Assembly (NCBI RefSeq): GCF_003725795.1 | Contig: NZ_RBEE01000043.1 | Coordinates: 62,001 to 126,000 of the forward strand | Length of the DNA stretch: 64,000 nt | Direction of reading: 5' to 3' | Source of the DNA: Pedobacter jejuensis | GTDB taxonomy: Bacteria > Bacteroidota > Bacteroidia > Sphingobacteriales > Sphingobacteriaceae | Part shown: positions 1 to 64,000 of the stretch, in pieces | How the letters are laid out: each line of letters starts with the position of its first letter | Position numbering within the stretch: position 1 is the stretch's first letter | The notes under the pieces: generated by a model | The model's database searches: none | Told to the model about the DNA's origin: nothing | Seen by the model: the letters and a program-made list of their open reading frames with translations, nothing else | Made by a program: the position numbers and the translations under genes

Positions 1-210
1 TTATTAGCGTTTGCAGTTGCTGGAGCAACATTTTATAGCTTAAACACATTCGCTGTAATGAATGGTTATCGCGATAGGTTAGATTTCAAAAACAGACATT
101 ATCACGAGCACGATTGCAACCACGAAAACAGACATAACGGTTTCAGTCACCACGGCAGAAAAGCTGTTGATACTTCGATAACACCAATTGATAGCACCAA
201 TATTAAATAA
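1..210 (+). CDS. Small membrane or secreted His-rich protein, C-terminal part (partial)
   Basis: The frame is open from the first base and stops at TAA 208-210, so the gene begins outside the window. The visible 69 residues start with a hydrophobic stretch (LLAFAVAGATFYSL) that looks like the end of a signal peptide or membrane anchor. A hydrophilic tail rich in His and Asn follows (HYHEHDCNHENRHN), then a short polar end. The His/Cys cluster could bind metal, but this is inference. I do not recognise a family. The next gene starts 8 bases downstream on the same strand, so the two may be co-transcribed. Confidence 0.6.
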   Translation, partial: LLAFAVAGATFYSLNTFAVMNGYRDRLDFKNRHYHEHDCNHENRHNGFSHHGRKAVDTSITPIDSTNIK

Positions 211-218
211 ACAAGCTA

Positions 219-602
219 ATGTCTCAAGTTCTATTTCTAAGCGTTCCATCACAAGGTGATGTTAAACCAAATTTAAGCCTGGCAAGTGATTTAATTATCC
301 GAGGTGAACAGGTTACTTTCTTCAGTTCTGATGAATTTAAACAATCTATCGAAAATATTGGTGCTGATTTTAAAGCATACAGTAAAAATTTGGATGTTTT
401 CCATACAACAGAAGATATGGAAGAACCAAAATCCGGTTTAATTACGGCGCTATTAGAACCGATGAAGTTTATAGATGATATCGTGGAAAAGATACGAGGA
501 TTGAAATTTGATTATGCCGTTTTCTCTCCTGCTTATCCATACGCAAATATCATTACACAGTTATTGGGAATTCCGAAAACACAATATGGTGTCTCCAATT
601 AA
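219..602 (+). CDS. Glycosyltransferase N-terminal domain only (MGT/UGT-like), probably a gene remnant
   Basis: This 127-residue protein matches the start of GT-B glycosyltransferases of the macrolide/UDP-glycosyl (MGT) type. It has the opening strand VLFLSVPSQGDVKPNL, the FFSSDEFKQSIENIGADF segment, and a 'FDYAVFSPAYPYANIITQLLGIP' style loop before the acceptor-domain end (quoted in part). Family members are about 390-420 residues and carry the nucleotide-sugar site in the C-terminal half, which is absent here. Only 56 bases separate the TAA from the next gene, so no downstream frame could hold the rest. The ATG at 219 is the only sensible start. A small perfect hairpin (607-612 with 618-623, TTCGG loop) follows the stop. 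It is either a degraded gene or a stand-alone domain; catalysis is unlikely. Confidence 0.6.
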   Translation: MSQVLFLSVPSQGDVKPNLSLASDLIIRGEQVTFFSSDEFKQSIENIGADFKAYSKNLDVFHTTEDMEEPKSGLITALLEPMKFIDDIVEKIRGLKFDYAVFSPAYPYANIITQLLGIPKTQYGVSN

Positions 603-658
603 AAATATTGGCTTCGGGCCAATGAATTAACAGATTAAAAACAATTAAAATTAAAAAA

Positions 659-1102
659 ATGTACAACGAAAATAGATGCCATTCGGGCAAAATGAATAAT
701 GGCTGGGGCAGAAGATTTGGTGGTTATCACCACAGAAGATTTGCACAACATGCACAAGAAATGTTTGGTAGTGGGTTTAGACGCGTACCGGCAAATATTG
801 AAGAATCAGACGAAAATTTCATCATCCACCTTTTTGCACCAGCATTGGTAAAAGAAGATTTGAAAGTTATAACCAAAGATGACGTTTTAACAATTTCTTA
901 CACACCAAAAGAAAATGTAGAATCTGCTGAGAAATTTAGTAGGAGAGAATACAGCAATGGTGCTTTTGAGCGGGCTTTTGCTTTAAACGGAAAAGTACTT
1001 AGCGAAAATATATCTGCCAGTTATGCTGATGGAATTTTAAAAATTACACTTCCTAAAAACCCCGAAACGAATATACCTGCTAAAGATATCGCAGTAAACT
1101 AA
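659..1102 (+). CDS. Hsp20/alpha-crystallin family small heat-shock protein
   Basis: This 147-residue protein has a flexible N-terminal arm rich in Gly, Arg, His and Asn (about residues 1-45). The alpha-crystallin domain follows, from NIEESDENFIIHLFAPAL to ADGILKITLPK, and contains the typical A-x-x-x-n-G-v-L-x-I-x-L-P-K core (ASYADGILKITLPK). Small heat-shock proteins bind unfolding proteins without ATP and hand them to DnaK or GroEL. The length is usual for the family. The C-terminal tail (TNIPAKDIAVN) lacks a clear I-x-I/V anchor for oligomer assembly. A strong terminator follows directly, so the transcript ends with this gene. Confidence 0.93.
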   Translation: MYNENRCHSGKMNNGWGRRFGGYHHRRFAQHAQEMFGSGFRRVPANIEESDENFIIHLFAPALVKEDLKVITKDDVLTISYTPKENVESAEKFSRREYSNGAFERAFALNGKVLSENISASYADGILKITLPKNPETNIPAKDIAVN

Positions 1103-1125
1103 GTTTCGTCTATTATAATTTCTGA

Positions 1126-1158
1126 GCCCCGATTGTTTTGCAGTCGGGGCTTTTTTTT
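1126..1158 (+). terminator. Rho-independent terminator of the hsp20 gene
   Basis: A perfect 7-bp GC-rich stem (GCCCCGA at 1126-1132 with TCGGGGC at 1144-1150) closes an 11-base loop and is followed by eight T residues. It lies 24 bases after the Hsp20 stop. Confidence 0.92.
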
Positions 1159-1541
1159 GCTGCTAAAAGATTTTTTGCCACGGAAACACGGAAGACGCGG
1201 AAAAAGTAAGTTTAACTTGCGAAGGTTAAACGGTCAAAAGCAAAGGGGAACTTCAAAAGTTTAATACGTTCTTTGGGAATTGAATTTTGAGGCTTATGAA
1301 CTTTCCACCTACTTATTCCCACTAAACATCGTAGGTCGGGTTTACGCTTTGCGACCTAGGTTTCTCGCACTGAACTGAGTTATCTAAACCCGATTATCGC
1401 GGAAATACTTTTGATTAAACCTATAAGGTTTTTAAAACCTTATAGGTTTAAGAAAGATTGGAGCAAAAGCGGGACTATCGCAACCAAACAGCACCAAACA
1501 TTGCTTTCCAAATCATTTAACACGTCGAGTTTTAAATGTGG
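1159..1541. other. Gene-free stretch with palindromic repeats
   Basis: No credible coding frame is present. The stretch holds a GCCACGGAAACACGGAAG segment, which is a common Bacteroidota intergenic filler. It also has a TAGGTCG/CGACCTA hairpin around 1332-1358 and the palindromic element annotated at 1385-1480. The rhlE promoter begins at 1542. Confidence 0.7.
1385..1480 (+). repeat. Intergenic hairpin element, family A (long-stem member)
   Basis: The element starts TAAACCCGATTATCGCGG and ends GCAAAAGCGGGACTATCG. These ends match the family A elements at 5641, 5991, 17259, 17575 and 39639. The interior is a perfect inverted repeat: 16 bases at 1417-1432 (AAACCTATAAGGTTTT) pair with 1434-1449 around a single T. 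This is the longest interior stem of the family in the window. Confidence 0.75.
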
Positions 1542-1573
1542 TTTGCTATTCGTCGTATTTTAAGGTACTTTTG
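1542..1573 (+). promoter_or_regulatory. Bacteroidota-type promoter for the rhlE gene
   Basis: TTTG at 1542-1545, a 20-base spacer and TACTTTTG at 1566-1573 match the Bacteroidota primary sigma consensus TTTG-N19-21-TAnnTTTG. The TTG start codon of the helicase lies 22 bases downstream, which supports that start. Confidence 0.8.
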
Positions 1574-1595
1574 CTGAAATAAAAAACATAACAGA

Positions 1596-2822
1596 TTGAA
1601 TTTTAACGACTTTAATTTTAACCCCGATTTATACGAAGGCCTGATGGCAATGGGGTATAAAAGCGCTACTCCGATACAAGAACAGGCCATTCCGGTAATT
1701 TTAGATAATCATGATCTTATTGCATGTGCCCAAACAGGTACCGGGAAAACAGCCAGCTATTTATTGCCTGTAATGGACAAAATAATGAAGGCAAAAGACA
1801 GGCATAACAATACCTTAATTTTAGCGCCAACCCGCGAGCTTGCGCAACAGATTGATTTACAGGTTGAGGCGCTAGCATATTTTACCAACATCAGCTCATT
1901 GGCAGTTTATGGTGGTGGCGATGGTATTGCATACGAGCAACAAAAACGCTCAATGCGTGATGGTGTTGATGTTATTATTGCAACCCCCGGCCGTTTAATG
2001 GCACATTTATCTTCTGGTGTTTTAAAACTAGAACACTTGCAGCATTTAATTTTAGATGAAGCCGACAGAATGTTGGATATGGGTTTTTATGATGACATTA
2101 TCCGCATTATAAGTTACCTGCCCAAAAAACGACAAACCCTTTTATTTTCGGCTACGATGGCGCCAAAAATAAGAACGATGGCGAGTAAAATTTTGCACGA
2201 ACCACAACAAATTACCATCTCGATTGCAAAACCTGCAGAAGGAATTAACCAACAGGCTTATATCATTCACGACCAGCAGAAACAAGCTTTATTGACTGAC
2301 ATTTTTAAAGACGGTACGTATAAAAGCAGTATCATTTTCGTATCTACCAAAGATAAAGTTAAAGCGCTTTACAAAGCTTTTAGAGGTTTAGGTATTAAAG
2401 CCGAGGCTTTCCATTCGGATTTAGGTCAGAAAGAAAGAGAAGATATTTTGCTTGCTTTTAAAAACAGAAGATTGCCTATTTTGATTGGAACAGATGTTTT
2501 GTCTCGTGGGATTGATGTTGAGGGAATTGATTTGGTAATTAATTACGATGTTCCTGGCGACCCGGCAGATTACGTTCACAGAATTGGCAGAACTGCAAGG
2601 GCTTCTACAAAAGGAACAGCCATAACTTTAGTTAACGGCAGAGACAAGCGCAAATTTGATAACATAGAGAAGCTGATTGAAAAAGAAGTTCCAAGAATGA
2701 CATTACCTGAGCACATTTCTGCAATGGAAATTACGCATGTGGAAGAAAAAAGACCCCACCAAAATAACGGCAAGAAAAAGGTTTGGCATAAGAAAAAGCC
2801 TAAGCCAAGCAATCCAAGTTAA
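1596..2822 (+). CDS. rhlE: DEAD-box ATP-dependent RNA helicase, RhlE type
   Basis: This 408-residue protein unwinds short RNA duplexes and acts in ribosome assembly or RNA decay. It has a Q motif (PIQEQAIP), Walker A AQTGTGKT at residues 45-52, the DEAD box at 154-157, SAT at 185-187, and the C-terminal helicase motifs GTDVLSRGID and HRIGRTAR. The tail from about residue 380 is short, basic and His/Lys-rich, as in RhlE proteins. The start is TTG at 1596. It retains the N-terminal aromatic and Q-motif region, sits 22 bases after a good promoter, and has no in-frame ATG until inside the conserved fold. Transcription ends at the hairpin just after the stop. Confidence 0.94.
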   Translation: MNFNDFNFNPDLYEGLMAMGYKSATPIQEQAIPVILDNHDLIACAQTGTGKTASYLLPVMDKIMKAKDRHNNTLILAPTRELAQQIDLQVEALAYFTNISSLAVYGGGDGIAYEQQKRSMRDGVDVIIATPGRLMAHLSSGVLKLEHLQHLILDEADRMLDMGFYDDIIRIISYLPKKRQTLLFSATMAPKIRTMASKILHEPQQITISIAKPAEGINQQAYIIHDQQKQALLTDIFKDGTYKSSIIFVSTKDKVKALYKAFRGLGIKAEAFHSDLGQKEREDILLAFKNRRLPILIGTDVLSRGIDVEGIDLVINYDVPGDPADYVHRIGRTARASTKGTAITLVNGRDKRKFDNIEKLIEKEVPRMTLPEHISAMEITHVEEKRPHQNNGKKKVWHKKKPKPSNPS

Positions 2823-2830
2823 GTAAATTT

Positions 2831-2867
2831 AAACGTCAACAGAATTTCTGGATGGCGTTTTTCTTTT
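2831..2867 (+). terminator. Terminator of rhlE, reaching into the next ORF's apparent start
   Basis: An 8-bp stem (AAACGTCA 2831-2838 with TGGCGTTT 2853-2860, one G-T pair) is followed by TTCTTTTT. The ATG at 2852 that opens the longest frame of the next gene lies in the 3' arm, which argues against using that ATG. Confidence 0.7.
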
Positions 2868-2890
2868 TATCGTTATCTTTCCCTTATTCG

Positions 2891-3802
2891 ATGGCCAATT
2901 TTATTTTAATCGGTATATGCATTCTTGCAGGAATTCTTTTCCGCAAAAGTAAAGCCTTACCCAAAGATGCTCATAAAGGCATTAACGCCTGGATAATTTA
3001 CATTGCGTTACCAGCGGTTTCGTTTAAATATCTTCCTCATATCACCTGGACCAAAGATTTACTTTTTCCTGCCTTGGCTCCTATTTGCGTGTGGATGCTA
3101 GGCTGGTTATTTATTACGATGTATTCGAAGTTTAGCAAGCTTAGCAAGGCAACATCTGGCGGGCTGAAACTGGTCAGTTCTTTAAGCAATACGTCATTTA
3201 TTGGTTTCCCGTTAATCATAGCTTATTTTAGTGAAAAAGAATTGGCAATTGCCGTAATATGCGACCAAGTGACATTCACTTTGCTTTCTACAATTGGGAT
3301 CATTCTAGCAATTCGTTCTTCGCAACAGCAGAAACTAAACTCAAAATTGGTGCTTAAAAAGGTGCTGACTTTTCCACCATTGATTGGATGTATTTTGGCA
3401 TTAATTTTACCTCGCTATTTAGATTTATCTGCACTGGATATATTGTTTGATAAACTCGCAGGTACGGTTGGTCCGTTAGCTTTGTTTTCTATCGGTTTGC
3501 AACTCAAATTTGGCGGCTGGTTTAGTGAAATCAAACACATCAGCTTTGCTTTGTTATACAAATTGATTTTAGCACCATTTTCGGTTCTGGCTATCGCTTT
3601 GCTTTTAGGGATGAATGGCATGATAACTAAAATAACAATTTTCGAAATGGCGATGCCAACTCTGTTAACCGCAGGTGTTGTCGCCGACCAGTATAACTTA
3701 AATCCTAAGGTTTCTAATTTAGTGGTTGGGATTGGAATCTTATTATCGTTTATTACGACAGGAGTTTGGTGGTTGGTGCTGACTTATTCGGGTTTATTTT
3801 AA
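2891..3802 (+). CDS. AEC family permease (auxin efflux carrier-like transporter)
   Basis: This integral membrane protein of about 303 residues has roughly ten hydrophobic segments. It shows the AEC pattern: an N-terminal helix ILIGICILAGILF, a GINAWIIYIALPAVSF segment, and a C-terminal half repeating the fold (FEMAMPTLLTAGVVADQYNL). AEC proteins export or exchange small organic acids or amino-acid derivatives; the substrate cannot be read from sequence. The frame is open from ATG 2852, but that codon lies inside the rhlE terminator, so ATG 2891 (MANFILIG) is preferred. It stands alone, facing the convergent serine dehydratase gene. Confidence 0.85.
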   Translation: MANFILIGICILAGILFRKSKALPKDAHKGINAWIIYIALPAVSFKYLPHITWTKDLLFPALAPICVWMLGWLFITMYSKFSKLSKATSGGLKLVSSLSNTSFIGFPLIIAYFSEKELAIAVICDQVTFTLLSTIGIILAIRSSQQQKLNSKLVLKKVLTFPPLIGCILALILPRYLDLSALDILFDKLAGTVGPLALFSIGLQLKFGGWFSEIKHISFALLYKLILAPFSVLAIALLLGMNGMITKITIFEMAMPTLLTAGVVADQYNLNPKVSNLVVGIGILLSFITTGVWWLVLTYSGLF

Positions 3803-3997
3803 CCGCAAAGAACGCTAAGTTTTTCGCAGAGCGCACAAAGTATTTATTCCATGGAAAAGTAAAAAAAAAGCAGGAGCCAGTTTTAACCACAAGGATACAA
3901 AAGATTTGAAAAGTTAATTACAGTTCTTTGTTTCCTTCTTTTCGCAGAGCGGAAGCTTTTCTTAGATGAACTAAGGTGTCTTAGGTTATGAAATTCT
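3803..3997. repeat. Intergenic filler repeats between convergent genes
   Basis: The stretch holds degenerate copies of motifs seen elsewhere in the window. AACCGCAAAGAACGC at 3802-3816 and AACCACAAGGATACAAAAG at 3886-3904 resemble the CCACAAAAGAATCAAAAG arm at 49601. CTAAGGTGTCTTAGG around 3970 resembles CTAAGGTGACTGAGG near 17012. No gene is seen. Confidence 0.45.
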
Positions 3998-5425
3998 TTA
4001 ACACTCCGGTAAACTAATCGGAATGTTGGTTGCCAAACCCCCATCTGATGTTTCTTTGTATTTTGCATTCATATCCAAAGCGGTTTCCCACATGGTATTT
4101 ACAACGGCATCTAAACTTACTTTTGCCTTATCAGGATTACTTTGTAAAGCCAGCTGACTTGCCGTTATTGCCTTTATGGCGCCCATAGTATTTCTTTCAA
4201 TGCATGGAATTTGAACCAAGCCGCCTATTGGGTCGCAGGTTAAACCTAAGTGGTGTTCCATTGCGATTTCTGCAGCCATTAAAACCTGTCTTTGAGAACC
4301 ACCTAAACATTCTGTCAGTGCCGCAGCAGCCATAGCCGATGAGACTCCAATTTCTGCCTGACAACCACCCATCGCCGCCGAAATGGTTGCTCCTTTTTTG
4401 AAAATGCTACCAACCTCTGATGCACAAGCAATAAACTGAATGATTTTCTCTTCTGAGTATCCATCACAAAAAGTAATGTAATATTGTAATACGGCCGGAA
4501 TTACGCCTGCTGCACCATTTGTTGGTGCTGTTACTACACGTCCAAATGAAGCGTTTTCTTCATTAACAGCCAGAGCAAAACAGCTAACCCAATCTAAAAT
4601 ATAGTTAAATCCATTACCGCCTTTTCTAATCGCATCCATCCAAGAATTATAATCATGATATTCGCTCTTGCCCATTAACCGTTTATTGAGTGGGAAAGCT
4701 CTTCTGGCAACATCCAATCCGCCAGGTAAAAAACCGGTAGTGTGACAGCCACGATAAATACAATCCCGCATCACTGCAAAATGTTGAAGAATCCCCGCTT
4801 TGGTAACAGATTCTGGTCGCCATGCAGTTTCATTTTCCATCACAATCTCGCTCACTTTTAATCCGGTTGATAAGCACCAGTGCAGAAGTTCTTTCGCTTT
4901 TTCTACCGGAAAAGGTAAATCAACTTGCACTTTCTGACTGTTATCTTCTCCCTCTTTTACTACAAAACCACCACCAATAGAATAATAAGTTTCAGAAAAA
5001 GCTCTTCCACTTTTCAAAAATGCCTGAAACGTAACCGCATTAGGATGAAATGGTAAACTTTCGGCAAATAGAAAAAGTAAATCATTATCGTAATCGAAAT
5101 TTATATCGAATGCTCCTGCCAGATTTAGCTTTTTGCCTTGTTTTATGGCTTCAAAAGTTGGCGTAACAACATCAACATTAAAAGTAACAGGGTCTGCGCC
5201 CGTTAAGCCCAGCAAAATCGCAACATCAGTTCCATGGCCTTTGCCTGTTTTAGCAAGAGAGCCATAAAGCAATATTTTTACCATTTCAACATCATCTAAA
5301 AGATCGTTTTCTTTAAGTGAAGCTGTGAATTGTTGTGCAGCACGCCAGGGACCAAGTGTATGAGAACTTGACGGACCAATGCCTATTTTAAAAATATCGA
5401 AGACTGAAATTTGTTCTTTAATCAT
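3998..5425 (-). CDS. sdaA: L-serine ammonia-lyase (L-serine dehydratase), single chain, iron-sulfur type
   Basis: This 475-residue enzyme converts L-serine to pyruvate and ammonia in the cytoplasm using an oxygen-sensitive [4Fe-4S] cluster. The N-terminal beta domain carries the family signature [12 protein letters not shown]. The catalytic alpha domain contains [15 protein letters not shown] and conserved Cys residues in [19 protein letters not shown] and [14 protein letters not shown], which supply the cluster ligands. Both domains are fused in one chain, as in SdaA, and the length is normal. A TAGCTTTG box lies 17 bases before the ATG. The gene is monocistronic and flanked by repeats on its 5' side. 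Confidence 0.95.
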
Positions 5426-5441
5426 GAAATATTTAGTTATA

Positions 5442-5449
5442 CAAAGCTA
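5442..5449 (-). promoter_or_regulatory. -7 box upstream of sdaA
   Basis: On the minus strand the sequence reads TAGCTTTG, a match to TAnnTTTG, 17 bases before the serine dehydratase ATG. I see no clear -33 TTTG at the right distance. Confidence 0.5.
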
Positions 5450-5534
5450 TGATTGTTTTAGAACTTGTGGCGATTAAATTTTGACGTAAAATATTGATTG
5501 AATAAAAAAACTCTTTAGAAAGATTTGGAAATAA

Positions 5535-5870
5535 AAACCCATGAAGCCAGCAGATGAATTAATTTTGAAGTGTTATAACAACCGAATAGTTTACTGTCTA
5601 AAAAATTTGGAAATGAAAGTTAGTAGTTTTTCGCTTAGAGCAGCCCCGCTTTCCCTCCTGCCATGAAAAATGGCATCCGTACAATCGGGTTTATTAACTA
5701 TGGTTTGTTTTTCAAACCGCAGGTTTCCTCTACCTTCATTCCGTAAACGTTTGGCTTAAAAGTAGTATCCTTTCTTTCCCTCTCTTCAAGGAGAGGGATG
5801 TAGTAACAGTTAAAGGAGTACCGACATTAATAGGATGAGGTTTAGGCACCAGTTTAATCTATTTTGATTT
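5535..5870. repeat. 350-bp direct repeat, copy 1 (uninterrupted)
   Basis: From AAACCCATGAAGCCAGCAG to GGCACCAGTTTAATCTATTT this segment is repeated at 5885-6407 with only scattered mismatches. It includes a family A hairpin element (5641-5693). No coding frame is conserved between copies. This copy keeps an intact TTAATAGGATGAG site (5827-5839), which in copy 2 is split by an insertion. Confidence 0.88.
5641..5693 (-). repeat. Intergenic hairpin element, family A
   Basis: Read on the minus strand it runs from TAAACCCGATTG to GGAAAGCGGGGCTG, with an interior hairpin ATGCCAT-TTTTC-ATGGCA. Ends and spacing match 39639-39693, although the interior arms differ. Confidence 0.8.
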
Positions 5871-5990
5871 ATACAGCTAAAACTAAACCCATGAGGCCAG
5901 CAGATGAATTAATTTTGAAGTGTTACAACTACCGAATAGTTTACCATCTAAATAATTTGAAAATGAAAGTTAGTAGTTTTTCGCTTAGAG

Positions 5991-6043
5991 CAGCCCCGCT
6001 TTCCCTCCTGCCATGAAAAATGGCATCCGTACAATCGGGTTTA
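5991..6043 (-). repeat. Intergenic hairpin element, family A (second copy)
   Basis: It is identical in structure to 5641-5693 and lies inside the second copy of the 350-bp repeat. Minus-strand ends are TAAACCCGATTG and GGAAAGCGGGGCTG. Confidence 0.8.
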
Positions 6044-6187
6044 TTAACTTTAGCTTGTCATTCAAACCGCGGGTTTCTTTTACCTTCATTCCATAAACGC
6101 TTGGCTTAAAAGTAGTATCCGTTCTTTCTCTCTTCAAGGAAAGGGATGTAGTAAAAGTTAAAAGAGTACCGACATTAATAGGGTGAG

Positions 6188-6371
6188 TTCGATAATTAAT
6201 TTCCCTTCACATTATTATAAGCTGCTTTTTTAGCTAAAGTCACCCTGAATTTATTTCAGGGTCTTCTTTGCAGGAAAGATGCTGAAATAAATTCAGCAAG
6301 ACGTGTCGTATAAGCAATACGGCGATAAAACAGCAAAATATTAAGTTTTAGAATCGAACTTAGGTTAATAG
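6188..6371. mobile_element. MITE-like insertion inside the 350-bp repeat
   Basis: About 184 bp from TTCGATAATTAATTTCCC to AATCGAACTTAGGTTAATAG interrupts the repeat. It is flanked by a perfect 13-bp direct repeat TTAATAGGGTGAG (6175-6187 and 6365-6377). A diverged copy lies at 15023-15214. It has no coding capacity. The inside holds the bipartite palindrome of family B (6239-6303). Copy 1 of the surrounding repeat shows the empty site. Confidence 0.72.
6239..6303. repeat. Bipartite palindrome, family B
   Basis: Two adjacent hairpins, ACCCTGAA..TTCAGGGT and GCTGAA..TTCAGC, are bounded by GTCA and AGACG. The two halves are also inverted copies of each other, so the whole can fold as two small hairpins or one long one. 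Confidence 0.75.
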
Positions 6372-6498
6372 GGTGAGGTTTAGGCACCAGTTTAATCTAT
6401 TTTGATTATGGATAAGGAATTATAATTGAGCCACAGATAATGCACAAACAAAACCATTGTCAAAAAGAGCGGAAAAGAAAATTGAATTTTTTCTGAAT

Positions 6499-7158
6499 TT
6501 AAAAATCAAACTCTATAATTTCATTATCCTTTAACATTTGTTCCACAAATTTCTGATGGTTTTTTGGGGTTCCGGTTGCGGTCCAGTTTCCGGTAATAAC
6601 ATTGTTTACCAACTGATGCTTTCCCCTTTGAGGTTTAAGTTTATTCTCTTTAAAAACTTCTTCATAGCTTTCTAAATCGCCTTGCATATGTTGCTTTTTA
6701 ACAATTCGATAAATACGTTTTGTAAACCTGCGATCGCCAACTTCTTCTAAAAAAGGAAAAACGATAAGTGCTAAAAGTACAACGGCAGTTACGCCAATGG
6801 CTTGCTCATAATAACCAGAACCAACCGCCATTCCGATGGCCGCAACAATCCAGATAATACAAGCGGTTGTTAAACCTTTAACCCGATTTTCTTCTTTAAA
6901 AATAACTCCAGCTCCCAAAAAACCTATTCCCGTAACAATATTTGATGCGATTCTGTCCTGACTGGTTGGCCCTATTTTTATGGAAAGAATAGTAAATAGC
7001 GCTGCACCCAAACCAATCATCATCATGGTTTTTAAGCCCGCAGATTTACTTCTGTATTCTCGTTCTGCGCCAATTAAACCGCAGAGCAATGTTGCCAAAA
7101 GAAATTTATTGACTTCACTCTGTGTGATGAAATGACCGTTATCTAATATTTCATTCAT
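6499..7158 (-). CDS. MgtC/SapB family inner-membrane protein
   Basis: This 219-residue protein has an N-terminal MgtC/SapB domain with the signature around KFLLATLLCGLIGAEREYR, then GIGFLGAGVIFKE and several transmembrane helices to about residue 140. A cytoplasmic C-terminal segment of about 75 residues follows. MgtC proteins are linked to growth at low magnesium, usually by affecting F-type ATPase or Mg transport; the role here is not provable. It starts 23 bases downstream of the PorP/SprF gene on the same strand, so it may be the last gene of that transcript, though a functional link to the T9SS genes is not expected. Confidence 0.88.
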   Translation of the reverse strand: MNEILDNGHFITQSEVNKFLLATLLCGLIGAEREYRSKSAGLKTMMMIGLGAALFTILSIKIGPTSQDRIASNIVTGIGFLGAGVIFKEENRVKGLTTACIIWIVAAIGMAVGSGYYEQAIGVTAVVLLALIVFPFLEEVGDRRFTKRIYRIVKKQHMQGDLESYEEVFKENKLKPQRGKHQLVNNVITGNWTATGTPKNHQKFVEQMLKDNEIIEFDF

Positions 7159-7181
7159 TGCCTTTAATTCAAAATGGCAAA

Positions 7182-8207
7182 TTAGTAAAAATCATAACAT
7201 CTTAAACCATTTGCACGACCAGAATTGCTACTATTAAGCCAATATTTTTCATAGCCAAGTCCAATTTCCGAAGTTCCACCGGTGTTTGTATAATTTATTT
7301 TGGATGTTGTGGCATCATGGCTAATTCCAATTCTGAATTTTTCTCCATTTGTTCGTCTGTTAAAAATGTCGAATATTACAGAGAAAACTATCGCATCGTT
7401 TCCGTTAGAATTGCCATCATTCCGATACCAAATCCCTGCGTTTATACCCGCATATTTAAATTGTGTGCCAAAACTAAACGATGTTACATTTTGCTGTTTG
7501 TAGGCCACGATAGAAGGAATGAGGTACGTTCCATCTCTATCATATTGATCTGCAATTAAAGTAAGTTTATAGCTCAGGTTGCCCGAAATCCTCATGGGCA
7601 GTTTAGCCTGGAAGCCTGCCAGAGATTCGTCAGGGCGGTTTAAATGATGCAAACCAAGACCAACCATAAAATTCTTGTAAACCATATTTCCACCAGCGGC
7701 TGCATCAAAGTAAAATCTGCTATCGATAGTTGGTCTTTCAGCTCCTGAAATGATGCCCGGAATAATTCCTGCTGTTACATCAATCTGATCTCCAAATACC
7801 AGCCTGTCCCAGTTTAATTTTTGATTGGTTACTCCGCCTTGCAGACCGAAAGAAAGCGTAAAATCATCACCATTGATAATGTAAGAATAGCTTAAAGCGA
7901 TATTATTTTTTTGTAAATACGCGGTTCCTTCGCTGCTTCTATTAAAAATTAAGCCCACACCGCTATTTAACTTCTGCAGGTTTAAATCAGCAGAAGCACT
8001 CATGTAAGAAAAGTCGCCAGAAAGACCAGTCCATTGGTTTCGGTATAAAGCATTAAATCGAATATCACCCTCAAATTGACCTGTTAGAGCTGGATTTAAG
8101 TAAATCGGTGAGTTATAAAATTGAGAATAAATATGATCCTGGCTCCTCGAAAATAAAGGCATTACCATTATCAACATAAATAAATTGATCCAACTGCCCT
8201 TCATCAT
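7182..8207 (-). CDS. PorP/SprF family type IX secretion outer-membrane protein
   Basis: This 341-residue protein has an N-terminal signal peptide (LFMLIMVMPLFSRSQ). It opens with the family segment DHIYSQFYNSPIYLNPALTG and continues as alternating amphipathic strands of an outer-membrane beta-barrel. PorP/SprF proteins are anchoring partners for T9SS substrates, especially those with type-B C-terminal domains. The gene overlaps the end of the upstream adhesin by 4 bases, which indicates translational coupling and suggests that this barrel is the dedicated partner of that adhesin. Length is typical. Confidence 0.93.
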   Translation of the reverse strand: MMKGSWINLFMLIMVMPLFSRSQDHIYSQFYNSPIYLNPALTGQFEGDIRFNALYRNQWTGLSGDFSYMSASADLNLQKLNSGVGLIFNRSSEGTAYLQKNNIALSYSYIINGDDFTLSFGLQGGVTNQKLNWDRLVFGDQIDVTAGIIPGIISGAERPTIDSRFYFDAAAGGNMVYKNFMVGLGLHHLNRPDESLAGFQAKLPMRISGNLSYKLTLIADQYDRDGTYLIPSIVAYKQQNVTSFSFGTQFKYAGINAGIWYRNDGNSNGNDAIVFSVIFDIFNRRTNGEKFRIGISHDATTSKINYTNTGGTSEIGLGYEKYWLNSSNSGRANGLRCYDFY

Positions 8208-11200
8208 CTTATTAAATATATGTTTCCTGTTTTCTTAGGGGCAGATGAATCATAAGTCATCCCCTTCCACTCGCCGCCATTAATAAACTTCAAATCAATT
8301 TTCCAGAAATAAACGCCTTGCGGTTGCTCCTGACCATTATATTTGCCATCCCAGCCTTCCAACGGCGAACCATCGCTTAATTTTGTTGTTTCCCACAAAA
8401 CTTGTCCCCACTTATTAAAAATTGTCATCGTCCAATTGTCAATACCCCTGCCTTTTGCCTTAAAAGCTTGAAGTTCATTTTTCTGGCTTGCGGGCATAAA
8501 TGAATTTGGTACATAGAGAAATCCGGGAACACCAATAATCCTTACAACCTGAGATGATGTTCCAGGGCAGCCTTCTTTATTTAAAACTTTTAGCGTTACG
8601 GTATAATCACCTACGTTAGCGTAAGTATGTGTTGGATTTTGAAGTGTTGATGTCGACCCATCACCAAAATTCCACTCCCAGCTACCTGCACCATTTAAAC
8701 TTGCATCTCTAAAACTAAAAGCGAAGTTTGGAATGGATAGCTCATTTCCTGGTAAGACAGTAAAAATCGATTGTGGTGGCGCAACAAGATTTATGTAATT
8801 AGGAATAATTGAAGTATTACTGCAGCCCTGAAGGTTTGTAGCCTTTAAACTTACGGTGTAATGCGTAGCAGTGCCCGTAAAAGTATGTTGAGGCTCGAAA
8901 GCTGTAGATGTAGTTCCATCACCAAAATCCCACAAATAAGTTATGGCATTTTTACTATTGTTTTTAAAGCTGATAACCGTTCCGCTACAACCTATTGTCT
9001 TATCAGAAGTAAACGCTACCGTTGGTTGGTCGAGTACGACAATGGTTTCTGTGGTGTAAGCGTTCGAACAACTGTTAGAGGCATACAACGTTACCAAGTA
9101 CGAACCTGGTTTGGTAAACGTATGCGCAATCATTTCGGGAGCCGTGCTCGTAAGTGCTGAGCTTCCATCTGCAAAATCGTAATAAAAGGTGCTTGCTCCT
9201 TTTGTGTTATTAAAAAAATTAACCGTTAAGGGTGCGCAGCCTTTTAATTCGGTTGCATTAACAACCAATTCTGGCAAAATATTATTAGGCGAAACCCTTA
9301 TCGTGTATTGAGATTCATTAACGCCACAATCGTTTCTGGCCGTCATTTTAACGATATAATCCTTAACCGCAATAGTAGTATAGGTATGCGTTACGCTATT
9401 TTTATCTCTTGTATTTAAGGTTGTTCCATCGCCAAAATCGTATGTAAAACTGGTGTAATTACCAGGGGAAGTATTACTGAACGTTGCTGTAAACGGAGAG
9501 CAACCTGTAGTTTTATCAGGAGAGAAAACTGAAATTGGTTGAGCCTTTACCAAAACGGTTGAAGTTTTTGTTAGCGTTCCGCAAGGTGTGGTGGTTTCAA
9601 GTTTTATGGTATAGGTAATGTCGAGACCAGCTGGGTCTGGTTGATAAATTACCGTTGGCGGTGTTGCCAAATTCGATGTTGTGCCATTTCCAAAATCCCA
9701 CTTAAACGTTGCAGCGGTTAGTGAACTTGAAGTATTTACAACGGTAACGCTAAGTGGTCCGCAACCATCGGTAACATTTTGTGTAAAATTTGGCGTTACG
9801 CTTTGATACGTAGAAAAGGTATGGCTTATTACATCGCCCACACAATTTGCACCACTGGTAACAACTAACTTAATAATTACGCTTGAGTTATCTGTAGCTA
9901 GGTTGTATCCAGGAAAAGTTGCTCCAGTTCCAATTTGAACATTATCTGCAAACCATGTAAACGTACTGTTTCTTCCAGGATAAAGCCCTGCTGTAATATT
10001 TGCAGCGGTTAATGCAAAAGGTGCACAACCTTTATCGTTTATAAAATTAATTTCTGCCTTTGCAGGCTGATTCACGGTAATTGTAACTGTATTACTGCTA
10101 TTTTGCGAAGTTCCTGAACATGCCCCACTCGCAACCAAACGCCGATAATATATGGTTGCTGTAGGTTGTGGGGGAGCGTAGTTAATAAGCGTAGCGCCAG
10201 TAATGTCAACCCATGTTGTACCGTTAATACTCGATTGCCATTGGTAAGTGAAATTTGTACCGTCTCCTCCTGTTGGCGGCGTTCCGGTTAAAGGCAAAAC
10301 AGTTGCACCAATACAAATAGACTGGTCTGCTGAAATATTGTTATCAGCTATAGCTGGTAAAACGCTAATTTGTATTGCGTTGCTGCTAGATGAGCAGCCT
10401 CCGCTAGTAACTTGTCGTCTGTAAAAGAAAGAGTTAACAGTTGCTATGGTTAAATCTTTAGTGGTTCGTCCGGCTATATTTACCCAAACATTTCCATCTG
10501 TACTGGTTTGCCATTGGTAAGAAAAAGTCCCATTTCCACCAGTCGGGATATCTCCAGTAATTGTGATGTTTTGTCCGGAACAAACTGTTGTAGATGCAAA
10601 TGTAATTGTATTGGTAACGGATGGTGGATAAGTTATGGTTACTTCATCATAACTCAAAGGACAAGTTGCAGTGCCTGTAATCGTCCATCTGAAAGTATAT
10701 AATTGCCCGGGAACTAATCCGATAGCTTTTGTATTGTAAATATTCTCATCTGCAAAACTTATACCTGTTTGTCCCGAAACCAATAACCATTTACCTGCAT
10801 AAGACCCCGGGTCATTTCCACTTAAGGAGATTTCATTTCCACTACATAAGCTCTGATCTATACCCGCATTGGCTCCAGAAATAACTATCGTTTGAGGTGC
10901 CGAAGTAACTATCCCACAAGATGGTGTAGAAATGCTCAACGTAATGGTATAGGTTCCTGCTGTAGTAAAATTAAAATCAGGTGCTTTGCTTGAAGCTGAT
11001 GTTCCGTTTGCAAAACCAACAGATGGAACAACCGTCCAGGTATAATTATTATCCGTGTTACAAAAGAAATCAAGAATAGAGGCGTCAATAGGTGTTACAA
11101 TTGCAGGTGCACAGAAAGTGTTTCCTGTTAAAGTAAATATAGGCTGAGGAGGATCTTGAATACAAACGTCTTGTATAACAGGGTCTGCATCGCAAACACC

Positions 11201-12472
11201 CGAACTTGTTGATGTTAACCGAATTACATGCTTACCATGCGTTGTAAATTTTTGCACGAAATTAAAAGAACGAGGTTTATTTGCTTCAATTAAGACCCCA
11301 TCTACAAACCAGTTATAAGTTAGATTATTTGGCGTACAACCAGCTGTACTTGTGTTAGGATTCTCGCCTACAATTGAAGTATTGATGAACGTAATATCTG
11401 CATTAGTACAACCTGGGTTATTGAAAGTGAACGAATTTACAGGCTTTACAACAACTTTAGCTGTTGTAGAAACCGCTGTACCAATATTGCCGCAAAAGGC
11501 ATTTGTTACATTAATTGTAATATCAAAAACGTTAAAAATTGAACCGCTACTTCCTGTCGATGTTAAACCACATGACGACTTTGTGTAGAGGTGACGAACG
11601 AGATTTGAATTCTGTAAAATTTCACAAAGGGTATAAGTTTCTGAAACACCATCTCCCCAGTTAATTCTATAAACATCACCAGGAAAGTTATTTTGAATTC
11701 CGCCTATACCTGAGGTAACAACCGTAAATGTGAGGTAACCGAGGGGTAAACAAACAACATTATTACCTGCTGTTGAAAATGCTGTTACCGCAGAGTTATT
11801 TACAACCATATATGCCTTGGTGGCAACTCTTCCATCTGGCATTACTGCTTTGACAAATACAGTGTAATGTGCTAATGAGGCGGTAAAAATTTTATTTTGA
11901 GTATCGAAGGCTAAGGTTGTAGATATCGAAGTTAACTCATTTGTAATTGCTGCAGTAACAGCAGCACTTGTGGTAGATTGATTGGAAAGCGCAATGTCGT
12001 TATTATCCTTTGTTGTACAGGTTCCGAATGTTTCTGTATTCGTAGACGTTAATAATGGGGCAACTAATTTAGCTTCAACAATTGTACCGGCTTTAATTTC
12101 AAAGGCCTCAGAAACATCACTTATAAATGCAGGGGTTATAGACTTTACCCGCACTTGGTAGCCTGTGCCTGCGGGTGTAGTAACGGGAATAATTCCGTTA
12201 ACATATGTACTGTAAAACCCATTATAAGTACCGATTAACTTTTCGTTTGTAAAATCTCCACTCGCATCAGAAAGGTATAACTGAAAAACATTTCCTTGAG
12301 TAATACAAGAATTAGGAACAATCTTAAACGGAACAGCTATCGTACTCCCAGGAGTGTAAGGTCCGGAATCTACAGTGCCAATAGTCAATTGTGCAAAAAC
12401 CGGAGATGCAAAAAATAAAAAGGCCAAAAAAATAACAGCGGTACGCGAAATCTTTATAAACCAGGTCTTCAT
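8204..12472 (-). CDS. Large PKD-repeat surface adhesin with T9SS type-B C-terminal sorting domain
   Basis: This 1422-residue secreted protein has a signal peptide (AVIFLAFLFFASPVFA). A long region of Ig-like and PKD modules follows; the PKD hallmark recurs as KWDFGNGTTS, TYDFGDGTTL, YYDFADGSS, LWDFGDGTTS and EWNFGDGSTS in the C-terminal half. The middle holds two similar 'YQW(Q)TS(T)DG..W' modules, in which many Ser, Thr and Cys residues recur. The last 100 residues (VPNSFMPASQKNEL to GNIYLIR) are the gliding-motility-type (type B) sorting domain, with IFNKWGQVLWET and GWDGKYNGQ. It is predicted to cross the outer membrane by the T9SS and stay at the surface. It is translationally coupled to the PorP/SprF gene. 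A role in adhesion or gliding is inferred. Confidence 0.93.
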   Translation of the reverse strand: MKTWFIKISRTAVIFLAFLFFASPVFAQLTIGTVDSGPYTPGSTIAVPFKIVPNSCITQGNVFQLYLSDASGDFTNEKLIGTYNGFYSTYVNGIIPVTTPAGTGYQVRVKSITPAFISDVSEAFEIKAGTIVEAKLVAPLLTSTNTETFGTCTTKDNNDIALSNQSTTSAAVTAAITNELTSISTTLAFDTQNKIFTASLAHYTVFVKAVMPDGRVATKAYMVVNNSAVTAFSTAGNNVVCLPLGYLTFTVVTSGIGGIQNNFPGDVYRINWGDGVSETYTLCEILQNSNLVRHLYTKSSCGLTSTGSSGSIFNVFDITINVTNAFCGNIGTAVSTTAKVVVKPVNSFTFNNPGCTNADITFINTSIVGENPNTSTAGCTPNNLTYNWFVDGVLIEANKPRSFNFVQKFTTHGKHVIRLTSTSSGVCDADPVIQDVCIQDPPQPIFTLTGNTFCAPAIVTPIDASILDFFCNTDNNYTWTVVPSVGFANGTSASSKAPDFNFTTAGTYTITLSISTPSCGIVTSAPQTIVISGANAGIDQSLCSGNEISLSGNDPGSYAGKWLLVSGQTGISFADENIYNTKAIGLVPGQLYTFRWTITGTATCPLSYDEVTITYPPSVTNTITFASTTVCSGQNITITGDIPTGGNGTFSYQWQTSTDGNVWVNIAGRTTKDLTIATVNSFFYRRQVTSGGCSSSSNAIQISVLPAIADNNISADQSICIGATVLPLTGTPPTGGDGTNFTYQWQSSINGTTWVDITGATLINYAPPQPTATIYYRRLVASGACSGTSQNSSNTVTITVNQPAKAEINFINDKGCAPFALTAANITAGLYPGRNSTFTWFADNVQIGTGATFPGYNLATDNSSVIIKLVVTSGANCVGDVISHTFSTYQSVTPNFTQNVTDGCGPLSVTVVNTSSSLTAATFKWDFGNGTTSNLATPPTVIYQPDPAGLDITYTIKLETTTPCGTLTKTSTVLVKAQPISVFSPDKTTGCSPFTATFSNTSPGNYTSFTYDFGDGTTLNTRDKNSVTHTYTTIAVKDYIVKMTARNDCGVNESQYTIRVSPNNILPELVVNATELKGCAPLTVNFFNNTKGASTFYYDFADGSSALTSTAPEMIAHTFTKPGSYLVTLYASNSCSNAYTTETIVVLDQPTVAFTSDKTIGCSGTVISFKNNSKNAITYLWDFGDGTTSTAFEPQHTFTGTATHYTVSLKATNLQGCSNTSIIPNYINLVAPPQSIFTVLPGNELSIPNFAFSFRDASLNGAGSWEWNFGDGSTSTLQNPTHTYANVGDYTVTLKVLNKEGCPGTSSQVVRIIGVPGFLYVPNSFMPASQKNELQAFKAKGRGIDNWTMTIFNKWGQVLWETTKLSDGSPLEGWDGKYNGQEQPQGVYFWKIDLKFINGGEWKGMTYDSSAPKKTGNIYLIR

Positions 12473-12729
12473 AGATCTTTAACAATAAGAAATTGCCGAA
12501 AAGAAGAATTTTGCAAAGAAATACAACCTGCCAATTGCAATAAAGCCAAAATGGCTAAAAAAAACGCTTATTTGTTTGGTAAAAGTTTATTCGATATTGC
12601 TTTTCTTCAAATTTTCAGTAACTAAACTACTGAAATACTATCTACTCTTTAAAAACTTTACACGAAAGGCGAAGGCTTAAGTATTAAATTTTTTACATAA
12701 ATGCCCTCTTAGCGATTTCTTCAAACAAA
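12473..12729. other. Intergenic stretch upstream of the adhesin
   Basis: AT-rich sequence lies between the adhesin start and the groEL terminator. A short AGCCA/TGGCT hairpin lies near 12546. I see no TAnnTTTG box at a convincing position for the adhesin and no coding frame. Confidence 0.5.
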
Positions 12730-12762
12730 AAATCCCCCAAAACTTTAGTTTTGAGGGATTTA
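12730..12762 (-). terminator. Rho-independent terminator of groEL
   Basis: On the minus strand the stem AAATCCCTCAAAACT pairs with AGTTTTGGGGGATTT around a short loop and is followed by a T-rich run. It lies about 30 bases after the groEL stop. Confidence 0.85.
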
Positions 12763-12792
12763 ATTTTACACGTAATTTGTGTGGATAGTTGA

Positions 12793-14430
12793 TTACATCA
12801 TACCACCCATGCCACCACCACCCATTGGAGGATGTGCTGATGCACCTGCTTCTTCTGGCTCATCTGCTAAAACCACTTCTGTGGTTAATAACATCGCTGC
12901 AATCGATGCTGCATTTTCTAATGCTACACGACTTACTTTAGTTGGGTCGATAACACCAGCACCAATTAAGTTTTCGTAAACATCAGTACGGGCATTGTAA
13001 CCGAAATCGCCTGTTCCTTCTTTAACTTTTTGAACTACGATAGAACCTTCAATACCTGCATTTTCGCAAATTTGACGTAATGGCTCTTCAATCGCACGAC
13101 GAATAATCTGGATACCAGTATTTTCATCTTCGTTTGCGCCTTTTAGGTTAGCTAATGCTTCTACCGCACGGATGAAAGCAACACCACCACCAGCAACGAT
13201 ACCTTCTTCTACAGCTGCACGAGTTGCATGTAAAGCATCATCAACACGGTCTTTTTTCTCTTTCATCTCAACTTCAGAAGCTGCACCAACGTAAAGAACC
13301 GCAACACCGCCAGCTAATTTAGCCAAACGCTCTTGTAATTTTTCTTTATCGTAATCAGATGTAGTTGTTTCAATTTGAGATTTGATTTGGCTAACACGAG
13401 ATTTAATATCTTCTGAATTACCAGCACCGTTAATTACAGTTGTATTGTCTTTATCAACAACAACTTTCTCAGCAGAACCTAAGTAAGTTAAATCAGCATT
13501 TTCTAATTTATAACCTCTTTCTTCTGATACCACAATACCGCCAGTTAAGATAGCGATGTCTTCCAACATTGCTTTTCTTCTATCGCCAAAACCTGGTGCT
13601 TTAACTGCAACAACTTTTAACGAACCACGGATTTTGTTAACTACCAATGTAGCTAAAGCTTCACCGTCTAAATCTTCAGAAATAATAACCAATGGTTTAC
13701 CAGTTTGAACAGTTTTTTCTAAAACTGGCAACAATTCTTTCATGTTGCTAATTTTTTTGTCGTAGATTAAAATGTAAGGATTTTCTAATTCCGCTTCCAT
13801 TTTATCTGCATTGGTAACAAAATATGGAGATAAATAACCTCTGTCAAATTGCATACCTTCTACTGTTTTAACTTCAGTTTCAGTACCTTTTGCTTCTTCA
13901 ACAGTAATTACACCATCTTTACCAACTTTGCTCATCGCTTCTGCGATTAACGAACCGATAACCTCATCATTATTTGCTGAGATAGATGCAACTTGTTTAA
14001 TTTTGTTGTTGTCTTCGCCAACCGTTTGCGATTGTGCTTTCAAGTTTTCTACAACAGCCAAAACCGCTTTATCAATACCACGTTTCAAATCCATTGGATT
14101 TGCACCTGCAGCAACGTTTTTAATACCTGTAGTTATAATTGCCTGAGCCAAAACTGTTGCAGTTGTTGTACCATCACCAGCTATATCAGCTGTTTTAGAT
14201 GCAACTTCTTTAACCATTTGAGCACCCATGTTTTCAACCGCATCTTTCAATTCGATTTCTTTTGCAACAGTAACCCCATCTTTAGTGATTGCTGGAGAAC
14301 CGAATTTTTTATCGATAATTACGTTACGTCCTTTCGGACCTAATGTTACTTTTACTGCATTTGCAAGAATATCAACACCTCTTTTCAGGGCGTCGCGTGC
14401 TTCTACGTTATATTTTACTTGTTTTGACAT
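12793..14430 (-). CDS. groEL: 60-kDa chaperonin GroEL
   Basis: This 545-residue subunit of the double-ring ATP-driven folding chamber has all the expected parts. The start is [19 protein letters not shown], the ATP site is LGPKGRNV and [12 protein letters not shown], and the C-terminal flexible tail is Gly/Met-rich (GGGGMGGMM). It is downstream of groES and separated from it by 134 bases, a larger gap than usual, which contains a long inverted repeat. A terminator follows. No CIRCE operator is visible. Confidence 0.98.
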
Positions 14431-14500
14431 CTTATTTTTAAATTTTGAATGATTGTATGATAGAATGATAATTTAAAATGATTGATTGATTGTATGAGAG

Positions 14501-14562
14501 AATGATTGAATAGGCATATTGTTGAAATATTCACTCATTCGAAACTCAGTCATTCAATCATT
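14501..14562. repeat. Inverted repeat in the groES-groEL spacer
   Basis: AATGATTGAAT at 14501-14511 is the exact reverse complement of ATTCAATCATT at 14552-14562. The 134-base spacer between groES and groEL is also rich in short ATTGATTGAT/GAATGAT repeats (14452-14511). The long hairpin would form in the groESL mRNA between the two genes. Confidence 0.7.
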
Positions 14563-14564
14563 AT

Positions 14565-14855
14565 TTATCCAACAACAGCGTAAATATCGGTTTCACGCAT
14601 AATTAGGTAGTCTTTACCTTCGTAAGGAAATTCGGTACCGCCGTATTTACCATAAATTACAACATCACCAACTTTAACGCTAGCTTTTTTACCTTCAGAA
14701 TCTTCTTCAGAAACAGAAACTACAGTTCCTTTAGATGGTTTTTCTTTTGCAGTATCAGGGATATACAAACCCGATGCAGTTTTTTCTTCTGCCGCAGCCG
14801 GTTCAACGATTACTCTGTTCGAACTGCCAGCAATTGGTTTAAGGTTTAACGCCAT
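14565..14855 (-). CDS. groES: 10-kDa co-chaperonin GroES
   Basis: This 96-residue lid subunit of the GroEL folding chamber starts MALNLKPIAGSSNRV. It contains the mobile-loop region EEKTASGLYIPDTAKEKPS and ends with the barrel strands GKDYLIMRETDIYAVV. The open frame extends 39 codons further upstream, but that extension is not conserved in GroES. The ATG at 14855 gives the standard length and is chosen. groEL follows on the same strand. I could not find an exact TAnnTTTG box upstream. Confidence 0.96.
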   Translation of the reverse strand: MALNLKPIAGSSNRVIVEPAAAEEKTASGLYIPDTAKEKPSKGTVVSVSEEDSEGKKASVKVGDVVIYGKYGGTEFPYEGKDYLIMRETDIYAVVG

Positions 14856-15022
14856 AACTTTTATTATTTTTTTATTTTGATTTAAGTTTTTAACTAAGCA
14901 TACAATTACACTTTTTATGCCAATAGCTTTGCAGGGACAAATTTTCACCTGTACTGTCAAATTTTTAAACAAATGGCGAATATCGGAAATTTTGGGTGTC
15001 AGCTTGGCAGAAGGTAATTAGG

Positions 15023-15214
15023 CTATTAACCTATGTTCGATTATTAATTTTCCTATACATTATTAATAAGCTGCTTTTTTAGTTTACGTCACCCTGAATT
15101 TATTTCAGGGTCCTTTTTGCAGGAAAGATGCTGATATAAATTCAGCAAGACGGGCCGTACAAGCAATGCAGCTATAAAACTGATTAAGCTTAAGAATCGA
15201 ATTCAGGTTAATAG
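15023..15214. mobile_element. MITE-like element, second copy, with terminal inverted repeats
   Basis: This 192-bp element begins CTATTAACCTATGTTCGATT and ends AATCGAATTCAGGTTAATAG. The ends are inverted repeats matching at 17 of 20 positions. The interior aligns with 6188-6371 over its whole length, including AAGCTGCTTTTTTAG and the family B palindrome. It has no open frame, so movement would need a transposase from elsewhere. Confidence 0.72.
15088..15152. repeat. Bipartite palindrome, family B (inside the MITE)
   Basis: GTCACCCTGAA..TTCAGGGTCC and GATGCTGA..TTCAGCAAGACG repeat the arrangement seen at 6239-6303, with a few base changes. Confidence 0.72.
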
Positions 15215-15364
15215 TGTTTTTATGAATCTGTGCTTATCCCCACAGATATCGCTAATTACGTCGATAAATGCGAACTTTATCATTTGTTTAGATGTAATTT
15301 TTAGTCCTATTGAAAATAAGCAAACGCCACAATGCTTATTTAAATTCCAAATGATTTAGAAACA

Positions 15365-15394
15365 AAAAAAGCTTTCCCTTTTGAGGAAAGCTTT
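15365..15394 (-). terminator. Rho-independent terminator of secG
   Basis: The stem is AAAAGCTTTCC/GGAAAGCTTTT with a 7-base loop; on the minus strand it is followed by a T run. It lies about 22 bases after the secG stop. Confidence 0.88.
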
Positions 15395-15415
15395 TAAATA
15401 TCTTGTTAGCCTTAA

Positions 15416-15775
15416 CTATTTTTTAGTCGTATCTGCTGGTGCAGGTTGTACAGGAGTAGCGTTGTTAGTTGCACCGCCACCAAGTGGAGATGGAGAAGGC
15501 ATTTTATTTAAACGGTCTTGAATTTCTGTATTTCCGGTTGCTGCTGCACCGTTGTTTGTTTTAGCAATAGTAGTAATTGATAAAGTTAAAACCACAATTA
15601 GTGCTAACAACACCCACGATCCTTTTTCTAAAACATCGCCAGTACGTTGTACGCCAAACATATTACTTGTACCACCACCAGTTGCCAAACCACCGCCTTT
15701 AGGGTTTTGTACTAAAACAAATAAACCTAAAGCTACACAGGCAACAATTAATAAAATGATTAAAAAGGTTATCAT
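15416..15775 (-). CDS. secG: Preprotein translocase subunit SecG
   Basis: This 119-residue inner-membrane protein assists the SecYEG channel. It has two transmembrane helices (ITFLIILLIVACVALGLFVLV and a second near residue 50-75) joined by the conserved cytoplasmic loop QNPKGGGLATGGG. The C-terminal tail after the second helix is Pro/Ala/Thr-rich and longer than in E. coli, as usual in Bacteroidota. It follows the uncharacterised 349-residue gene by 13 bases, so they are probably co-transcribed. Confidence 0.95.
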   Translation of the reverse strand: MITFLIILLIVACVALGLFVLVQNPKGGGLATGGGTSNMFGVQRTGDVLEKGSWVLLALIVVLTLSITTIAKTNNGAAATGNTEIQDRLNKMPSPSPLGGGATNNATPVQPAPADTTKK

Positions 15776-15788
15776 GATAAAATATATT

Positions 15789-16838
15789 TTAAAATTTCTT
15801 TTCTATAGATTGGATAAGGTCGGCAAAGTAACCACTTTTTTCTGGATATTTCAAACTTAATTTTTTATAAGTATCTATGGCTTTGTGGTAAAGCATTTGC
15901 TCGATGTAAATTTTGGCTAAAGTTTCCGAAACCAAGTCATAACGGTCTTCAGCACTCTTTTTGGCTTTGTTCTCATTATCTATTTGCTCTGGTTTTGGAG
16001 GTTTTATCGTTGGGTCTTCTTTTAAAAATTTTTCTATTATTTCGGCACCCTTTGCATCTTTAGCTTCAGCTGCAGGATATTCTGCTAAATGATCTGCGAC
16101 TTCAAACGGCGTTTGGATATGAAAAATATGCTCTACATATTGCTGTTGAAACTCTGCTCTATCCTGATTTTTTATTGGCGATTGTTTTACCAACTGCGGT
16201 TTAGGTTGAGCATAAGGCTGAAAAATCTGGTCGTGCTCTTTACGGGTTTTAGCCAGCCACCATAAAAAAGTGTAAGGTAATTGGTCGTCATCATATTTTG
16301 AAACAAAACTATGTTCTGGCTCATCAGGTACTACCGTTTCTATTTCCGGAACCTTAACCACATCAGTACTTAATTTTTTTTCAAAAGCGAAAAAATCTGT
16401 AGCAGCAGCGGTTTCAATATAATTATCGTCATTTACCGGCAAATCCATTAAATGGCTATCAATACCCGGTAAATTATAAGGGGTTTCTATATTTACAGCC
16501 TGAGTAATTTTAGGTTCCGAGTGTTCAGTAATTTCTCCTATCTCATCAAAAATTTCCTGTTCATCAGCGGTGCTTTCAGCATCAACTATCGCAAACTCTT
16601 CTAATTCATCTTGTTTGATTTCGGCTGGAGGCTCTTCCTGCATTATTTTATACAGCACGTTTCCATTGCTGTATAAAGCTGCTTTAGGTATAAATTCTGA
16701 ATCAGCTTTGGCTAAAAGTAAGTGGATTGGTTGTGCATAAGGATATTCCTTTAACATTTCCTGCAACATTTGGATATGCTCATGCCCAACCATTGCCGGT
16801 TGTGCCATTAATTTTGCAAGTAGCTTTTTGTTATCCAT
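15789..16838 (-). CDS. Uncharacterised cytoplasmic protein with TPR-like C-terminus
   Basis: The 349-residue protein has no signal peptide or membrane segment. The N-terminal 60 residues look helical (MDNKKLLAKLMAQPAMVG, then a LQEMLKEYPYAQPIHLLLAK segment). The middle is acidic and of low complexity, with many E, D, I and P. The last 50 residues resemble a single TPR-like pair (VSETLAKIYIEQMLYHKAID with YKKLSLKYPEKSGYFADLI). I do not recognise the family. It sits between lptE and secG on the same strand, which hints at a role near the envelope or Sec machinery, but this is only context. Confidence 0.75.
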   Translation of the reverse strand: MDNKKLLAKLMAQPAMVGHEHIQMLQEMLKEYPYAQPIHLLLAKADSEFIPKAALYSNGNVLYKIMQEEPPAEIKQDELEEFAIVDAESTADEQEIFDEIGEITEHSEPKITQAVNIETPYNLPGIDSHLMDLPVNDDNYIETAAATDFFAFEKKLSTDVVKVPEIETVVPDEPEHSFVSKYDDDQLPYTFLWWLAKTRKEHDQIFQPYAQPKPQLVKQSPIKNQDRAEFQQQYVEHIFHIQTPFEVADHLAEYPAAEAKDAKGAEIIEKFLKEDPTIKPPKPEQIDNENKAKKSAEDRYDLVSETLAKIYIEQMLYHKAIDTYKKLSLKYPEKSGYFADLIQSIEKKF

Positions 16839-17049
16839 TACTCAGGTTTGCTGCTAAGATAAATAATGCGGATGGTTTTTAAAATTTTAAAGGTCTTTTT
16901 CGCTTCTTTAAATCTATTTTCAGGTTCTTATTACATAAAATTAAGCAGCGCAAGGTTTGTACAAGAAAATCCAGAATAGTTTACAAGCTTAAACGTCTAA
17001 GCTTAGTTTTCTAAGGTGACTGAGGTGGTAAATAAATAAAGCAATAAAC
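16839..17049. other. Intergenic stretch before the tandem repeat
   Basis: AT-rich, no gene seen. A partial copy of the repeat's AGCAGCGCAAGGTTTGTAC segment at 16944-16962 suggests an older third unit. CTAAGGTGACTGAGG near 17012 resembles a motif near 3970. Confidence 0.5.
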
Positions 17050-17130
17050 TTATTTTCAAAATAATTTCAAACTCGTTGCCAAGCATTTTATATTTTAGCA
17101 GCGCAAGGCCTGTTCAAGAAACTAAATTTG

Positions 17131-17200
17131 TTCCCGTTTTACGCTTTACTTCGCTAACAGCCGAAAAGGCTGCTGCTACGTGTTCGCTTCAACCGGGGCT
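17131..17200 (-). repeat. Intergenic hairpin element, family A variant
   Basis: Read on the minus strand it begins AGCCCCGGTTGAAGCG and ends AAAGCGTAAAACGGGAA, with interior arms CAGCC-TTTTC-GGCTG. The ends resemble the family A ends. Confidence 0.6.
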
Positions 17201-17258
17201 AATTTGCAAAAGATGTGTTCCATTTTAACGGTTTGCATGGTGCACAAACCTTCGTTTG

Positions 17259-17320
17259 TAAACCTGATTGAAATGAAAAGCCCCAATTTTTCATTGGGCT
17301 TGAAATGTAAAGCAGGGCTG
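17259..17320 (+). repeat. Intergenic hairpin element, family A
   Basis: It begins TAAACCTGATTG and ends GTAAAGCAGGGCTG, with an interior stem AAGCCCAAT-like arm (AGCCCCAA) pairing with TTGGGCTT around TTTTTCA. Confidence 0.75.
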
Positions 17321-17436
17321 CAGACCGCCAAGAGCACTAAATGTTCATTTCCAAAATAATATTAAACTGGTTCATAAATGTGCCAAGCGTTTTATATTTT
17401 TTTGCAGCGCAAGGTTTGTGCAAGAAACTAAATTTG

Positions 17437-17506
17437 TTCCCGTTTTTCGCTTTACTCCGCTAACAGCCGAAATGGCTGTTGCTACGTGTTCGCTTCAACC
17501 GGGGCT
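17437..17506 (-). repeat. Intergenic hairpin element, family A variant (second unit)
   Basis: This is the counterpart of 17131-17200 in the second 316-bp unit, with arms CAGCC/GGCTG and the same outer ends. Confidence 0.6.
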
Positions 17507-17574
17507 AATTTGCAAATGTGGTATTCCATTTTAACGGTTTGCATGGTGCACAACCCTTTGTTTGTAAACCTGAT

Positions 17575-17636
17575 TGAAGTGGAAAGCCCCAATTTTTCAT
17601 TGGGCTTGAAATGTAAAGCAGGGCTGCAGTCCGCCA
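17575..17636 (+). repeat. Intergenic hairpin element, family A (second unit)
   Basis: TAAACCTGATTGAAGTGG to GTAAAGCAGGGCTG, the counterpart of 17259-17320. Confidence 0.75.
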
Positions 17637-17801
17637 AGAGCACTAAATGTTCATTTCCAAAAAAACTACAAGTTTTATAGAAGTAATTTACGCAATTTCC
17701 TTTCCCCCTCCCAATGGGGATACAGGTGAAGATAGCGATACGCAAGAAAAGTTCATTTCCAAAATATTGAAATCCTCAGCTTTCTAAAATATCGCTCTTA
17801 A

Positions 17802-18311
17802 TTACCATTGAGCAAATGCCCTGTTAAAAATATCTTCGGTAAGTTGTTTGTTAATGGCTTCGATGGCTACGGGCTGAAGCGATTGTATTGACGCACCGTT
17901 TAAAGGAAAATCATAAAACCTCGAAAAACTTTCTTCAAAGCTTTCTTTATCATGGCCTTTAATATTGTTAATGTACTTAACCGCAACGGTTATGGTTAAG
18001 CGGTTATTAGAAGCCGTTGGTGTACTGCTCGATGTTAAAGCCACAGGCCTGATATCATACCCGGTAATTCTACCCTCAAAAATTGCATCGCCATCAGTAG
18101 GCGTAATGCTTAATCGCGTTTGGCTACGAATTCGAGATTTAACCGCCTCGGTAAATTGCTGACTTAAAGTTGGAATTACCAATTGTGCGCTATTTTCGAA
18201 AAAACGCACTGTAACTGTTTTCATTTCTAGCGGAATGGATGCTCCACTAAATGTATAAGCACACGAACTTAATGCAGTAACAATTAAAAATGCAAATATC
18301 TTAATCTTCAT
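17802..18311 (-). CDS. lptE: LptE-family LPS-assembly lipoprotein
   Basis: This 169-residue protein has a lipoprotein signal peptide with lipobox LSSC (Cys 17). The family's YTFSGASIP motif follows, then a compact alpha/beta fold (TVTVRFFENSAQLVIPTLSQ, with the C-terminal helix AIEAINKQLTEDIFNRAF). LptE plugs the LptD outer-membrane barrel and helps insert LPS. It starts 8 bases after the sigma-54 activator gene on the same strand, so the two are probably one transcript. LptD itself is not in the window. Confidence 0.88.
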   Translation of the reverse strand: MKIKIFAFLIVTALSSCAYTFSGASIPLEMKTVTVRFFENSAQLVIPTLSQQFTEAVKSRIRSQTRLSITPTDGDAIFEGRITGYDIRPVALTSSSTPTASNNRLTITVAVKYINNIKGHDKESFEESFSRFYDFPLNGASIQSLQPVAIEAINKQLTEDIFNRAFAQW

Positions 18312-18319
18312 AAAATCGT

Positions 18320-19567
18320 TTATAAACTCAATTCTTTAATCTTGCGGTAGAGCGTACGTTCAGATATTCCTAATTCTTGAGCGGCAAACTTTCGTTTTCC
18401 CTTATGCTTTTTCAATGCTTTTTTTATCAAGTCAGATTCTTTATCAAATAACGATAATGATTCTTCAACCTCTTCGGCATCGTGAGCGAAATTATAATCT
18501 GCATTATTAACGCCATTGCTATTTGAATTCGGAGTCGGCTGTTGTATGGTAAAACCATGCTCTTGCCCGGCTGGTAGTTCCACATCTCTATAAAGCTGAT
18601 TGATGTATTGTGGATTATCTGCCAAAACCGTAGCCGTATTACCGCCATGCTGAATAATTTCTGCAACCAGTTTTTTAAGCTCAACCATATCCTTTTTCAT
18701 ATCGAACAGCACTTTATACAAAATGTCTCTTTCGGTAAAATCTTCTTTCGACTGAGCATTAATGGTCATAGGCAAATTGCTGCCTGCTTCATTAGGGATA
18801 TAATTTAAAATTGCTTGACCGGTTACGTTTCTATCTTTTTCTAAAACGCAAATTTGCTCTGCAATATTTTTCAACTGCCTAACATTTCCTGGCCAGCTGT
18901 AGTTGGTTAAAATTTGTACTGCATCGGGCTCTAATTGTAATCCAGGACTACGGTATTTATCACTAAAATCGGCAGAAAACTTTCTGAATAATAAATAAAT
19001 ATCCTCTTTACGTTCATGCAATGCAGGAATACGCAATGGAACGGTATTTAAGCGATAATATAAATCTTCTCGAAATTTTCCATTTTTAACTCTGTTGTAA
19101 ACATCAACATTTGTTGCAGCAATAATACGAACATCTGTTTTTTGAACCTTTGATGAACCTACGCGTAAATATTCACCGCTTTCTAAAATCCTCAATAAAC
19201 GAGCCTGAGTTCCTAATGGAAGTTCAGCTACTTCATCTAAAAAAATTGTACCGCCGTTAGCCACTTCGAAATATCCTTTACGTGCTTCGTGTGCACCTGT
19301 AAACGAACCTTTCTCATGCCCAAATAATTCTGAATCTATTGTTCCTTCGGGAATGGCGCCGCAGTTTACAGCAATAAAAGCACCGTGTTTCCTGGCACTC
19401 ATTTGATGGATAATTTGAGAAAAAACCTCTTTACCACTACCACTTTCACCAGTAATTAGTACCGACATATCTGTAGGTGCTACCTGGCTTGCAATATCTA
19501 TAGCACGATTAAGTAACGGCGAATTGCCAATAATACCGAATCGTTGTTTTATATTTTGTGTATCCAT
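18320..19567 (-). CDS. Sigma-54-dependent transcriptional activator without a receiver domain
   Basis: This protein of about 415 residues has an AAA+ domain almost at its N-terminus. Walker A GESGSGKE is at about residues 40-47, the sigma-54 contact loop GSFTGA at 87-92, and Walker B is GGTIFLDEVAEL. The C-terminal Fis-type helix-turn-helix is FAAQELGISERTLYRKIKEL. No response-regulator or other sensor domain precedes the AAA+ core, so control must come from a partner or from its own level. The open frame runs 19 codons upstream of ATG 19567, but the fold begins at MDTQNIKQRFGIIG, so the shorter start is used. lptE follows within 8 bases, a pairing that suggests envelope-related control. Confidence 0.92.
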   Translation of the reverse strand: MDTQNIKQRFGIIGNSPLLNRAIDIASQVAPTDMSVLITGESGSGKEVFSQIIHQMSARKHGAFIAVNCGAIPEGTIDSELFGHEKGSFTGAHEARKGYFEVANGGTIFLDEVAELPLGTQARLLRILESGEYLRVGSSKVQKTDVRIIAATNVDVYNRVKNGKFREDLYYRLNTVPLRIPALHERKEDIYLLFRKFSADFSDKYRSPGLQLEPDAVQILTNYSWPGNVRQLKNIAEQICVLEKDRNVTGQAILNYIPNEAGSNLPMTINAQSKEDFTERDILYKVLFDMKKDMVELKKLVAEIIQHGGNTATVLADNPQYINQLYRDVELPAGQEHGFTIQQPTPNSNSNGVNNADYNFAHDAEEVEESLSLFDKESDLIKKALKKHKGKRKFAAQELGISERTLYRKIKELSL

Positions 19568-19662
19568 TTGTTGTGTTACGAGTTGTTTGTTACCTGTTAA
19601 AAGTTTGGGTGCATCAATTGGCAAAAGCCCCGTAACTCGTCACCCATAACAGGCAACTCAAA

Positions 19663-21078
19663 TTAAACAATCCTTCCAATCAGCGTTGCTGATGTGCATT
19701 TTTCGATTAATACATTTGCATATTGCCCAGGTTTTACCCCATCAATGGCAGGGAAAATTGCCATTGCTCCGCTATCACCTCTTCCGCAATAATCTTGGTC
19801 TGATTTTTTTGATGTGCCTTCTATTAAAACACGTACCGTTTTACCAACCCATTCTTGCAAACGTAATAATGAATGCGCTTGTTGTTTAGCCAGAATTTCA
19901 GCCAAACGGCGTTTCTTAACCTCTTCAGGTATATCGTCCGCCAATTTACGGGCAGCAAGTGTTCCTGGTCTTTCTGAATAAGTGAAATTATATGCAAAAT
20001 CATATTTCACATAATCCAACATGCTTAAAGTATCTTGATGTTCTTCTTCTGTTTCTGTACAAAAACCAGCAATAATATCTGTAGAAATTGCACAACCTGG
20101 GATAATTTTTTTGATTGCGTCAATCCTGTTAATGTACCATTCGCGGGTGTAAGTTCTGTTCATCAACTCCAAAACACGAGTATTTCCAGATTGAACTGGC
20201 AGGTGAATGTAATTGCAAATATTATCGTATTTAGCAATGGTATATAAAACTTCATCCGTAATATCTTTCGGATGAGATGTAGAAAAACGAACCCTTAAAT
20301 CGGGGTTTATTAAAGCCGTTTGCGCTAAAAGCTGAGCAAAATTTACCGTTTCCAATCCATCTTCTGAAGTCCAGGTGTATGAATCCACGTTTTGCCCCAA
20401 AAGCGTAACTTCACGATAACCCGCATCGAAAAGACTTTGAGCTTCTGCAACAATAGAATGTGCATCGCGACTGCGTTCTCTACCCCGTGTAAATGGAACT
20501 ACACAAAACGAGCACATATTATTACAACCCCTTGTAATGGATATAAAAGCAGTTATGCCGTTGCTATTTAACCTAACAGGACTAATATCTGCATAAGTTT
20601 CTTCACGCGATAAAAGTACGTTTACAGCTTTGTGACCACTTTCCACCTGCTCAATTAAGTTGGGCAAATCGCGGTATGCATCCGGACCAACAACAACATC
20701 AACCAAACGTTCTTCTTCTAAAAATTTAGATTTTAGGCGCTCTGCCATACAGCCTAAAACGCCTACAATTAGTTTTGGATTCCGGCGTTTCTCAACCCCA
20801 AATTGAGAAAGTCGATTTCTAACCCTAGTTTCTGCGTTTTCACGAATAGAACAGGTGTTGATAAAGATTACATCTGCCTGGTGATAATCGCCAGTGGTTT
20901 CAAAACCTGTTTCGGAAAGTATAGATGCAACAATTTCACTGTCTGCAAAATTCATTGCGCAACCATAGCTTTCTATGTATAATTTACGTGCATCGGCCTT
21001 TACGGGTGCTTCTAAAATTAAAGCTTCACCCTGCCTTGCTTCATCATGCGTCTTATCCTGTACTTGTAAATCAATCAT
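19663..21078 (-). CDS. miaB: tRNA-2-methylthio-N6-dimethylallyladenosine synthase MiaB
   Basis: This 471-residue radical-SAM methylthiotransferase modifies A37 of tRNAs that read UNN codons. The N-terminal UPF0004 domain holds three Cys ligands of the auxiliary cluster ([29 protein letters not shown]). The radical-SAM motif C-x3-C-x2-C is [14 protein letters not shown], and a C-terminal TRAM domain follows. A good promoter lies 24 bases upstream. The sigma-54 activator gene starts 96 bases downstream on the same strand. Confidence 0.96.
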
Positions 21079-21102
21079 TATTTAATAACATTTTGGGGAT
21101 TG

Positions 21103-21135
21103 CAAAAGTACATAAATAAAATTAAAAGTGACAAA
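21103..21135 (-). promoter_or_regulatory. Promoter of miaB
   Basis: On the minus strand TTTG (21135-21132), a 21-base spacer and TACTTTTG (21110-21103) fit the Bacteroidota consensus. The rest of the 300-base gap up to 21382 holds nothing recognisable. Confidence 0.72.
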
Positions 21136-21382
21136 TTGACATATTTACTTTAAATGTTTACAAAGCAATTATTTTAAGTGTAAGGTTTGGTTTAGTTATA
21201 ATAATATAATTAGTTAGTTATTATCCAAGCATAGATTATCTTAACTCTGCACCACTTCGTCGATGTCTGTGTTGTATTTTGAGATTAAAAATTAATGCTA
21301 TGATAAACCATCAAAATGATGAACTAATTCGCATTACGAGACAATGTTTTAATTAACCACTTAATTTTTTAATATTAGCAGC

Positions 21383-21883
21383 ATGAAAAAATTAGTCTTG
21401 TTTTTATCCATAATCTTACTGTTTACTTCTTCTATTTTAGCGCAAACTACCGAGATTTGGGTAGTTCGCCATGCTGAAAAAGATAAATCAAACCCACAGG
21501 AAAAAGATCCAGAACTATCTGATGAAGGAAAAATAAGAGCGAGAGATTTGGCGGAGTATTTGAAAAAAGAGAAAATCGATTTTGGATTTACTACACCTTA
21601 CAAAAGAACACGAACTACTTTAGATTCGCTGGTTATACCTAAAGTGGTAAATTACACCGATATTAAATCACTTGTTGATAGCATCAAAACAAATTACGTT
21701 GGCAAAAAAATTGTTATTGCAGGTCATTCAAACACGGTTTTAGAAATTATCGAAGCCTTTGGAGGCAAGCGCCCGCGTGAAGAATTAACTGATGATGATT
21801 ACGACTTTATCTTTCACCTAACAGTAAAAGGCGATAAGGCCCGAGTAAAAATGGATCAATACGGAGTTCCGCATCATTTGTAA
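21383..21883 (+). CDS. Secreted histidine phosphatase family protein
   Basis: This 166-residue protein has a signal peptide (LVLFLSIILLFTSSILAQ) and a histidine-phosphatase fold. The phosphate-accepting His lies in WVVRHAEKDK, the acid in ELSDEGKIRARDLA, and the second catalytic His in IVIAGHSNTVLEII. The short length fits the SixA/phosphoglycerate-mutase-like branch, and export points to a periplasmic phosphatase. The substrate is unknown. The gene is monocistronic and has no clear promoter box. Confidence 0.86.
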   Translation: MKKLVLFLSIILLFTSSILAQTTEIWVVRHAEKDKSNPQEKDPELSDEGKIRARDLAEYLKKEKIDFGFTTPYKRTRTTLDSLVIPKVVNYTDIKSLVDSIKTNYVGKKIVIAGHSNTVLEIIEAFGGKRPREELTDDDYDFIFHLTVKGDKARVKMDQYGVPHHL

Positions 21884-22090
21884 TTTTTTCATTTTTGCCC
21901 GGAGATATACGCAGATTTAAAACCCACGAATTATCTCTTGGAATTTAAGCTAGCCAATATCCGCGGTGGCTCGCCAACCATAAGTATTAAACATTCGTTT
22001 TACACTAACCGCAGCGTTTGCTCGGAGTAAAAAAGTAGCATTTAATACGTCCAAACTAATAAACCAATGGCAAATGACTAATGAACCTTT

Positions 22091-22774
22091 TTAAAGCTTC
22101 TCAAAAGGAATATCCATTAAAGCATAATTTTGCCATCCTTGAAAATCATAATGCCACCATTCATTTTCAAGAACGTTTAGCTTGTGTTTTCTCATTAAAG
22201 AAATAAAGAAATCGCGATTTTTTTTAACCTCTGCTGATACATTTGGATAATTGGCTGCCGCAGCCGCAGAAAAACTATCATAAGGCGTAGGCATTGGTAT
22301 TTCCTTCCCCGTTTTTAAGTTTATAATTGTTAAATCAACAGCACAACCTCTATTGTGTTTAGAACCTTGCTTTGGATTTGCAACAAAGTTTTTATCGCTT
22401 GCTTTTTTATAAAATGCAACTGTAATTGCATAAGGTCTGTAGCCATCAAAAATCTTTAAACCCAAACCCTTTTTATTTAATTCTGACTGCACCTTTTTTA
22501 AAGATTCTACAACAGGTTTCCTGGCGAAAGCCCTAGCCTGTCCATACATAACCTGCTTCATGAAATTGTTTTTTGTAGCATAACGTATATCCAGTTTAAT
22601 TGTTGGAATTGCCTTTTTTATTTCGATAAGCTCGTTGTTTGGGTTGCTTTTAACCGATGATAAATATTGACTGTAAGAATTTATTACAACAAGTTTCTTT
22701 GGTTTTATAGGGCTTGTTTGAGCAAAACCAGAAAAGGAAACAAATAAGAAAAGTACAAAAATGTTAAATTTCAT
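22091..22774 (-). CDS. D-alanyl-D-alanine dipeptidase (VanX/DdpX-like, peptidase M15D)
   Basis: This 227-residue exported protein has a signal peptide (IFVLFLFVSFSGFAQ). Its zinc peptidase motifs are SKHNRGCAVDLTI (zinc His and Asp) and ENEWWHYDF (catalytic Glu and zinc His). The family cleaves D-Ala-D-Ala. In most bacteria it serves in peptidoglycan turnover rather than vancomycin resistance, and no vanH/vanA partners are present. It is 39 bases downstream of the alanine dehydrogenase gene, so the two may share a transcript that recycles or degrades alanine. Confidence 0.88.
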   Translation of the reverse strand: MKFNIFVLFLFVSFSGFAQTSPIKPKKLVVINSYSQYLSSVKSNPNNELIEIKKAIPTIKLDIRYATKNNFMKQVMYGQARAFARKPVVESLKKVQSELNKKGLGLKIFDGYRPYAITVAFYKKASDKNFVANPKQGSKHNRGCAVDLTIINLKTGKEIPMPTPYDSFSAAAAANYPNVSAEVKKNRDFFISLMRKHKLNVLENEWWHYDFQGWQNYALMDIPFEKL

Positions 22775-22813
22775 TGTTGTGATTTTTGAGCATCGCGATT
22801 ACAAATATTTAAT

Positions 22814-24043
22814 TTACTGATTGGAAACGACCAATAATTCCAAATCTTTAAAAGGCAGATTAAACATATCTGCCAAATCTTTATTGGTAACATTACCTTG
22901 ATAAATATAAAGCGCTTCGCGGATACCGGGATTGTTCCAAACCATGTTCATTAAGCCACCAAATTCACCAATATCTAACAGAATTGGCGCAAAAATATTT
23001 GTTAAAGCATATGAAGCTGTTCTAGGAACTCGAGATGCTATGTTTGGTACACAATAATGAATAACATCATATTTTCTAAATACCGGGTTAGTATGGTTTG
23101 TAACTTCAGAAGTTTCAAAACACCCACCCTGGTCAATACTTATATCAATTACTACGGAGTGTGGTTTCATTCGGGCAACAGTTTCTTCCATAACAATACA
23201 AGGGCTACGACCATGGCTTGCACGAATTGCACCGATGACAACATCACATGTTACAATTGCTTTATTTAAAACGATTGGCTGCATCACCGAGGTAAAAACC
23301 CTGCTATTGCCCAAGTTATTTTGGAGCCTGCGTAAGCGATAAATAGAACTATCAAAAACTTTAACTTCTGCCCCTAATGCTAGCGCTGTTCTGGCAGCAT
23401 ACTCGCCCACTGTACCTGCGCCTAAAATTACAATTTCAGTTGGTGGCACACCAGTAAAGCCACCTAACATAAGCCCTTTACCACCGGTAACATTGCTCAG
23501 ATATTCAGCAGCAATTAATATCGATGTAGAACCCACAATCTCGCTCATAGCCCTAACTACGCTTAATACGTTACCTTCATCCCGAAGATTTTCAAAGCAT
23601 AATGCATTAATCTTTTTTTGCATTAAAGCCTTAAGGTATTCTTGCTTAAGCGTACCAGTTTGTAGTGATGATATTAAAGTTTGCCCTGCATGCATCATCG
23701 CGATTTCCTCAAGCATAGGTGGCGCAATCTTCACTAAAATATCGCAATCGAAAACCTCTTTTTTATCGTAAGCAATTTTAGCGCCTTGCTCTGCATATTC
23801 CGAATCAGAAAAATTAGCGGCAATACCAGCCCCACTTTCTAAAACAACTTGGTGCCCATTATTAACCAGCAAGGCAACAGATAAAGGCGTTAATGCAATT
23901 CTATTCTCTTGAAAAGAGATTTCCTTAGGAATTCCTATATAAAGGTTGTTCTTCTTATTTCGAGTTTCAAGCGTTGCTTCTTGAGTTTGCAGTAAACCTT
24001 GACGAGCTATATCGGCCATTCCTTCGCGTAATCCTGTAGCCAT
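22814..24043 (-). CDS. ald: Alanine dehydrogenase (Ald/PntA-type)
   Basis: This 409-residue enzyme converts L-alanine to pyruvate and ammonia with NAD. The N-terminal catalytic segment is IGIPKEISFQENRIALTP. The NAD-binding Rossmann motif is VILGAGTVGEYAARTALALG, followed by an acidic adenosine-binding residue. VVIDISIDQGGCFETS is typical of the Ald/transhydrogenase-alpha family. About 33 residues precede the conserved start of the fold, a feature of Bacteroidota homologues. It lies between tsaE and the VanX-like gene on the same strand. Confidence 0.92.
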   Translation of the reverse strand: MATGLREGMADIARQGLLQTQEATLETRNKKNNLYIGIPKEISFQENRIALTPLSVALLVNNGHQVVLESGAGIAANFSDSEYAEQGAKIAYDKKEVFDCDILVKIAPPMLEEIAMMHAGQTLISSLQTGTLKQEYLKALMQKKINALCFENLRDEGNVLSVVRAMSEIVGSTSILIAAEYLSNVTGGKGLMLGGFTGVPPTEIVILGAGTVGEYAARTALALGAEVKVFDSSIYRLRRLQNNLGNSRVFTSVMQPIVLNKAIVTCDVVIGAIRASHGRSPCIVMEETVARMKPHSVVIDISIDQGGCFETSEVTNHTNPVFRKYDVIHYCVPNIASRVPRTASYALTNIFAPILLDIGEFGGLMNMVWNNPGIREALYIYQGNVTNKDLADMFNLPFKDLELLVVSNQ

Positions 24044-24128
24044 GTTTTTTATCAGTAAAATGTTTTAATTTAGGTTGATGAAGGTACGGAAAATCTGTTA
24101 AAATACTGATAACAAATCACATCAGAAT

Positions 24129-24545
24129 TTAGATTTTACTAAACTCGAACACCCTTTGCGAGTCGTTAAGAATTGATATTTCTACCTTTACATAATGTTC
24201 AGGCAATAATTCTTCTATTCTTTCAGGCCACTCGATAAGGCAAATACCACCTCCGTAAAAATACTCTTCATAACCTAAATCATAAGCTTCTTGAATATTT
24301 TTTATCCGATAAAAATCAAAATGATATAATGACCCACTATTGCCTATATATTCGTTAACAATAGAGTATGTTGGACTAGAAACTGCATCGTTTACGCCTA
24401 AAGTTTTACAGAAGTTTTTTATAAAGGTGGTTTTACCTGCACCCATTTCTCCTTCAAAAAGGAAAATTTTATGTTCGCCTGAAAACACCAAAAGCTTATC
24501 TGCAACTTTAGGTAAATCATCTAAATTTTCAATCTGGACTTTCAT
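24129..24545 (-). CDS. tsaE: tRNA threonylcarbamoyladenosine biosynthesis ATPase TsaE
   Basis: This protein of about 138 residues acts with TsaB and TsaD in t6A modification of ANN-decoding tRNAs. Walker A is GEMGAGKTTFIKNF, the switch segment is SSPTYSIVNEY, and FDFYRI and LIEWPERI are family hallmarks. The frame extends 7 codons further upstream, but ATG 24545 (MKVQIENL) gives the usual length. It is downstream of porX, an arrangement common in Bacteroidota. Confidence 0.95.
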   Translation of the reverse strand: MKVQIENLDDLPKVADKLLVFSGEHKIFLFEGEMGAGKTTFIKNFCKTLGVNDAVSSPTYSIVNEYIGNSGSLYHFDFYRIKNIQEAYDLGYEEYFYGGGICLIEWPERIEELLPEHYVKVEISILNDSQRVFEFSKI

Positions 24546-24621
24546 TGCTACAAAAATAAAAAGCAAAAGTAATACATAATTGCATCGCTTTTGCTTTTAA
24601 ATCCCTTTTAGGGGTTGGGGG

Positions 24622-26175
24622 TTATCTTGGAGAATAGGTTACTACAGGAATAATCATTTCTTCTAATGATATCCCTCCATGCTGAAAAGTTTCGTTGTAA
24701 TAATTAACAAATTGGTTGTAGTTATTCGGATATACGAAGTAGCTGTCTTCTTTAGCAAAAATGTAACTGCTACTGATATTAATTTTTGGCAATAATGCAT
24801 CATGAGGGTTTTTAATTGCAAAAACTTCCTTTGCATTAAAATTCAGATTTCTACCTTGTTTATAACGCAAGTTGGTGTTTGTGCTTCTATCTCCAATAAC
24901 CTTTACCGGTTTTTTAACCCTTATGGTTCCATGATCAGTTGTGATAATAACTTTAACCTGCTTTTGAGATATTTTTTTCAATAAATCCCAAAGCGGCGAA
25001 TGTTCAAACCATGAAAGCGTTAACGAGCGATAAGCAGCATCATCATTTGCCAGTTCACGTATCATTTGCATATCGGTACGGGCGTGGCTAAGCATATCAA
25101 CAAAGTTGAACACAATTGCGTTGAAGTCGTTTTTTAATAGATTATTGGTTTGCTCCACCAATTCTTTCCCTTGCTCAAAAGTTAAAATTTTATTGTAGCT
25201 AAACTTGCAATCTTTACGCAAACTACGTTTAATGTTATCGGCTAGGAATGCTTCTTCGTGCATGTTTTTTCCACCTTCGTCATCATCATTTTGCCACAAA
25301 CTAGGAAAGCGCTTCTCCATTTCCAAAGGCATTAAACCAGAAAATATCGCGTTCCTTGCGTATTGAGTTGCAGTTGGTAAAATACTGGTGTACATATCTT
25401 CCTCATCAATTCTAAAATACTCAGAAATTAATGGGTTGATAATTTTCCATTGATCATAACGCAGGTTATCAATCAAAATAAAAAATACTGGCGTGGTATC
25501 GTTAATGTGTGGAAAGGCTTTTTTCTTCAACAATTCGTTTGATAGCAACGGTGCGTTATCCTTATCCTTAATCCAGTTTAAATAATGTTCTTCAATAAAT
25601 TTAGAAAACTGGGTGTTGGCTTCTTGTTTTTGCATGGTTAAGATTTCATGCATTTGCGGATCATCCAATTTCTCTAATTCAAGTTCCCAAAACACTATTT
25701 TTTTATAGGTATCTACCCATTCATCATAGCTAAGGCGATCGCCCAACGTCATACCCAACCTTCTAAAATCTTGCTGGTAAGCCATTGATGTTTTTTCACT
25801 TACCAATAGTTTTTTATCAATCAGTTTTTTTATGGTTAATAGAACTTGTTTCGGGTTTACAGGTTTAATTAAATAGTCATCAATCTTACTACCAATCGCA
25901 TCCTCCATCAAATTTTCTTCTTCACTTTTGGTAATTAAAACTACAGGTACATCAGGATTTAAATTTTTTATTGCCGAAAGGGTTTCAATACCACTCATAC
26001 CCGGCATATTTTCATCTAAAAAAACAAGGTCGAAATGAGATTTCCCAAACGCTTCAAGCGCATCGTTACCATTTGTAAACGTAGTAACATTATAACCTTT
26101 ATCGTTAAGTAGTAATATATGAGGTTTTAGTAGATCGATTTCGTCATCGGCCCACAATATTTTAGTTTCTTGCAT
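24622..26175 (-). CDS. porX: PorX: response regulator with PglZ/alkaline-phosphatase-like domain, T9SS regulator
   Basis: This 517-residue protein has a CheY-like receiver with acidic pocket D10-D11-E12, phospho-acceptor D54 in FLDENMPG, and ITKSEEE near residue 83. A linker follows, then an alkaline-phosphatase-superfamily (PglZ) domain (residues about 210-500) with FILIDNLRYDQW, VDMLSHAR and TTDHGT metal-site segments. PorX works with the PorY kinase to control T9SS gene expression, and its C-terminal domain is a phosphodiesterase on cyclic oligonucleotides. It starts the cluster porX-tsaE-ald. Together with the PorP/adhesin pair it implies a functional T9SS in this organism. Confidence 0.95.
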   Translation of the reverse strand: MQETKILWADDEIDLLKPHILLLNDKGYNVTTFTNGNDALEAFGKSHFDLVFLDENMPGMSGIETLSAIKNLNPDVPVVLITKSEEENLMEDAIGSKIDDYLIKPVNPKQVLLTIKKLIDKKLLVSEKTSMAYQQDFRRLGMTLGDRLSYDEWVDTYKKIVFWELELEKLDDPQMHEILTMQKQEANTQFSKFIEEHYLNWIKDKDNAPLLSNELLKKKAFPHINDTTPVFFILIDNLRYDQWKIINPLISEYFRIDEEDMYTSILPTATQYARNAIFSGLMPLEMEKRFPSLWQNDDDEGGKNMHEEAFLADNIKRSLRKDCKFSYNKILTFEQGKELVEQTNNLLKNDFNAIVFNFVDMLSHARTDMQMIRELANDDAAYRSLTLSWFEHSPLWDLLKKISQKQVKVIITTDHGTIRVKKPVKVIGDRSTNTNLRYKQGRNLNFNAKEVFAIKNPHDALLPKINISSSYIFAKEDSYFVYPNNYNQFVNYYNETFQHGGISLEEMIIPVVTYSPR

Positions 26176-26286
26176 GTTTTTGTAAAAATTGTTGTGTATC
26201 GAGCCATATATTATGGCAGGTAATCAAAGTATAAATAAAAATAGCAATTTTTGTACCGTATATGTCTATTTAACTATTTTTAACGC

Positions 26287-27510
26287 TTGAATAAGAAGAA
26301 AATCATAAATGATCCGGTTTACGGATTTATCAGCATTCCAACCGAATTAGTTTACGATGTGATATCGCATCCTTACTTTCAGCGATTGCGCTACATCAAG
26401 CAACTTGGGATGACACATCTTGTTTATCCCGGAGCATTACACACCCGCTTTCATCATGCATTAGGTGCCATGCATTTAATGAGTTTGGCCATAGGATTAT
26501 TAAAAAGTAAAGGACATGTAATTACCGATGGTGAAGAAGAATCGGCAATATTGGCCATTTTACTACACGATATTGGCCACGGACCATTTTCTCATGCCTT
26601 GGAACATTCGTTGGTTACCGGAATAAAACACGAAGATATTTCAGCAAAGCTGATGCAGGATTTAAACCGCCACTTTAGCGGAAAATTAACGCATGCGATT
26701 GAAATATTTAATGGCACTTATCACAAGAAGTTTTTACATCAATTAATATCTGGTCAGCTCGATTTAGATAGAATGGACTATTTGAACCGTGATAGTTTTT
26801 TTACTGGCGTGAGTGAAGGTGTGATAAGTTTTGATAGAATTATAAAAATGTTTAATGTTTTTGATGATGATTTGGTTATCGAAGAGAAAGGCATTTATTC
26901 AATCGAAAAGTTTCTTATTGCCCGGCGTTTAATGTATTGGCAAGTTTATTTGCACAAAACGGTTATTTCTGGAGAAATGATTTTGGTTAAACTGTTGGAA
27001 AGAGCTAAAGAATTATCAGCCAATGGCGAAAATCTGTTTGCTGCACCATCATTAAATTATTTTCTTGAAAATGATATAAACGAAGATAATTTCTTTTATC
27101 AGCATGAAAATCTGGAGCATTTTACAAATCTAGATGATCAGGACATTTATACTTCCGTAAAGGTTTGGGCTAAACATCCTGATAAAATTTTGTCTGAACT
27201 ATGTAAAATGCTTACCTCTAGAAATTTATATAAAGTTGAGGTGAGCAATGGAAAAGCTGATGAGGAGCGCATTGAGTTTCTACAAAATGCTGCTGCAGAT
27301 TTATTAGGCATAACAAAAGAAGAAGCTAAATATTTCGTTTTTACCGATTCTATACAGAACAGAGCTTATAATGCAGGTGTTGGAAATATTAAGATATTGA
27401 TGAAAAATAACGATATTGTTGATATTGCAAAAGCATCAGATTTATCTAACTTACAATCGCTGCAGAAAACGGTAGAAAAATATATTCTTTGCTATCCTCG
27501 TGGAATTTAA
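26287..27510 (+). CDS. HD-domain phosphohydrolase (dGTPase-like superfamily)
   Basis: This 407-residue protein has an N-terminal segment [20 protein letters not shown], followed by an HD domain with H..HD..D pattern: [12 protein letters not shown], then [16 protein letters not shown]. Related enzymes hydrolyse dNTPs or other nucleotides using a metal pair; the substrate is not known. The start is a TTG at 26287, because no ATG precedes the conserved N-terminus. A possible weak promoter (TTTG at 26250 and TATTTTTA at 26275) supports it. It is divergent from porX and lies directly upstream of the lpx genes, a conserved order in this group. Confidence 0.88.
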
Positions 27511-27597
27511 GCTTATTTAACAAAATATTTAACTTTCAGTGCCGTTTTAAGTCTTATTATTGTGTATTAAATACACGAGTTAACCCGAACAGGTTTT

Positions 27598-27628
27598 TTT
27601 GTTCATATCAATTTAACATTTACCTTTG
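27598..27628 (+). promoter_or_regulatory. Promoter of the lpxD operon, four bases from the ATG
   Basis: TTTG (27598-27601), 19 bases and TACCTTTG (27621-27628) match the consensus exactly. The lpxD ATG at 27633 lies only 4 bases further, about where transcription should begin, so a leaderless mRNA is predicted. Confidence 0.8.
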
Positions 27629-27632
27629 TACA

Positions 27633-28709
27633 ATGCAATTTACTGCCACGCAGATAAGCGAGTTTTTAAACGGTTCCATTGATGGTAACCCAAATGTAGC
27701 TGTAACAGAACTCTCTAAAATAGAAGATGGTAAAGAAGGCTCTTTGTCTTTCCTTTCTAACCCTAAGTATGAAAACTTTTTGTATTCTACTCAGGCGTCA
27801 GTTGTAATTGTTTCTAAAGATTTTAAACCTACACAAGAATACACAAGCACGTTAATTCGTGTCGAAAATCCATATAGTTCTTTTACCGTACTATTAGATA
27901 AATACAACGAAGCGGTAAATGCGAACACAGAAAAATCTGGTATTGATAAATTGGCTTTCGTACATCCATCTGCAAAGATTGGCAAAGGCGTATTTATTGG
28001 GCCGTTCTCTTACATAGCCGAAAATGTTGAAATTGCAGACGCTACGAAAATAAATGCCCAGGTATTTATTGGAGAAAACACCAAAGTTGGCGAGTCTTGC
28101 GTGTTTTTCCCCGGCGTTAAGATTTATCATAATTCAATTATTGGCAATCGGGTTATCATTCACTCAAATACCGTTATTGGTAGTGATGGTTTTGGCTTTG
28201 CTCCGCAAACGGACGGCACGTATAACAAGATACCTCAAATTGGCAATGTAATTATCGAGGATGATGTAGAAATTGGCGCAAATACAGCGGTTGATAGAGC
28301 CACAATGGGATCTACAATTATTAAAAAAGGTGCCAAAATCGACAATTTAATTCAAATTGCACATAACGTAGAAATTGGCGAGCATACGGTTTTAGCTGCG
28401 CAATCGGGTATTTCTGGTAGTAGCAAAGTTGGTCCGAATAGTGTTATTGGTGGCCAGGTAGGCATTGCCGGTCATTTAACCCTTGCGAAAGGCACACAAA
28501 TTGGTGCTCAGGCTGGTTTAAACTTTAACATTACCGAAGAAAATAAGCAATGGCATGGTAGTCCAGCGCAACCTTTACGCAATTGGATGCGTGCTTCTGT
28601 AATTTTTAAACATCTACCTGATGTTGAAAAAAGAATTAATGTGCTCGAAGAAGAATTAAAAAAACTTACAGCAGAATTGGAAAAGAATACAATTAATAAT
28701 GAACGTTAG
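27633..28709 (+). CDS. lpxD: UDP-3-O-(3-hydroxyacyl)glucosamine N-acyltransferase LpxD
   Basis: This 358-residue acyltransferase carries out the third step of lipid A synthesis. The N-terminal uridine-binding domain starts [16 protein letters not shown] left-handed beta-helix of hexapeptide repeats follows from about residue 105, with the catalytic His in [14 protein letters not shown], and a C-terminal helical tail closes the protein. The open frame begins 48 codons earlier, inside the end of the HD gene and upstream of a perfect promoter, so ATG 27633 is chosen. The end overlaps lpxC/fabZ by 11 bases. Confidence 0.96.
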
Positions 28710-30114
28710 ACAAAGGACAATTACTAAAGAAATATCAGCATCGGGAGTTGGTTTACATACTGGCGCTAACGTTACCATTACTTTTTGCCCTGCGGCAGAA
28801 AATCATGGTTTCAAATTTCAACGTGTTGATTTAAATGGTCACCCAATTATTGATGCTGATGCAGATAATGTAACAGACACCTCCAGAGGAACAACAATTA
28901 CTCAAAACGGAGCAAGTGTAAGTACAATCGAACATGTAATGGCCTCATTAATAGGCATGGATTTAGATAATGTTCTAATCAAACTTGATGGACCCGAAAC
29001 GCCTATTATGGATGGAAGCTCCATTCAGTTTATCGATTTGTTAGAGGAAGCTGGTACGATTGAGCAAAATGCTGATAGAGAATATTTTACCATCCCTCAT
29101 AATATTACGTATACCGAAGCAGATAGAAAAGTAGAAATCGTGGCTATGCCTTTGGATGACTACCGTTTTACCTGCATGATTGATTATAATTCGCCTGTTT
29201 TAGGTAGTCAACATGCTGGAATAAACACTATTGCCGAATTTAAAAAAGAAATTGCTTCATGCCGCACTTTTTGCTTTCTGCACGAATTAGAATATCAATT
29301 ACAACATAACTTGATTAAAGGCGGCGACTTAAACAATGCCATCGTTATTGTTGATAAGGAAGTTACAAAGGATGAATTAAATCATCTCGCTAAGCTTTTT
29401 AATAGAAAAGATATCGATGTTGCGCCGCAAGGAATCTTAAATAATATGGAACTGCGCTATCAAAATGAGCCAGCCCGCCATAAATTATTAGATATGATTG
29501 GCGATTTAGCGCTTGTTGGTATGCACCTGAAAGGGCACATCATGGCTGCTCGTCCTGGTCATGCCGCGAATGTTGCATTTGCTAAAAAAATAAAAGCGGC
29601 CATAAAAAAAGAGAAAAACAAAAAAACACTAAAAGTTTACGATCCTTATGCCAAACCATTATATGATGTAACTCAGATAATGGAAATTTTACCTCATCGC
29701 CAACCGTTTCTTTTTGTTGATAAGATATTAGAACTATCTAAAAACCATGTTGTTGGTTTAAAAAACGTAACCATTAATGAGGAGTTTTTTAAAGGGCATT
29801 TTCCTGGTGCGCCGGTTTTTCCTGGGGTAATACAGATAGAAGCAATGGCACAAGTTGGAGGAATTTTAGTTTTAAGCACCGTTCCAGACCCTAGTAATTA
29901 TCTAACTTATTTCTTAAAAATAGATAACGTACGTTTCAGGGCACAGGTTTCTCCGGGTGATACCATAATTTTCCGTTGCGATTTACTAGAGCCAATTAGG
30001 AGAGGCATTGCTCAAATGAAAGGTGTTGGCATGGTTGGCGAGAAAATTGTAGTAGAAGCCGAAATGATGGCTCAAATTTCAAAAGTTAAACAAACAGAAC
30101 CAGCCCAACAATGA
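28699..30114 (+). CDS. lpxC/fabZ: Bifunctional LpxC deacetylase / FabZ dehydratase
   Basis: This 471-residue fusion has two domains. Residues 1 to about 305 are LpxC, the zinc deacetylase committing UDP-acyl-GlcNAc to lipid A, with metal and catalytic segments [10 protein letters not shown] and [14 protein letters not shown]. From about residue 320 the hot-dog fold FabZ, which removes water from 3-hydroxyacyl-ACP, shows the active-site His in [14 protein letters not shown] and the helix EAMAQVGG. The fusion is characteristic of Bacteroidota and joins the enzymes that compete for hydroxyacyl-ACP. It overlaps lpxD and, by 4 bases, lpxA, so all three are translationally coupled. Confidence 0.97.
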
Positions 30115-30896
30115 TACAACCATTAGCATATATACATCCCCAGGCAAAAATTGCCGAAAACGTAGTTATAGAACCTTTTGTTGTAATACATAAAGATGTT
30201 GTAATTGGCGAGGGTACCTGGATTGGTTCGAATGTTACCATTATGGATGGCGCTCGGATTGGCAAGAACTGCCGTATTTTTCCCGGAGCCGTTATTTCGG
30301 GTGAACCTCAGGATTTAAAATTTGCGGGAGAAGTTACCACAGCAGAAATTGGCGACAATACCACCATTCGGGAGTGTGTTACCATTAATCGTGGTACAAA
30401 AGATAAATGGAAAACCACTATTGGCAGCAATTGCTTAATTCAGGCTTATTCGCACATTGCTCACGACTGCGAGGTTGGCGACAATTGCATTTTCTCTAAT
30501 AGCACAACTTTAGCAGGTCATATTACCATCGGAAACAATGTGGTATTGGCTGGTTTAGTTGCTATTCATCAGTTTGTTAAAGTAGGTTCTTATGCATTCG
30601 TAACTGGTGGCTCACTAGTACGTAAAGATGTTCCTCCGTACGTTAAAGCCGCTCGAGAGCCACTTTCTTATGCAGGTATCAACTCTGTTGGTTTGCGTAG
30701 AAGAGGTTTTACCAATGAGCAAATTGACGAAATACAAGAAATTTACCGTGTGCTTTTTGTGAAACATAACAACGTTACGAAAGCCCTAGATATGATTGAG
30801 GCCGAATTTAAACCTACAGAAATTCGCGATGAGATTGTAGATTTTATCCGTAACTCTAACCGCGGTGTGATGAAGGGTTTTGGCATGGGAAGTTAG
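30111..30896 (+). CDS. lpxA: UDP-N-acetylglucosamine O-acyltransferase LpxA
   Basis: This 261-residue enzyme carries out the first acylation step of lipid A. Left-handed beta-helix hexapeptides run from AYIHPQAKI onward. The catalytic His lies in YSHIAHDCEVGDN, the substrate-specificity segment is TTLAGHITIGNN, and the C-terminal helical domain contains RRRGFTNEQIDEIQEIYRVL. Length and motifs are standard. The ATGA overlap with lpxC/fabZ shows coupling. Confidence 0.97.
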   Translation: MIQPLAYIHPQAKIAENVVIEPFVVIHKDVVIGEGTWIGSNVTIMDGARIGKNCRIFPGAVISGEPQDLKFAGEVTTAEIGDNTTIRECVTINRGTKDKWKTTIGSNCLIQAYSHIAHDCEVGDNCIFSNSTTLAGHITIGNNVVLAGLVAIHQFVKVGSYAFVTGGSLVRKDVPPYVKAAREPLSYAGINSVGLRRRGFTNEQIDEIQEIYRVLFVKHNNVTKALDMIEAEFKPTEIRDEIVDFIRNSNRGVMKGFGMGS

Positions 30897-30965
30897 TTGA
30901 GGTTGAGGCTTAGATTGAGGTTGAGATCAAGGATGAGGTTGAGGACAAGGTTAATACTAAGGTTT
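30893..30965 (+). repeat. Purine-rich low-complexity stretch after lpxA
   Basis: Irregular repeats of GAGGTTGAGG and related words (TTGAGGTTGAGGC, GATTGAGGTTGAG, GATGAGGTTGAGGAC) begin at the lpxA stop codon. The plus strand has very few C residues here. No open frame or hairpin uses it. Confidence 0.65.
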
Positions 30966-31155
30966 CAGGTGAAATAAAAAACTAAGTTATAAGCACTTAG
31001 CTGCATATGTGGTTAAGTTGAGTTTTAATCTTGATTAAGCCATCTTTGTAAGCAAAGCGATTCAGAGTTGAATAGCCCTTTAAATAAAAAATTATCTCAC
31101 CTTTATATTTCTGGTCTAATATTTCTGAGTTTCTAAAGGGATAAAAAATAAGAAT

Positions 31156-31626
31156 ATGAATGATTTAGTGCTTATCAGAACCAATTCAGATAATGCCGAT
31201 TTTAGACAATTGGTTGCTTTATTGGATAAAGATTTAGCAATTAGAGATGGTGATGAACATGCTTTTTATGCTCAGTTTAATAAAGTTGATACAATAAAAG
31301 AAGTTGTAGTAGCTTATCAAAATAAAATTCCTGTTGCTTGTGGTGCCATCAAAACTTTCTCAGATTCTGCAGCCGAAGTAAAACGTATGTTTGTTCACCT
31401 CGATTACAGAAAGCAAGGCATAGCAGCAAAAGTTTTATCCGAACTAGAAACTTGGGCAACTGAATTAAAATACAACAAATGTGTTTTAGAAACAGGCAAA
31501 AAGCAGCCCGAAGCTATCTCTTTGTATCAAAAAATGGGTTATCATATTACTGAAAATTACGGTCAATATATCGGCGTAGATAATAGCGTATGCATGAGTA
31601 AGGTCTTACTTGATACTAAAAAATGA
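31156..31626 (+). CDS. GNAT family N-acetyltransferase
   Basis: This 156-residue enzyme has the GNAT fold. The acetyl-CoA pyrophosphate loop is RKQGIAAKVLSELE, preceded by the strand AEVKRMFVHLDY. The C-terminal segment is ISLYQKMGYHITENYGQYIG. Such enzymes transfer acetyl groups to small amines or protein N-termini, and the acceptor is unknown. It overlaps the ABC ATPase gene by 4 bases, so both are made together. Confidence 0.9.
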   Translation: MNDLVLIRTNSDNADFRQLVALLDKDLAIRDGDEHAFYAQFNKVDTIKEVVVAYQNKIPVACGAIKTFSDSAAEVKRMFVHLDYRKQGIAAKVLSELETWATELKYNKCVLETGKKQPEAISLYQKMGYHITENYGQYIGVDNSVCMSKVLLDTKK

Positions 31627-32237
31627 AGATAAGCTTAAACAATGTTGGTAGGAGATTTAACAAGGAGTGGATTTTTAGAAATCTAAGTACCGAATTTATT
31701 TCTGGAAACAGTTATGCGATATTAGGTCCGAATGGTTCTGGAAAATCTACATTGTTAAGCGTTCTCACAGGAAGTTTAACACCATCAGAAGGTGAAATAT
31801 CTTTTGCAGACGCAAAAGATATTCCTGTGGAAGAAATTTACAAACACATCAGTTTAGCTGCCCCGTACTTAGAACTCGTGGAAACTTTTACACTTAAAGA
31901 ACTTATAGACTTCCATTTTAAGTTTAAAAATTTTGCTAATGGTGTTGATGCAAAAGAACTCATCATCATTCTTGGTTTTGATAAAGCGGCAAATAAAGAA
32001 ATAAAGTATTTTTCATCGGGAATGAAGCAAAGAACCAAACTAGCTTTGGCTTGTTGTTCTAATTCGCCAATATTATTTTTAGATGAACCAACCAGTAATT
32101 TGGATGTTCAAGGCATGAAATGGTATCTGGAATTAATAGAAAAATTCACTAAAGACAGGTTAACCATTATCGGATCCAACCAAATTGCAGAATATGAATT
32201 CTGCAATAATCATATTCAATTGTCTGATTATAAGTAG
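31623..32237 (+). CDS. ABC transporter ATP-binding protein without a visible permease
   Basis: This 204-residue ATPase has Walker A GPNGSGKSTL (about residues 35-44), signature motif FSSGMKQRTKLALA, Walker B ILFLDEPTSNLD, and a changed switch segment IIGSNQIAEYEF where H would normally follow D-loop residues. The length is at the short end for the family. No membrane partner is next to it; the following gene is convergent and a peptidase. It may pair with a permease encoded elsewhere or serve a non-transport role. The neighbouring lpx genes make a lipid-related job possible, but this is inference. Confidence 0.88.
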   Translation: MKISLNNVGRRFNKEWIFRNLSTEFISGNSYAILGPNGSGKSTLLSVLTGSLTPSEGEISFADAKDIPVEEIYKHISLAAPYLELVETFTLKELIDFHFKFKNFANGVDAKELIIILGFDKAANKEIKYFSSGMKQRTKLALACCSNSPILFLDEPTSNLDVQGMKWYLELIEKFTKDRLTIIGSNQIAEYEFCNNHIQLSDYK

Positions 32238-32314
32238 TTTGTTATGCAAATGTTGCCTAGAAATGATGTTCATTTGTCATCACTTTGTATTATAAAAATA
32301 ATTTTAAATAAATA

Positions 32315-32345
32315 TTTGGTAAATATAAAATAGTTCTTACCTTTG
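32315..32345 (+). promoter_or_regulatory. Strong promoter of a candidate small RNA
   Basis: TTTG (32315-32318), 19 bases and TACCTTTG (32338-32345) match the Bacteroidota consensus exactly. There is no start codon with a usable frame downstream. Confidence 0.8.
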
Positions 32346-32349
32346 CACC

Positions 32350-32516
32350 ACCAAAAAGAGAAACAAATATCCTATTATTTTTCTTTTAGAAAGCATACAA
32401 TTATCCGCAAGTGCGGATTTAAAATATAGCCAGCAATTGGCAAAAGATTTTTCATAGTTTAGTTTGAGGTTTAGGTTGATTATGCCTTTGGAGTGGTTCC
32501 CAAAGGCATTTCTTTT
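32350..32516 (+). ncRNA. Candidate free-standing small RNA, about 165 nt
   Basis: Between a consensus promoter and a strong terminator lies a stretch with no plus-strand reading frame. It can form a hairpin ATCCGC-AAGT-GCGGAT (32403-32418) and a smaller one GCCA-GCAAT-TGGC (32429-32441). The neighbours end here from both sides: the ABC ATPase upstream, and the peptidase on the opposite strand. The RNA therefore stands alone and is not a leader. I do not recognise a known family such as 6S, tmRNA, SRP or RNase P RNA. Confidence 0.6.
32482..32516 (+). terminator. Terminator of the candidate small RNA
   Basis: A perfect 10-bp stem (ATGCCTTTGG 32482-32491 with CCAAAGGCAT 32500-32509) is followed by TTCTTTTA. 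It may also serve the peptidase gene from the other side, although that gene ends 120 bases away. Confidence 0.85.
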
Positions 32517-32639
32517 ATACAAGGTTTTTGTGCTCTGCAATGACTTCATTTAAACCCAATTTCACGAAAATTCTTTTTGAGAAAATCTCAGGTTTTTAGA
32601 ATGAAAAGACTGACTATTGCATTTTTATTCAATCATACT

Positions 32640-35027
32640 TTACTTCTTCAACGTATTTTCGTACAATTTAAAAATCCTTTTATACTCATCCGTCCAGCTG
32701 CTTGGCTCAATAAAACCGTGGTCTTCAACCGGATAAACAGCCAGTTCCCAATTGTTTTTTCCCAGCTCAATAAATCGTTGAGAAATGCGCACAATATCCT
32801 GGAAATGAACATTCACATCAACCATTCCATGCGCCATCAATAAATTGCCTTTGAGTTTATCGGCAAAATAAATTGGCGAACTTTGTTTGTATGCGATTGG
32901 GTCGTTAAAAGGTTCATTCAAAATGTTCGAAGTATAACCGTGGTTGTAATGTGCCCAATCAGTTACCGAACGTAAAGCAGCACCGCTTGCAAAAACGTCC
33001 GATTCGTTAAACATTGCCATTAAAGTAATAAAGCCACCATAAGAACCTCCATATAAACCAACGTGTTTAGGATTTACACCATATTTTTCAACCAAAAGTT
33101 TAACACCATCAACCTGGTCAGTTAAATCTTTTCCACCCATGTGGCGATAAATTCCTGTTCTGTGGTCGCGGCCATAGCCAGAACTTCCGGTATAATCAAT
33201 ATCAATAACCGTGTATCCATTATCCGCCAACAAGTTGTTAAACATAAATTCACGGAAATAAGTACTCCAACCAAAGTGAACATTTTGCAAATAACCAGCT
33301 CCGTGTACAAAAACTACTGCTGGATGATTTGGGTGAGGATTATCTGACTTATAAACCCTTGCGTACACATCGGCACCATAACGATTTTTAAAAGAAACCA
33401 TATCCGGTTCACGCCATTTATACGATTTAAATTCAGCCGAAGTAGATTCGGTAATTTTAACTGCTTTTGCACTAACCTTATTTGGTTGAAGGTATAATTC
33501 ACCTGGTTTATTCAGATAAGAATAATTTATGGCCAAAAACTTTTCATCGGGAGATAATGTGATGTCGTTCAAGCCCTTCATTGAAGTAATTTGCACAAGT
33601 GCACCACCGTTTACACCAATTTTAAAGAAATTCGTTATGCCCGGATGTTCTTTATTTGCTTTAATGTAAAAGGTGCTTTTATCTTTCGATAGCAGGACAG
33701 ATTGCACTTCCCATTTTCCTGACGTAAGCTGTTTTTTATCGCCAGTAGAAACATTTACTACATATAAGTGTGAATATCCTGTGGCCTCGCTTTGATAATA
33801 AAAACGGTTATTATCAATCCAGCCTGTACTTCCCTGAAAGAAACCACTTACGCCAGGGCCACCAATCCAAGCCTCATCGTGCTGACGGTCTAATAGATTA
33901 AATTTTCCTGTTGCAGCATCTAATTTTAAAATCCATCGGTCTTTATTATCGGTAGAAGTTGCAACTACGATTCCGGTGCTGCCATTTTCGTTCCACAGCG
34001 GACCGAAAAAGTTAACCGGTCTATCCGCGTTTTTCTTTTTTAAAGTATCCTGCTGTTTAGGGTATTCTTTGTAGAAATCTGGAATATCCTTAATGCCGGG
34101 AATGGTTGCCGTTTGGATGGCGTACACAGAATCTCTTTGTGTATCATAAATAAATCCTTGAGATACATTTTCACTTTCACCAACCTTGGTTCTGCCTGGA
34201 ATATCTTCTGTGTAACCAGATGCTGTTACATAATTCGGGACAATGGTATTGTGGTTATTGGTTGCCGGAGTAGTTAATTTGTAGGTAACATAGCGTCCAT
34301 CCGGACTAATCACCACACCATTTAAAAACCTATCATCGGTGTAAAGTGGTTTTAAAGATTTTGTATCAGCAGTTTGCGCACCAAAACGACCTCGGGCTCC
34401 ACGAGCGCCGCCGCCACGGTTATCTGCATTTCTTTTTTTAATGATATCAAAAAGCTCAGTTTGTTGCGCTTTTAGCCAGCTATCTTGTTCGGTTGCAGGT
34501 TTCGATGCCGTTCTTCCGGCAGGTTTACCTTTAGTAAAATTTGTGATTTGTTTCGTTTCCGCAGTTTTTAAATTCAGTTGAAAAAGATTATCCCCTAACT
34601 GATAAACAATATCGCCATTGGTTAAAAAGACAGGACTGCTTTCTCTTTCCATGGTATTGGTGAGCCTACTTTCCTTTTTTGCTTTGAAATTTTGAAGATA
34701 AATATCTCCGCTTTTCTCCACCAAACCCAGCGATTTATCTTTATTGTAGATGTAATTTAAGCTTAATAATTTTTCATCTTCCTTATCAACGGCCTTTATT
34801 GGTTTACTTGCTGTTGCAGAAATTTTATACAACTCTTCTTTGGCTTTATTTTCAGGATTCCAATTGAAATACAATGTTTTGCTATCGGCAGTCCAACGGA
34901 AATTTGTTGGTGCAATTCCCATCCATTTTGGGTCTCGCATTATTTTTTCTACCGTTAGTGGAGCTATTTGTTGTGCAAATGTGAGTTCGCCTGAGCAAAG
35001 CAAAAGGAAAAGTAAATATTTCTTCAT
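32640..35027 (-). CDS. Secreted S9 family peptidase (dipeptidyl-peptidase IV-like)
   Basis: This 795-residue exported serine peptidase has a signal peptide (YLLFLLLCSGELTFAQ). Its N-terminal beta-propeller holds several 'LSPD.K.L' and 'W..D.R' blades, and the C-terminal alpha/beta-hydrolase domain carries the catalytic Ser in LYGGSYGGF, the Asp in GMVDVNVHFQD and the His in VEDHGFIEPSSW. A Gly/Arg-rich insert (GGGARGARGRFGAQ, near residue 205) sits in the propeller and is unusual. It is likely periplasmic, trimming peptides taken up for growth. A short TGCTGCA/TGCAGCA inverted repeat lies just upstream. Confidence 0.93.
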   Translation of the reverse strand: MKKYLLFLLLCSGELTFAQQIAPLTVEKIMRDPKWMGIAPTNFRWTADSKTLYFNWNPENKAKEELYKISATASKPIKAVDKEDEKLLSLNYIYNKDKSLGLVEKSGDIYLQNFKAKKESRLTNTMERESSPVFLTNGDIVYQLGDNLFQLNLKTAETKQITNFTKGKPAGRTASKPATEQDSWLKAQQTELFDIIKKRNADNRGGGARGARGRFGAQTADTKSLKPLYTDDRFLNGVVISPDGRYVTYKLTTPATNNHNTIVPNYVTASGYTEDIPGRTKVGESENVSQGFIYDTQRDSVYAIQTATIPGIKDIPDFYKEYPKQQDTLKKKNADRPVNFFGPLWNENGSTGIVVATSTDNKDRWILKLDAATGKFNLLDRQHDEAWIGGPGVSGFFQGSTGWIDNNRFYYQSEATGYSHLYVVNVSTGDKKQLTSGKWEVQSVLLSKDKSTFYIKANKEHPGITNFFKIGVNGGALVQITSMKGLNDITLSPDEKFLAINYSYLNKPGELYLQPNKVSAKAVKITESTSAEFKSYKWREPDMVSFKNRYGADVYARVYKSDNPHPNHPAVVFVHGAGYLQNVHFGWSTYFREFMFNNLLADNGYTVIDIDYTGSSGYGRDHRTGIYRHMGGKDLTDQVDGVKLLVEKYGVNPKHVGLYGGSYGGFITLMAMFNESDVFASGAALRSVTDWAHYNHGYTSNILNEPFNDPIAYKQSSPIYFADKLKGNLLMAHGMVDVNVHFQDIVRISQRFIELGKNNWELAVYPVEDHGFIEPSSWTDEYKRIFKLYENTLKK

Positions 35028-35273
35028 GAATTTTATTTTGGATGCTGCAATTTAAATAATGCAGCAACTAAATTGGTAAGGAAATGGAAATGTTACAACG
35101 CTCGTCTTTATCAACCACAGATGGAAAAGATTTTACAGATGATGTTTTCAGACATAAATAGTTTCCATAACTTCTGTGTTTCCGCGGCAAAATTTTGTTT
35201 CTATCAGGTGTAGCAGTTGCCACAAAAACTCAGATTTTCATAGAATTACCTTTAGTTGAAAAGAGAACCGATT

Positions 35274-36458
35274 CTAACGAATCACTCTTCCTGTTTTATC
35301 GACATTCACCTCATCAAACGGCTTTAAATATTCATTGATGATAACGGAAAATTCTCTACGATTTAACACCTTTTTTAAATCGTATTTAGATGAAAATTTA
35401 TAGTTCTTTTTCCATTTCTTTTCAATTTCGTTTTTTGTGGCATCAATTGCCTTATTGCCGACATAGCAAACCAAAGAAATTGTATTTTCCAGGTTGATGG
35501 GAATGTTATTATTGTCATCAAACCAGATTTGTGCCTTGTAATAATAGTCTTTAATGGGCTGTTTTATTTCATCATAACTAACGACTTTTTCCGGGTTGAA
35601 AAATGCCTTTCCTTCTTTAATATCTGCCTTTAAAATTCCGGTAATACTAACTTTTTGTAAGGCTAACCAATTCGAATCGGCAGCTTTAATATCTTCAAAA
35701 GGCATTAATGCTAGCCTGTAACTAAGTAGTTCGCCCTGAATTCTTTTTAGATTTGATAAACTGGTTTTCGTGTCGAAAAATGCAGAATATGCGGCGGTGG
35801 CTCCAGCAGCCTGTGCAATTTCTACATTTCCGGGCGGTATAAACAATAAGTTTTCTTGGTTTGGAATGAGTAAGTTATAGAGCGATAAATAACGAGATGC
35901 TGTTAAATTGAGTCCTGCGATGGAAGTTCTGTAAAGATTACTGTTGTAATTTAAAACCTCTGTATCTGCAGCCGCTAAATCTGTAATTTTTAAAGCCGCT
36001 AAAAGCTTTCCAGGTTCATCGGCTAATACTAAAATTTTAGCTTTTATATCCAAGCCATTACTCAAATTTAACGCCCATCCATTTCCCGAACGCTTAATTT
36101 CGGTGTATTTTACGTTATCAATAATATTTAACAAAGTTGTGCTATCAATTACTTTTTTTGTGTCTTTAGTTTTTGATTTTGAAACCGGCTCTGTTGGTTT
36201 GTTTCGCTTTTTAACTTCCCACGTAGCTAAGGTTTTAAATAAATTTTGAACTGCAATTGATTGTTTCACAGCGCTTTTTTGACTGGAAAAACCGGCAGAT
36301 TGCGTTAAAACAAGTGTTTTAACACCAGATTTATAAGATTGAATTCCGGAGGCTAAAGCAGCATCGCCATTTCCAATAACCAACACATCCGTTTTTATCG
36401 TTTGCGCTCGCATCATGAATGGAAATAAAAAGGCGTAAATTAGAAACAATCTCTTCAT
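35274..36458 (-). CDS. Exported FAD-dependent oxidoreductase-like protein with a degenerate nucleotide site
   Basis: This 394-residue protein has a signal peptide (LFLIYAFLFPFMMRAQ) followed by a Rossmann-like start TDVLVIGNGDAALASG. Its dinucleotide motif reads G-N-G-D-A-A instead of the usual G-x-G-x-x-G/A. Later segments (KAKILVLADEPG, VEIAQAAGATAAY, then a strand-rich C-terminal part) follow the layout of secreted FAD_oxidored proteins. The weak motif suggests altered or lost FAD binding. No operon partners are visible. Function unknown. Confidence 0.65.
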   Translation of the reverse strand: MKRLFLIYAFLFPFMMRAQTIKTDVLVIGNGDAALASGIQSYKSGVKTLVLTQSAGFSSQKSAVKQSIAVQNLFKTLATWEVKKRNKPTEPVSKSKTKDTKKVIDSTTLLNIIDNVKYTEIKRSGNGWALNLSNGLDIKAKILVLADEPGKLLAALKITDLAAADTEVLNYNSNLYRTSIAGLNLTASRYLSLYNLLIPNQENLLFIPPGNVEIAQAAGATAAYSAFFDTKTSLSNLKRIQGELLSYRLALMPFEDIKAADSNWLALQKVSITGILKADIKEGKAFFNPEKVVSYDEIKQPIKDYYYKAQIWFDDNNNIPINLENTISLVCYVGNKAIDATKNEIEKKWKKNYKFSSKYDLKKVLNRREFSVIINEYLKPFDEVNVDKTGRVIR

Positions 36459-36648
36459 AAACGATGATTTAAAAAATTAATGCAATATGCTTTAAATCGA
36501 TGAATTTTTGATGAAACGATTGTATTTTAACTAAATTTAAACATAGCGTATCTAATTGAACATTTAAGACATTTAAGATTTCATATAAGCTCAACAGCCC
36601 TATAATTTCTTACATTCTTTAAATGTTAAATAAAGAGTATTGGTAAAC

Positions 36649-38046
36649 ATGGAAGAAAAAATAAAGGCAGTTTTCGATTTACAGCAGAAACACAAGTTTG
36701 ATTTGCGTAAAACAGATGCGAAAACCCGAATTGCGAAACTGAAAATTCTTAAGCAAGCCTTAGAAAGTGCAGAAGAAGTAATTTACGCAGCTTTAGAAAA
36801 TGATTTGCGTAAAAGCCGTTTTGAAAGTGCTGTAACCGAATTATTTTTTACTTATGCCGAAATAGACGATGCGATAAAAAACCTAGGGAAGTGGATGAAA
36901 CCAATTTCGGTTGGTAGAACAATGAGCAACCTTTTTGCGGGCAATAAAATTTATTACGAACCAAAAGGCGTTTGCTTAATTATTGCGCCCTGGAATTACC
37001 CTTTTCAGTTAATCATGAGTCCGTTGATTTCAGCAATCGCTGCCGGAAATTGCGTGATTTTGAAACCATCTGAACTTAGTTCTGCAACTGCGCATGTTGT
37101 CCATACCATCATTAGCCAAACCTTTGATAAAAAGGAAATTGCTTGCTTTGAAGGCGATGCTGATTTATCAACAGCATTATTGAAATTACCATTCGACCAT
37201 ATATTTTTTACCGGCAGCACAGCTATTGGAAAAGTGGTTATGCAGGCGGCTGCTAAAAACCTCACTTCGGTAACATTAGAATTGGGCGGAAAATCGCCAG
37301 CTATTGTAGATGATTCTGCCGATTTAAAAAAAGCTGCAGAAAAAATTGCCTGGGGTAAATTGGTCAATGCCGGGCAAACTTGTATTGCTCCAGATTATGT
37401 GTTAATTGATGAAAAGATGGAAGCTGAGTTTGTATCGTATTTTAAAGCATCAGCAGAAAAAATGTTTTACAATGCTGGCAAAATCGATAAGCAGGTTTTT
37501 GGAAAAATCATCAATAAGAAACAGTTTGAGCGTTTAGATGGCTTAATTAAAACTGCAGTTGAAGATGGCGCCAAGCTGAATTGGGGAGGTAAAACGAATC
37601 TTGAAGATTTAACCATTGAGCCTACCATTTTAACTTCGGTAACAGCTGAAAATACCATCATGCAAGAAGAAATTTTTGGTCCGATTTTGCCAATAATAAC
37701 CTATGCAAACTTACAGGATGCCGTCGATTTTGTAAATGCGAAAGATAAGCCTTTGGCGCTTTACATTTTCTCCAATAATTCAGATAATCAGGATAAAATC
37801 ATTAAAGAAACCAGCTCAGGTGGCGCTTGTGTAAATGATGTTTTGGTTCATATCAGCAATCCGAATCTTCCTTTTGGTGGGGTAAACAGCAGCGGAATGG
37901 GAAGTTGCCATGGTATCTTTGGATTTAAAAACTTCTCACACGAAAGAGCTGTAGTCTTTCAATCAAAGTTAGGCATGACGAACATGATATATCCACCTTA
38001 CAAAGAAAAAATGGGCTTGTTGAAGTGGTTGAAGAAAATACTGTAA
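36649..38046 (+). CDS. Aldehyde dehydrogenase family protein
   Basis: This protein of about 465 residues oxidises aldehydes with NAD(P). It has the substrate channel segment IIAPWNYPFQLIMSPL, the cofactor loop FTGSTAIGKVVM, the general base Glu in TLELGGKSPAIV and the catalytic Cys in NAGQTCIAPDYVL. The hydrophobic C-terminal segment is typical of the fatty-aldehyde (class 3, ALDH3) branch. The frame opens three codons earlier at TTG, but ATG 36649 is a more natural start. The gene is monocistronic. Confidence 0.93.
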   Translation: MEEKIKAVFDLQQKHKFDLRKTDAKTRIAKLKILKQALESAEEVIYAALENDLRKSRFESAVTELFFTYAEIDDAIKNLGKWMKPISVGRTMSNLFAGNKIYYEPKGVCLIIAPWNYPFQLIMSPLISAIAAGNCVILKPSELSSATAHVVHTIISQTFDKKEIACFEGDADLSTALLKLPFDHIFFTGSTAIGKVVMQAAAKNLTSVTLELGGKSPAIVDDSADLKKAAEKIAWGKLVNAGQTCIAPDYVLIDEKMEAEFVSYFKASAEKMFYNAGKIDKQVFGKIINKKQFERLDGLIKTAVEDGAKLNWGGKTNLEDLTIEPTILTSVTAENTIMQEEIFGPILPIITYANLQDAVDFVNAKDKPLALYIFSNNSDNQDKIIKETSSGGACVNDVLVHISNPNLPFGGVNSSGMGSCHGIFGFKNFSHERAVVFQSKLGMTNMIYPPYKEKMGLLKWLKKIL

Positions 38047-38222
38047 GACCAGGATTAGAGGATTGTAGGATTATAAGATGAAGGAATTATAATTCTATAA
38101 ATTAGAAGATTTTTAAGATAACTCTATTAGCATAACATGTCCGTCTGAGTTTATTGATGACTATTTAGTTAAAGCTTAAACAAGCTCCTTGGCAATTACA
38201 ATATAAACCCTATTTTGCTTTT

Positions 38223-38750
38223 ATGGATTTAGAACAACTTAAATACCCAATCGGACAATTTATTATGCCGGCAAAATTTGATGAGCAACAAGCCAAAATC
38301 TGGATTTCTGAAATCGAGAATTTGCCAAATCAAATTAAAATGGCAACTGAAAACCTGACTGAAGAAGAACTGAATCAAACTTATCGCCCAAATGGATGGA
38401 CATTGCGGCAGGTGGTTCATCATATTCCCGATAGCCACATGAATGCCTACATTCGTTTTAAGCAGGCCATTACAGAAGATATTCCGGTTATTAGGCCTTA
38501 TTTTGAGGAGCGCTGGGCTGAAACTGAAGAGGCAAAAAATGGCGATATACAAATGTCAATTGCGCTTTTGGCAAGCCTACATCAGCGTTGGGTTGCTTTC
38601 CTAAAAACCTTAAAAATAGGAGATTACCAAAGAAAATATATCCACCCGGCACAGAATAAAGAACTTACCTTGGCAAATATGTTAGGCATGTATGCCTGGC
38701 ATGGAAAACACCATTTGGCACACATTGTGAATACCATATCGCAACAATAA
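38223..38750 (+). CDS. YfiT-type DinB superfamily metal-dependent transferase
   Basis: This 175-residue four-helix protein of the DinB/YfiT family opens DLEQLKYPIGQF and has the three metal-binding His positions in LRQVVHHIPDSHMNAYIRFK and YAWHGKHHLAHI. Relatives transfer bacillithiol or similar thiols to antibiotics and electrophiles, or have unknown hydrolase activity. Bacillithiol is plausible in Bacteroidota, but the cofactor is not shown here. The gene is alone, with the HMA-MauE gene convergent. Confidence 0.9.
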   Translation: MDLEQLKYPIGQFIMPAKFDEQQAKIWISEIENLPNQIKMATENLTEEELNQTYRPNGWTLRQVVHHIPDSHMNAYIRFKQAITEDIPVIRPYFEERWAETEEAKNGDIQMSIALLASLHQRWVAFLKTLKIGDYQRKYIHPAQNKELTLANMLGMYAWHGKHHLAHIVNTISQQ

Positions 38751-38781
38751 CCTTCTTCAAATGTAACGTTGTAAAAGAAAT

Positions 38782-39501
38782 CTATATCAATATCAACATT
38801 GCCGCACTCATGGCAATCATAATTGCGTCTTCTACAATGGTAACCGTACTCATGGGTAAGTTAAAAACGGCTCCCAAGCATGCGCATTGAATCTTTTTCT
38901 TATTTAATACACTTTCTAAAACACCTAAAATACTGATGGTCATCACAATTAATGTTACCCAATTTACAGCCACAGGAGAGAGGTTTAACGCAAAACTTAT
39001 TCCCAAGCCGAGTTCTATAAAAGCATAAATATATCCCCAGGCACTAAATTTTTTCGCAACGATATCGTACATCGCATAGCTTTCGGCAAAGCCTTTTAAA
39101 TTCAGTATTTTGAAGAATGAAAAAGTAAGGAAAAAGCCTGCCATGAAAATGCGCATGAAAGTCATGAAATTAACCGCGTCATTTTCCCAGGAAACCACCA
39201 ATGATATTGCCGTAACGTAACCAAAAATAATCAAGATAGGTTTATAAGTTTCCAGCCATGATTTTGTGTTCTCAGTTGTTTCGGTGTGTACGTTTGCCGA
39301 AATTTGATATTTACTTTCTTTGCCACCCAAAGCTTGTTGTAGCGCAGCTAAATCAATGTGTTTATCCATGCTAATTTTTGCCGAATTTGTATCTTTCGAC
39401 ACTTCAACCGAAGTCACGTCAGGTAATAACAAAAGGTTACTTTTTACTTTATTTTCGCAACCACCACAAGTCATTCCGGTAAGTTGATAGGTATGTGTCA
39501 T
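38782..39501 (-). CDS. Fusion of a heavy-metal-associated domain with a MauE/DoxX-like membrane domain
   Basis: This protein of about 239 residues has an HMA domain (residues 1 to about 65) with the metal motif GMTCGGCENKV. A linker follows, then four transmembrane helices from about residue 88 to the end, resembling MauE/DoxX redox-associated proteins. A Cys pair in KKKIQCACLGAVFNLPMSTVT lies between the last helices, the position of the MauE-type redox Cys. A role in metal delivery or periplasmic thiol redox is inferred. The ATG at 39501 gives a proper HMA start; six more codons are open upstream. It is not contiguous with the metal operon at 41-44 kb. Confidence 0.83.
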   Translation of the reverse strand: MTHTYQLTGMTCGGCENKVKSNLLLLPDVTSVEVSKDTNSAKISMDKHIDLAALQQALGGKESKYQISANVHTETTENTKSWLETYKPILIIFGYVTAISLVVSWENDAVNFMTFMRIFMAGFFLTFSFFKILNLKGFAESYAMYDIVAKKFSAWGYIYAFIELGLGISFALNLSPVAVNWVTLIVMTISILGVLESVLNKKKIQCACLGAVFNLPMSTVTIVEDAIMIAMSAAMLILI

Positions 39502-39516
39502 GTTATAATGTTTGTA

Positions 39517-39524
39517 CAAAAGTA
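39517..39524 (-). promoter_or_regulatory. -7 box upstream of the HMA-MauE gene
   Basis: On the minus strand TACTTTTG, 15 bases before the ATG. No -33 TTTG is seen at the right distance. Confidence 0.5.
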
Positions 39525-39638
39525 CTTTTTAGATGCCCGTAATGCGTTACAGAATAATCATAAAATGTTATAGAATTTTGGGTATTAAGTGACGATTTAT
39601 TTTTTGGAAATGAACGTTCTGTGTTTCATCGGGAATAA

Positions 39639-39693
39639 CAGCCCCGCTTTCCTTACTGCCGAAGAAAAATCGGCATTCATCCAATCGGGTTTA
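39639..39693 (-). repeat. Intergenic hairpin element, family A
   Basis: Minus-strand ends are TAAACCCGATTG and GGAAAGCGGGGCTG; the interior stem is TGCCGA/TCGGCA. The outer ends are identical to those at 5641-5693, and the interior arms differ. It lies between the dioxygenase and HMA-MauE genes. Confidence 0.8.
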
Positions 39694-39727
39694 TAAACAA
39701 AGGAAATTCGTACTTGGGTTAGTTGGT

Positions 39728-40552
39728 TTACCCCACCAAAACCGAAGTCATCGTTAGTGAACCGCCCACAGCTTTATCGTTGAAAAAGGAAACCTCTTCT
39801 TTGTCGTTTTTTAAACCTAAAGTATATATCAAAGGCAAATAATGTTCGGGAGTTGGGATAGCCAGCATGGCATCAGCACCTAAATTGCGGTAATCAATTA
39901 AGGGTTTATGGTCGCCATTAGCAATAAGGCTTTTGAATTTATCATTCATTTCATTAGCCCAATCATAACCGCCTCCGTTAATCATGTCCCAGCTTAACAT
40001 ACGAAGATTGTGCACCATATTGCCGCTGCCAATAACTAAAACGCCCTTTTTTCGCAAGGCATAAATTTCTTTAGCAATTTCGTAATGCTCCTCAGGCGAT
40101 TTGGTATAATCAATGCTCAGTTGTAAAACCGGAATATTAGCATCCGGATACATGTGCCTAACTACCGTCCAGGTTCCGTGGTCTAAACCCCAATCGTGGT
40201 CTAACCCAACTTGGGCCGAATGAATTAGCGATGGGATTTCAGCCGCTAACTTTGCATCACCAGGTGCAGGATATTGAACATCAAAAAGCTGCTGTGGGAA
40301 ACCACCAAAATCGTGAATGGTAGATGGGAAATCCATTGCTGTAACAAAAGTTCCGTGGGTGTACCAATGTGCTGAAACCACCAAAACGGCTTTAGGAACA
40401 GGAATATTTTTGGCTAAATCAAACCAACTTTCACTAAACTCATTGTTTTCAATCCCGTTCATCGGCGAACCATGGCCAATAAATAGGGTTGGCATTAAAT
40501 CTGTTTGAGGCAAACGCTGAGTGAAATTTCTGAATTGTGATAAAGTTGACAT
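39728..40552 (-). CDS. ygiD: 4,5-DOPA dioxygenase extradiol-like protein (YgiD, LigB superfamily)
   Basis: This 274-residue enzyme has the class III extradiol (LigB-type) fold. Metal-binding His residues appear in LFIGHGSPMNG, VVSAHWYTHGT and SGNMVHNLRM, and DHDWGLDHGTW and FGGFPQQLFDVQYPA are family segments. Homologues open catechol rings such as DOPA in vitro; the native substrate is unknown. The gene is monocistronic between two repeat-bearing gaps. Confidence 0.9.
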   Translation of the reverse strand: MSTLSQFRNFTQRLPQTDLMPTLFIGHGSPMNGIENNEFSESWFDLAKNIPVPKAVLVVSAHWYTHGTFVTAMDFPSTIHDFGGFPQQLFDVQYPAPGDAKLAAEIPSLIHSAQVGLDHDWGLDHGTWTVVRHMYPDANIPVLQLSIDYTKSPEEHYEIAKEIYALRKKGVLVIGSGNMVHNLRMLSWDMINGGGYDWANEMNDKFKSLIANGDHKPLIDYRNLGADAMLAIPTPEHYLPLIYTLGLKNDKEEVSFFNDKAVGGSLTMTSVLVG

Positions 40553-40899
40553 CTGCTAAAGATTAAGCATAAAGATACATCGCAACTTTTAGGGGTAACT
40601 TAACCTAGGATAAGAAAGATGCTTTATGTTATAGAATATTTATTGTCCGTTGACTAAAGTCAACGTCAATGAAATGTATAGTGTACATATTAAATAGGCG
40701 CTTCAACTTCAATAATGCGCATCCCCTCTGCTATTCCTCACCTTTAGCTTCAACTGATAGATTATATTGAAATTATGTATTTTTTTCTCTCTCTATTATG
40801 TTACCGCCCTGCTATTCCTTACCGTCAGTTTCAACTGACGGATATAGATAATCAACTAATTTTGCCTCTATTTTATTTCAGCCAATTGCTAATCAGTCT
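40553..40899. repeat. Gap with three small palindromes, two of them tandem
   Basis: CGTTGACT/AGTCAACG forms a near-perfect palindrome at 40648-40665. Two related units then lie 82 bases apart: CTATTCCTCACCTTTAGCTT (40731-40750) with TCAACTGATAG, and CTATTCCTTACCGTCAGTTT (40813-40832) with CAACTGACGG. The second has an intact stem CCGTCAGTT/AACTGACGG. The first is decayed. No gene is seen. Confidence 0.6.
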
Positions 40900-41460
40900 T
40901 TACACTTCATCCAATGTTTTTCTTTTACCATTAGCTTCAATTTTATAAGTCGAAGGTGTTAAACCAGTCACCTTTTTAAACTGTGCTGAAAGATGCGCAA
41001 CACTACTATAGTTAAGTTGGTAGGCAATTTGGCTAAGTGTTAATTCATCGTAAGTAAGCATTTCTTTAGCTTTTTCTATTTTCTGAGCGATGAAATACTT
41101 CTCAATCGTTTGATTTTCAACTTCAGAGAAAACTGAACTTAGCTGCGGATATTCAATTTTCAGTTGCTCACTTAAATAAGCTGAAAGATTAATTTTTAAG
41201 GGTTCTTTTGTATAATGAACCAGGTTGATAATCGAGGTTTTTACCTGTTCTGCAATCTGTGTTTTCCTGTCTTCCAATAGCTCGAAACCAAAATGATTTA
41301 GTTTCTCGGCAATTTTCTGTTTATCATCTACAGAAATATTATCGACTAAACAAACCTCCCCCAATTCGACTGAAATAGGGTTAAAGCCAAGCTTTTCCAG
41401 CTCGGCTTTAACCACCATTTTACAACGGTTGCACACCATATTTTTGATATGCAGTTTCAT
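40900..41460 (-). CDS. AraC-type regulator fused to an N-terminal HMA-like metal-binding domain
   Basis: The 186-residue protein starts with an HMA-like fold (about residues 1-65) that carries a C-x2-C pair in MVCNRCKMVVKAELEKLG. It ends with an AraC double helix-turn-helix (from about residue 115: QKIEKAKEMLTYDELTLSQ, then YSSVAHLSAQFKKVTGLTPS). It therefore looks like a metal-sensing activator or repressor that binds Cu or a similar soft metal directly. It is the last gene of the metal operon and overlaps the DUF3347 gene by one base, so it probably controls its own operon. Metal identity is inference. Confidence 0.85.
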   Translation of the reverse strand: MKLHIKNMVCNRCKMVVKAELEKLGFNPISVELGEVCLVDNISVDDKQKIAEKLNHFGFELLEDRKTQIAEQVKTSIINLVHYTKEPLKINLSAYLSEQLKIEYPQLSSVFSEVENQTIEKYFIAQKIEKAKEMLTYDELTLSQIAYQLNYSSVAHLSAQFKKVTGLTPSTYKIEANGKRKTLDEV

Positions 41461-41963
41461 TATTTAGCTTTAATCGTTTCAGCAACATCACCGCAATCAA
41501 ACATCATACTTCCATAATATGGATTTTCGATGTTCTCTTTTTCATTTAACCAACTTGCTTTCGCCATTGGGCAATGCTGAACATACACGGTACCCGAATT
41601 AAATTTGATGTTTTTTACGGTTTTAATCATTGCATAAGAAATTCCTTCAAATGATTTTCTTTGCACTTTGATATCTTTACCGGCAGCTAACTCTGCCGCT
41701 TTTGCTTTGATGATTTTAGCTTGTTCCATCCAAACGTTATGTTGTGCGGCAGGTAAATCTTTATGCGGCACAGCATTTACTTTTGCCGTTAAAACCTTTA
41801 CCTTTTCAATTGCAACATCTTTTTTATCTGTTGCCAAGGCATTTTTTACATCGTAATAGGCTGTTAAAACCTGATTAAATGCTACATCGGTTTTGCTTTG
41901 TGCAAAAGTGATTTTGGTAGTTGCGATGGCAATTATAGCCACCATTATCATTATTTTTTTCAT
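41460..41963 (-). CDS. Periplasmic DUF3347 protein, copper-handling type
   Basis: This 167-residue exported protein has a signal peptide (IMVAIIAIATTKITFAQ). A helical DUF3347 domain follows: AFNQVLTAYYDVKNALATDK at the start and the C-terminal signature VYVQHCPMAKASWLNEKENI, then NPYYGSMMFDCGDV. The His, Cys and Met residues there are likely soft-metal ligands. The domain also occurs at the end of CusB-type efflux adaptors. It sits between the beta-barrel and the HMA-AraC genes. Confidence 0.86.
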   Translation of the reverse strand: MKKIMIMVAIIAIATTKITFAQSKTDVAFNQVLTAYYDVKNALATDKKDVAIEKVKVLTAKVNAVPHKDLPAAQHNVWMEQAKIIKAKAAELAAGKDIKVQRKSFEGISYAMIKTVKNIKFNSGTVYVQHCPMAKASWLNEKENIENPYYGSMMFDCGDVAETIKAK

Positions 41964-41971
41964 CTCTTATT

Positions 41972-42781
41972 CTATTTTAAAACGTTAAAAAAATTAAATT
42001 CTGCCCTTATCAGGTACATGTTTTTGGTATATCGGTTGGCAATATTTCCTGTTGCCTGAAAGCGATATCCCAAATCAATTCGGGTGGTGCTGTTTAAAAT
42101 TACTTGTAAAGCAGGTGCTAAATCTAAATAAGATTGACCTGAGCTTGGGTCGGTTTTACCCAATAGCTCAAAATAAACATTAAAATTTGGCTGCTTATAG
42201 TCTTTATAAGTAATGGGCAAAACCAAATAGCCCGATGATAAACTATAGGAAAGCATATTATTTGGTCGCGGCATACCAACAATTTGTTTGTCGTAATCCT
42301 TAAAAACATGTGCGTAACCTAATGTTGCCGATAGCGCCAGTTTGTGCAGAAGTTGCGTAAAAATTAATCCTCCCTGAACACCACTATTATCGCCTTCTAA
42401 ATTTACATCTCTGGTAAATGTTGGTCTTTTACTGGTGCTTATACGCCCGAATGCAGCTGCTCTGAAATGAGAATGAGCCTCATCCAAAGATAAGAAACGA
42501 TACTTTGCATATAAGCTTCCACCTTCTAAACGATATTTTCCATCCATATCAGATAAGAAAGCTTGGGTATGCATCATCAGGTTTTTATTAAAGCCAATCA
42601 TTACCTCCGGGATGGTTCTGCTCATAAAATCGGGGTTATTCATGCCCTCATTCGTAATCCTTACACCAATAGATTTTGTTGGCATATTGCTGGCCGGCTC
42701 CGTAAATACATATAATTCCTGACTCAAAGCAGAAGAATAAGCGCCGATTACAATCAGCACCGTTATGATAATATTCTTCAT
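41972..42781 (-). CDS. Outer-membrane beta-barrel protein of the metal operon
   Basis: This 269-residue exported protein has a signal peptide (IIITVLIVIGAYSSALSQ). The rest is alternating beta strands ending in an aromatic outer-membrane signal (RAEFNFFNVLK). Family-like features include TEPASNMPTKSIGVRI near the start. Similar barrels accompany HMA and DUF3347 genes in Bacteroidota metal-resistance loci. A pore or metal-exit role is inferred; it lies 2 bases after the HMA gene and 8 before the DUF3347 gene. Confidence 0.75.
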   Translation of the reverse strand: MKNIIITVLIVIGAYSSALSQELYVFTEPASNMPTKSIGVRITNEGMNNPDFMSRTIPEVMIGFNKNLMMHTQAFLSDMDGKYRLEGGSLYAKYRFLSLDEAHSHFRAAAFGRISTSKRPTFTRDVNLEGDNSGVQGGLIFTQLLHKLALSATLGYAHVFKDYDKQIVGMPRPNNMLSYSLSSGYLVLPITYKDYKQPNFNVYFELLGKTDPSSGQSYLDLAPALQVILNSTTRIDLGYRFQATGNIANRYTKNMYLIRAEFNFFNVLK

Positions 42782-42783
42782 TT

Positions 42784-43320
42784 CTAAGAAAGCACTAGGT
42801 GGTACACGCGAGTTTTCTTTCCGTTCACTACAGCGGTTCCATTTGCATAAGCATCAGAATTAACAGTTGTAGCTTGTTTTTTAAAGGCCGAACTTGAGAT
42901 GAAATTTTTATCAACCACAGATGCTTTTACCGTCCCGTTTAAGGTTTTGTTTTTTGCATTTAGGAAACGGTAAACATTGCCATTAACAATCGCCTGACCT
43001 TTTTCATCTACTTTAACTTGATTGAAAGTAAAATCTGCAGTTAAACCACCCACAGAAAAACCAGCATCCTGAACTTTTTTGCGCACCATATCTAAATTGA
43101 TATCAGCACCTTTCTTAAAGGTTAATACGAAGATGTTTTTATTTAAATCTGGCTTTACAGCGTTGATGAAACCCAATGTTTCTAGCGATTTTTGTGTTGC
43201 GTTTGAACACATGGAACAGGTTAAACCAGTTACTTGTAAATCTGCTGTTGATATTTGTTGAGCCGAAACTTTAACGGCAAAAAGGAGCATAATAATGCTA
43301 AATAATTTTATTGTTTTCAT
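42784..43320 (-). CDS. Periplasmic heavy-metal-associated (HMA) protein
   Basis: This 178-residue protein has a signal peptide (IKLFSIIMLLFAVKVSAQ) and an HMA domain whose metal motif is GLTCSMCSNATQKSL, with the typical C-x2-C. A second half of about 90 residues, rich in beta strands (QAIVNGNVYRFLNAKN), has no clear family. As an exported HMA protein it could pick up Cu(I) in the periplasm and pass it to partner proteins. It is second in the operon, 83 bases after the Cys-rich membrane protein. Confidence 0.85.
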   Translation of the reverse strand: MKTIKLFSIIMLLFAVKVSAQQISTADLQVTGLTCSMCSNATQKSLETLGFINAVKPDLNKNIFVLTFKKGADINLDMVRKKVQDAGFSVGGLTADFTFNQVKVDEKGQAIVNGNVYRFLNAKNKTLNGTVKASVVDKNFISSSAFKKQATTVNSDAYANGTAVVNGKKTRVYHLVLS

Positions 43321-43403
43321 GATTTTTTTGAATTAGAATTTAAGAAAATGCCACATATAGCCAGTCAAAATGCGGTGCATATCGAAATGGCTAATGAATA
43401 ATC

Positions 43404-43805
43404 CTAATTCCTAAAAATACAATTGAAAACGTGCAAGGCAACCCGCGAAGAAATTGGCGGTGCTTTGTTTGTGAATTTGCTAAAAAAAGTTGGGGTAATG
43501 TTGCTTAGAAAAGCTAAAACAGGTGGATGCAGAAATAATTGGATAGAAAATAACTTTGGCATTTGTGTTTGTGCTTCAGTTTGGTGACTATCTTTAACTT
43601 TAACCGTTACCTGTGTATTTTTGCAACAGCCATCATCTTTCTTTTCAGCAGGAATATCTGCACAAAATTTGCAAGAAACTTCATTACTAAATAGCTTTAC
43701 ATTTTCTAGTTTTCCACCACAAAAATGCAAACTTAAAGCCAAACCCATAACACTAACCGCGTAGAATACGGCTAAAGAAAGTGCTATTTTTTGTTTTAAC
43801 TTCAT
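43404..43805 (-). CDS. HYC_CC_PP family small Cys-rich membrane protein
   Basis: This protein of about 133 residues has an N-terminal transmembrane or signal helix (IALSLAVFYAVSVMGLAL). It is followed by the family's ordered motifs HFCGGKL, SCKFC, GCCKN and, near the C-terminus, HPPVLAFL. Such proteins occur beside copper and HMA genes in Bacteroidota and are thought to bind metal. The start at ATG 43805 lies 5 bases after a promoter box. It is the first gene of the metal operon. Confidence 0.82.
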   Translation of the reverse strand: MKLKQKIALSLAVFYAVSVMGLALSLHFCGGKLENVKLFSNEVSCKFCADIPAEKKDDGCCKNTQVTVKVKDSHQTEAQTQMPKLFSIQLFLHPPVLAFLSNITPTFFSKFTNKAPPISSRVALHVFNCIFRN

Positions 43806-43810
43806 TGGCA

Positions 43811-43844
43811 CAAAGGTAATGGAAAATAACGCGAATAATACAAG
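43811..43844 (-). promoter_or_regulatory. Promoter of the metal operon, adjacent to the start codon
   Basis: Minus-strand TACCTTTG (43818-43811), with CTTG (43844-43841) 22 bases upstream as a possible -33 element. The first ATG of the operon is 5 bases after the box, so a leaderless or nearly leaderless mRNA is predicted. Confidence 0.6.
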
Positions 43845-43899
43845 TTTTTATTTATTCAATTTCATTTTTTAGTTTAATTTAGCCTCAAACACCATCAAA

Positions 43900-44598
43900 A
43901 TGAAGAAATTATTATTGCTTATCTGTACATTTTCTGTTCTTTTTACCTTTGCAGCTAAACCTAAAAACCGATATATCCGCATTAAGACGGAATTTGGTGA
44001 ATGCATTGTGAAGCTGTACAATGAAACGCCATTGCACCGCGATAATTTTTTAAAATTGACCAAAGAAGGTTATTATAACGGCACCTTATTTCACCGCGTA
44101 ATTAAAGATTTTATGATTCAGGGCGGCGACCCAGATTCTAGAAATGCTAAGCCAGATTCTTTACTAGGCGAGGGCGGACCGAAATACACCATTCCTGCAG
44201 AATTTAAAGATAGCCTTTTCCATAAGGAGGGTGTTTTAGCTGCGGCTCGGGAAGGAGATGGCGTTAACCCAAGTAAAGCCTCGAGTGGAAGTCAGTTTTA
44301 TTTAGTGCAGGGAAAGGTTTTTACAGATGAGCAATTGAACAGCGTAGAAGAAAAACGATTAAAATTTAAAATCCCCGAATGGCAGCGACAGGTTTATAAA
44401 ACCATCGGTGGAACGCCACATTTAGATAGAAATTATACCGTTTATGGTGAAATTGTTGTTGGTTTAGATATGGTTGACAAAATTGCTGTTTTAGTAACGG
44501 ATAAAAATAATCGTCCAAAACAAGATGTAAAAATGGAAATTACAATTTTAAAAAGGAGAGCAGCAAAGAAGTTAGAAAAGCAGTTGACTAAGGCTTAA
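43900..44598 (+). CDS. Exported cyclophilin-type peptidyl-prolyl isomerase
   Basis: This 232-residue protein has an N-terminal signal peptide (LLLLICTFSVLFTFAA) and a cyclophilin domain. RDNFLKLTKEGYYNGTLFHR carries the conserved LFHR arginine, followed by DFMIQGGDP and SGSQFYLVQG. The C-terminal part includes an insertion rich in charged residues and the strand YTVYGEIVVGLDMVD. It speeds proline isomerisation in folding periplasmic or outer-membrane proteins. Divergent from the metal operon. Confidence 0.93.
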   Translation: MKKLLLLICTFSVLFTFAAKPKNRYIRIKTEFGECIVKLYNETPLHRDNFLKLTKEGYYNGTLFHRVIKDFMIQGGDPDSRNAKPDSLLGEGGPKYTIPAEFKDSLFHKEGVLAAAREGDGVNPSKASSGSQFYLVQGKVFTDEQLNSVEEKRLKFKIPEWQRQVYKTIGGTPHLDRNYTVYGEIVVGLDMVDKIAVLVTDKNNRPKQDVKMEITILKRRAAKKLEKQLTKA

Positions 44599-44604
44599 TA
44601 TTCT

Positions 44605-44670
44605 CGTCATGCTGAATTCATTTCAGCATCTTTCCTGCTAATAAGACCCTGAAATGAATTCAGGGTGACG
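44605..44670. repeat. Bipartite palindrome, family B
   Basis: CGTCATGCTGAA..TTCAGCATCTT and AAGACCCTGAAATG..TTCAGGGTGACG repeat the two-hairpin plan of 6239-6303 in reverse orientation. It lies 7 bases after the cyclophilin stop and may act as its terminator. Confidence 0.78.
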
Positions 44671-44765
44671 ACGGGTTTGTGTAAAGGCAATGCAAATCTC
44701 AATTAATAAACATTTATTCATTTAATTTCTAATTTTACTCTTTGCGATTTTATTGAAAATTTGGA

Positions 44766-45533
44766 ATGAAAATCATCTCTTACAACGTTAATGGAATACG
44801 TGCTGCCAGCACAAAAAACTTCTTCGGCTGGTTGCAAGCCACCAATGCAGATATGATTTGCTTGCAGGAAATAAAAGCAATGCCATCACAAATACCAGAA
44901 ATTATTGCGTTGGTAGAGCAGTTGGGCTATCATCACTACTGGTTTCCGGCAGAAAAGAAAGGCTACAGCGGTGTGGCAATCCTAACCAAAATAAAGCCCA
45001 ATCATGTAGAATATGGTTGTGGCGAAGAATGGATTGACAAGGAGGGAAGAATATTACGAGCCGATTTTGATGACTTTTCTTTAATGAGTTTATACATGCC
45101 ATCAGGCTCAAGCGGTGATGAACGACAAGTGAAAAAGTACGAGTTTATGAAATTCTTTGATGGCTATATCGGAACATTAAGAGAAAGGATTCCAAACCTG
45201 ATTGTTAGTGGCGATTACAACATTTGCCATACTTCCATAGATATTCACAACCCAAAATCAAATGCCAATTCATCTGGTTTCTTGCCTGAAGAACGAGAAT
45301 GGATGCAATTATTCTTGGAAAATGGTTTTATTGACTCTTTCCGTCATTTTAACAAAGACCCACACCATTACACCTGGTGGAGTTATCGTGCAGGCTCCAG
45401 AGGTAAGAATTTAGGTTGGCGTATAGATTATCACTTGGTTACCCGAGCGATGGAAAATAGATTGAAAAACGTGAGAATTTTGCCCGATGCCATTCATTCA
45501 GACCATTGTCCGGTTTTGCTTGAGTTACATTAA
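44766..45533 (+). CDS. xth: Exodeoxyribonuclease III
   Basis: This 255-residue Mg-dependent AP endonuclease and 3' exonuclease acts in base-excision repair. Motifs in order are ISYNVNGIRAA, CLQEIKA, SLYMPSG, VSGDYNICHTSIDIHNPK, a WSYRAGSRGKNLGWRIDY segment and the C-terminal HSDHCPVLLEL with the catalytic Asp-His. Length is standard. Its stop codon overlaps that of the small minus-strand gene downstream. Confidence 0.97.
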   Translation: MKIISYNVNGIRAASTKNFFGWLQATNADMICLQEIKAMPSQIPEIIALVEQLGYHHYWFPAEKKGYSGVAILTKIKPNHVEYGCGEEWIDKEGRILRADFDDFSLMSLYMPSGSSGDERQVKKYEFMKFFDGYIGTLRERIPNLIVSGDYNICHTSIDIHNPKSNANSSGFLPEEREWMQLFLENGFIDSFRHFNKDPHHYTWWSYRAGSRGKNLGWRIDYHLVTRAMENRLKNVRILPDAIHSDHCPVLLELH

Positions 45534-45688
45534 AGATGTTCAGCCTCGTATTTTTCGCCAGCTTTAAGCATCAACTCAATTTGCTTTAAATCATCAGCCG
45601 TTAGTTCTTCTTTTTCCTGCAATTCAAACACCGCAACCATATTGTCTTCGTATTGCTTTTCGGTTTTGATAACGATTTCGGATGCCAT
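45530..45688 (-). CDS. Small 52-residue protein resembling the N-terminal part of HigA antitoxins
   Basis: The gene starts ATG at 45688 and stops at 45530, encoding 52 residues beginning MASEIVIKTEKQYEDNMVAV. It is acidic, without membrane segment. The layout IKTEKQYE..., a short turn, then an ELMLKAGEKYEAEH helix resembles the region that precedes the helix-turn-helix in HigA-type antitoxins, but the DNA-binding part is missing and no toxin gene is adjacent. It lies 6 bases after the 5-formyl-THF cyclo-ligase gene on the same strand, so it is probably co-transcribed. The stop overlaps the xth stop. Homology is by eye only. Confidence 0.6.
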   Translation of the reverse strand: MASEIVIKTEKQYEDNMVAVFELQEKEELTADDLKQIELMLKAGEKYEAEHL

Positions 45689-45693
45689 GATGG

Positions 45694-46254
45694 TTAAAAT
45701 TTAATAATTTCTGTTGGTGTAATGCAAAAGTTCAAACGAATGTCGTGCTTGTTTACATCATCAATTTTTTCTATTGCTGGCGATAAAGATAAGCCTATTT
45801 TTTGAGCATTTAAATTTTCCAGAAAGCGGTCGTAAAAGCCCTTGCCATAACCCACACGATATCCCTGATTATCGAAAGCCAATAAAGGAATTAAAACCAT
45901 ATCGATTTCGCCATGGTATTGATTTGCTGTTTGTGGTTCAGGAATATTGTAGCTGTTTTTCTGCAAATCATTTAAACCGATATATTCATGGTGGGTCATT
46001 GATGAGGTGTTAAAATCTGCCTTTGGGATTATGATTTTTATTTCTGGGTGATTTCTTACCAGCCAATCAATCAGCAAAAAAGTGTTCGGTTCTTTTTTTT
46101 TTACAATCGGCAAGAAAACATGCAATGTTTTTACAGAACTAAAATCAAGCAATTTAAATTGATTTAAAAGGCTATCATTTTTGCTTTCGTAATCTTCATC
46201 AGTCAACGATAATCGCTCCTTTAAGGCTTGTTTTCTGATTTCGACTTTTAACAT
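45694..46254 (-). CDS. 5-formyltetrahydrofolate cyclo-ligase
   Basis: This 186-residue enzyme converts 5-formyl-THF to methenyl-THF with ATP. Family features are the basic N-terminus LKVEIRKQALKERL, the DMVLIPLLAFDNQGYRVGYG segment and the nucleotide site GKGFYDRFLE. Length is typical. A small acidic protein gene follows 6 bases downstream, the only likely operon partner. Confidence 0.94.
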   Translation of the reverse strand: MLKVEIRKQALKERLSLTDEDYESKNDSLLNQFKLLDFSSVKTLHVFLPIVKKKEPNTFLLIDWLVRNHPEIKIIIPKADFNTSSMTHHEYIGLNDLQKNSYNIPEPQTANQYHGEIDMVLIPLLAFDNQGYRVGYGKGFYDRFLENLNAQKIGLSLSPAIEKIDDVNKHDIRLNFCITPTEIIKF

Positions 46255-46308
46255 TTTGGTTAAATTTAAGATATTTTATCAAGTCTTAAGGCACTATTCT
46301 AAACAAAA

Positions 46309-46338
46309 AAAGCCTTTGAAAACAAATTCAAAGGCTTT
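46309..46338 (-). terminator. Rho-independent terminator of efp
   Basis: The stem AAAGCCTTTGAA (46309-46320) pairs with TTCAAAGGCTTT (46327-46338). On the minus strand the stem is followed by a T-rich run. It lies 17 bases after the efp stop. Confidence 0.88.
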
Positions 46339-46355
46339 CTATTCAATAGAAAATA

Positions 46356-46916
46356 TTATTTTACACGCTCTACATATTCGCCTGTACGTGTATCAACTTT
46401 AATTTTATCGCCTTGGTTTACAAACATTGGTACTTTAACCTCAACTCCATTTTCAAGCGTTGCTGCTTTCAATGCATTTGTAGAAGTATCACCTTTAACT
46501 GCTGGCTCAGAATACGTAATTTCGAACTCTGCAAAGTTTGGTAACTGGCCCATTATTGCCTCGTCGCTTTCCATAGAAACGATAACATTCATACCTTCTT
46601 TTAAGAATTTAATGGCCGAACCAAATAACGTTTTTTCAACATTATATTGCTCATAAGTATTGTTATCCATCACCACCAAATAATCTCCATCTTCATACAG
46701 ATATTGATAATCGCTGGTTTCTACGCGACAAATTTCTACAGCTTCGTCAGTATTCATACGAGCCTCAACAATTCTACCTGATTTAATATTACGAAACTTT
46801 CCTGTGTAAAAAGCGCCGCCTTTACCTGGCGTACGGTGGTTCCATTCGTCAACAGTAACCAATTCGTTATTTACGCGAAGAATGTTACCTGTTTTAATTT
46901 CTGATGCTTTTGCCAT
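46356..46916 (-). CDS. efp: Elongation factor P
   Basis: This 186-residue protein rescues ribosomes stalled at polyproline. The KOW-like N-terminal domain contains EWNHRTPGKGGAFYTGKFRN, where the tip Lys (GKGG) is the residue modified in many bacteria. OB domains 2 and 3 follow, with the C-terminal signature GDKIKVDTRTGEYVERV. Whether it is modified cannot be read here; no epmA/earP gene is nearby. A -7 box lies 43 bases upstream. Confidence 0.97.
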   Translation of the reverse strand: MAKASEIKTGNILRVNNELVTVDEWNHRTPGKGGAFYTGKFRNIKSGRIVEARMNTDEAVEICRVETSDYQYLYEDGDYLVVMDNNTYEQYNVEKTLFGSAIKFLKEGMNVIVSMESDEAIMGQLPNFAEFEITYSEPAVKGDTSTNALKAATLENGVEVKVPMFVNQGDKIKVDTRTGEYVERVK

Positions 46917-47268
46917 ATAATGTTATCCTTAATGGATTTAATTTCGGTTTTTGTGAGGGCAAAGGTAAAATTATTTTAATAAAAACCTAGCAAGTTAAGG
47001 GCATAAGCTTAAGGGATTAAGTCTTTTTTCAGGTGCTTTAGTGCAGCAAATTATTTGTAAGTAAATATGCTTTTTAAATCAAAAAGCAATGCTTGCATCA
47101 ATCGTTTAGGTTAGTCTCTCGTTTACAGCGATCTTTTTTACCAAACCTCGTACTATGTAAGTTTGATAAATAACCATTGTCTATATTAATGTGTTGTAAC
47201 GAAACATCCATATCCAGAACAAAATCTGCAAAAAATCATTAAATTGCTTTACCTAAATCAATCCAATT
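46917..47268. other. efp promoter region and otherwise empty gap
   Basis: The part next to efp carries the TACCTTTG box. The remainder up to the prolyl oligopeptidase gene is AT-rich with no motif or frame that I can support. Confidence 0.5.
46960..46967 (-). promoter_or_regulatory. -7 box of efp
   Basis: On the minus strand TACCTTTG, a perfect TAnnTTTG. A CTTG (46994-46991) lies 23 bases upstream as a possible -33 element. Confidence 0.6.
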
Positions 47269-49419
47269 ATGAAACGTATCTTGCCATCCCTGATTTTGCT
47301 TGGCGCAATTTCGGCTTGTAATAATCCTCAAAAGAAAGAAATGGAACCCATAAAATGGCCTGACGCAAAGGCTCCTGTGGCGGAGATTATTCCGCATAAA
47401 CGTACTATTCATGGCGATACAGTGGTAGACAACTACTACTGGATGATTGATTATTTTGCAAAAGGACCTGACAGCACAAAGGTTGTTGATTACCTGAAAG
47501 CAGAAAATAAATACCTGGATACGATGATGAAAGGAACTGAAAAGTTTCAGGCAGATTTGTTTAAGGAAATGAAAGGTAGGATTAAAGAAAAAGATGAATC
47601 TGTACCTGTTTTTAAGAATGGTTATTTTTACTACAGCCGTACCGAAGATGGACAACAATACTACAAATACTGCCGCAAAAAAGGCAGTTTAAGCGCCAAA
47701 GAAGAGGTTTTATTAGATGTTGATGAATTAGCAAAAGGCCATTCTTATTACAGTGCAACTGGTTTTAGTATTAGTCCTGATAATAAGTTGCTGGCCTTTG
47801 GTGTAGATAAAGTTTCTCGCAGACAGTACACCATTCAGGTTAAAAATTTAGAAACCGGTGAAATTTACAAAGATGCGATTACGAATACAGAAGGTGGTGT
47901 GGCTTGGGCAAACGACAATAAAACATTGTTTTACACCTCAAAAAACGCAGTGACTTTACTAAGCGAAAAAATTAAAAAGCATGTTTTAGGTACGGATGAA
48001 AAGACCGACAAAGTGGTATATGATGAAAAGGATAATTCGAATTATATAGGTGTTTCTAAATCGAAAAACGGAAGATATATTTTTATTGGTTCGCAAGGAA
48101 CGTTAACAACTGAATATAGGATGATTGATGCCGACCATCCTGAAGTACCATTTAAGGTTTTTGCGGCTCGTAGTAAAGATGTTTTATATGATGTTTTGCC
48201 TGTTGATGATAAATTTTACATCGTAACCAACTGGAATGCAAAGAATTTCCGTTTGATGGAATGCCCTCTGGATAAAACCGAAAAGGAGAACTGGAAGGAA
48301 GTAATTCCAAATCGTAAAGATATTTTGCTTGAATATGGTGATGAATTTAAAGATTACCTTGTACTATCTGAACGAAAAAACGGCTTAACCGAATTGCGTG
48401 TTTTGAAAAAAGGTGGTGGGGATTATTATATCAAATTTGATGAACCTGTTTATGCTGCAGGCATTGGTTCAAACCCCGAATATAATGGCAAAATGCTGCG
48501 CTATTCTTACACTTCTTTAACCACTCCCAACTCTACTTACGATTATGATTTAGAGAAAAAGGATAAAAAGCTGATGAAACAGCAAGAAGTTGTTGGTGGT
48601 TATAACCCTGAAGATTATGCTACAGAACGTGTTTTTGCTACAGCTAAAGACGGCACTAAAATTCCGATTGCATTAGTTTACAAAAAGGGCTTAGAAAAAA
48701 ATGGTAAAGCACCATTGTTGTTATATGCGTATGGTTCTTATGGCTCCAGTACCGATGCTACTTTTTCATCGCCAAGGTTGAGTTTACTAAACCGTGGATT
48801 CGTTTTCGCGATTGCCAATATTCGCGGCGGACAAGAAATGGGTCGCCAATGGTATGAGGATGGTAAATTGATGAAAAAGAAAAATACATTTACTGATTTT
48901 ATTGCTGCAGGAGAATATCTGGTAGAGCAAAAATATACTTCTAAAGGTCATTTGTACGCCAACGGCGGCAGTGCCGGAGGTTTATTAATGGGTGCCGTTG
49001 TAAATATGGCTCCAGATTTATGGAACGGTGTAATTGCTGATGTTCCTTTTGTTGATGTAATAAATACCATGTTGGATGAGAGCATTCCTTTAACTACAAA
49101 TGAGTTTGATGAGTGGGGAAATCCTAAGAAAAAAGAGGCTTATGAGTATATGAAAAGCTATTCGCCGTATGAAAATGTAGAGAAAAAAGCCTATCCAAAC
49201 ATGTTGGTTACCACGGGTTTACATGATAGCCAGGTGCAATATTTCGAGCCAGCGAAATGGGTAGCCAAACTAAGGGCAATGAAAACCGATAAAAATGTGT
49301 TGCTGCTAAAAACCAATATGGATTTTGGTCACGGTGGCGCATCAGGTAGATTTGATTATCTAAAAGATGTATCATTAAGATGGGCGTTTTTGTTTGCGCT
49401 TGAGGGGATTGAGCAGTAA
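47269..49419 (+). CDS. Prolyl oligopeptidase family serine peptidase (S9A), probable lipoprotein
   Basis: This 716-residue enzyme cleaves short peptides after proline. It has a lipoprotein signal with lipobox ISAC (residues about 13-16), then a propeller of seven blades and a hydrolase domain. The hydrolase domain has GQEMGRQWYEDGK, the catalytic Ser in NGGSAGGLLMG, Asp in TGLHDSQVQYFEP and His in FGHGGASGRFD. Signature residues match POP, not DPP-IV. It is likely anchored in the periplasm or outer membrane. Confidence 0.95.
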   Translation: MKRILPSLILLGAISACNNPQKKEMEPIKWPDAKAPVAEIIPHKRTIHGDTVVDNYYWMIDYFAKGPDSTKVVDYLKAENKYLDTMMKGTEKFQADLFKEMKGRIKEKDESVPVFKNGYFYYSRTEDGQQYYKYCRKKGSLSAKEEVLLDVDELAKGHSYYSATGFSISPDNKLLAFGVDKVSRRQYTIQVKNLETGEIYKDAITNTEGGVAWANDNKTLFYTSKNAVTLLSEKIKKHVLGTDEKTDKVVYDEKDNSNYIGVSKSKNGRYIFIGSQGTLTTEYRMIDADHPEVPFKVFAARSKDVLYDVLPVDDKFYIVTNWNAKNFRLMECPLDKTEKENWKEVIPNRKDILLEYGDEFKDYLVLSERKNGLTELRVLKKGGGDYYIKFDEPVYAAGIGSNPEYNGKMLRYSYTSLTTPNSTYDYDLEKKDKKLMKQQEVVGGYNPEDYATERVFATAKDGTKIPIALVYKKGLEKNGKAPLLLYAYGSYGSSTDATFSSPRLSLLNRGFVFAIANIRGGQEMGRQWYEDGKLMKKKNTFTDFIAAGEYLVEQKYTSKGHLYANGGSAGGLLMGAVVNMAPDLWNGVIADVPFVDVINTMLDESIPLTTNEFDEWGNPKKKEAYEYMKSYSPYENVEKKAYPNMLVTTGLHDSQVQYFEPAKWVAKLRAMKTDKNVLLLKTNMDFGHGGASGRFDYLKDVSLRWAFLFALEGIEQ

Positions 49420-49506
49420 TGTAACTGGCTGATTCCGAAAAAATAAGAGACCCAGTTTTACCATAAGGAAAATTCACAGAGAAAACAGAGTTGATTAATG
49501 AATTTA

Positions 49507-49670
49507 AGCGTATTTCTATGAGCGGTCGTCATTGCGAGGAGGCTTTTTCAACCAACAAAGCAATCTCAGGTCAATTAGATAAAACAAGATACCCAGTTTA
49601 CCACAAAAGAATCAAAAGAAAACAAAAGTTAAATTTCAGTTCTTCAATCTACTTTTTGATTCTTTTGTGG
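49507..49670. repeat. Two intergenic repeats: CGTCATTGCGAGGAGG motif and a 17-bp inverted repeat
   Basis: At 49528 the sequence CGTCATTGCGAGGAGGC followed by AAAGCAATCTC at 49557-49567 is a familiar bacterial intergenic palindrome. At 49601-49617 CCACAAAAGAATCAAAA is the exact reverse complement of 49654-49670. The inner part resembles the filler near 3886. No real gene is seen between 49420 and 49707. Confidence 0.65.
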
Positions 49671-49707
49671 TTTAAAAATTTTAAAAAGATTTCATTCCAA
49701 AACCACA

Positions 49708-50160
49708 ATGAGCACCCAATTAAAAACACTTCAAATTATCCACCTTGCTTTATGCGGTGGCGTATTTCTTTTCGCTTTAGTCACCATTTTTTTAAATAGA
49801 GAAATGATGTTTTTTGATGCCAACCCAGCTACAACAGCTCCTTTTAACCCAATCTTCCCGGTTGTTGGTTTGATAACATTATCAGCAAGCATATTCTTTT
49901 TCAGAAATGTAATTTCCAAAATTGATACGTCTGATGCTGTAGGTTCCAAAATCAGTCAATATCAAACCGCTTTTATCATAAGCGCAGCTTTGTTAGAAGG
50001 AGGTGCATTATTTAATATCGTTGGGTTTTTCCTTACCCATAATGCTTTCTTTTTGCTGTTTGCCGCTGTGAATTTCATCTTTCTTGTGCTAAAAAGGCCC
50101 ACAAAAGATAAATTGATTTCTGCCGTACAATTGCAATACCCTGATACGGAGGCATTGTAA
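49708..50160 (+). CDS. Small four-helix membrane protein of unknown function
   Basis: This 150-residue protein has four hydrophobic helices at about residues 8-28, 47-66, 85-107 and 111-128, with a polar C-terminal end. No signature residue is recognised. It starts at ATG 49708 and lies 26 bases before the M16 peptidase gene, which has its own promoter box close to this gene's stop, so co-transcription is uncertain. No function can be given. Confidence 0.75.
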   Translation: MSTQLKTLQIIHLALCGGVFLFALVTIFLNREMMFFDANPATTAPFNPIFPVVGLITLSASIFFFRNVISKIDTSDAVGSKISQYQTAFIISAALLEGGALFNIVGFFLTHNAFFLLFAAVNFIFLVLKRPTKDKLISAVQLQYPDTEAL

Positions 50161-50171
50161 GCAAATAGCCT

Positions 50172-50179
50172 TATCTTTG
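50172..50179 (+). promoter_or_regulatory. -7 box of the M16 peptidase gene
   Basis: TATCTTTG, a match to TAnnTTTG, ends 7 bases before the ATG at 50187. A TTG at 50155-50157 is too close to be a regular -33 element, so the assignment is moderate. Confidence 0.5.
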
Positions 50180-50186
50180 CCACCCA

Positions 50187-51419
50187 ATGGAATACAATGT
50201 TCATACTTTATCCAACGGCATTCGCTTACTGCATGTGCCCGCGGCCTCTGCTATATCTCATGCCTGTATCATCATCAATACAGGCTCTCGTGATGAACCA
50301 AACGGAAAAGCTGGTTTAGCACATTTTATAGAACACCTGATTTTTAAACGCACCGAAAAACGCAGCACCAATCAAATTTTAAATCGATTGGAAAGCGTTG
50401 GCGCAGATTTAAATGCCTATACCACAAAAGAATATACCTGTGTACATGCCTCTTTTTTAAATCCTTATTTGGATAGAACATTAGAGCTTTTTAACGATAT
50501 CATTTTTCATTCTACTTTTCCGGAAGAGGAAATGGACAAAGAAAAAAGCGTTATTCTGGATGAAATTGCATCCTATTTAGACCAACCAGAAGAAGCAATA
50601 AATGATGATTTTGAGGATATGCTTTTTGCAGGTCATTCGCTCGGAAACAACATTTTGGGTACTACGGATTCGGTTCAGAATTTTACCCGTGAAGATGTTA
50701 TCAATTTCAGAAAGGCAAATTACCGCACCAATGAAATTGTAATTGCGGTGTTAGGGAATTATACCTTAAATAGTGTGATAAATAAAGGCACCAAGCATTT
50801 TGCCGATGTGGAAGAAAATACGCCTACCAAGGAACGTGAAAAACCTAAAAATCTTCCCCAATCAAACACGACTATTTACAAACCAATTATGCAGGCACAC
50901 TGTATTTTAGGCGTTCAGGCTTATTCCACACATCAGCAAGAAAAAGTGGCTTTAATGTTATTGAATAATTACTTTGGTGGCAACGGAATGAGCTCTATTT
51001 TGAATCTTCAGATAAGAGAGAAATATGGAATTGCCTATACCATCGAATCGAATTTTTCTCCGCTTAGTGATACCGGAATTTTCTCGATTTACTTCGGCAC
51101 AGATAAAGAAAAGCAAATTAAAGCGCTTTCTTTAATTTTCAAAGAGATTAAAAAACTGAAAGAAAAACCATTAAACGAGCTGCAATTACAAAAAGCCAAA
51201 AACAAATTTATTGGACAAATTGCTTTAGGAGAAGAAAATAGGATTGGATTAATTATTTCAATGGCGAAAAGTTTAATCGACCATAATAAAATTGATTCAT
51301 TAGAAACTGTGTTTGAAAAAATTAATGCCGTAACAACTGCTCAAATGATTGAAGTAGCTAACGAGGTTTTAGATATCGAAAAGCTAAATATCTTTACATT
51401 CTCGCCAATAGAGGAATAA
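50187..51419 (+). CDS. M16 family zinc metallopeptidase (insulinase/processing-peptidase-like)
   Basis: This 410-residue peptidase has the inverted zinc motif H-x-x-E-H in AHFIEHLIFK (about residues 46-50), and the distal Glu in EYTCVHASFLN-like context followed by a helical half. The C-terminal half contains AHCILGVQAYSTHQ, then NNYFGGNGMSSILNLQIRE, typical of the non-catalytic lobe. No signal peptide is visible, so it is likely cytoplasmic and degrades peptides. Start at ATG 50187, near-leaderless by position of the box. Confidence 0.93.
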   Translation: MEYNVHTLSNGIRLLHVPAASAISHACIIINTGSRDEPNGKAGLAHFIEHLIFKRTEKRSTNQILNRLESVGADLNAYTTKEYTCVHASFLNPYLDRTLELFNDIIFHSTFPEEEMDKEKSVILDEIASYLDQPEEAINDDFEDMLFAGHSLGNNILGTTDSVQNFTREDVINFRKANYRTNEIVIAVLGNYTLNSVINKGTKHFADVEENTPTKEREKPKNLPQSNTTIYKPIMQAHCILGVQAYSTHQQEKVALMLLNNYFGGNGMSSILNLQIREKYGIAYTIESNFSPLSDTGIFSIYFGTDKEKQIKALSLIFKEIKKLKEKPLNELQLQKAKNKFIGQIALGEENRIGLIISMAKSLIDHNKIDSLETVFEKINAVTTAQMIEVANEVLDIEKLNIFTFSPIEE

Positions 51420-51453
51420 TTCTTATTTTTGTAGCGTTAAGCAATACCAGCTT

Positions 51454-51513
51454 GTCATCCTGAGCTTGATGAAGGATTAACGAAACAATGGTCTTCGACA
51501 AGCTCAGACTGAC
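51454..51513. repeat. Bipartite palindrome, family B-like variant
   Basis: GTCATCCTGAGCTTG and CAAGCTCAGACTGAC form the outer arms around GATGAAGGATTAACG-like centre and TCTTCGA. Similar plan to family B but with CTTG/CAAG inner arms. It lies between the M16 and def genes. Confidence 0.6.
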
Positions 51514-51565
51514 AAATCGTTCAAATGATACCCTCGGGTTTAATTGCCCGAAAGAAATATAAACA

Positions 51566-52126
51566 ATGAAATTACCCATAGTAGCTTACGGAGACCCTGT
51601 TTTAAAAAAGATAGGAACCGATATTGATAAAGATTACCCAGAATTAAAAGAACTAATTGCAAACATGTTTGATACCATGTATTATGCAAGTGGCGTTGGT
51701 TTGGCTGCGCCACAAATTGGTTTGCCAATCCGCCTGTTTATTGTAGATACAGGTGAGGACGAAGATGGAAATCCTGGCTATAAAAAAGTGTTTATCAATG
51801 CACAAATTTTAGAGGAAACCGGAGAACCTTGGAACTTCAACGAGGGATGTTTAAGCATTCCTGATATTCGTGAAAACATTCTACGTAAGCCAAATATTAA
51901 GATCAAATATTTAGATGAAAACTTTGTAGAGCATACAGAGGATGTTGATGGTATGCCTGCTCGTGTAATACAACATGAATACGACCACATTGAAGGGAAG
52001 CTTTTTACTGATAAGGTGAGTATTTTACGCAAAACGATGCTTAAAAGTAAACTGGACGCGATTTCGAAAGGAAATATCAACACAGATTATAAAATGAGAT
52101 TTCCGAATAAGAGCAAGAAACGATAG
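51566..52126 (+). CDS. def: Peptide deformylase
   Basis: This 186-residue metalloenzyme removes the formyl group from nascent proteins. The three motifs are GVGLAAPQIG, EGCLSIP (metal Cys) and QHEYDHIEG (metal His and catalytic Glu). Length and spacing are those of type-1 PDF. The C-terminal tail is basic (FPNKSKKR). A terminator follows. No fmt gene is adjacent. Confidence 0.97.
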   Translation: MKLPIVAYGDPVLKKIGTDIDKDYPELKELIANMFDTMYYASGVGLAAPQIGLPIRLFIVDTGEDEDGNPGYKKVFINAQILEETGEPWNFNEGCLSIPDIRENILRKPNIKIKYLDENFVEHTEDVDGMPARVIQHEYDHIEGKLFTDKVSILRKTMLKSKLDAISKGNINTDYKMRFPNKSKKR

Positions 52127-52147
52127 TTTGAAATGGAAGATGTAAGA

Positions 52148-52176
52148 GGGGAAATAGAAACATTTTCCCTTTTTTT
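52148..52176 (+). terminator. Terminator of def
   Basis: Stem GGGGAAAT (52148-52155) with ATTTTCCC (52162-52169), one G-T pair, followed by seven T. Confidence 0.8.
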
Positions 52177-52325
52177 GTTTTGCATTATTTTATTGCAAAA
52201 AAGAACTAACTAATGCATTGAACTAATATGAATTATGTGGTTAACCCTAATACACAATAACGGAAGAAACCTTTCTTAAAGAACTACATTTGCGCACTCT
52301 GTATAAATTACCTTAAACTCAATAT

Positions 52326-52964
52326 CTAATTATCACTTCGCTTTTTATCTCCATCAAAAATTTGTTGCATCAATTTGCCCCAGGCAAAAGGATTTAATAA
52401 AGGATTCGTTTGAACCATATTCTTATTAATCATCCTATCAAAATTATATCTATAATTCTGGCTGCTAATCTCCCCGCCATCACGAGGAAGTGATTGTATC
52501 AAGCCATTAATTGATGATTTTGAAAGATTCTTTTTTGCAATCGCCAAATCATCATCAGCAAGCTTCATGGAAAGAAACTCATGCGTAAACTCTTCTGTTG
52601 TAGCCCATGGAAAAACACGAACTGTAGGTAAATTAATAACCTCAGATTGTAGCTTTACCATAATGGTGTATTTGCTATCTGGTGTACTTGTAGGAATTAT
52701 AGTTGAGAATTTTTTGTAACCAATTGCTGTAAATAAAATTGTATCACCAGGATTAACAATAAAGGTGAAATACCCTCTATAATCGGCGCCAACTCTTTTA
52801 CTTTTAGCAGAAAGATTGGTTATTGTAACATAAGGTATCACGTTACCACTATCAATATCTGTAATGATACCTGAAAATTGGATAAGTTTATCCTGTGCAG
52901 ACTTCTGTTGGGCAAAAGCGGTAACGGAAAAAATTAGCAACATTAAGGCAATACAATATCTCAT
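52326..52964 (-). CDS. Exported protein with carboxypeptidase-D-like regulatory domain
   Basis: This protein of about 212 residues has a signal peptide (CIALMLLIFSVTAFAQ). An N-terminal beta domain follows, FSGIITDIDSGNVIPYVTI and RGYFTFIVNPGDTILFTAIG, which matches the CarboxypepD_reg-like fold common at the start of SusC-type receptors. The second half (from about residue 115) is helical and not recognised. The frame opens at a TTG one codon earlier. ATG 52964 is chosen because it lies 5 bases after a TACTTTTG box. Function unknown; possibly a cell-envelope accessory. Confidence 0.75.
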   Translation of the reverse strand: MRYCIALMLLIFSVTAFAQQKSAQDKLIQFSGIITDIDSGNVIPYVTITNLSAKSKRVGADYRGYFTFIVNPGDTILFTAIGYKKFSTIIPTSTPDSKYTIMVKLQSEVINLPTVRVFPWATTEEFTHEFLSMKLADDDLAIAKKNLSKSSINGLIQSLPRDGGEISSQNYRYNFDRMINKNMVQTNPLLNPFAWGKLMQQIFDGDKKRSDN

Positions 52965-52969
52965 CAATA

Positions 52970-52977
52970 CAAAAGTA
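52970..52977 (-). promoter_or_regulatory. -7 box adjacent to the carboxypeptidase-D-like gene
   Basis: Minus-strand TACTTTTG, ending 5 bases before ATG 52964. No clear -33 element is visible. Confidence 0.5.
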
Positions 52978-53016
52978 ATTTTAATAATAAAACTTCCTTG
53001 TTAAATATTGTTAAAG

Positions 53017-53262
53017 CTATTCTTGCTCTGCTAAATCAACAGCAACAACTGATGTAATTTCAGGAACAGCTTTCATTATCGCCTGTTCAATGCCCGATTT
53101 CATTGTCATAAAACTCATCGGACAAGAACCACAATTGCCTAAAAGTTTTAATCTTACAATACCATCGGCTGTAATTTCTTCAACAGAAACATTCCCTCCG
53201 TCTGCCATAAGGTACGGCCTTATCGTTTCCAATGCCTGTTCAACTCGCTCTGTTAAATTCAT
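53017..53262 (-). CDS. NifU-like C-terminal domain Fe-S scaffold protein
   Basis: This 81-residue protein starts [18 protein letters not shown] and holds the NifU C-terminal (Nfu) signature [13 protein letters not shown] with its C-x2-C pair, which binds a [4Fe-4S] cluster at a dimer interface. The open frame extends 37 codons upstream through AT-rich, non-conserved sequence, so ATG 53262 is preferred. It lies 37 bases after the Mrp gene on the same strand, and the two act together in cluster delivery. Confidence 0.93.
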
Positions 53263-53299
53263 TATATGTTTTTTAAAATATAAAAATAGTAATTTTTTA

Positions 53300-54373
53300 T
53301 CAATTTGCCACTTGTGCATTATTGATAGAAATTTGTTGTGCAATCTTACTTGCAATATCACCGAATATAACATCCAAAACAGGATTTTGATTTAGTGCTA
53401 CTGGTTTTCCACTGTCGCCAGCTTCAGCAATACTTTGTACAATTGGAATTTCTCCCAAAAATGGCACATCAAATCGCTCTGCCAATTTTCGTCCACCACC
53501 ATTACCGAAAATATAATATTTATTGTCGGGCAACTCAGCTGGTGTAAAATATGACATGTTTTCTATCACGCCCAAAACCGGAATATTAATACCCGGCATA
53601 CGGAACATGGCTAAACCTTTATGCGTATCGGCAAGCGCAACTTGCTGCGGTGTAGTTACAACAACTGCTCCTGATATTGGAAAGCTTTGCGTAATTGTAA
53701 TGTGAATATCGCCCGTTCCCGGAGGAAGATCTACAATTAAATAATCCAATTCTCCCCAGTTGGTATCATTAAAAAGTTGCTTCACAGCATTTGATGCCAT
53801 TGGTCCTCGCCAAGGCACTGGCTGCCCAGGGTCTGCAAAGAATCCCAGCGAGAGTAATTTAATTCCATACTTTTCAATCGGAATAATTTTTGTTTTACCA
53901 TCTGCGGTTTCTTCAGCTCCTGGCTTTGCATCAACTAAATCAAACATTGTTGGTACCGAAGGCCCATAAATATCAGCATCTATCAAACCAACCTTTGCGC
54001 CATCCTTAGCGAGCACCGCGGCAAGGTTACTGGCTACAGTTGATTTACCTACACCTCCCTTACCTGATGAAACTAAAATGATATTTTTTATGTTATCTAG
54101 TGATGATGAATTGACTGGCTGAGTAACACGTGAGGTTACATTAATTACAACTTCAGCTTCGGCCGAAACAAAATGTTTAACAGCATTGGTACAAGCGTTT
54201 TTTAGCATTTCCTTCATCGGGCATGCCGGCGTGGTTAGCTCAAGTGTAAAACTTACCTTGTTATCAACTATATGTAAATCCTTAATCATGTTTAAGGTTA
54301 CCAGGTCTTTCTTAAGGTCTGGATCTTCTACATTTTTAAGTGCATCTAAAACTTGTTGGGGGTTAATCTCCAT
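53300..54373 (-). CDS. Mrp/ApbC-type Fe-S cluster carrier ATPase
   Basis: This 357-residue protein has an N-terminal MIP18/DUF59 domain (residues 1 to about 90, [15 protein letters not shown]) and a ParA-like P-loop ATPase. The deviant Walker A is [17 protein letters not shown], with [10 protein letters not shown] and [13 protein letters not shown]. The usual C-x2-C pair near the C-terminus of NBP35/ApbC is not obvious here, so the mode of cluster binding is uncertain. It is followed by the NifU-like gene, a common pairing. Confidence 0.93.
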
Positions 54374-54504
54374 CGAATATATTTGAACTCAAAATTAACA
54401 AAACATAGCCATAAATACTTTTATTTAGGGTTTTTAACTGTAATTTTAACACGAAATAAACATTTAATTGTTACGTTTAAGCAATTAACCATTTTAACGA
54501 CTGT

Positions 54505-56664
54505 ATGCGAATACCAAAAATTAACATCCCTAAAAAATATTTAAAAATTGGAGCCTGGGTATTGGGTGTTTTTTTCATTGTTTGTATAGCTCTTGGTGCG
54601 GTTGCTTACAGTAAAAGAGAAGCGCTTTTGAAAAAAATGGTTGCCAAAGCCATCAGCAAAGCAGATAAAGATTATGGTCTTGCTGTTAAAATTGGTTCGG
54701 CAGGTTTTACTGGTTTAAGTACTGTAAAAATGACCGCCATTTCAGTTGTTCCAAAAGATAGAGATACACTTTCTAACATATCCGAACTAAGTGTGGGTGT
54801 AAAACTTTGGCCGCTAATTTTTGGTAACGTTAAGCTAGGTGAATTAAAAATTAATGATGGTTTTGTAAATGTTGTACTGAAGGATACCATTACAAACATC
54901 GATTTTATTTTAAAAAGAAAGAAGAAAGATAGCACTGCAACAAAAAGTAAAGTAAACTTAGCTGATATCGCCAGTAATATTCTAAATGAGGTTTTGTATA
55001 AAATACCTGATGATATGGATATTAAAAACATGGTTTTTAAACTTAATGATAATGACACAGCTAAACTAAGTTTTGCTACAGTAGCTTCAATAGATGGAGG
55101 CGATTTAAAATCAACCATTAATGTTAACAACGGCGAATCGATATGGCACTTCGATGGTGAGGTTGACCCAGGAAGCAAAGAATTAAGTGTTATGGCTTAT
55201 GCTGATGGAAAAAAGCTAGAATTACCATATTTAAATAATAAACTACATGCAAAATTAAGTTTTGACACGCTACAAACCGAGCTAAAAAACGCTAAGTATA
55301 GTGGCGATGATTACAAAATATCAGGGTCGTGGTCGGTTAAAAATATGCTGATAAATCAACCCCGAATTGCTGGTAACGACATTATTATCCAGAGCGCAAA
55401 ATTGGATGCAGATGTATTGGTTGGACCAAATTATATTGCACTTGATAGTAGTTCCACGGCATATTTAAAAAACGCGTCCATTCACCCTTACATCAAATAC
55501 ACTTTAGGAAAGAATAAGATTTACGAACTGAAGTTAAACGCAGAAGAACAAGACGCTCAATCTATTTTTCAGGCTTTTCCACAAGGTTTATTCGAATCTT
55601 TAGATGGCTTAAAAGTTCAGGGAAAAATAAAATATAACCTTAACTTTTACCTAGATACGGCCATTCCGGATAGTGTAAAATTTAGTTCGACACTAACACC
55701 TGTCGATTTTAAAATTTTGCAATGGGGTAAAACGAACTTGCAAAAAATTAACAGCCCGTTCGTTTATACGCCGTACGAATATGGCAAACCGATGCGAGAC
55801 ATTACAATCGGTCCATCAAACCCAAATTTTACACCTTTATCGTCCATTTCAAAAAACTTTATAAATGCGGTTTTAACTGCAGAAGATCCTTCATTTTTTA
55901 CGCACAACGGTTTTGTAGAAGAATCTATCCGAAAATCTATAGCGGTAAATTTTAAAGAGAAAAAATTTAAGCGTGGCGGCAGTACAATAAGCATGCAATT
56001 GGTTAAGAATGTTTATTTAAGTCGCCAGAAAACATTAGCCCGTAAAGCCGAAGAAATTTTAATTGTTTGGTTGATAGAACATAACCATTTGGTAAGCAAG
56101 CAGCGAATGCTTGAGGTTTACTTTAATATTATGGAATTGGGTCAGAATATTTATGGTATTGGTGAGGCATCGAGATATTATTTTGGTAAGCAACCTGCAG
56201 ATTTAACCATCGGTGATGGATTATTTCTGGCCAGCATTGTGCCTAAGCCTAAAGCATCCATGTATAAATTTATGGCAGATGGAGGCTTAAAACCATATAT
56301 GTTCAATTACTTTAGGTTCATGGGTAACATTATGGCCAGGAGAGGATTAACGCCTTCTGATACATCAGGTTATGGCTTTTATAATGTACGCCTGAGAGAG
56401 GGTTTACGCAGATATTTAGCGCCTGACACTGCAGTAATTGATACAAATGCATTTGATGATGATGAAGATGGCATGGGCAATGCACCTGTAGAAATGCAGG
56501 ATAAAAATAAGAATTTGTTCGACCGTATTTTTGGTGGTGGTAAAAAGGATACTGCAACAAGAATTAATGTAAAACCTACTGACACTGTAAAATCTAAAAA
56601 ACAATTAAGGCAGGAGCGACGGGAGCAAAGAAGAAAAGAAAGTGAACTTAAAAACGGATTATAA
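54505..56664 (+). CDS. Membrane-anchored GT51 peptidoglycan glycosyltransferase with AsmA-like N-terminal region
   Basis: This 719-residue protein has a transmembrane helix at about residues 14-36 and a long beta-rich, AsmA-like region (about 45-380). A GT51 transglycosylase domain follows: catalytic Glu in LTAEDPSFFTHNG, GGSTISMQLVKNVYLSRQ, the second acid in VYFNIMELGQNIYG and PKPKASMYKF. The tail is charged and Lys/Arg-rich. No transpeptidase domain follows, so it polymerises glycan strands but does not crosslink them. The long N-terminal region is typical of Bacteroidota forms and is longer than in the E. coli mono-functional enzyme. Divergent from the Fe-S genes. Confidence 0.9.
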   Translation: MRIPKINIPKKYLKIGAWVLGVFFIVCIALGAVAYSKREALLKKMVAKAISKADKDYGLAVKIGSAGFTGLSTVKMTAISVVPKDRDTLSNISELSVGVKLWPLIFGNVKLGELKINDGFVNVVLKDTITNIDFILKRKKKDSTATKSKVNLADIASNILNEVLYKIPDDMDIKNMVFKLNDNDTAKLSFATVASIDGGDLKSTINVNNGESIWHFDGEVDPGSKELSVMAYADGKKLELPYLNNKLHAKLSFDTLQTELKNAKYSGDDYKISGSWSVKNMLINQPRIAGNDIIIQSAKLDADVLVGPNYIALDSSSTAYLKNASIHPYIKYTLGKNKIYELKLNAEEQDAQSIFQAFPQGLFESLDGLKVQGKIKYNLNFYLDTAIPDSVKFSSTLTPVDFKILQWGKTNLQKINSPFVYTPYEYGKPMRDITIGPSNPNFTPLSSISKNFINAVLTAEDPSFFTHNGFVEESIRKSIAVNFKEKKFKRGGSTISMQLVKNVYLSRQKTLARKAEEILIVWLIEHNHLVSKQRMLEVYFNIMELGQNIYGIGEASRYYFGKQPADLTIGDGLFLASIVPKPKASMYKFMADGGLKPYMFNYFRFMGNIMARRGLTPSDTSGYGFYNVRLREGLRRYLAPDTAVIDTNAFDDDEDGMGNAPVEMQDKNKNLFDRIFGGGKKDTATRINVKPTDTVKSKKQLRQERREQRRKESELKNGL

Positions 56665-56728
56665 AGTTTATTTGTCAACTTGAAACTTTAAAATTAAATC
56701 ATAGTCATATATAATTTAACAGCAAACA

Positions 56729-57271
56729 ATGCACAAAATAAAGGTAGAAGATAAAGAATTCGAAATCTTTTTAGAAAACGATACGCTTAGCAAACGAATT
56801 CGATTAATGGGCATACAAATTAATGTAGATTATGAAGGGAAATGCCCGCTTTTTATTGGTGTTTTAAATGGCAGTTTTTTGTTTCTGGCCGATTTAGTTA
56901 AAGAAATTAACATTCCTTGTGAAGTTGCTTTTATTCGTGTTGCTTCTTACCAAGGCACCACCAGTACAGGAGAAATTAAAGAATTAATTGGCTTGCCAGA
57001 TGATATTGAAGGCAGAGATATCATAATCGTGGAAGATATTGTAGATACAGGTTTAACTTTAACGCATATCTTAAAAATGATTAATGAAAAGAATCCGGCT
57101 TCGGTAAAAGTAAGTTCGCTTTTGCTAAAACCTGCTGCTTTAAAATATAATATAGATGCTTTAGAATACGTTGGCTTTGAAATACCCAACGAGTTTGTGG
57201 TTGGCTACGGACTAGATTATAACGGACTCGGAAGAAACTTAACTGATATTTACAGAGCAACTGGAGTATAA
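56729..57271 (+). CDS. hpt: Hypoxanthine phosphoribosyltransferase
   Basis: This 180-residue purine-salvage enzyme joins hypoxanthine or guanine to PRPP. The PRPP-binding loop is IIIVEDIVDTGLTLTHIL, the flexible loop region is FIRVASYQGTTSTGEIK, and the base-binding strand is VGYGLDYNGLGRNL. Length is standard. It lies 64 bases after the GT51 gene and 54 before psd. Confidence 0.96.
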   Translation: MHKIKVEDKEFEIFLENDTLSKRIRLMGIQINVDYEGKCPLFIGVLNGSFLFLADLVKEINIPCEVAFIRVASYQGTTSTGEIKELIGLPDDIEGRDIIIVEDIVDTGLTLTHILKMINEKNPASVKVSSLLLKPAALKYNIDALEYVGFEIPNEFVVGYGLDYNGLGRNLTDIYRATGV

Positions 57272-57325
57272 TTTTTCAATCGGATTAATTTATTTTTCGC
57301 ACCTTTGCCCAATAATTTTTTCACA

Positions 57326-57985
57326 ATGACTATACATAAAGAAGGCTACACCACTATAGCTTTAAGCATATTATTTATCTTCATCATAAATGCTTTTGTA
57401 GATTATAAATATTACGATGTAACCTGGTTACGTTGGTTTATCTATATCTTTTCTGCTATATTCTTTATTATAGTTTTACAGTTTTTCCGTAACCCTAAAC
57501 GGAGTTTTGCTACGGGAGATAATTTAGTGATTTGCCCTGCAGATGGAAAAGTAGTTGTTATCGAAGAAACAGAAGAAGGAGAATATTTTAAAGATAAACG
57601 TTTGCAGGTTTCGATTTTTATGTCGCCGGTAAATGTACATATCAATAGAAATCCGATTTCTGGTGTTGTGAAGTTTTTCAAATATCATCCAGGTAAATAT
57701 TTAGCTGCATGGAATCCAAAATCATCAACAGAAAACGAACGTACTACAACAGTTGTAGAACATAAAAGTGGTACGCCTGTATTGTTTCGTCAAATTGCTG
57801 GTGCATTGGCTCGTAGGATTGTGTGGTATGTAAAAGAAGGTGATGTAGTGGAGCAAGCAGAACAATTTGGTTTCATTAAATTCGGCTCAAGGGTTGATGT
57901 TTTTCTTCCAGTTGGAACCAAAGTTAATGTTGCCTTAAACGATGTTGTAAAAGGCGGTATAACCACTTTAGCTGAACTCAGTTAG
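57326..57985 (+). CDS. psd: Phosphatidylserine decarboxylase, short form
   Basis: This protein of about 219 residues makes phosphatidylethanolamine. It has two N-terminal membrane helices (IALSILFIFIINAFVDYKYY and the next) and the decarboxylase core with VSIFMSPVNVHINRNPISG. The self-cleavage site is FGSRVDVFLP, where the Ser becomes the pyruvoyl group. The frame opens 7 codons earlier at a TTG that overlaps a near-promoter box (CACCTTTG), so ATG 57326 is used. It is the short archaeal-type form normal for this phylum. Confidence 0.93.
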   Translation: MTIHKEGYTTIALSILFIFIINAFVDYKYYDVTWLRWFIYIFSAIFFIIVLQFFRNPKRSFATGDNLVICPADGKVVVIEETEEGEYFKDKRLQVSIFMSPVNVHINRNPISGVVKFFKYHPGKYLAAWNPKSSTENERTTTVVEHKSGTPVLFRQIAGALARRIVWYVKEGDVVEQAEQFGFIKFGSRVDVFLPVGTKVNVALNDVVKGGITTLAELS

Positions 57986-58083
57986 GATTTACAATTCAAC
58001 AATCAGGTTCTATTAATTGATAGAAAGCATTTATCTTGGGATGCTATTCTTAAATATTCGATTTTAAAAGTTCTTCTTACAAT

Positions 58084-59247
58084 TTAATCTGTCGCATCAT
58101 TTCCTACAGCTTTTTCATTTGATCTATCGTTAATCAAACGTTGCGTTGGATAGGCAAAATCAGATTTGTTTCTCATCACTATCTCCATAATTTTGAAGTT
58201 AATTTCCTGCTTTATCGATAGAAAATCGTTGTAAGCTGTTAATGAAACAAAATAAATTACCTCAATATTCAATGACGAGTCTCCAAATCCTTCAAAATAA
58301 GCATTACCATCATCACTTGTGTCTTGATGCTGATAAATGTACATTCGAATTTCATCCACAATCTTTTTGATGGTTTCTGCATTAGTTTCGTAAGTGATTC
58401 CAAAAGAAAATTTTACCCTTCTAAAATTTCTTAAACTCATGTTTTCCAAAACACCATCTATCATTCCTTTATTTGGAATAGTTGCCATTGTTTTTTCGGT
58501 AGTACGGATTAAAGTACTTCTAAAACCTACCTTTTCTACGGTTCCTTCAACACCATCAACTTTAACCAAATCGCCTACTACAAAAGGTTTATCTAAGAAG
58601 ATGGTAAATGAACCTATTAAATTTTCTAGGCTTTCTTTTGCAGCCAATGCAATGGCTATACCGCCAATACCCAAGCCTGTAATTAGTGTTAAAACATTAA
58701 CCTCGAATACTGCACCTAGAAGCGTAAAAAAACCGATAAAAACAACAACCGTTTTAAAAAGTTCTTTTAAAAACGGCACCAATTGGTCGTCTGATTTACT
58801 TTCTGTTAATGAAGCTTTGAATAATAGAACGTGAGATATAAAATCAATAATGCGCAGGATTATCCAGAAAACAGATAGAATGATTAAGAAAAGGAAAAGC
58901 CTGTCGATACAATCGCCGAGAGTAACCGGAATAGCTTCTTTAACCTTGCCAACCAATTTACTATACCTAAAAACGGTAACTTCTAATGGATGTTTAAGCT
59001 GATTTATAGCGAGATATAAAGTAGAAAAAAGCATAAAAACCTCTATAGGTTTTAGCAATAGGCTAACAAATGTGTCATCATGAGCTTGCTGAGAAAATCT
59101 TTGAAATAGCTTAAATAAAAGTTTGCTTAATAATTTCGAAACTAACCTTTTAAAAATTAAGCCTATTAAAAGAATACCGCCAAATAAGCAATAAGCCTTA
59201 ACCGTATTGCCCCAAAAAACCTGTTCAAAAAATGCAGAATCTAACAT
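58084..59247 (-). CDS. MscS-family small-conductance mechanosensitive channel
   Basis: This protein of about 387 residues has four or more transmembrane segments. The pore helix and gate are LGIGGIAIALAAKESLENLIGS, followed by the beta domain start FIFLDKPFVVGDLVKVDGVEGTVEKVGF. A mixed alpha/beta C-terminal domain ends in a charged tail. Longer N-terminal helices mark a YbdG/YnaI-like form. It releases solutes during osmotic downshock. The frame opens three codons earlier (TTG); ATG 59247 is chosen. Confidence 0.92.
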   Translation of the reverse strand: MLDSAFFEQVFWGNTVKAYCLFGGILLIGLIFKRLVSKLLSKLLFKLFQRFSQQAHDDTFVSLLLKPIEVFMLFSTLYLAINQLKHPLEVTVFRYSKLVGKVKEAIPVTLGDCIDRLFLFLIILSVFWIILRIIDFISHVLLFKASLTESKSDDQLVPFLKELFKTVVVFIGFFTLLGAVFEVNVLTLITGLGIGGIAIALAAKESLENLIGSFTIFLDKPFVVGDLVKVDGVEGTVEKVGFRSTLIRTTEKTMATIPNKGMIDGVLENMSLRNFRRVKFSFGITYETNAETIKKIVDEIRMYIYQHQDTSDDGNAYFEGFGDSSLNIEVIYFVSLTAYNDFLSIKQEINFKIMEIVMRNKSDFAYPTQRLINDRSNEKAVGNDATD

Positions 59248-59293
59248 ATTAACCAATCGATTTGTTAATTAACAAAAAATATAGGAAACAAAA

Positions 59294-59325
59294 AAACCTT
59301 CACGATTCGTAAATCGTGAAGGTTT
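59294..59325 (-). terminator. Terminator at the end of the rpsP-rimM-trmD-rplS operon
   Basis: Perfect 14-bp stem AAACCTTCACGATT/AATCGTGAAGGTTT with a 4-base loop; on the minus strand a run of T follows. It lies 21 bases after the rplS stop. Confidence 0.93.
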
Positions 59326-59346
59326 ATATCTAGTAATAAAGAATAA

Positions 59347-59694
59347 TTATTTTCTTAAAGATTTAATACGGGCAGCTTTACCGGTTAAAGCACGTAAATA
59401 GAACAATTTCGCTCTACGAACTTTACCATAGCTATTCACTTCCACTTTCTCGATGTTTGGAGAATTTACAGGGAAGATACGCTCTACACCAATACCGTTG
59501 CTCATTTTACGAACGGTGAAAGTTTCGTTTGCACCTGCACTGTTACGTTGTATAACAACACCCTGGTAAATTTGAACACGTTCTTTATTACCTTCGCGAA
59601 TTTTATAGTGTACGCTCACTGTATCGCCAGACTTGAACGCAGGAAAATCTTTTTTCGCGATGGCCTGCTCTTCAACAAATTTTACTAAATCCAT
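59347..59694 (-). CDS. rplS: 50S ribosomal protein L19
   Basis: This 115-residue protein sits at the 30S-50S interface. It starts [20 protein letters not shown] and has the family core [20 protein letters not shown] and [20 protein letters not shown] (with one substitution), plus the basic end [15 protein letters not shown]. Last gene of the operon, 138 bases after trmD. Confidence 0.97.
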
Positions 59695-59832
59695 GATTTT
59701 AAGCTATTAAACCAACTTTCTTTACCTTGAAAATCGGATTGCAATATTAGGGAAATATTTTGATATAAAAAAGTCTAATTTAATTTTTTCCACATTCTTT
59801 TAGAATTCCACAATGGAATGTATTAAATGCTT

Positions 59833-60507
59833 CTATTCCAAAAGATCAGGACGGCGTTTTTGAGTGCGCTCTAAAGCCTGCTCATGCCTCCACTCATTTA
59901 CTTTAGCTTCATGGCCGCTTAATAAAACATCAGGCACTTTATGTCCACGCCAATCAGCAGGGCGAGTATAAACAGGTGCATCTAAAAGTTCACCCTGAAA
60001 GCTATCTGATAGTGCAGATGTTTCATCATTTAAAACGCCTGGTATTAAACGCACAACAGCATCAACCACAATCGCGGCGGGCAATTCTCCGCCACTTAAA
60101 ACATAATCGCCAACAGAAATCTCTCTGGTTACAAAAATGTCGCGTATGCGCTGGTCTATACCTTTATAGTGCCCACACAAAATGATAATGTTTTTCTTTA
60201 TTGATAATTCGTTTGCTGTGCTTTGATTTAGCGTAACTCCATCCGGACTCATAAAAATTATTTCGTCGTATTCGCGTTCGGCTTTAAGTTTTTCGATACA
60301 AGCCGCAAAAGGTTCAATACTCATCACCATTCCACTGCCGCCGCCATATTGATAGTCGTCTACACTTTTTTGTTTGTTGGTTGCATAATCACGTAAATTA
60401 TGCACAACTATCTCTGCAATGCCTTTCTTTTGTGCCCGCTGTAAAATAGAATGGGCGAAAGGACTTTCAAGCAATGCGGGTAAAACTGTTATAATATCGA
60501 AACGCAT
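59833..60507 (-). CDS. trmD: tRNA (guanine-N1)-methyltransferase TrmD
   Basis: This 224-residue SPOUT enzyme methylates G37. It has [16 protein letters not shown], the knot segments [14 protein letters not shown] and [15 protein letters not shown], and the C-terminal DNA/RNA-contact region [20 protein letters not shown]. All canonical. It lies 16 bases after rimM. Confidence 0.97.
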
Positions 60508-60523
60508 GGTATAGATTTAAAAA

Positions 60524-61051
60524 TTACTTCTCTAAATAAACATCAAGTAAACCTTCGGGTAAATCAAGCGTTAAAATTTTTCCATCGTCATCAATCTCTA
60601 CTATAAAATCTTCGTTCAATGGAAATAAAATCTCTGTTTCCTGATATCTTACTGTGGCTACAAACTGTTGTGGGTACTCATTAACTTCCAAAATTTCTCC
60701 CAGTTCGCCCAGTGTTTCATCAATAGCCATAAAGCCTTTTAAATCTGTATAGAAAAACTCATCAGCATTGCGCTCTGGCATTTTATCAATTGGCAAATAA
60801 AGTTTCTTTTTTACCAAAGGTTGTACTTTATCAATATGATCAACATCATCAAAATAAAACAAGCCGGTTTTGTTTGGATAGAGTTTATGGCTAGCCACAA
60901 AATACGGAACCAATTTTCCATTCATGTCAGCAAAAACAACATCCATGTCTAGTTGCTCATAATCATCAAATTCGAAAAAAACCTGTGCTTCGCCTTTTAA
61001 ACCTTTGGTTTTGGTTACATAACCAATATAAAATGCTTCTTCGTGTTTCAT
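60524..61051 (-). CDS. rimM: Ribosome maturation factor RimM
   Basis: This protein of about 175 residues binds S19 and helps assemble the 30S head. The N-terminal RimM beta-barrel (YIGYVTKTKGLKGEAQVFF) and C-terminal PRC-barrel (DLKGFMAIDETLGELGEILE) are both present. The frame extends 3 codons further upstream; ATG 61051 is preferred. Between it and rpsP lie a strong hairpin and a family B palindrome, unlike the tight spacing to trmD. Confidence 0.95.
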   Translation of the reverse strand: MKHEEAFYIGYVTKTKGLKGEAQVFFEFDDYEQLDMDVVFADMNGKLVPYFVASHKLYPNKTGLFYFDDVDHIDKVQPLVKKKLYLPIDKMPERNADEFFYTDLKGFMAIDETLGELGEILEVNEYPQQFVATVRYQETEILFPLNEDFIVEIDDDGKILTLDLPEGLLDVYLEK

Positions 61052-61086
61052 AAACCCCAAATCCCTAAAAGGGCTTTATAGCATGT

Positions 61087-61152
61087 CGTCACCCTAAATT
61101 CAGTTCAGGGTCTTGGTTGCAAGAAAGATACTGAAACAAGTTCAGCATGACG
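61087..61152. repeat. Bipartite palindrome, family B, inside the rpsP operon
   Basis: CGTCACCCTAAATTCAG..TTCAGGGTCTT and AAGATACTGAAAC..TTCAGCATGACG. Same plan as the copies at 6239, 15088 and 44605, but here it lies between the rpsP and rimM genes, so it is part of the mRNA. Confidence 0.78.
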
Positions 61153-61180
61153 GATTGTAAATAATAAATATCTCTAAATA

Positions 61181-61214
61181 AAAATAGCGTTCCGAATTGT
61201 CGGAACGCTATTTT
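61181..61214 (-). terminator. Strong hairpin between rpsP and rimM (possible attenuator)
   Basis: Perfect 15-bp stem AAAATAGCGTTCCGA with TCGGAACGCTATTTT around ATTG, 19 bases after the rpsP stop. On the minus strand TTTATTTAGAG follows, so the T-run is imperfect. It could reduce transcription into rimM and the downstream genes. Confidence 0.78.
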
Positions 61215-61233
61215 AGCATGAAAATAAAGTAGA

Positions 61234-61806
61234 TTACTCTGCTTTATCTCCTGCTTTAGTTTCGTCAGCCGGAGCTTCAGTAGTTGCTTCAGCTTCAACA
61301 GCTGGTGCTTCTTCTGTAACTTCCTCTTCAACAACTTCTTCTGCAACTGGTGCATTTTTAGCTGCGATAGCTGCTGCTCTATCTTCTTTTTTCTTAGCTT
61401 CTGCTGCTAATGCTGCTTTACGCACATCAGCTTTTGAGCTTGCTAAACCTTCTGTTTTACCAGAAATTTTACCAGCTTTTGCATCTAACCAAGCAGTGAA
61501 TTTCTCATCAGCTTGTTCTTGAGTTAAAGCGCCTTTTTTAACACCACCTTCTAAGTGTTTTTTGTATAAAACACCTTTGTAAGATAGGATAGCACGAGCT
61601 GTATCAGTCGGCTCAGCACCTTGGTTAACCCAAGCTAAAGTTTTTTCGAAGTTAATTTCGATGGTTGCCGGATTGGTGTTTGGGTTGTAAGAACCTAAAC
61701 GCTCAATAAATTTACCATCACGTGGAGAGCGAGAATCTGCTACCACTACATGGAAAAAAGGTTTCCCTTTTTTACCAAATCTTTGCAATCTGATTTTAGT
61801 TGCCAT
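61234..61806 (-). CDS. rpsP: 30S ribosomal protein S16 with a long acidic C-terminal tail
   Basis: The 190-residue protein begins with a normal S16 domain ([20 protein letters not shown] to about residue 90, with GSYNPNTNP). About 100 extra residues follow: a Lys/Ala helix ([20 protein letters not shown]) and a tail made mostly of Glu, Ala, Val and Thr ([20 protein letters not shown]). S16 is about 80-90 residues in most bacteria; such tails are common in Bacteroidota and their role is not known. First gene of the operon. A -7 box and a 5' hairpin lie upstream. Confidence 0.95.
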
Positions 61807-61837
61807 TTTGTTTTGTATTTATGTATTCAACATATTT

Positions 61838-61869
61838 CCCGGAACTTCGTGTTGCGGGCTGCAAAGATA
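61838..61869 (-). promoter_or_regulatory. rpsP promoter box and a hairpin at the expected 5' end of the mRNA
   Basis: On the minus strand TATCTTTG (61869-61862) matches TAnnTTTG. The transcript should begin near 61857, and the sequence at 61858-61838 folds as CCCG-C-AAC-acgaa-GTT-C-CGGG. A hairpin at the very 5' end could stabilise the mRNA or serve in feedback control. No -33 element is clear. Confidence 0.55.
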
Positions 61870-61949
61870 ACTAAAATACTGTAAATTAAAAACATAGTTT
61901 AATTTCTTTGTTTTAAGGATATTTGAAGCCAAATATTTGCTGATACAAA

Positions 61950-62471
61950 ATGGAAAGAATTGCAATTGATATGGACGAGGTAATTGCCGATGCCCTCGCA
62001 AAATTTATTAAGCTTTATAACCGGGATTACAACATTCCGCTGGATTTAAAAATTGATGCCGGTAACGAAATTTACCAGCACGTTCCCGAAAATATAAATC
62101 AAAAATGGTTTGATTATATTAATGAACCTGGCTTTTTCCGCGATTTGGAGGTTATCCCCGATAGCCAAAAAGTAATTAAAGCCTTACAAGAAAAATACGA
62201 TGTTTACATTGTTTCTGCGGCAATGGAATTTCGCAATTCGTTAATTGATAAATATGATTGGCTTGCCGAGCATTTTCCCTTTATAGATTGGCAGCACATT
62301 ATGTTTTGTGGTAAAAAAATTGTTGATGCAGATATCATCATAGACGACCGCAGCAAAAACTTTGTTAATTTTAAAGGCAGAACCTTACTTTACACCTCGC
62401 CACACAATTTATTGATTACCGAATACGAACGTGTAAATACCTGGGAAGAGGTTGCGGGTTTATTGCTTTAA
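61950..62471 (+). CDS. 5'(3')-deoxyribonucleotidase (NT5C family, HAD fold)
   Basis: This 173-residue cytoplasmic phosphatase of the HAD superfamily opens ERIAIDMDEVIADALAKF with the nucleophile Asp pair (DMDEV). It has a helical cap (YNRDYNIPLDLK), the middle motif IVSAAMEFRNSL and the last motif VDADIIIDDRSKNF. It removes phosphate from deoxynucleoside monophosphates to balance pools. Monocistronic. Confidence 0.93.
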   Translation: MERIAIDMDEVIADALAKFIKLYNRDYNIPLDLKIDAGNEIYQHVPENINQKWFDYINEPGFFRDLEVIPDSQKVIKALQEKYDVYIVSAAMEFRNSLIDKYDWLAEHFPFIDWQHIMFCGKKIVDADIIIDDRSKNFVNFKGRTLLYTSPHNLLITEYERVNTWEEVAGLLL

Positions 62472-62592
62472 TTATTTTACAAAAATTTAGGGTTGCTTTT
62501 TAAATAATATAAGAAATGTAAGAACATTTAAGTTTGCGGATTACTTTAAGTGTTTTTACATTCCTTATATGGTAACTGTTAATGTACTTCAA

Positions 62593-64000
62593 TTAGAAGC
62601 TAAATTCTCCAACCAGGTTTCCATCACTATTTCCTGCCGCCATTGGTAGCACAATTACTTTTCTCTGTTGCTTGCCTGTTGCATAATAAGTGTAAATTTC
62701 TGCAGTTACAGTTGTTGGACCGCTGATGTTGATTTGCCTGTCGCCAAAATAATTTACTTCGATTTTGTATTTGCCCTTCACCGCTTTCTTAATCATAAAC
62801 TGTTCGGGACCGTAACCAGATGTAAAATCATTACTAATCCGACCACCAATTTTGGTTCCGTTATTTCCGTAATAACCTTTTTCGCCAGTTGGGTCTGTTA
62901 ACCACAAATCAATATCGGTATCATTTTTATTCCAATTTAACACTACTCTAATATCCACAGGTAAAGGCTGAATTAATCGCTTATCAATTCCTTTTAAATT
63001 TAGCTTACTTGCATGTTTACTAATCAGATTGTTAATTTCGGAGATGATAATTTCTTCAATTCCTTCATCTCTACTAGAGGTTTGGGCATTATAACTTTGC
63101 GTTAAAACTTTATACAAATTACCTAAAGCTTTCTGATATTGACCGGCATCAGCCAAAGCCAGCGCATAATCGCGGTAACTCTGTGCATCCATCGGGCGCC
63201 ATTGCAAAACCTTTTGGGTTACAAAAATTTCTTCTGCATAATTGCCGGTCTGTTTTAATTTATATGCAAGGGTTTTATATAAATCGGCATTTTCCAAATC
63301 TAAATCGGCAATATTGCTTAAGATAGTCAGTGCCCTTGCACTATCATTCTTTAAGTAAAACCAATTGGCAACATCAAAATAAAACATTGGTGTGGTAATG
63401 TAATTTGGTCTCATTTTTAGATATGCCAGATAAGCACTATCGGGTTTTCCAACCAAACTTTTCATATAATCTTTATCGCTTTTAAACTCAGGTATTATAA
63501 TTTCTGGTTGCTTTTCCGGAACAGCCCGATTGCTGTGTTGAATGCTAACGCCTGCTACTTTTCCTGCCAATGCGTTTGTAAAATCCCTGTTCGCGTTTGA
63601 AACCATGCTTTCTGAACTAATTCTTGCTACAGAACCTGTTACCATCCTTTTTGCTTGAGCGGATGAAGCCATGACAACAACTTCTTTTAATGCATTTTTA
63701 TCTTCCGCTTCTCCAAGCCTTTCAACTAACGGTGGTTCAGCCGCTTTGTCTGCTTGGATTCTTGGCGGAGTTGCCGGACTTGCCTGTGGTGTAGAGCGTG
63801 TTATTGATGAGTTACCTTGGGCTGTTCTATCTGGAAGCGCAACAACCACATTTTCCGGCGTTGGGTATTGCTCTTTTTTCTTTGTAGGTTCTTTGTAATA
63901 AAAATCGGTGTTCCACCAGGTTTTTAAATCTTTGCTCATTGCAACCGCAGCATTTATTAAGTCGGTTTTACGCTCTAAAATACCGGTTCTGCGCTGCTTT
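62593..64000 (-). CDS. C-terminal part of a large DUF2135 protein with a SusC-plug-like motif (partial)
   Basis: The frame is open to the window edge (at least 468 residues), so the start lies beyond it. The first part (ERKTDLINAAVAMSKDLKTW) is likely the end of a VIT/VWA-type region, inferred from homologues. A stretch near residues 88-138 of the ATG-initiated frame (EVVVMASSAQAKRMVTGSVA, NALAGKVAGVSIQHS) closely resembles the plug signature of SusC-like TonB receptors, without any barrel following. TPR-like helices occupy about 180-310, and the end is a DUF2135 domain (IRVVLNWNKNDTDIDLWLTD, IGGRISNDFTSGYGPEQF). Function unknown; likely envelope-associated. Confidence 0.8.
   Translation of the reverse strand, partial: KQRRTGILERKTDLINAAVAMSKDLKTWWNTDFYYKEPTKKKEQYPTPENVVVALPDRTAQGNSSITRSTPQASPATPPRIQADKAAEPPLVERLGEAEDKNALKEVVVMASSAQAKRMVTGSVARISSESMVSNANRDFTNALAGKVAGVSIQHSNRAVPEKQPEIIIPEFKSDKDYMKSLVGKPDSAYLAYLKMRPNYITTPMFYFDVANWFYLKNDSARALTILSNIADLDLENADLYKTLAYKLKQTGNYAEEIFVTQKVLQWRPMDAQSYRDYALALADAGQYQKALGNLYKVLTQSYNAQTSSRDEGIEEIIISEINNLISKHASKLNLKGIDKRLIQPLPVDIRVVLNWNKNDTDIDLWLTDPTGEKGYYGNNGTKIGGRISNDFTSGYGPEQFMIKKAVKGKYKIEVNYFGDRQINISGPTTVTAEIYTYYATGKQQRKVIVLPMAAGNSDGNLVGEFSF

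Follow-up and report, generated by a model that had tools for sequence, protein, structure and literature searches.

The window analysed here, a stretch of 64,000 nucleotides from the genome of Pedobacter jejuensis (4.8 Mb in 45 contigs), very probably holds a real small-RNA (sRNA) gene. The locus is an efp gene that has been emptied, which lay beyond what the original prediction could see: a promoter and a 3' element are kept, and the efp1 open reading frame (ORF) between them is gone. It is proposed with moderate confidence that the locus yields a free-standing sRNA of about 165 nt, left from the efp1 unit by ORF loss, which would act in trans as a FopS-like repressor of SusC translation. 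Such an RNA may tune the production of sugar-uptake proteins. The sRNA is new as a family and probably works by known principles.

The original prediction had placed a free-standing small RNA, distinct from the known housekeeping RNAs, between two genes whose ends face each other. For the P. jejuensis genome this is supported, and the parts that had been named were located (Table 1): the exact TTTG-N19-TACCTTTG promoter, two internal hairpins, and a 10-bp terminator stem with its T-run. The claim of about 165 bases without a plus-strand frame also holds, as no plus-strand ORF of at least 40 aa lies within the feature; only two short TTG frames (28 and 29 aa) overlap it. A small-protein reading was rejected, no ATG frame being conserved among 33 relatives. 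Neither a tRNA nor a tmRNA was found in the window, and an Rfam scan, which had been suggested as a check, gave no family at gathering score at the locus. Elsewhere in the window, two Flavo-1 RNAs (RF01705; 17256-17323 and 17562-17629), about 300 bp apart, lie just over the gathering score.

Table 1 Features of the locus and related genes (positions in the window)
Feature	Position	Strand	Remarks
ABC ATPase gene	31623..32237	+	PF00005, E 9.8e-25; conserved upstream neighbour; marker for the locus tree
Promoter	32315..32345	+	-33 TTTG 32315-32318, 19 nt, -7 TACCTTTG 32338-32345; homologous to the efp1 promoter of relatives
Conserved 5' leader	32346..32364	+	CACCACCAAAAAGAGAAAC; near-invariant in 33 relatives of the own clade
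Hairpin 1	32403..32418	+	6 bp, loop AAGT
Hairpin 2	32429..32441	+	4 bp; less regular among relatives
Core	32448..32481	+	TTTTTCATAGTTTAGTTTGAGGTTTAGGTTGATT; 34 nt, nearly invariant; predicted unpaired target-pairing region; FopS-core-like
Terminator	32482..32517	+	10-bp stem 32482-32509, invariant 8-nt loop, T tract TTCTTTTATA
S9 peptidase gene	ends 32640	-	convergent with the ABC ATPase gene
efp2	46356..46916	-	sole efp gene of the genome, RTPGKGG type (Pfam); not the parent of the sRNA

The strongest sign of a transcript had been seen in a perfect promoter that has no gene. This argument fails statistically: the exact pattern occurs 8 times in the window against 5.97 expected, and 30 of 100 shuffles reach 8. 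The exact match is thus at chance level and alone no evidence; the evidence is conservation. Indeed, the -7 box and the core vary little or not at all among 33 relatives of the own clade, and transcription is expected to start near 32346-32352. Terminator-like sites are also common (9 per 9 kb, 7.5 expected), with the one at the locus being the richest of the nine in G-C pairs and one of two with 10 pairs. The predicted fold of the RNA has a minimum free energy of -37.3 (z -2.26), which was equalled in 5 of 200 shuffles. At the site of hairpin 1, a hairpin of at least 5 Watson-Crick pairs is present in 29 of the 33 relatives (shuffled mean 3.8, maximum 10 in 200 rounds), and the sequences of its stem vary widely between them. 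A helix between leader and core was proposed by RNAalifold from 33 full-length RNAs, in columns that hardly vary.

The 3' part of the locus was found by blastn in 25/25 same-genus genomes, the own genome included, and in 0/16 genomes from other families of the class. The 3' third is the best-conserved part. Across the alignment of the 25 loci, the core reads TTTTCATAGTTTAGTTTxAGGTTTAGGTTGATT, the only exceptions being a single substitution in L022 and a single inserted base in L012. The terminator loop is invariant, and four of the nine consensus terminator pairs differ on both sides with pairing retained. These 25 loci were picked by similarity; the named loci were found by the exact core pattern, and core conservation in them is therefore by construction. 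Promoter and terminator are both kept in close relatives, the former with a near-invariant -7 box in the 33 and the latter with covariation. The original prediction had also looked to conservation of the locus between its two neighbours, and this stood on one side. In 24 of the 25 same-genus genomes the element has the same ABC ATPase gene upstream, and in the 25th the stretch starts inside the gene. In contrast, the peptidase has not been conserved next to the locus; efp or other genes follow in the relatives examined.

With R1, a covariance model built on the element, matches at E 0.001 were obtained in 72 of 251 family genomes, 52 of which belong to the same genus; at least 159 genomes had no match. 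In P. jejuensis the model gave a single strong copy (109.8 bits) and a doubtful one (39.9 bits; C3:109072), which resembles a terminator only. Twenty of the weaker or second hits were examined, 12 of them from other genera. Eight of these 12 have the order ABC gene, efp, element (g18, g31, g34, g37, four genera), and EF-P was confirmed by Pfam in three other-genus loci. The efp of g37 bears the RTPGKGG motif, which is otherwise the label for efp2. Promoter and element without efp are present in L133 (g34), and L138, from Pedobacter, is also ORF-less. Two of the remaining other-genus hits lie downstream of an Hsp20 gene and one elsewhere. Diverged copies downstream of Hsp20 (L122, L128 and L130; element at about 1454-1589) were seen in a single Pedobacter genome and in two genomes from a different genus, and Hsp20 is a possible second 3'UTR host of the element. 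Furthermore, a prophage-borne copy was observed in L121 (G053:C1:429400-432600, element 1555-1645). This diverged second copy (67.6 bits) directly follows a tRNA-Met gene and is flanked by a phage portal gene (phrog_64, E 5e-61; SPP1_portal, E 1e-40) on one side and, on the other, a gene with head-morphogenesis matches. In viral_contigs the core pattern was absent, and phage records gave no blastn match.

The element occurs in two states. A scan with the exact core gave 108 stretches, of which 80 were examined (78 from Pedobacter and two MAGs, one from Sphingobacteriaceae and one from Bacteroidota) and 76 scored, the ABC gene being outside the stretch in the other four. In 38 of the 76 loci the core begins 1-4 nt past the stop codon of efp1. 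Among the 25 same-genus genomes, the element directly follows the efp1 stop in 10, with EF-P assigned by Pfam. The other 38 scored loci are free-standing, with promoter and 3' element but no efp ORF between them; the distance from the core to the ABC gene is 199-255 nt in 37 of these and 592 nt in L142. A box of the form TAnnTTTG is found no more than 200 nt ahead of the core in 37/38 free-standing loci vs 0/38 efp-type loci. In the latter, the promoter box lies between the ABC gene and efp1 (36/36 testable loci), and efp1 leaders match 36 of the 38 free-standing loci by blastn. Therefore, the promoter of the sRNA is the old efp1 promoter. The only EF-P match in the whole P. jejuensis genome is of the efp2 type, and efp1 is absent.

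These positions suggest how the gene was built. The free-standing gene would consist of the efp1 promoter and the start of its leader, a short structured spacer at the site of the ORF, and the efp1 3'UTR with core and terminator. As efp-type loci have no promoter box near the core, an RNA at that place would have to be released by cleavage of the efp mRNA. Once the ORF is lost, the old efp promoter would drive synthesis of the RNA directly. A similar situation is described for 3'UTR-derived sRNAs in the available text of PMC9438474, where the RNA is an mRNA 3' end that uses the terminator of the mRNA. This arrangement, a place in the mRNA 3'UTR with a shared terminator, is seen in the efp-type relatives, and in the P. 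jejuensis genome the ORF is gone. Unlike the RNAs covered in that text, the host ORF here was repeatedly lost. The nearest case given there is that of MalH and MicX, which occupy the same place, one being processed and the other having its own promoter; the word "pseudogene" does not occur in the main text of the article. Among the matches listed from the open-licence literature, there was no report of ORF loss creating sRNAs, nor of Pedobacter sRNAs.

Coding remnants of efp1 were detected in 5 of the 38 free-standing loci. The last efp1 codons stand just before the core in L144, L150, L197 and L216 (0 hits in the minus-strand control), and the first codons are retained in L170 (tblastn E 2.4e-4). 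With the other genera as outgroup, these remnants give the direction of change as ORF loss. In the own clade of the window no efp1 coding remnant was found. Twenty-two loci of this clade, and three unscored ones, have an intact efp1 farther downstream, and these 25 copies form one group with a support of 94, which is below the starred level. The grouping suggests that efp1 was already present in two copies by the time the first lost its ORF.

Moreover, the ORF was lost more than once. A tree of the neighbouring ABC gene alone, with 90 rows (45 free-standing and 45 efp-type, two rows being from the same genome), needs seven changes of state. A more careful tree of 87 rows, from which three long-branched rows were left out, again needs seven, six of them forced by well-supported branches, and the number stays at seven throughout the bootstraps. 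A single origin, with the 44 free-standing Pedobacter rows kept as one group, was rejected (p-AU 0.00025), and so was a grouping of L201 and L216 with the own clade (p-AU 0.0015). Placing L170 with them was rejected weakly (p-AU 0.039). Some of the seven changes could be regains of efp. The recurrence of ORF loss indicates that the 3' RNA is evidently worth keeping apart from the protein.

The claim of an undescribed transcript stood in part. At the locus every Rfam family stays below its threshold, but the core resembles that of published sRNAs, the FopS RNAs of Bacteroides thetaiotaomicron. According to the available text of PMC11697453, FopS RNAs pair at the start codon and repress SusC translation, and the RRM protein RbpB antagonises them; one of the 14 is derived from a 3' end, and the motif is also reported in a phage. 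The two best Rfam models at the locus are rteR and FopS, both far under their cutoffs. In the alignment with the rteR model (RF04181; 24.6 bits, cutoff 72) the likeness lies mostly within the terminator, and BTnc049 (RF04179) is a further weak match at the same site (15.4 bits, cutoff 81.9).

A more direct relation to FopS, with the locus RNA as a true family member by descent whose separation from the Bacteroides copies predates the divergence of the orders, is rather unlikely, although it has some points in its favour. FopS (RF04319) is the second-best of 4227 models, and its model aligns along the whole core (UUUUUCAU-GU-UUAG-UUU-AGGUU), followed in both RNAs by a terminator. When ten further loci were scanned, FopS was found at the same place in one (L004, 31.6 bits). 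As for general features, both RNAs have a canonical Bacteroidota promoter, and in both cases an RRM protein is encoded in the genome, here a single RRM_1 protein of 98 aa; pairing with SusC start codons is in P. jejuensis predicted only. However, the score of 24.1 bits is well under the cutoff of 56, and the FopS model has no match at E 0.01 in the own genome. FopS RNAs are about 65-70 nt long with the seed at the 5' end, whereas the locus RNA is predicted at about 165 nt, with the core on the 3' side, about 100 nt from the predicted start. FopS is multicopy (14; 12-15 per genome), and the P. jejuensis element has one strong copy. An origin from an efp 3'UTR is seen for the element, and the available text of PMC11697453 contains no report of such an origin for FopS. 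By Rfam cutoff, length, copy number and seed position, the RNA is not a FopS member. Searching 395 genomes of the phylum with each model gave FopS over the cutoff in five and at most 42 bits for the element model outside the family, with a gap between the groups and no bridging loci. Furthermore, two independent origins are conceivable for a motif that is complementary to AUGAAAAA starts. The RNA may still work like FopS.

Two intergenic loci of another family, f18, L254 and L255 (1501-1580), carry TTTTTCATAGGATAAGGTTTAA...GGTTAT and a terminator and are weak hits of the FopS model (36.4 and 35.1 bits); they are possible bridges between FopS and the locus RNA. Weak FopS-model hits in L253 and L256 run antisense over start codons and were not counted as sRNAs (9 of the 30 loci of this search were inspected).

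In the preferred explanation, a FopS-like repressor left by ORF loss, the single-stranded core (UUUUUCAU...AGGUU...) would most likely pair over the start codon of mRNAs for SusC-type outer-membrane transporters. This pairing would block their translation, as FopS does in Bacteroides, and the single RRM protein of the genome would perhaps take the role of RbpB. In sequence, the core looks like a start region in reverse complement, ...AAACTATGAAAAA. Pairing of the core was computed for 45 SusC genes, kept of 49 over the family cutoff, with 310 other genes from a genome sample as controls. The SusC start regions have a mean of -16.7 kcal/mol vs -14.0 for the other genes (p 5e-6). Against the 78 signal-peptide-like genes among the 310, with a mean of -14.9, p is 0.006; an earlier, smaller run (30 SusC vs 49 signal-peptide genes) gave p 0.065 under a narrower definition of such genes, which was widened between the runs. 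The SusC shift was matched by 0/100 shuffled cores against all genes and by 2/100 against signal-peptide genes, and the leader and the middle of the RNA have no SusC preference. The best partner among the 355 genes is a SusC gene, L039 (-28.0 kcal/mol); L303 and L304 likewise have start regions among the best predicted. The preference is a shift of means, as 31/45 SusC genes and 104/310 other genes pair at -15 kcal/mol or below, and the start codon lies within the duplex with equal frequency in the two groups. Given this overlap, the start-codon position and the earlier p value, SusC control is thus the favoured hypothesis and not a result.

An RNA acting in trans on other mRNAs, or pairing through its 5' leader, is an unlikely explanation. 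The SusC preference would then stem from A-rich start regions that are shared between genes. Only 3 of the best 15 predicted partners are SusC genes, the other 12 being other genes, and the leader is near-invariant too in the own clade. Nevertheless, SusC genes make up 15 of the best 50 partners, and both the shuffled cores and the lack of preference in leader and middle speak for the core. Near-perfect complements of the core were also counted across the genome, with a 17-nt pattern and at most two mismatches; there were 10, the locus included, vs 5 for the reversed control, too weak a signal for naming targets. On the same contig, outside the window, six SusC genes stand in a run (G000:C43:9189-40783). 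Five of them have nearly identical starts (ATGAAAAAACTTYTACAAAGT), and several of the run rank among the best predicted core partners.

It is decidedly improbable that the element serves only as terminator and 3'-end stabiliser of the efp mRNA, the ORF-less copies being leftovers or a transcription barrier with no function in trans. In relatives the element indeed lies at the end of efp transcripts, and the terminator is the strongest of its structures. However, the unpaired 34-nt core is as invariant as the stem, even in ORF-less loci, and 37/38 of these keep the promoter box. The efp2 gene of P. jejuensis ends in an ordinary terminator without the core, and its 3' end (46288-46360) owes to this terminator the 27.9 bits that it scores with the element model. 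At least six separate losses all retained both ends, as far as a core-based scan, which is blind to core-less loci, can tell. Finally, a mere chance pairing of promoter-like and terminator-like sequence, which the chance frequency of the promoter pattern in the window would allow, can practically be dismissed, as it is contradicted by conservation in 25/25 same-genus genomes.

The making of an sRNA gene can thus be traced in living species, from an intact gene with a 3'UTR element through a decaying gene to an emptied gene with new hairpins. It is possible, and put forward tentatively, that an ORF lost some six or seven times within one family left a stand-alone sRNA gene which forms the Sphingobacteriaceae branch of an ancient, Bacteroidota-wide control of SusC by start-codon pairing, FopS being another branch. 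The efp-type species (for example P. steynii and P. hartonius) and the free-standing ones (for example P. terrae and P. soli) offer two natural types for comparison at the bench. Pedobacter genomes carry dozens of SusC genes (49 over the cutoff in P. jejuensis), and if the mechanism holds, sRNA control of SusC would extend from gut Bacteroides to soil Pedobacter.
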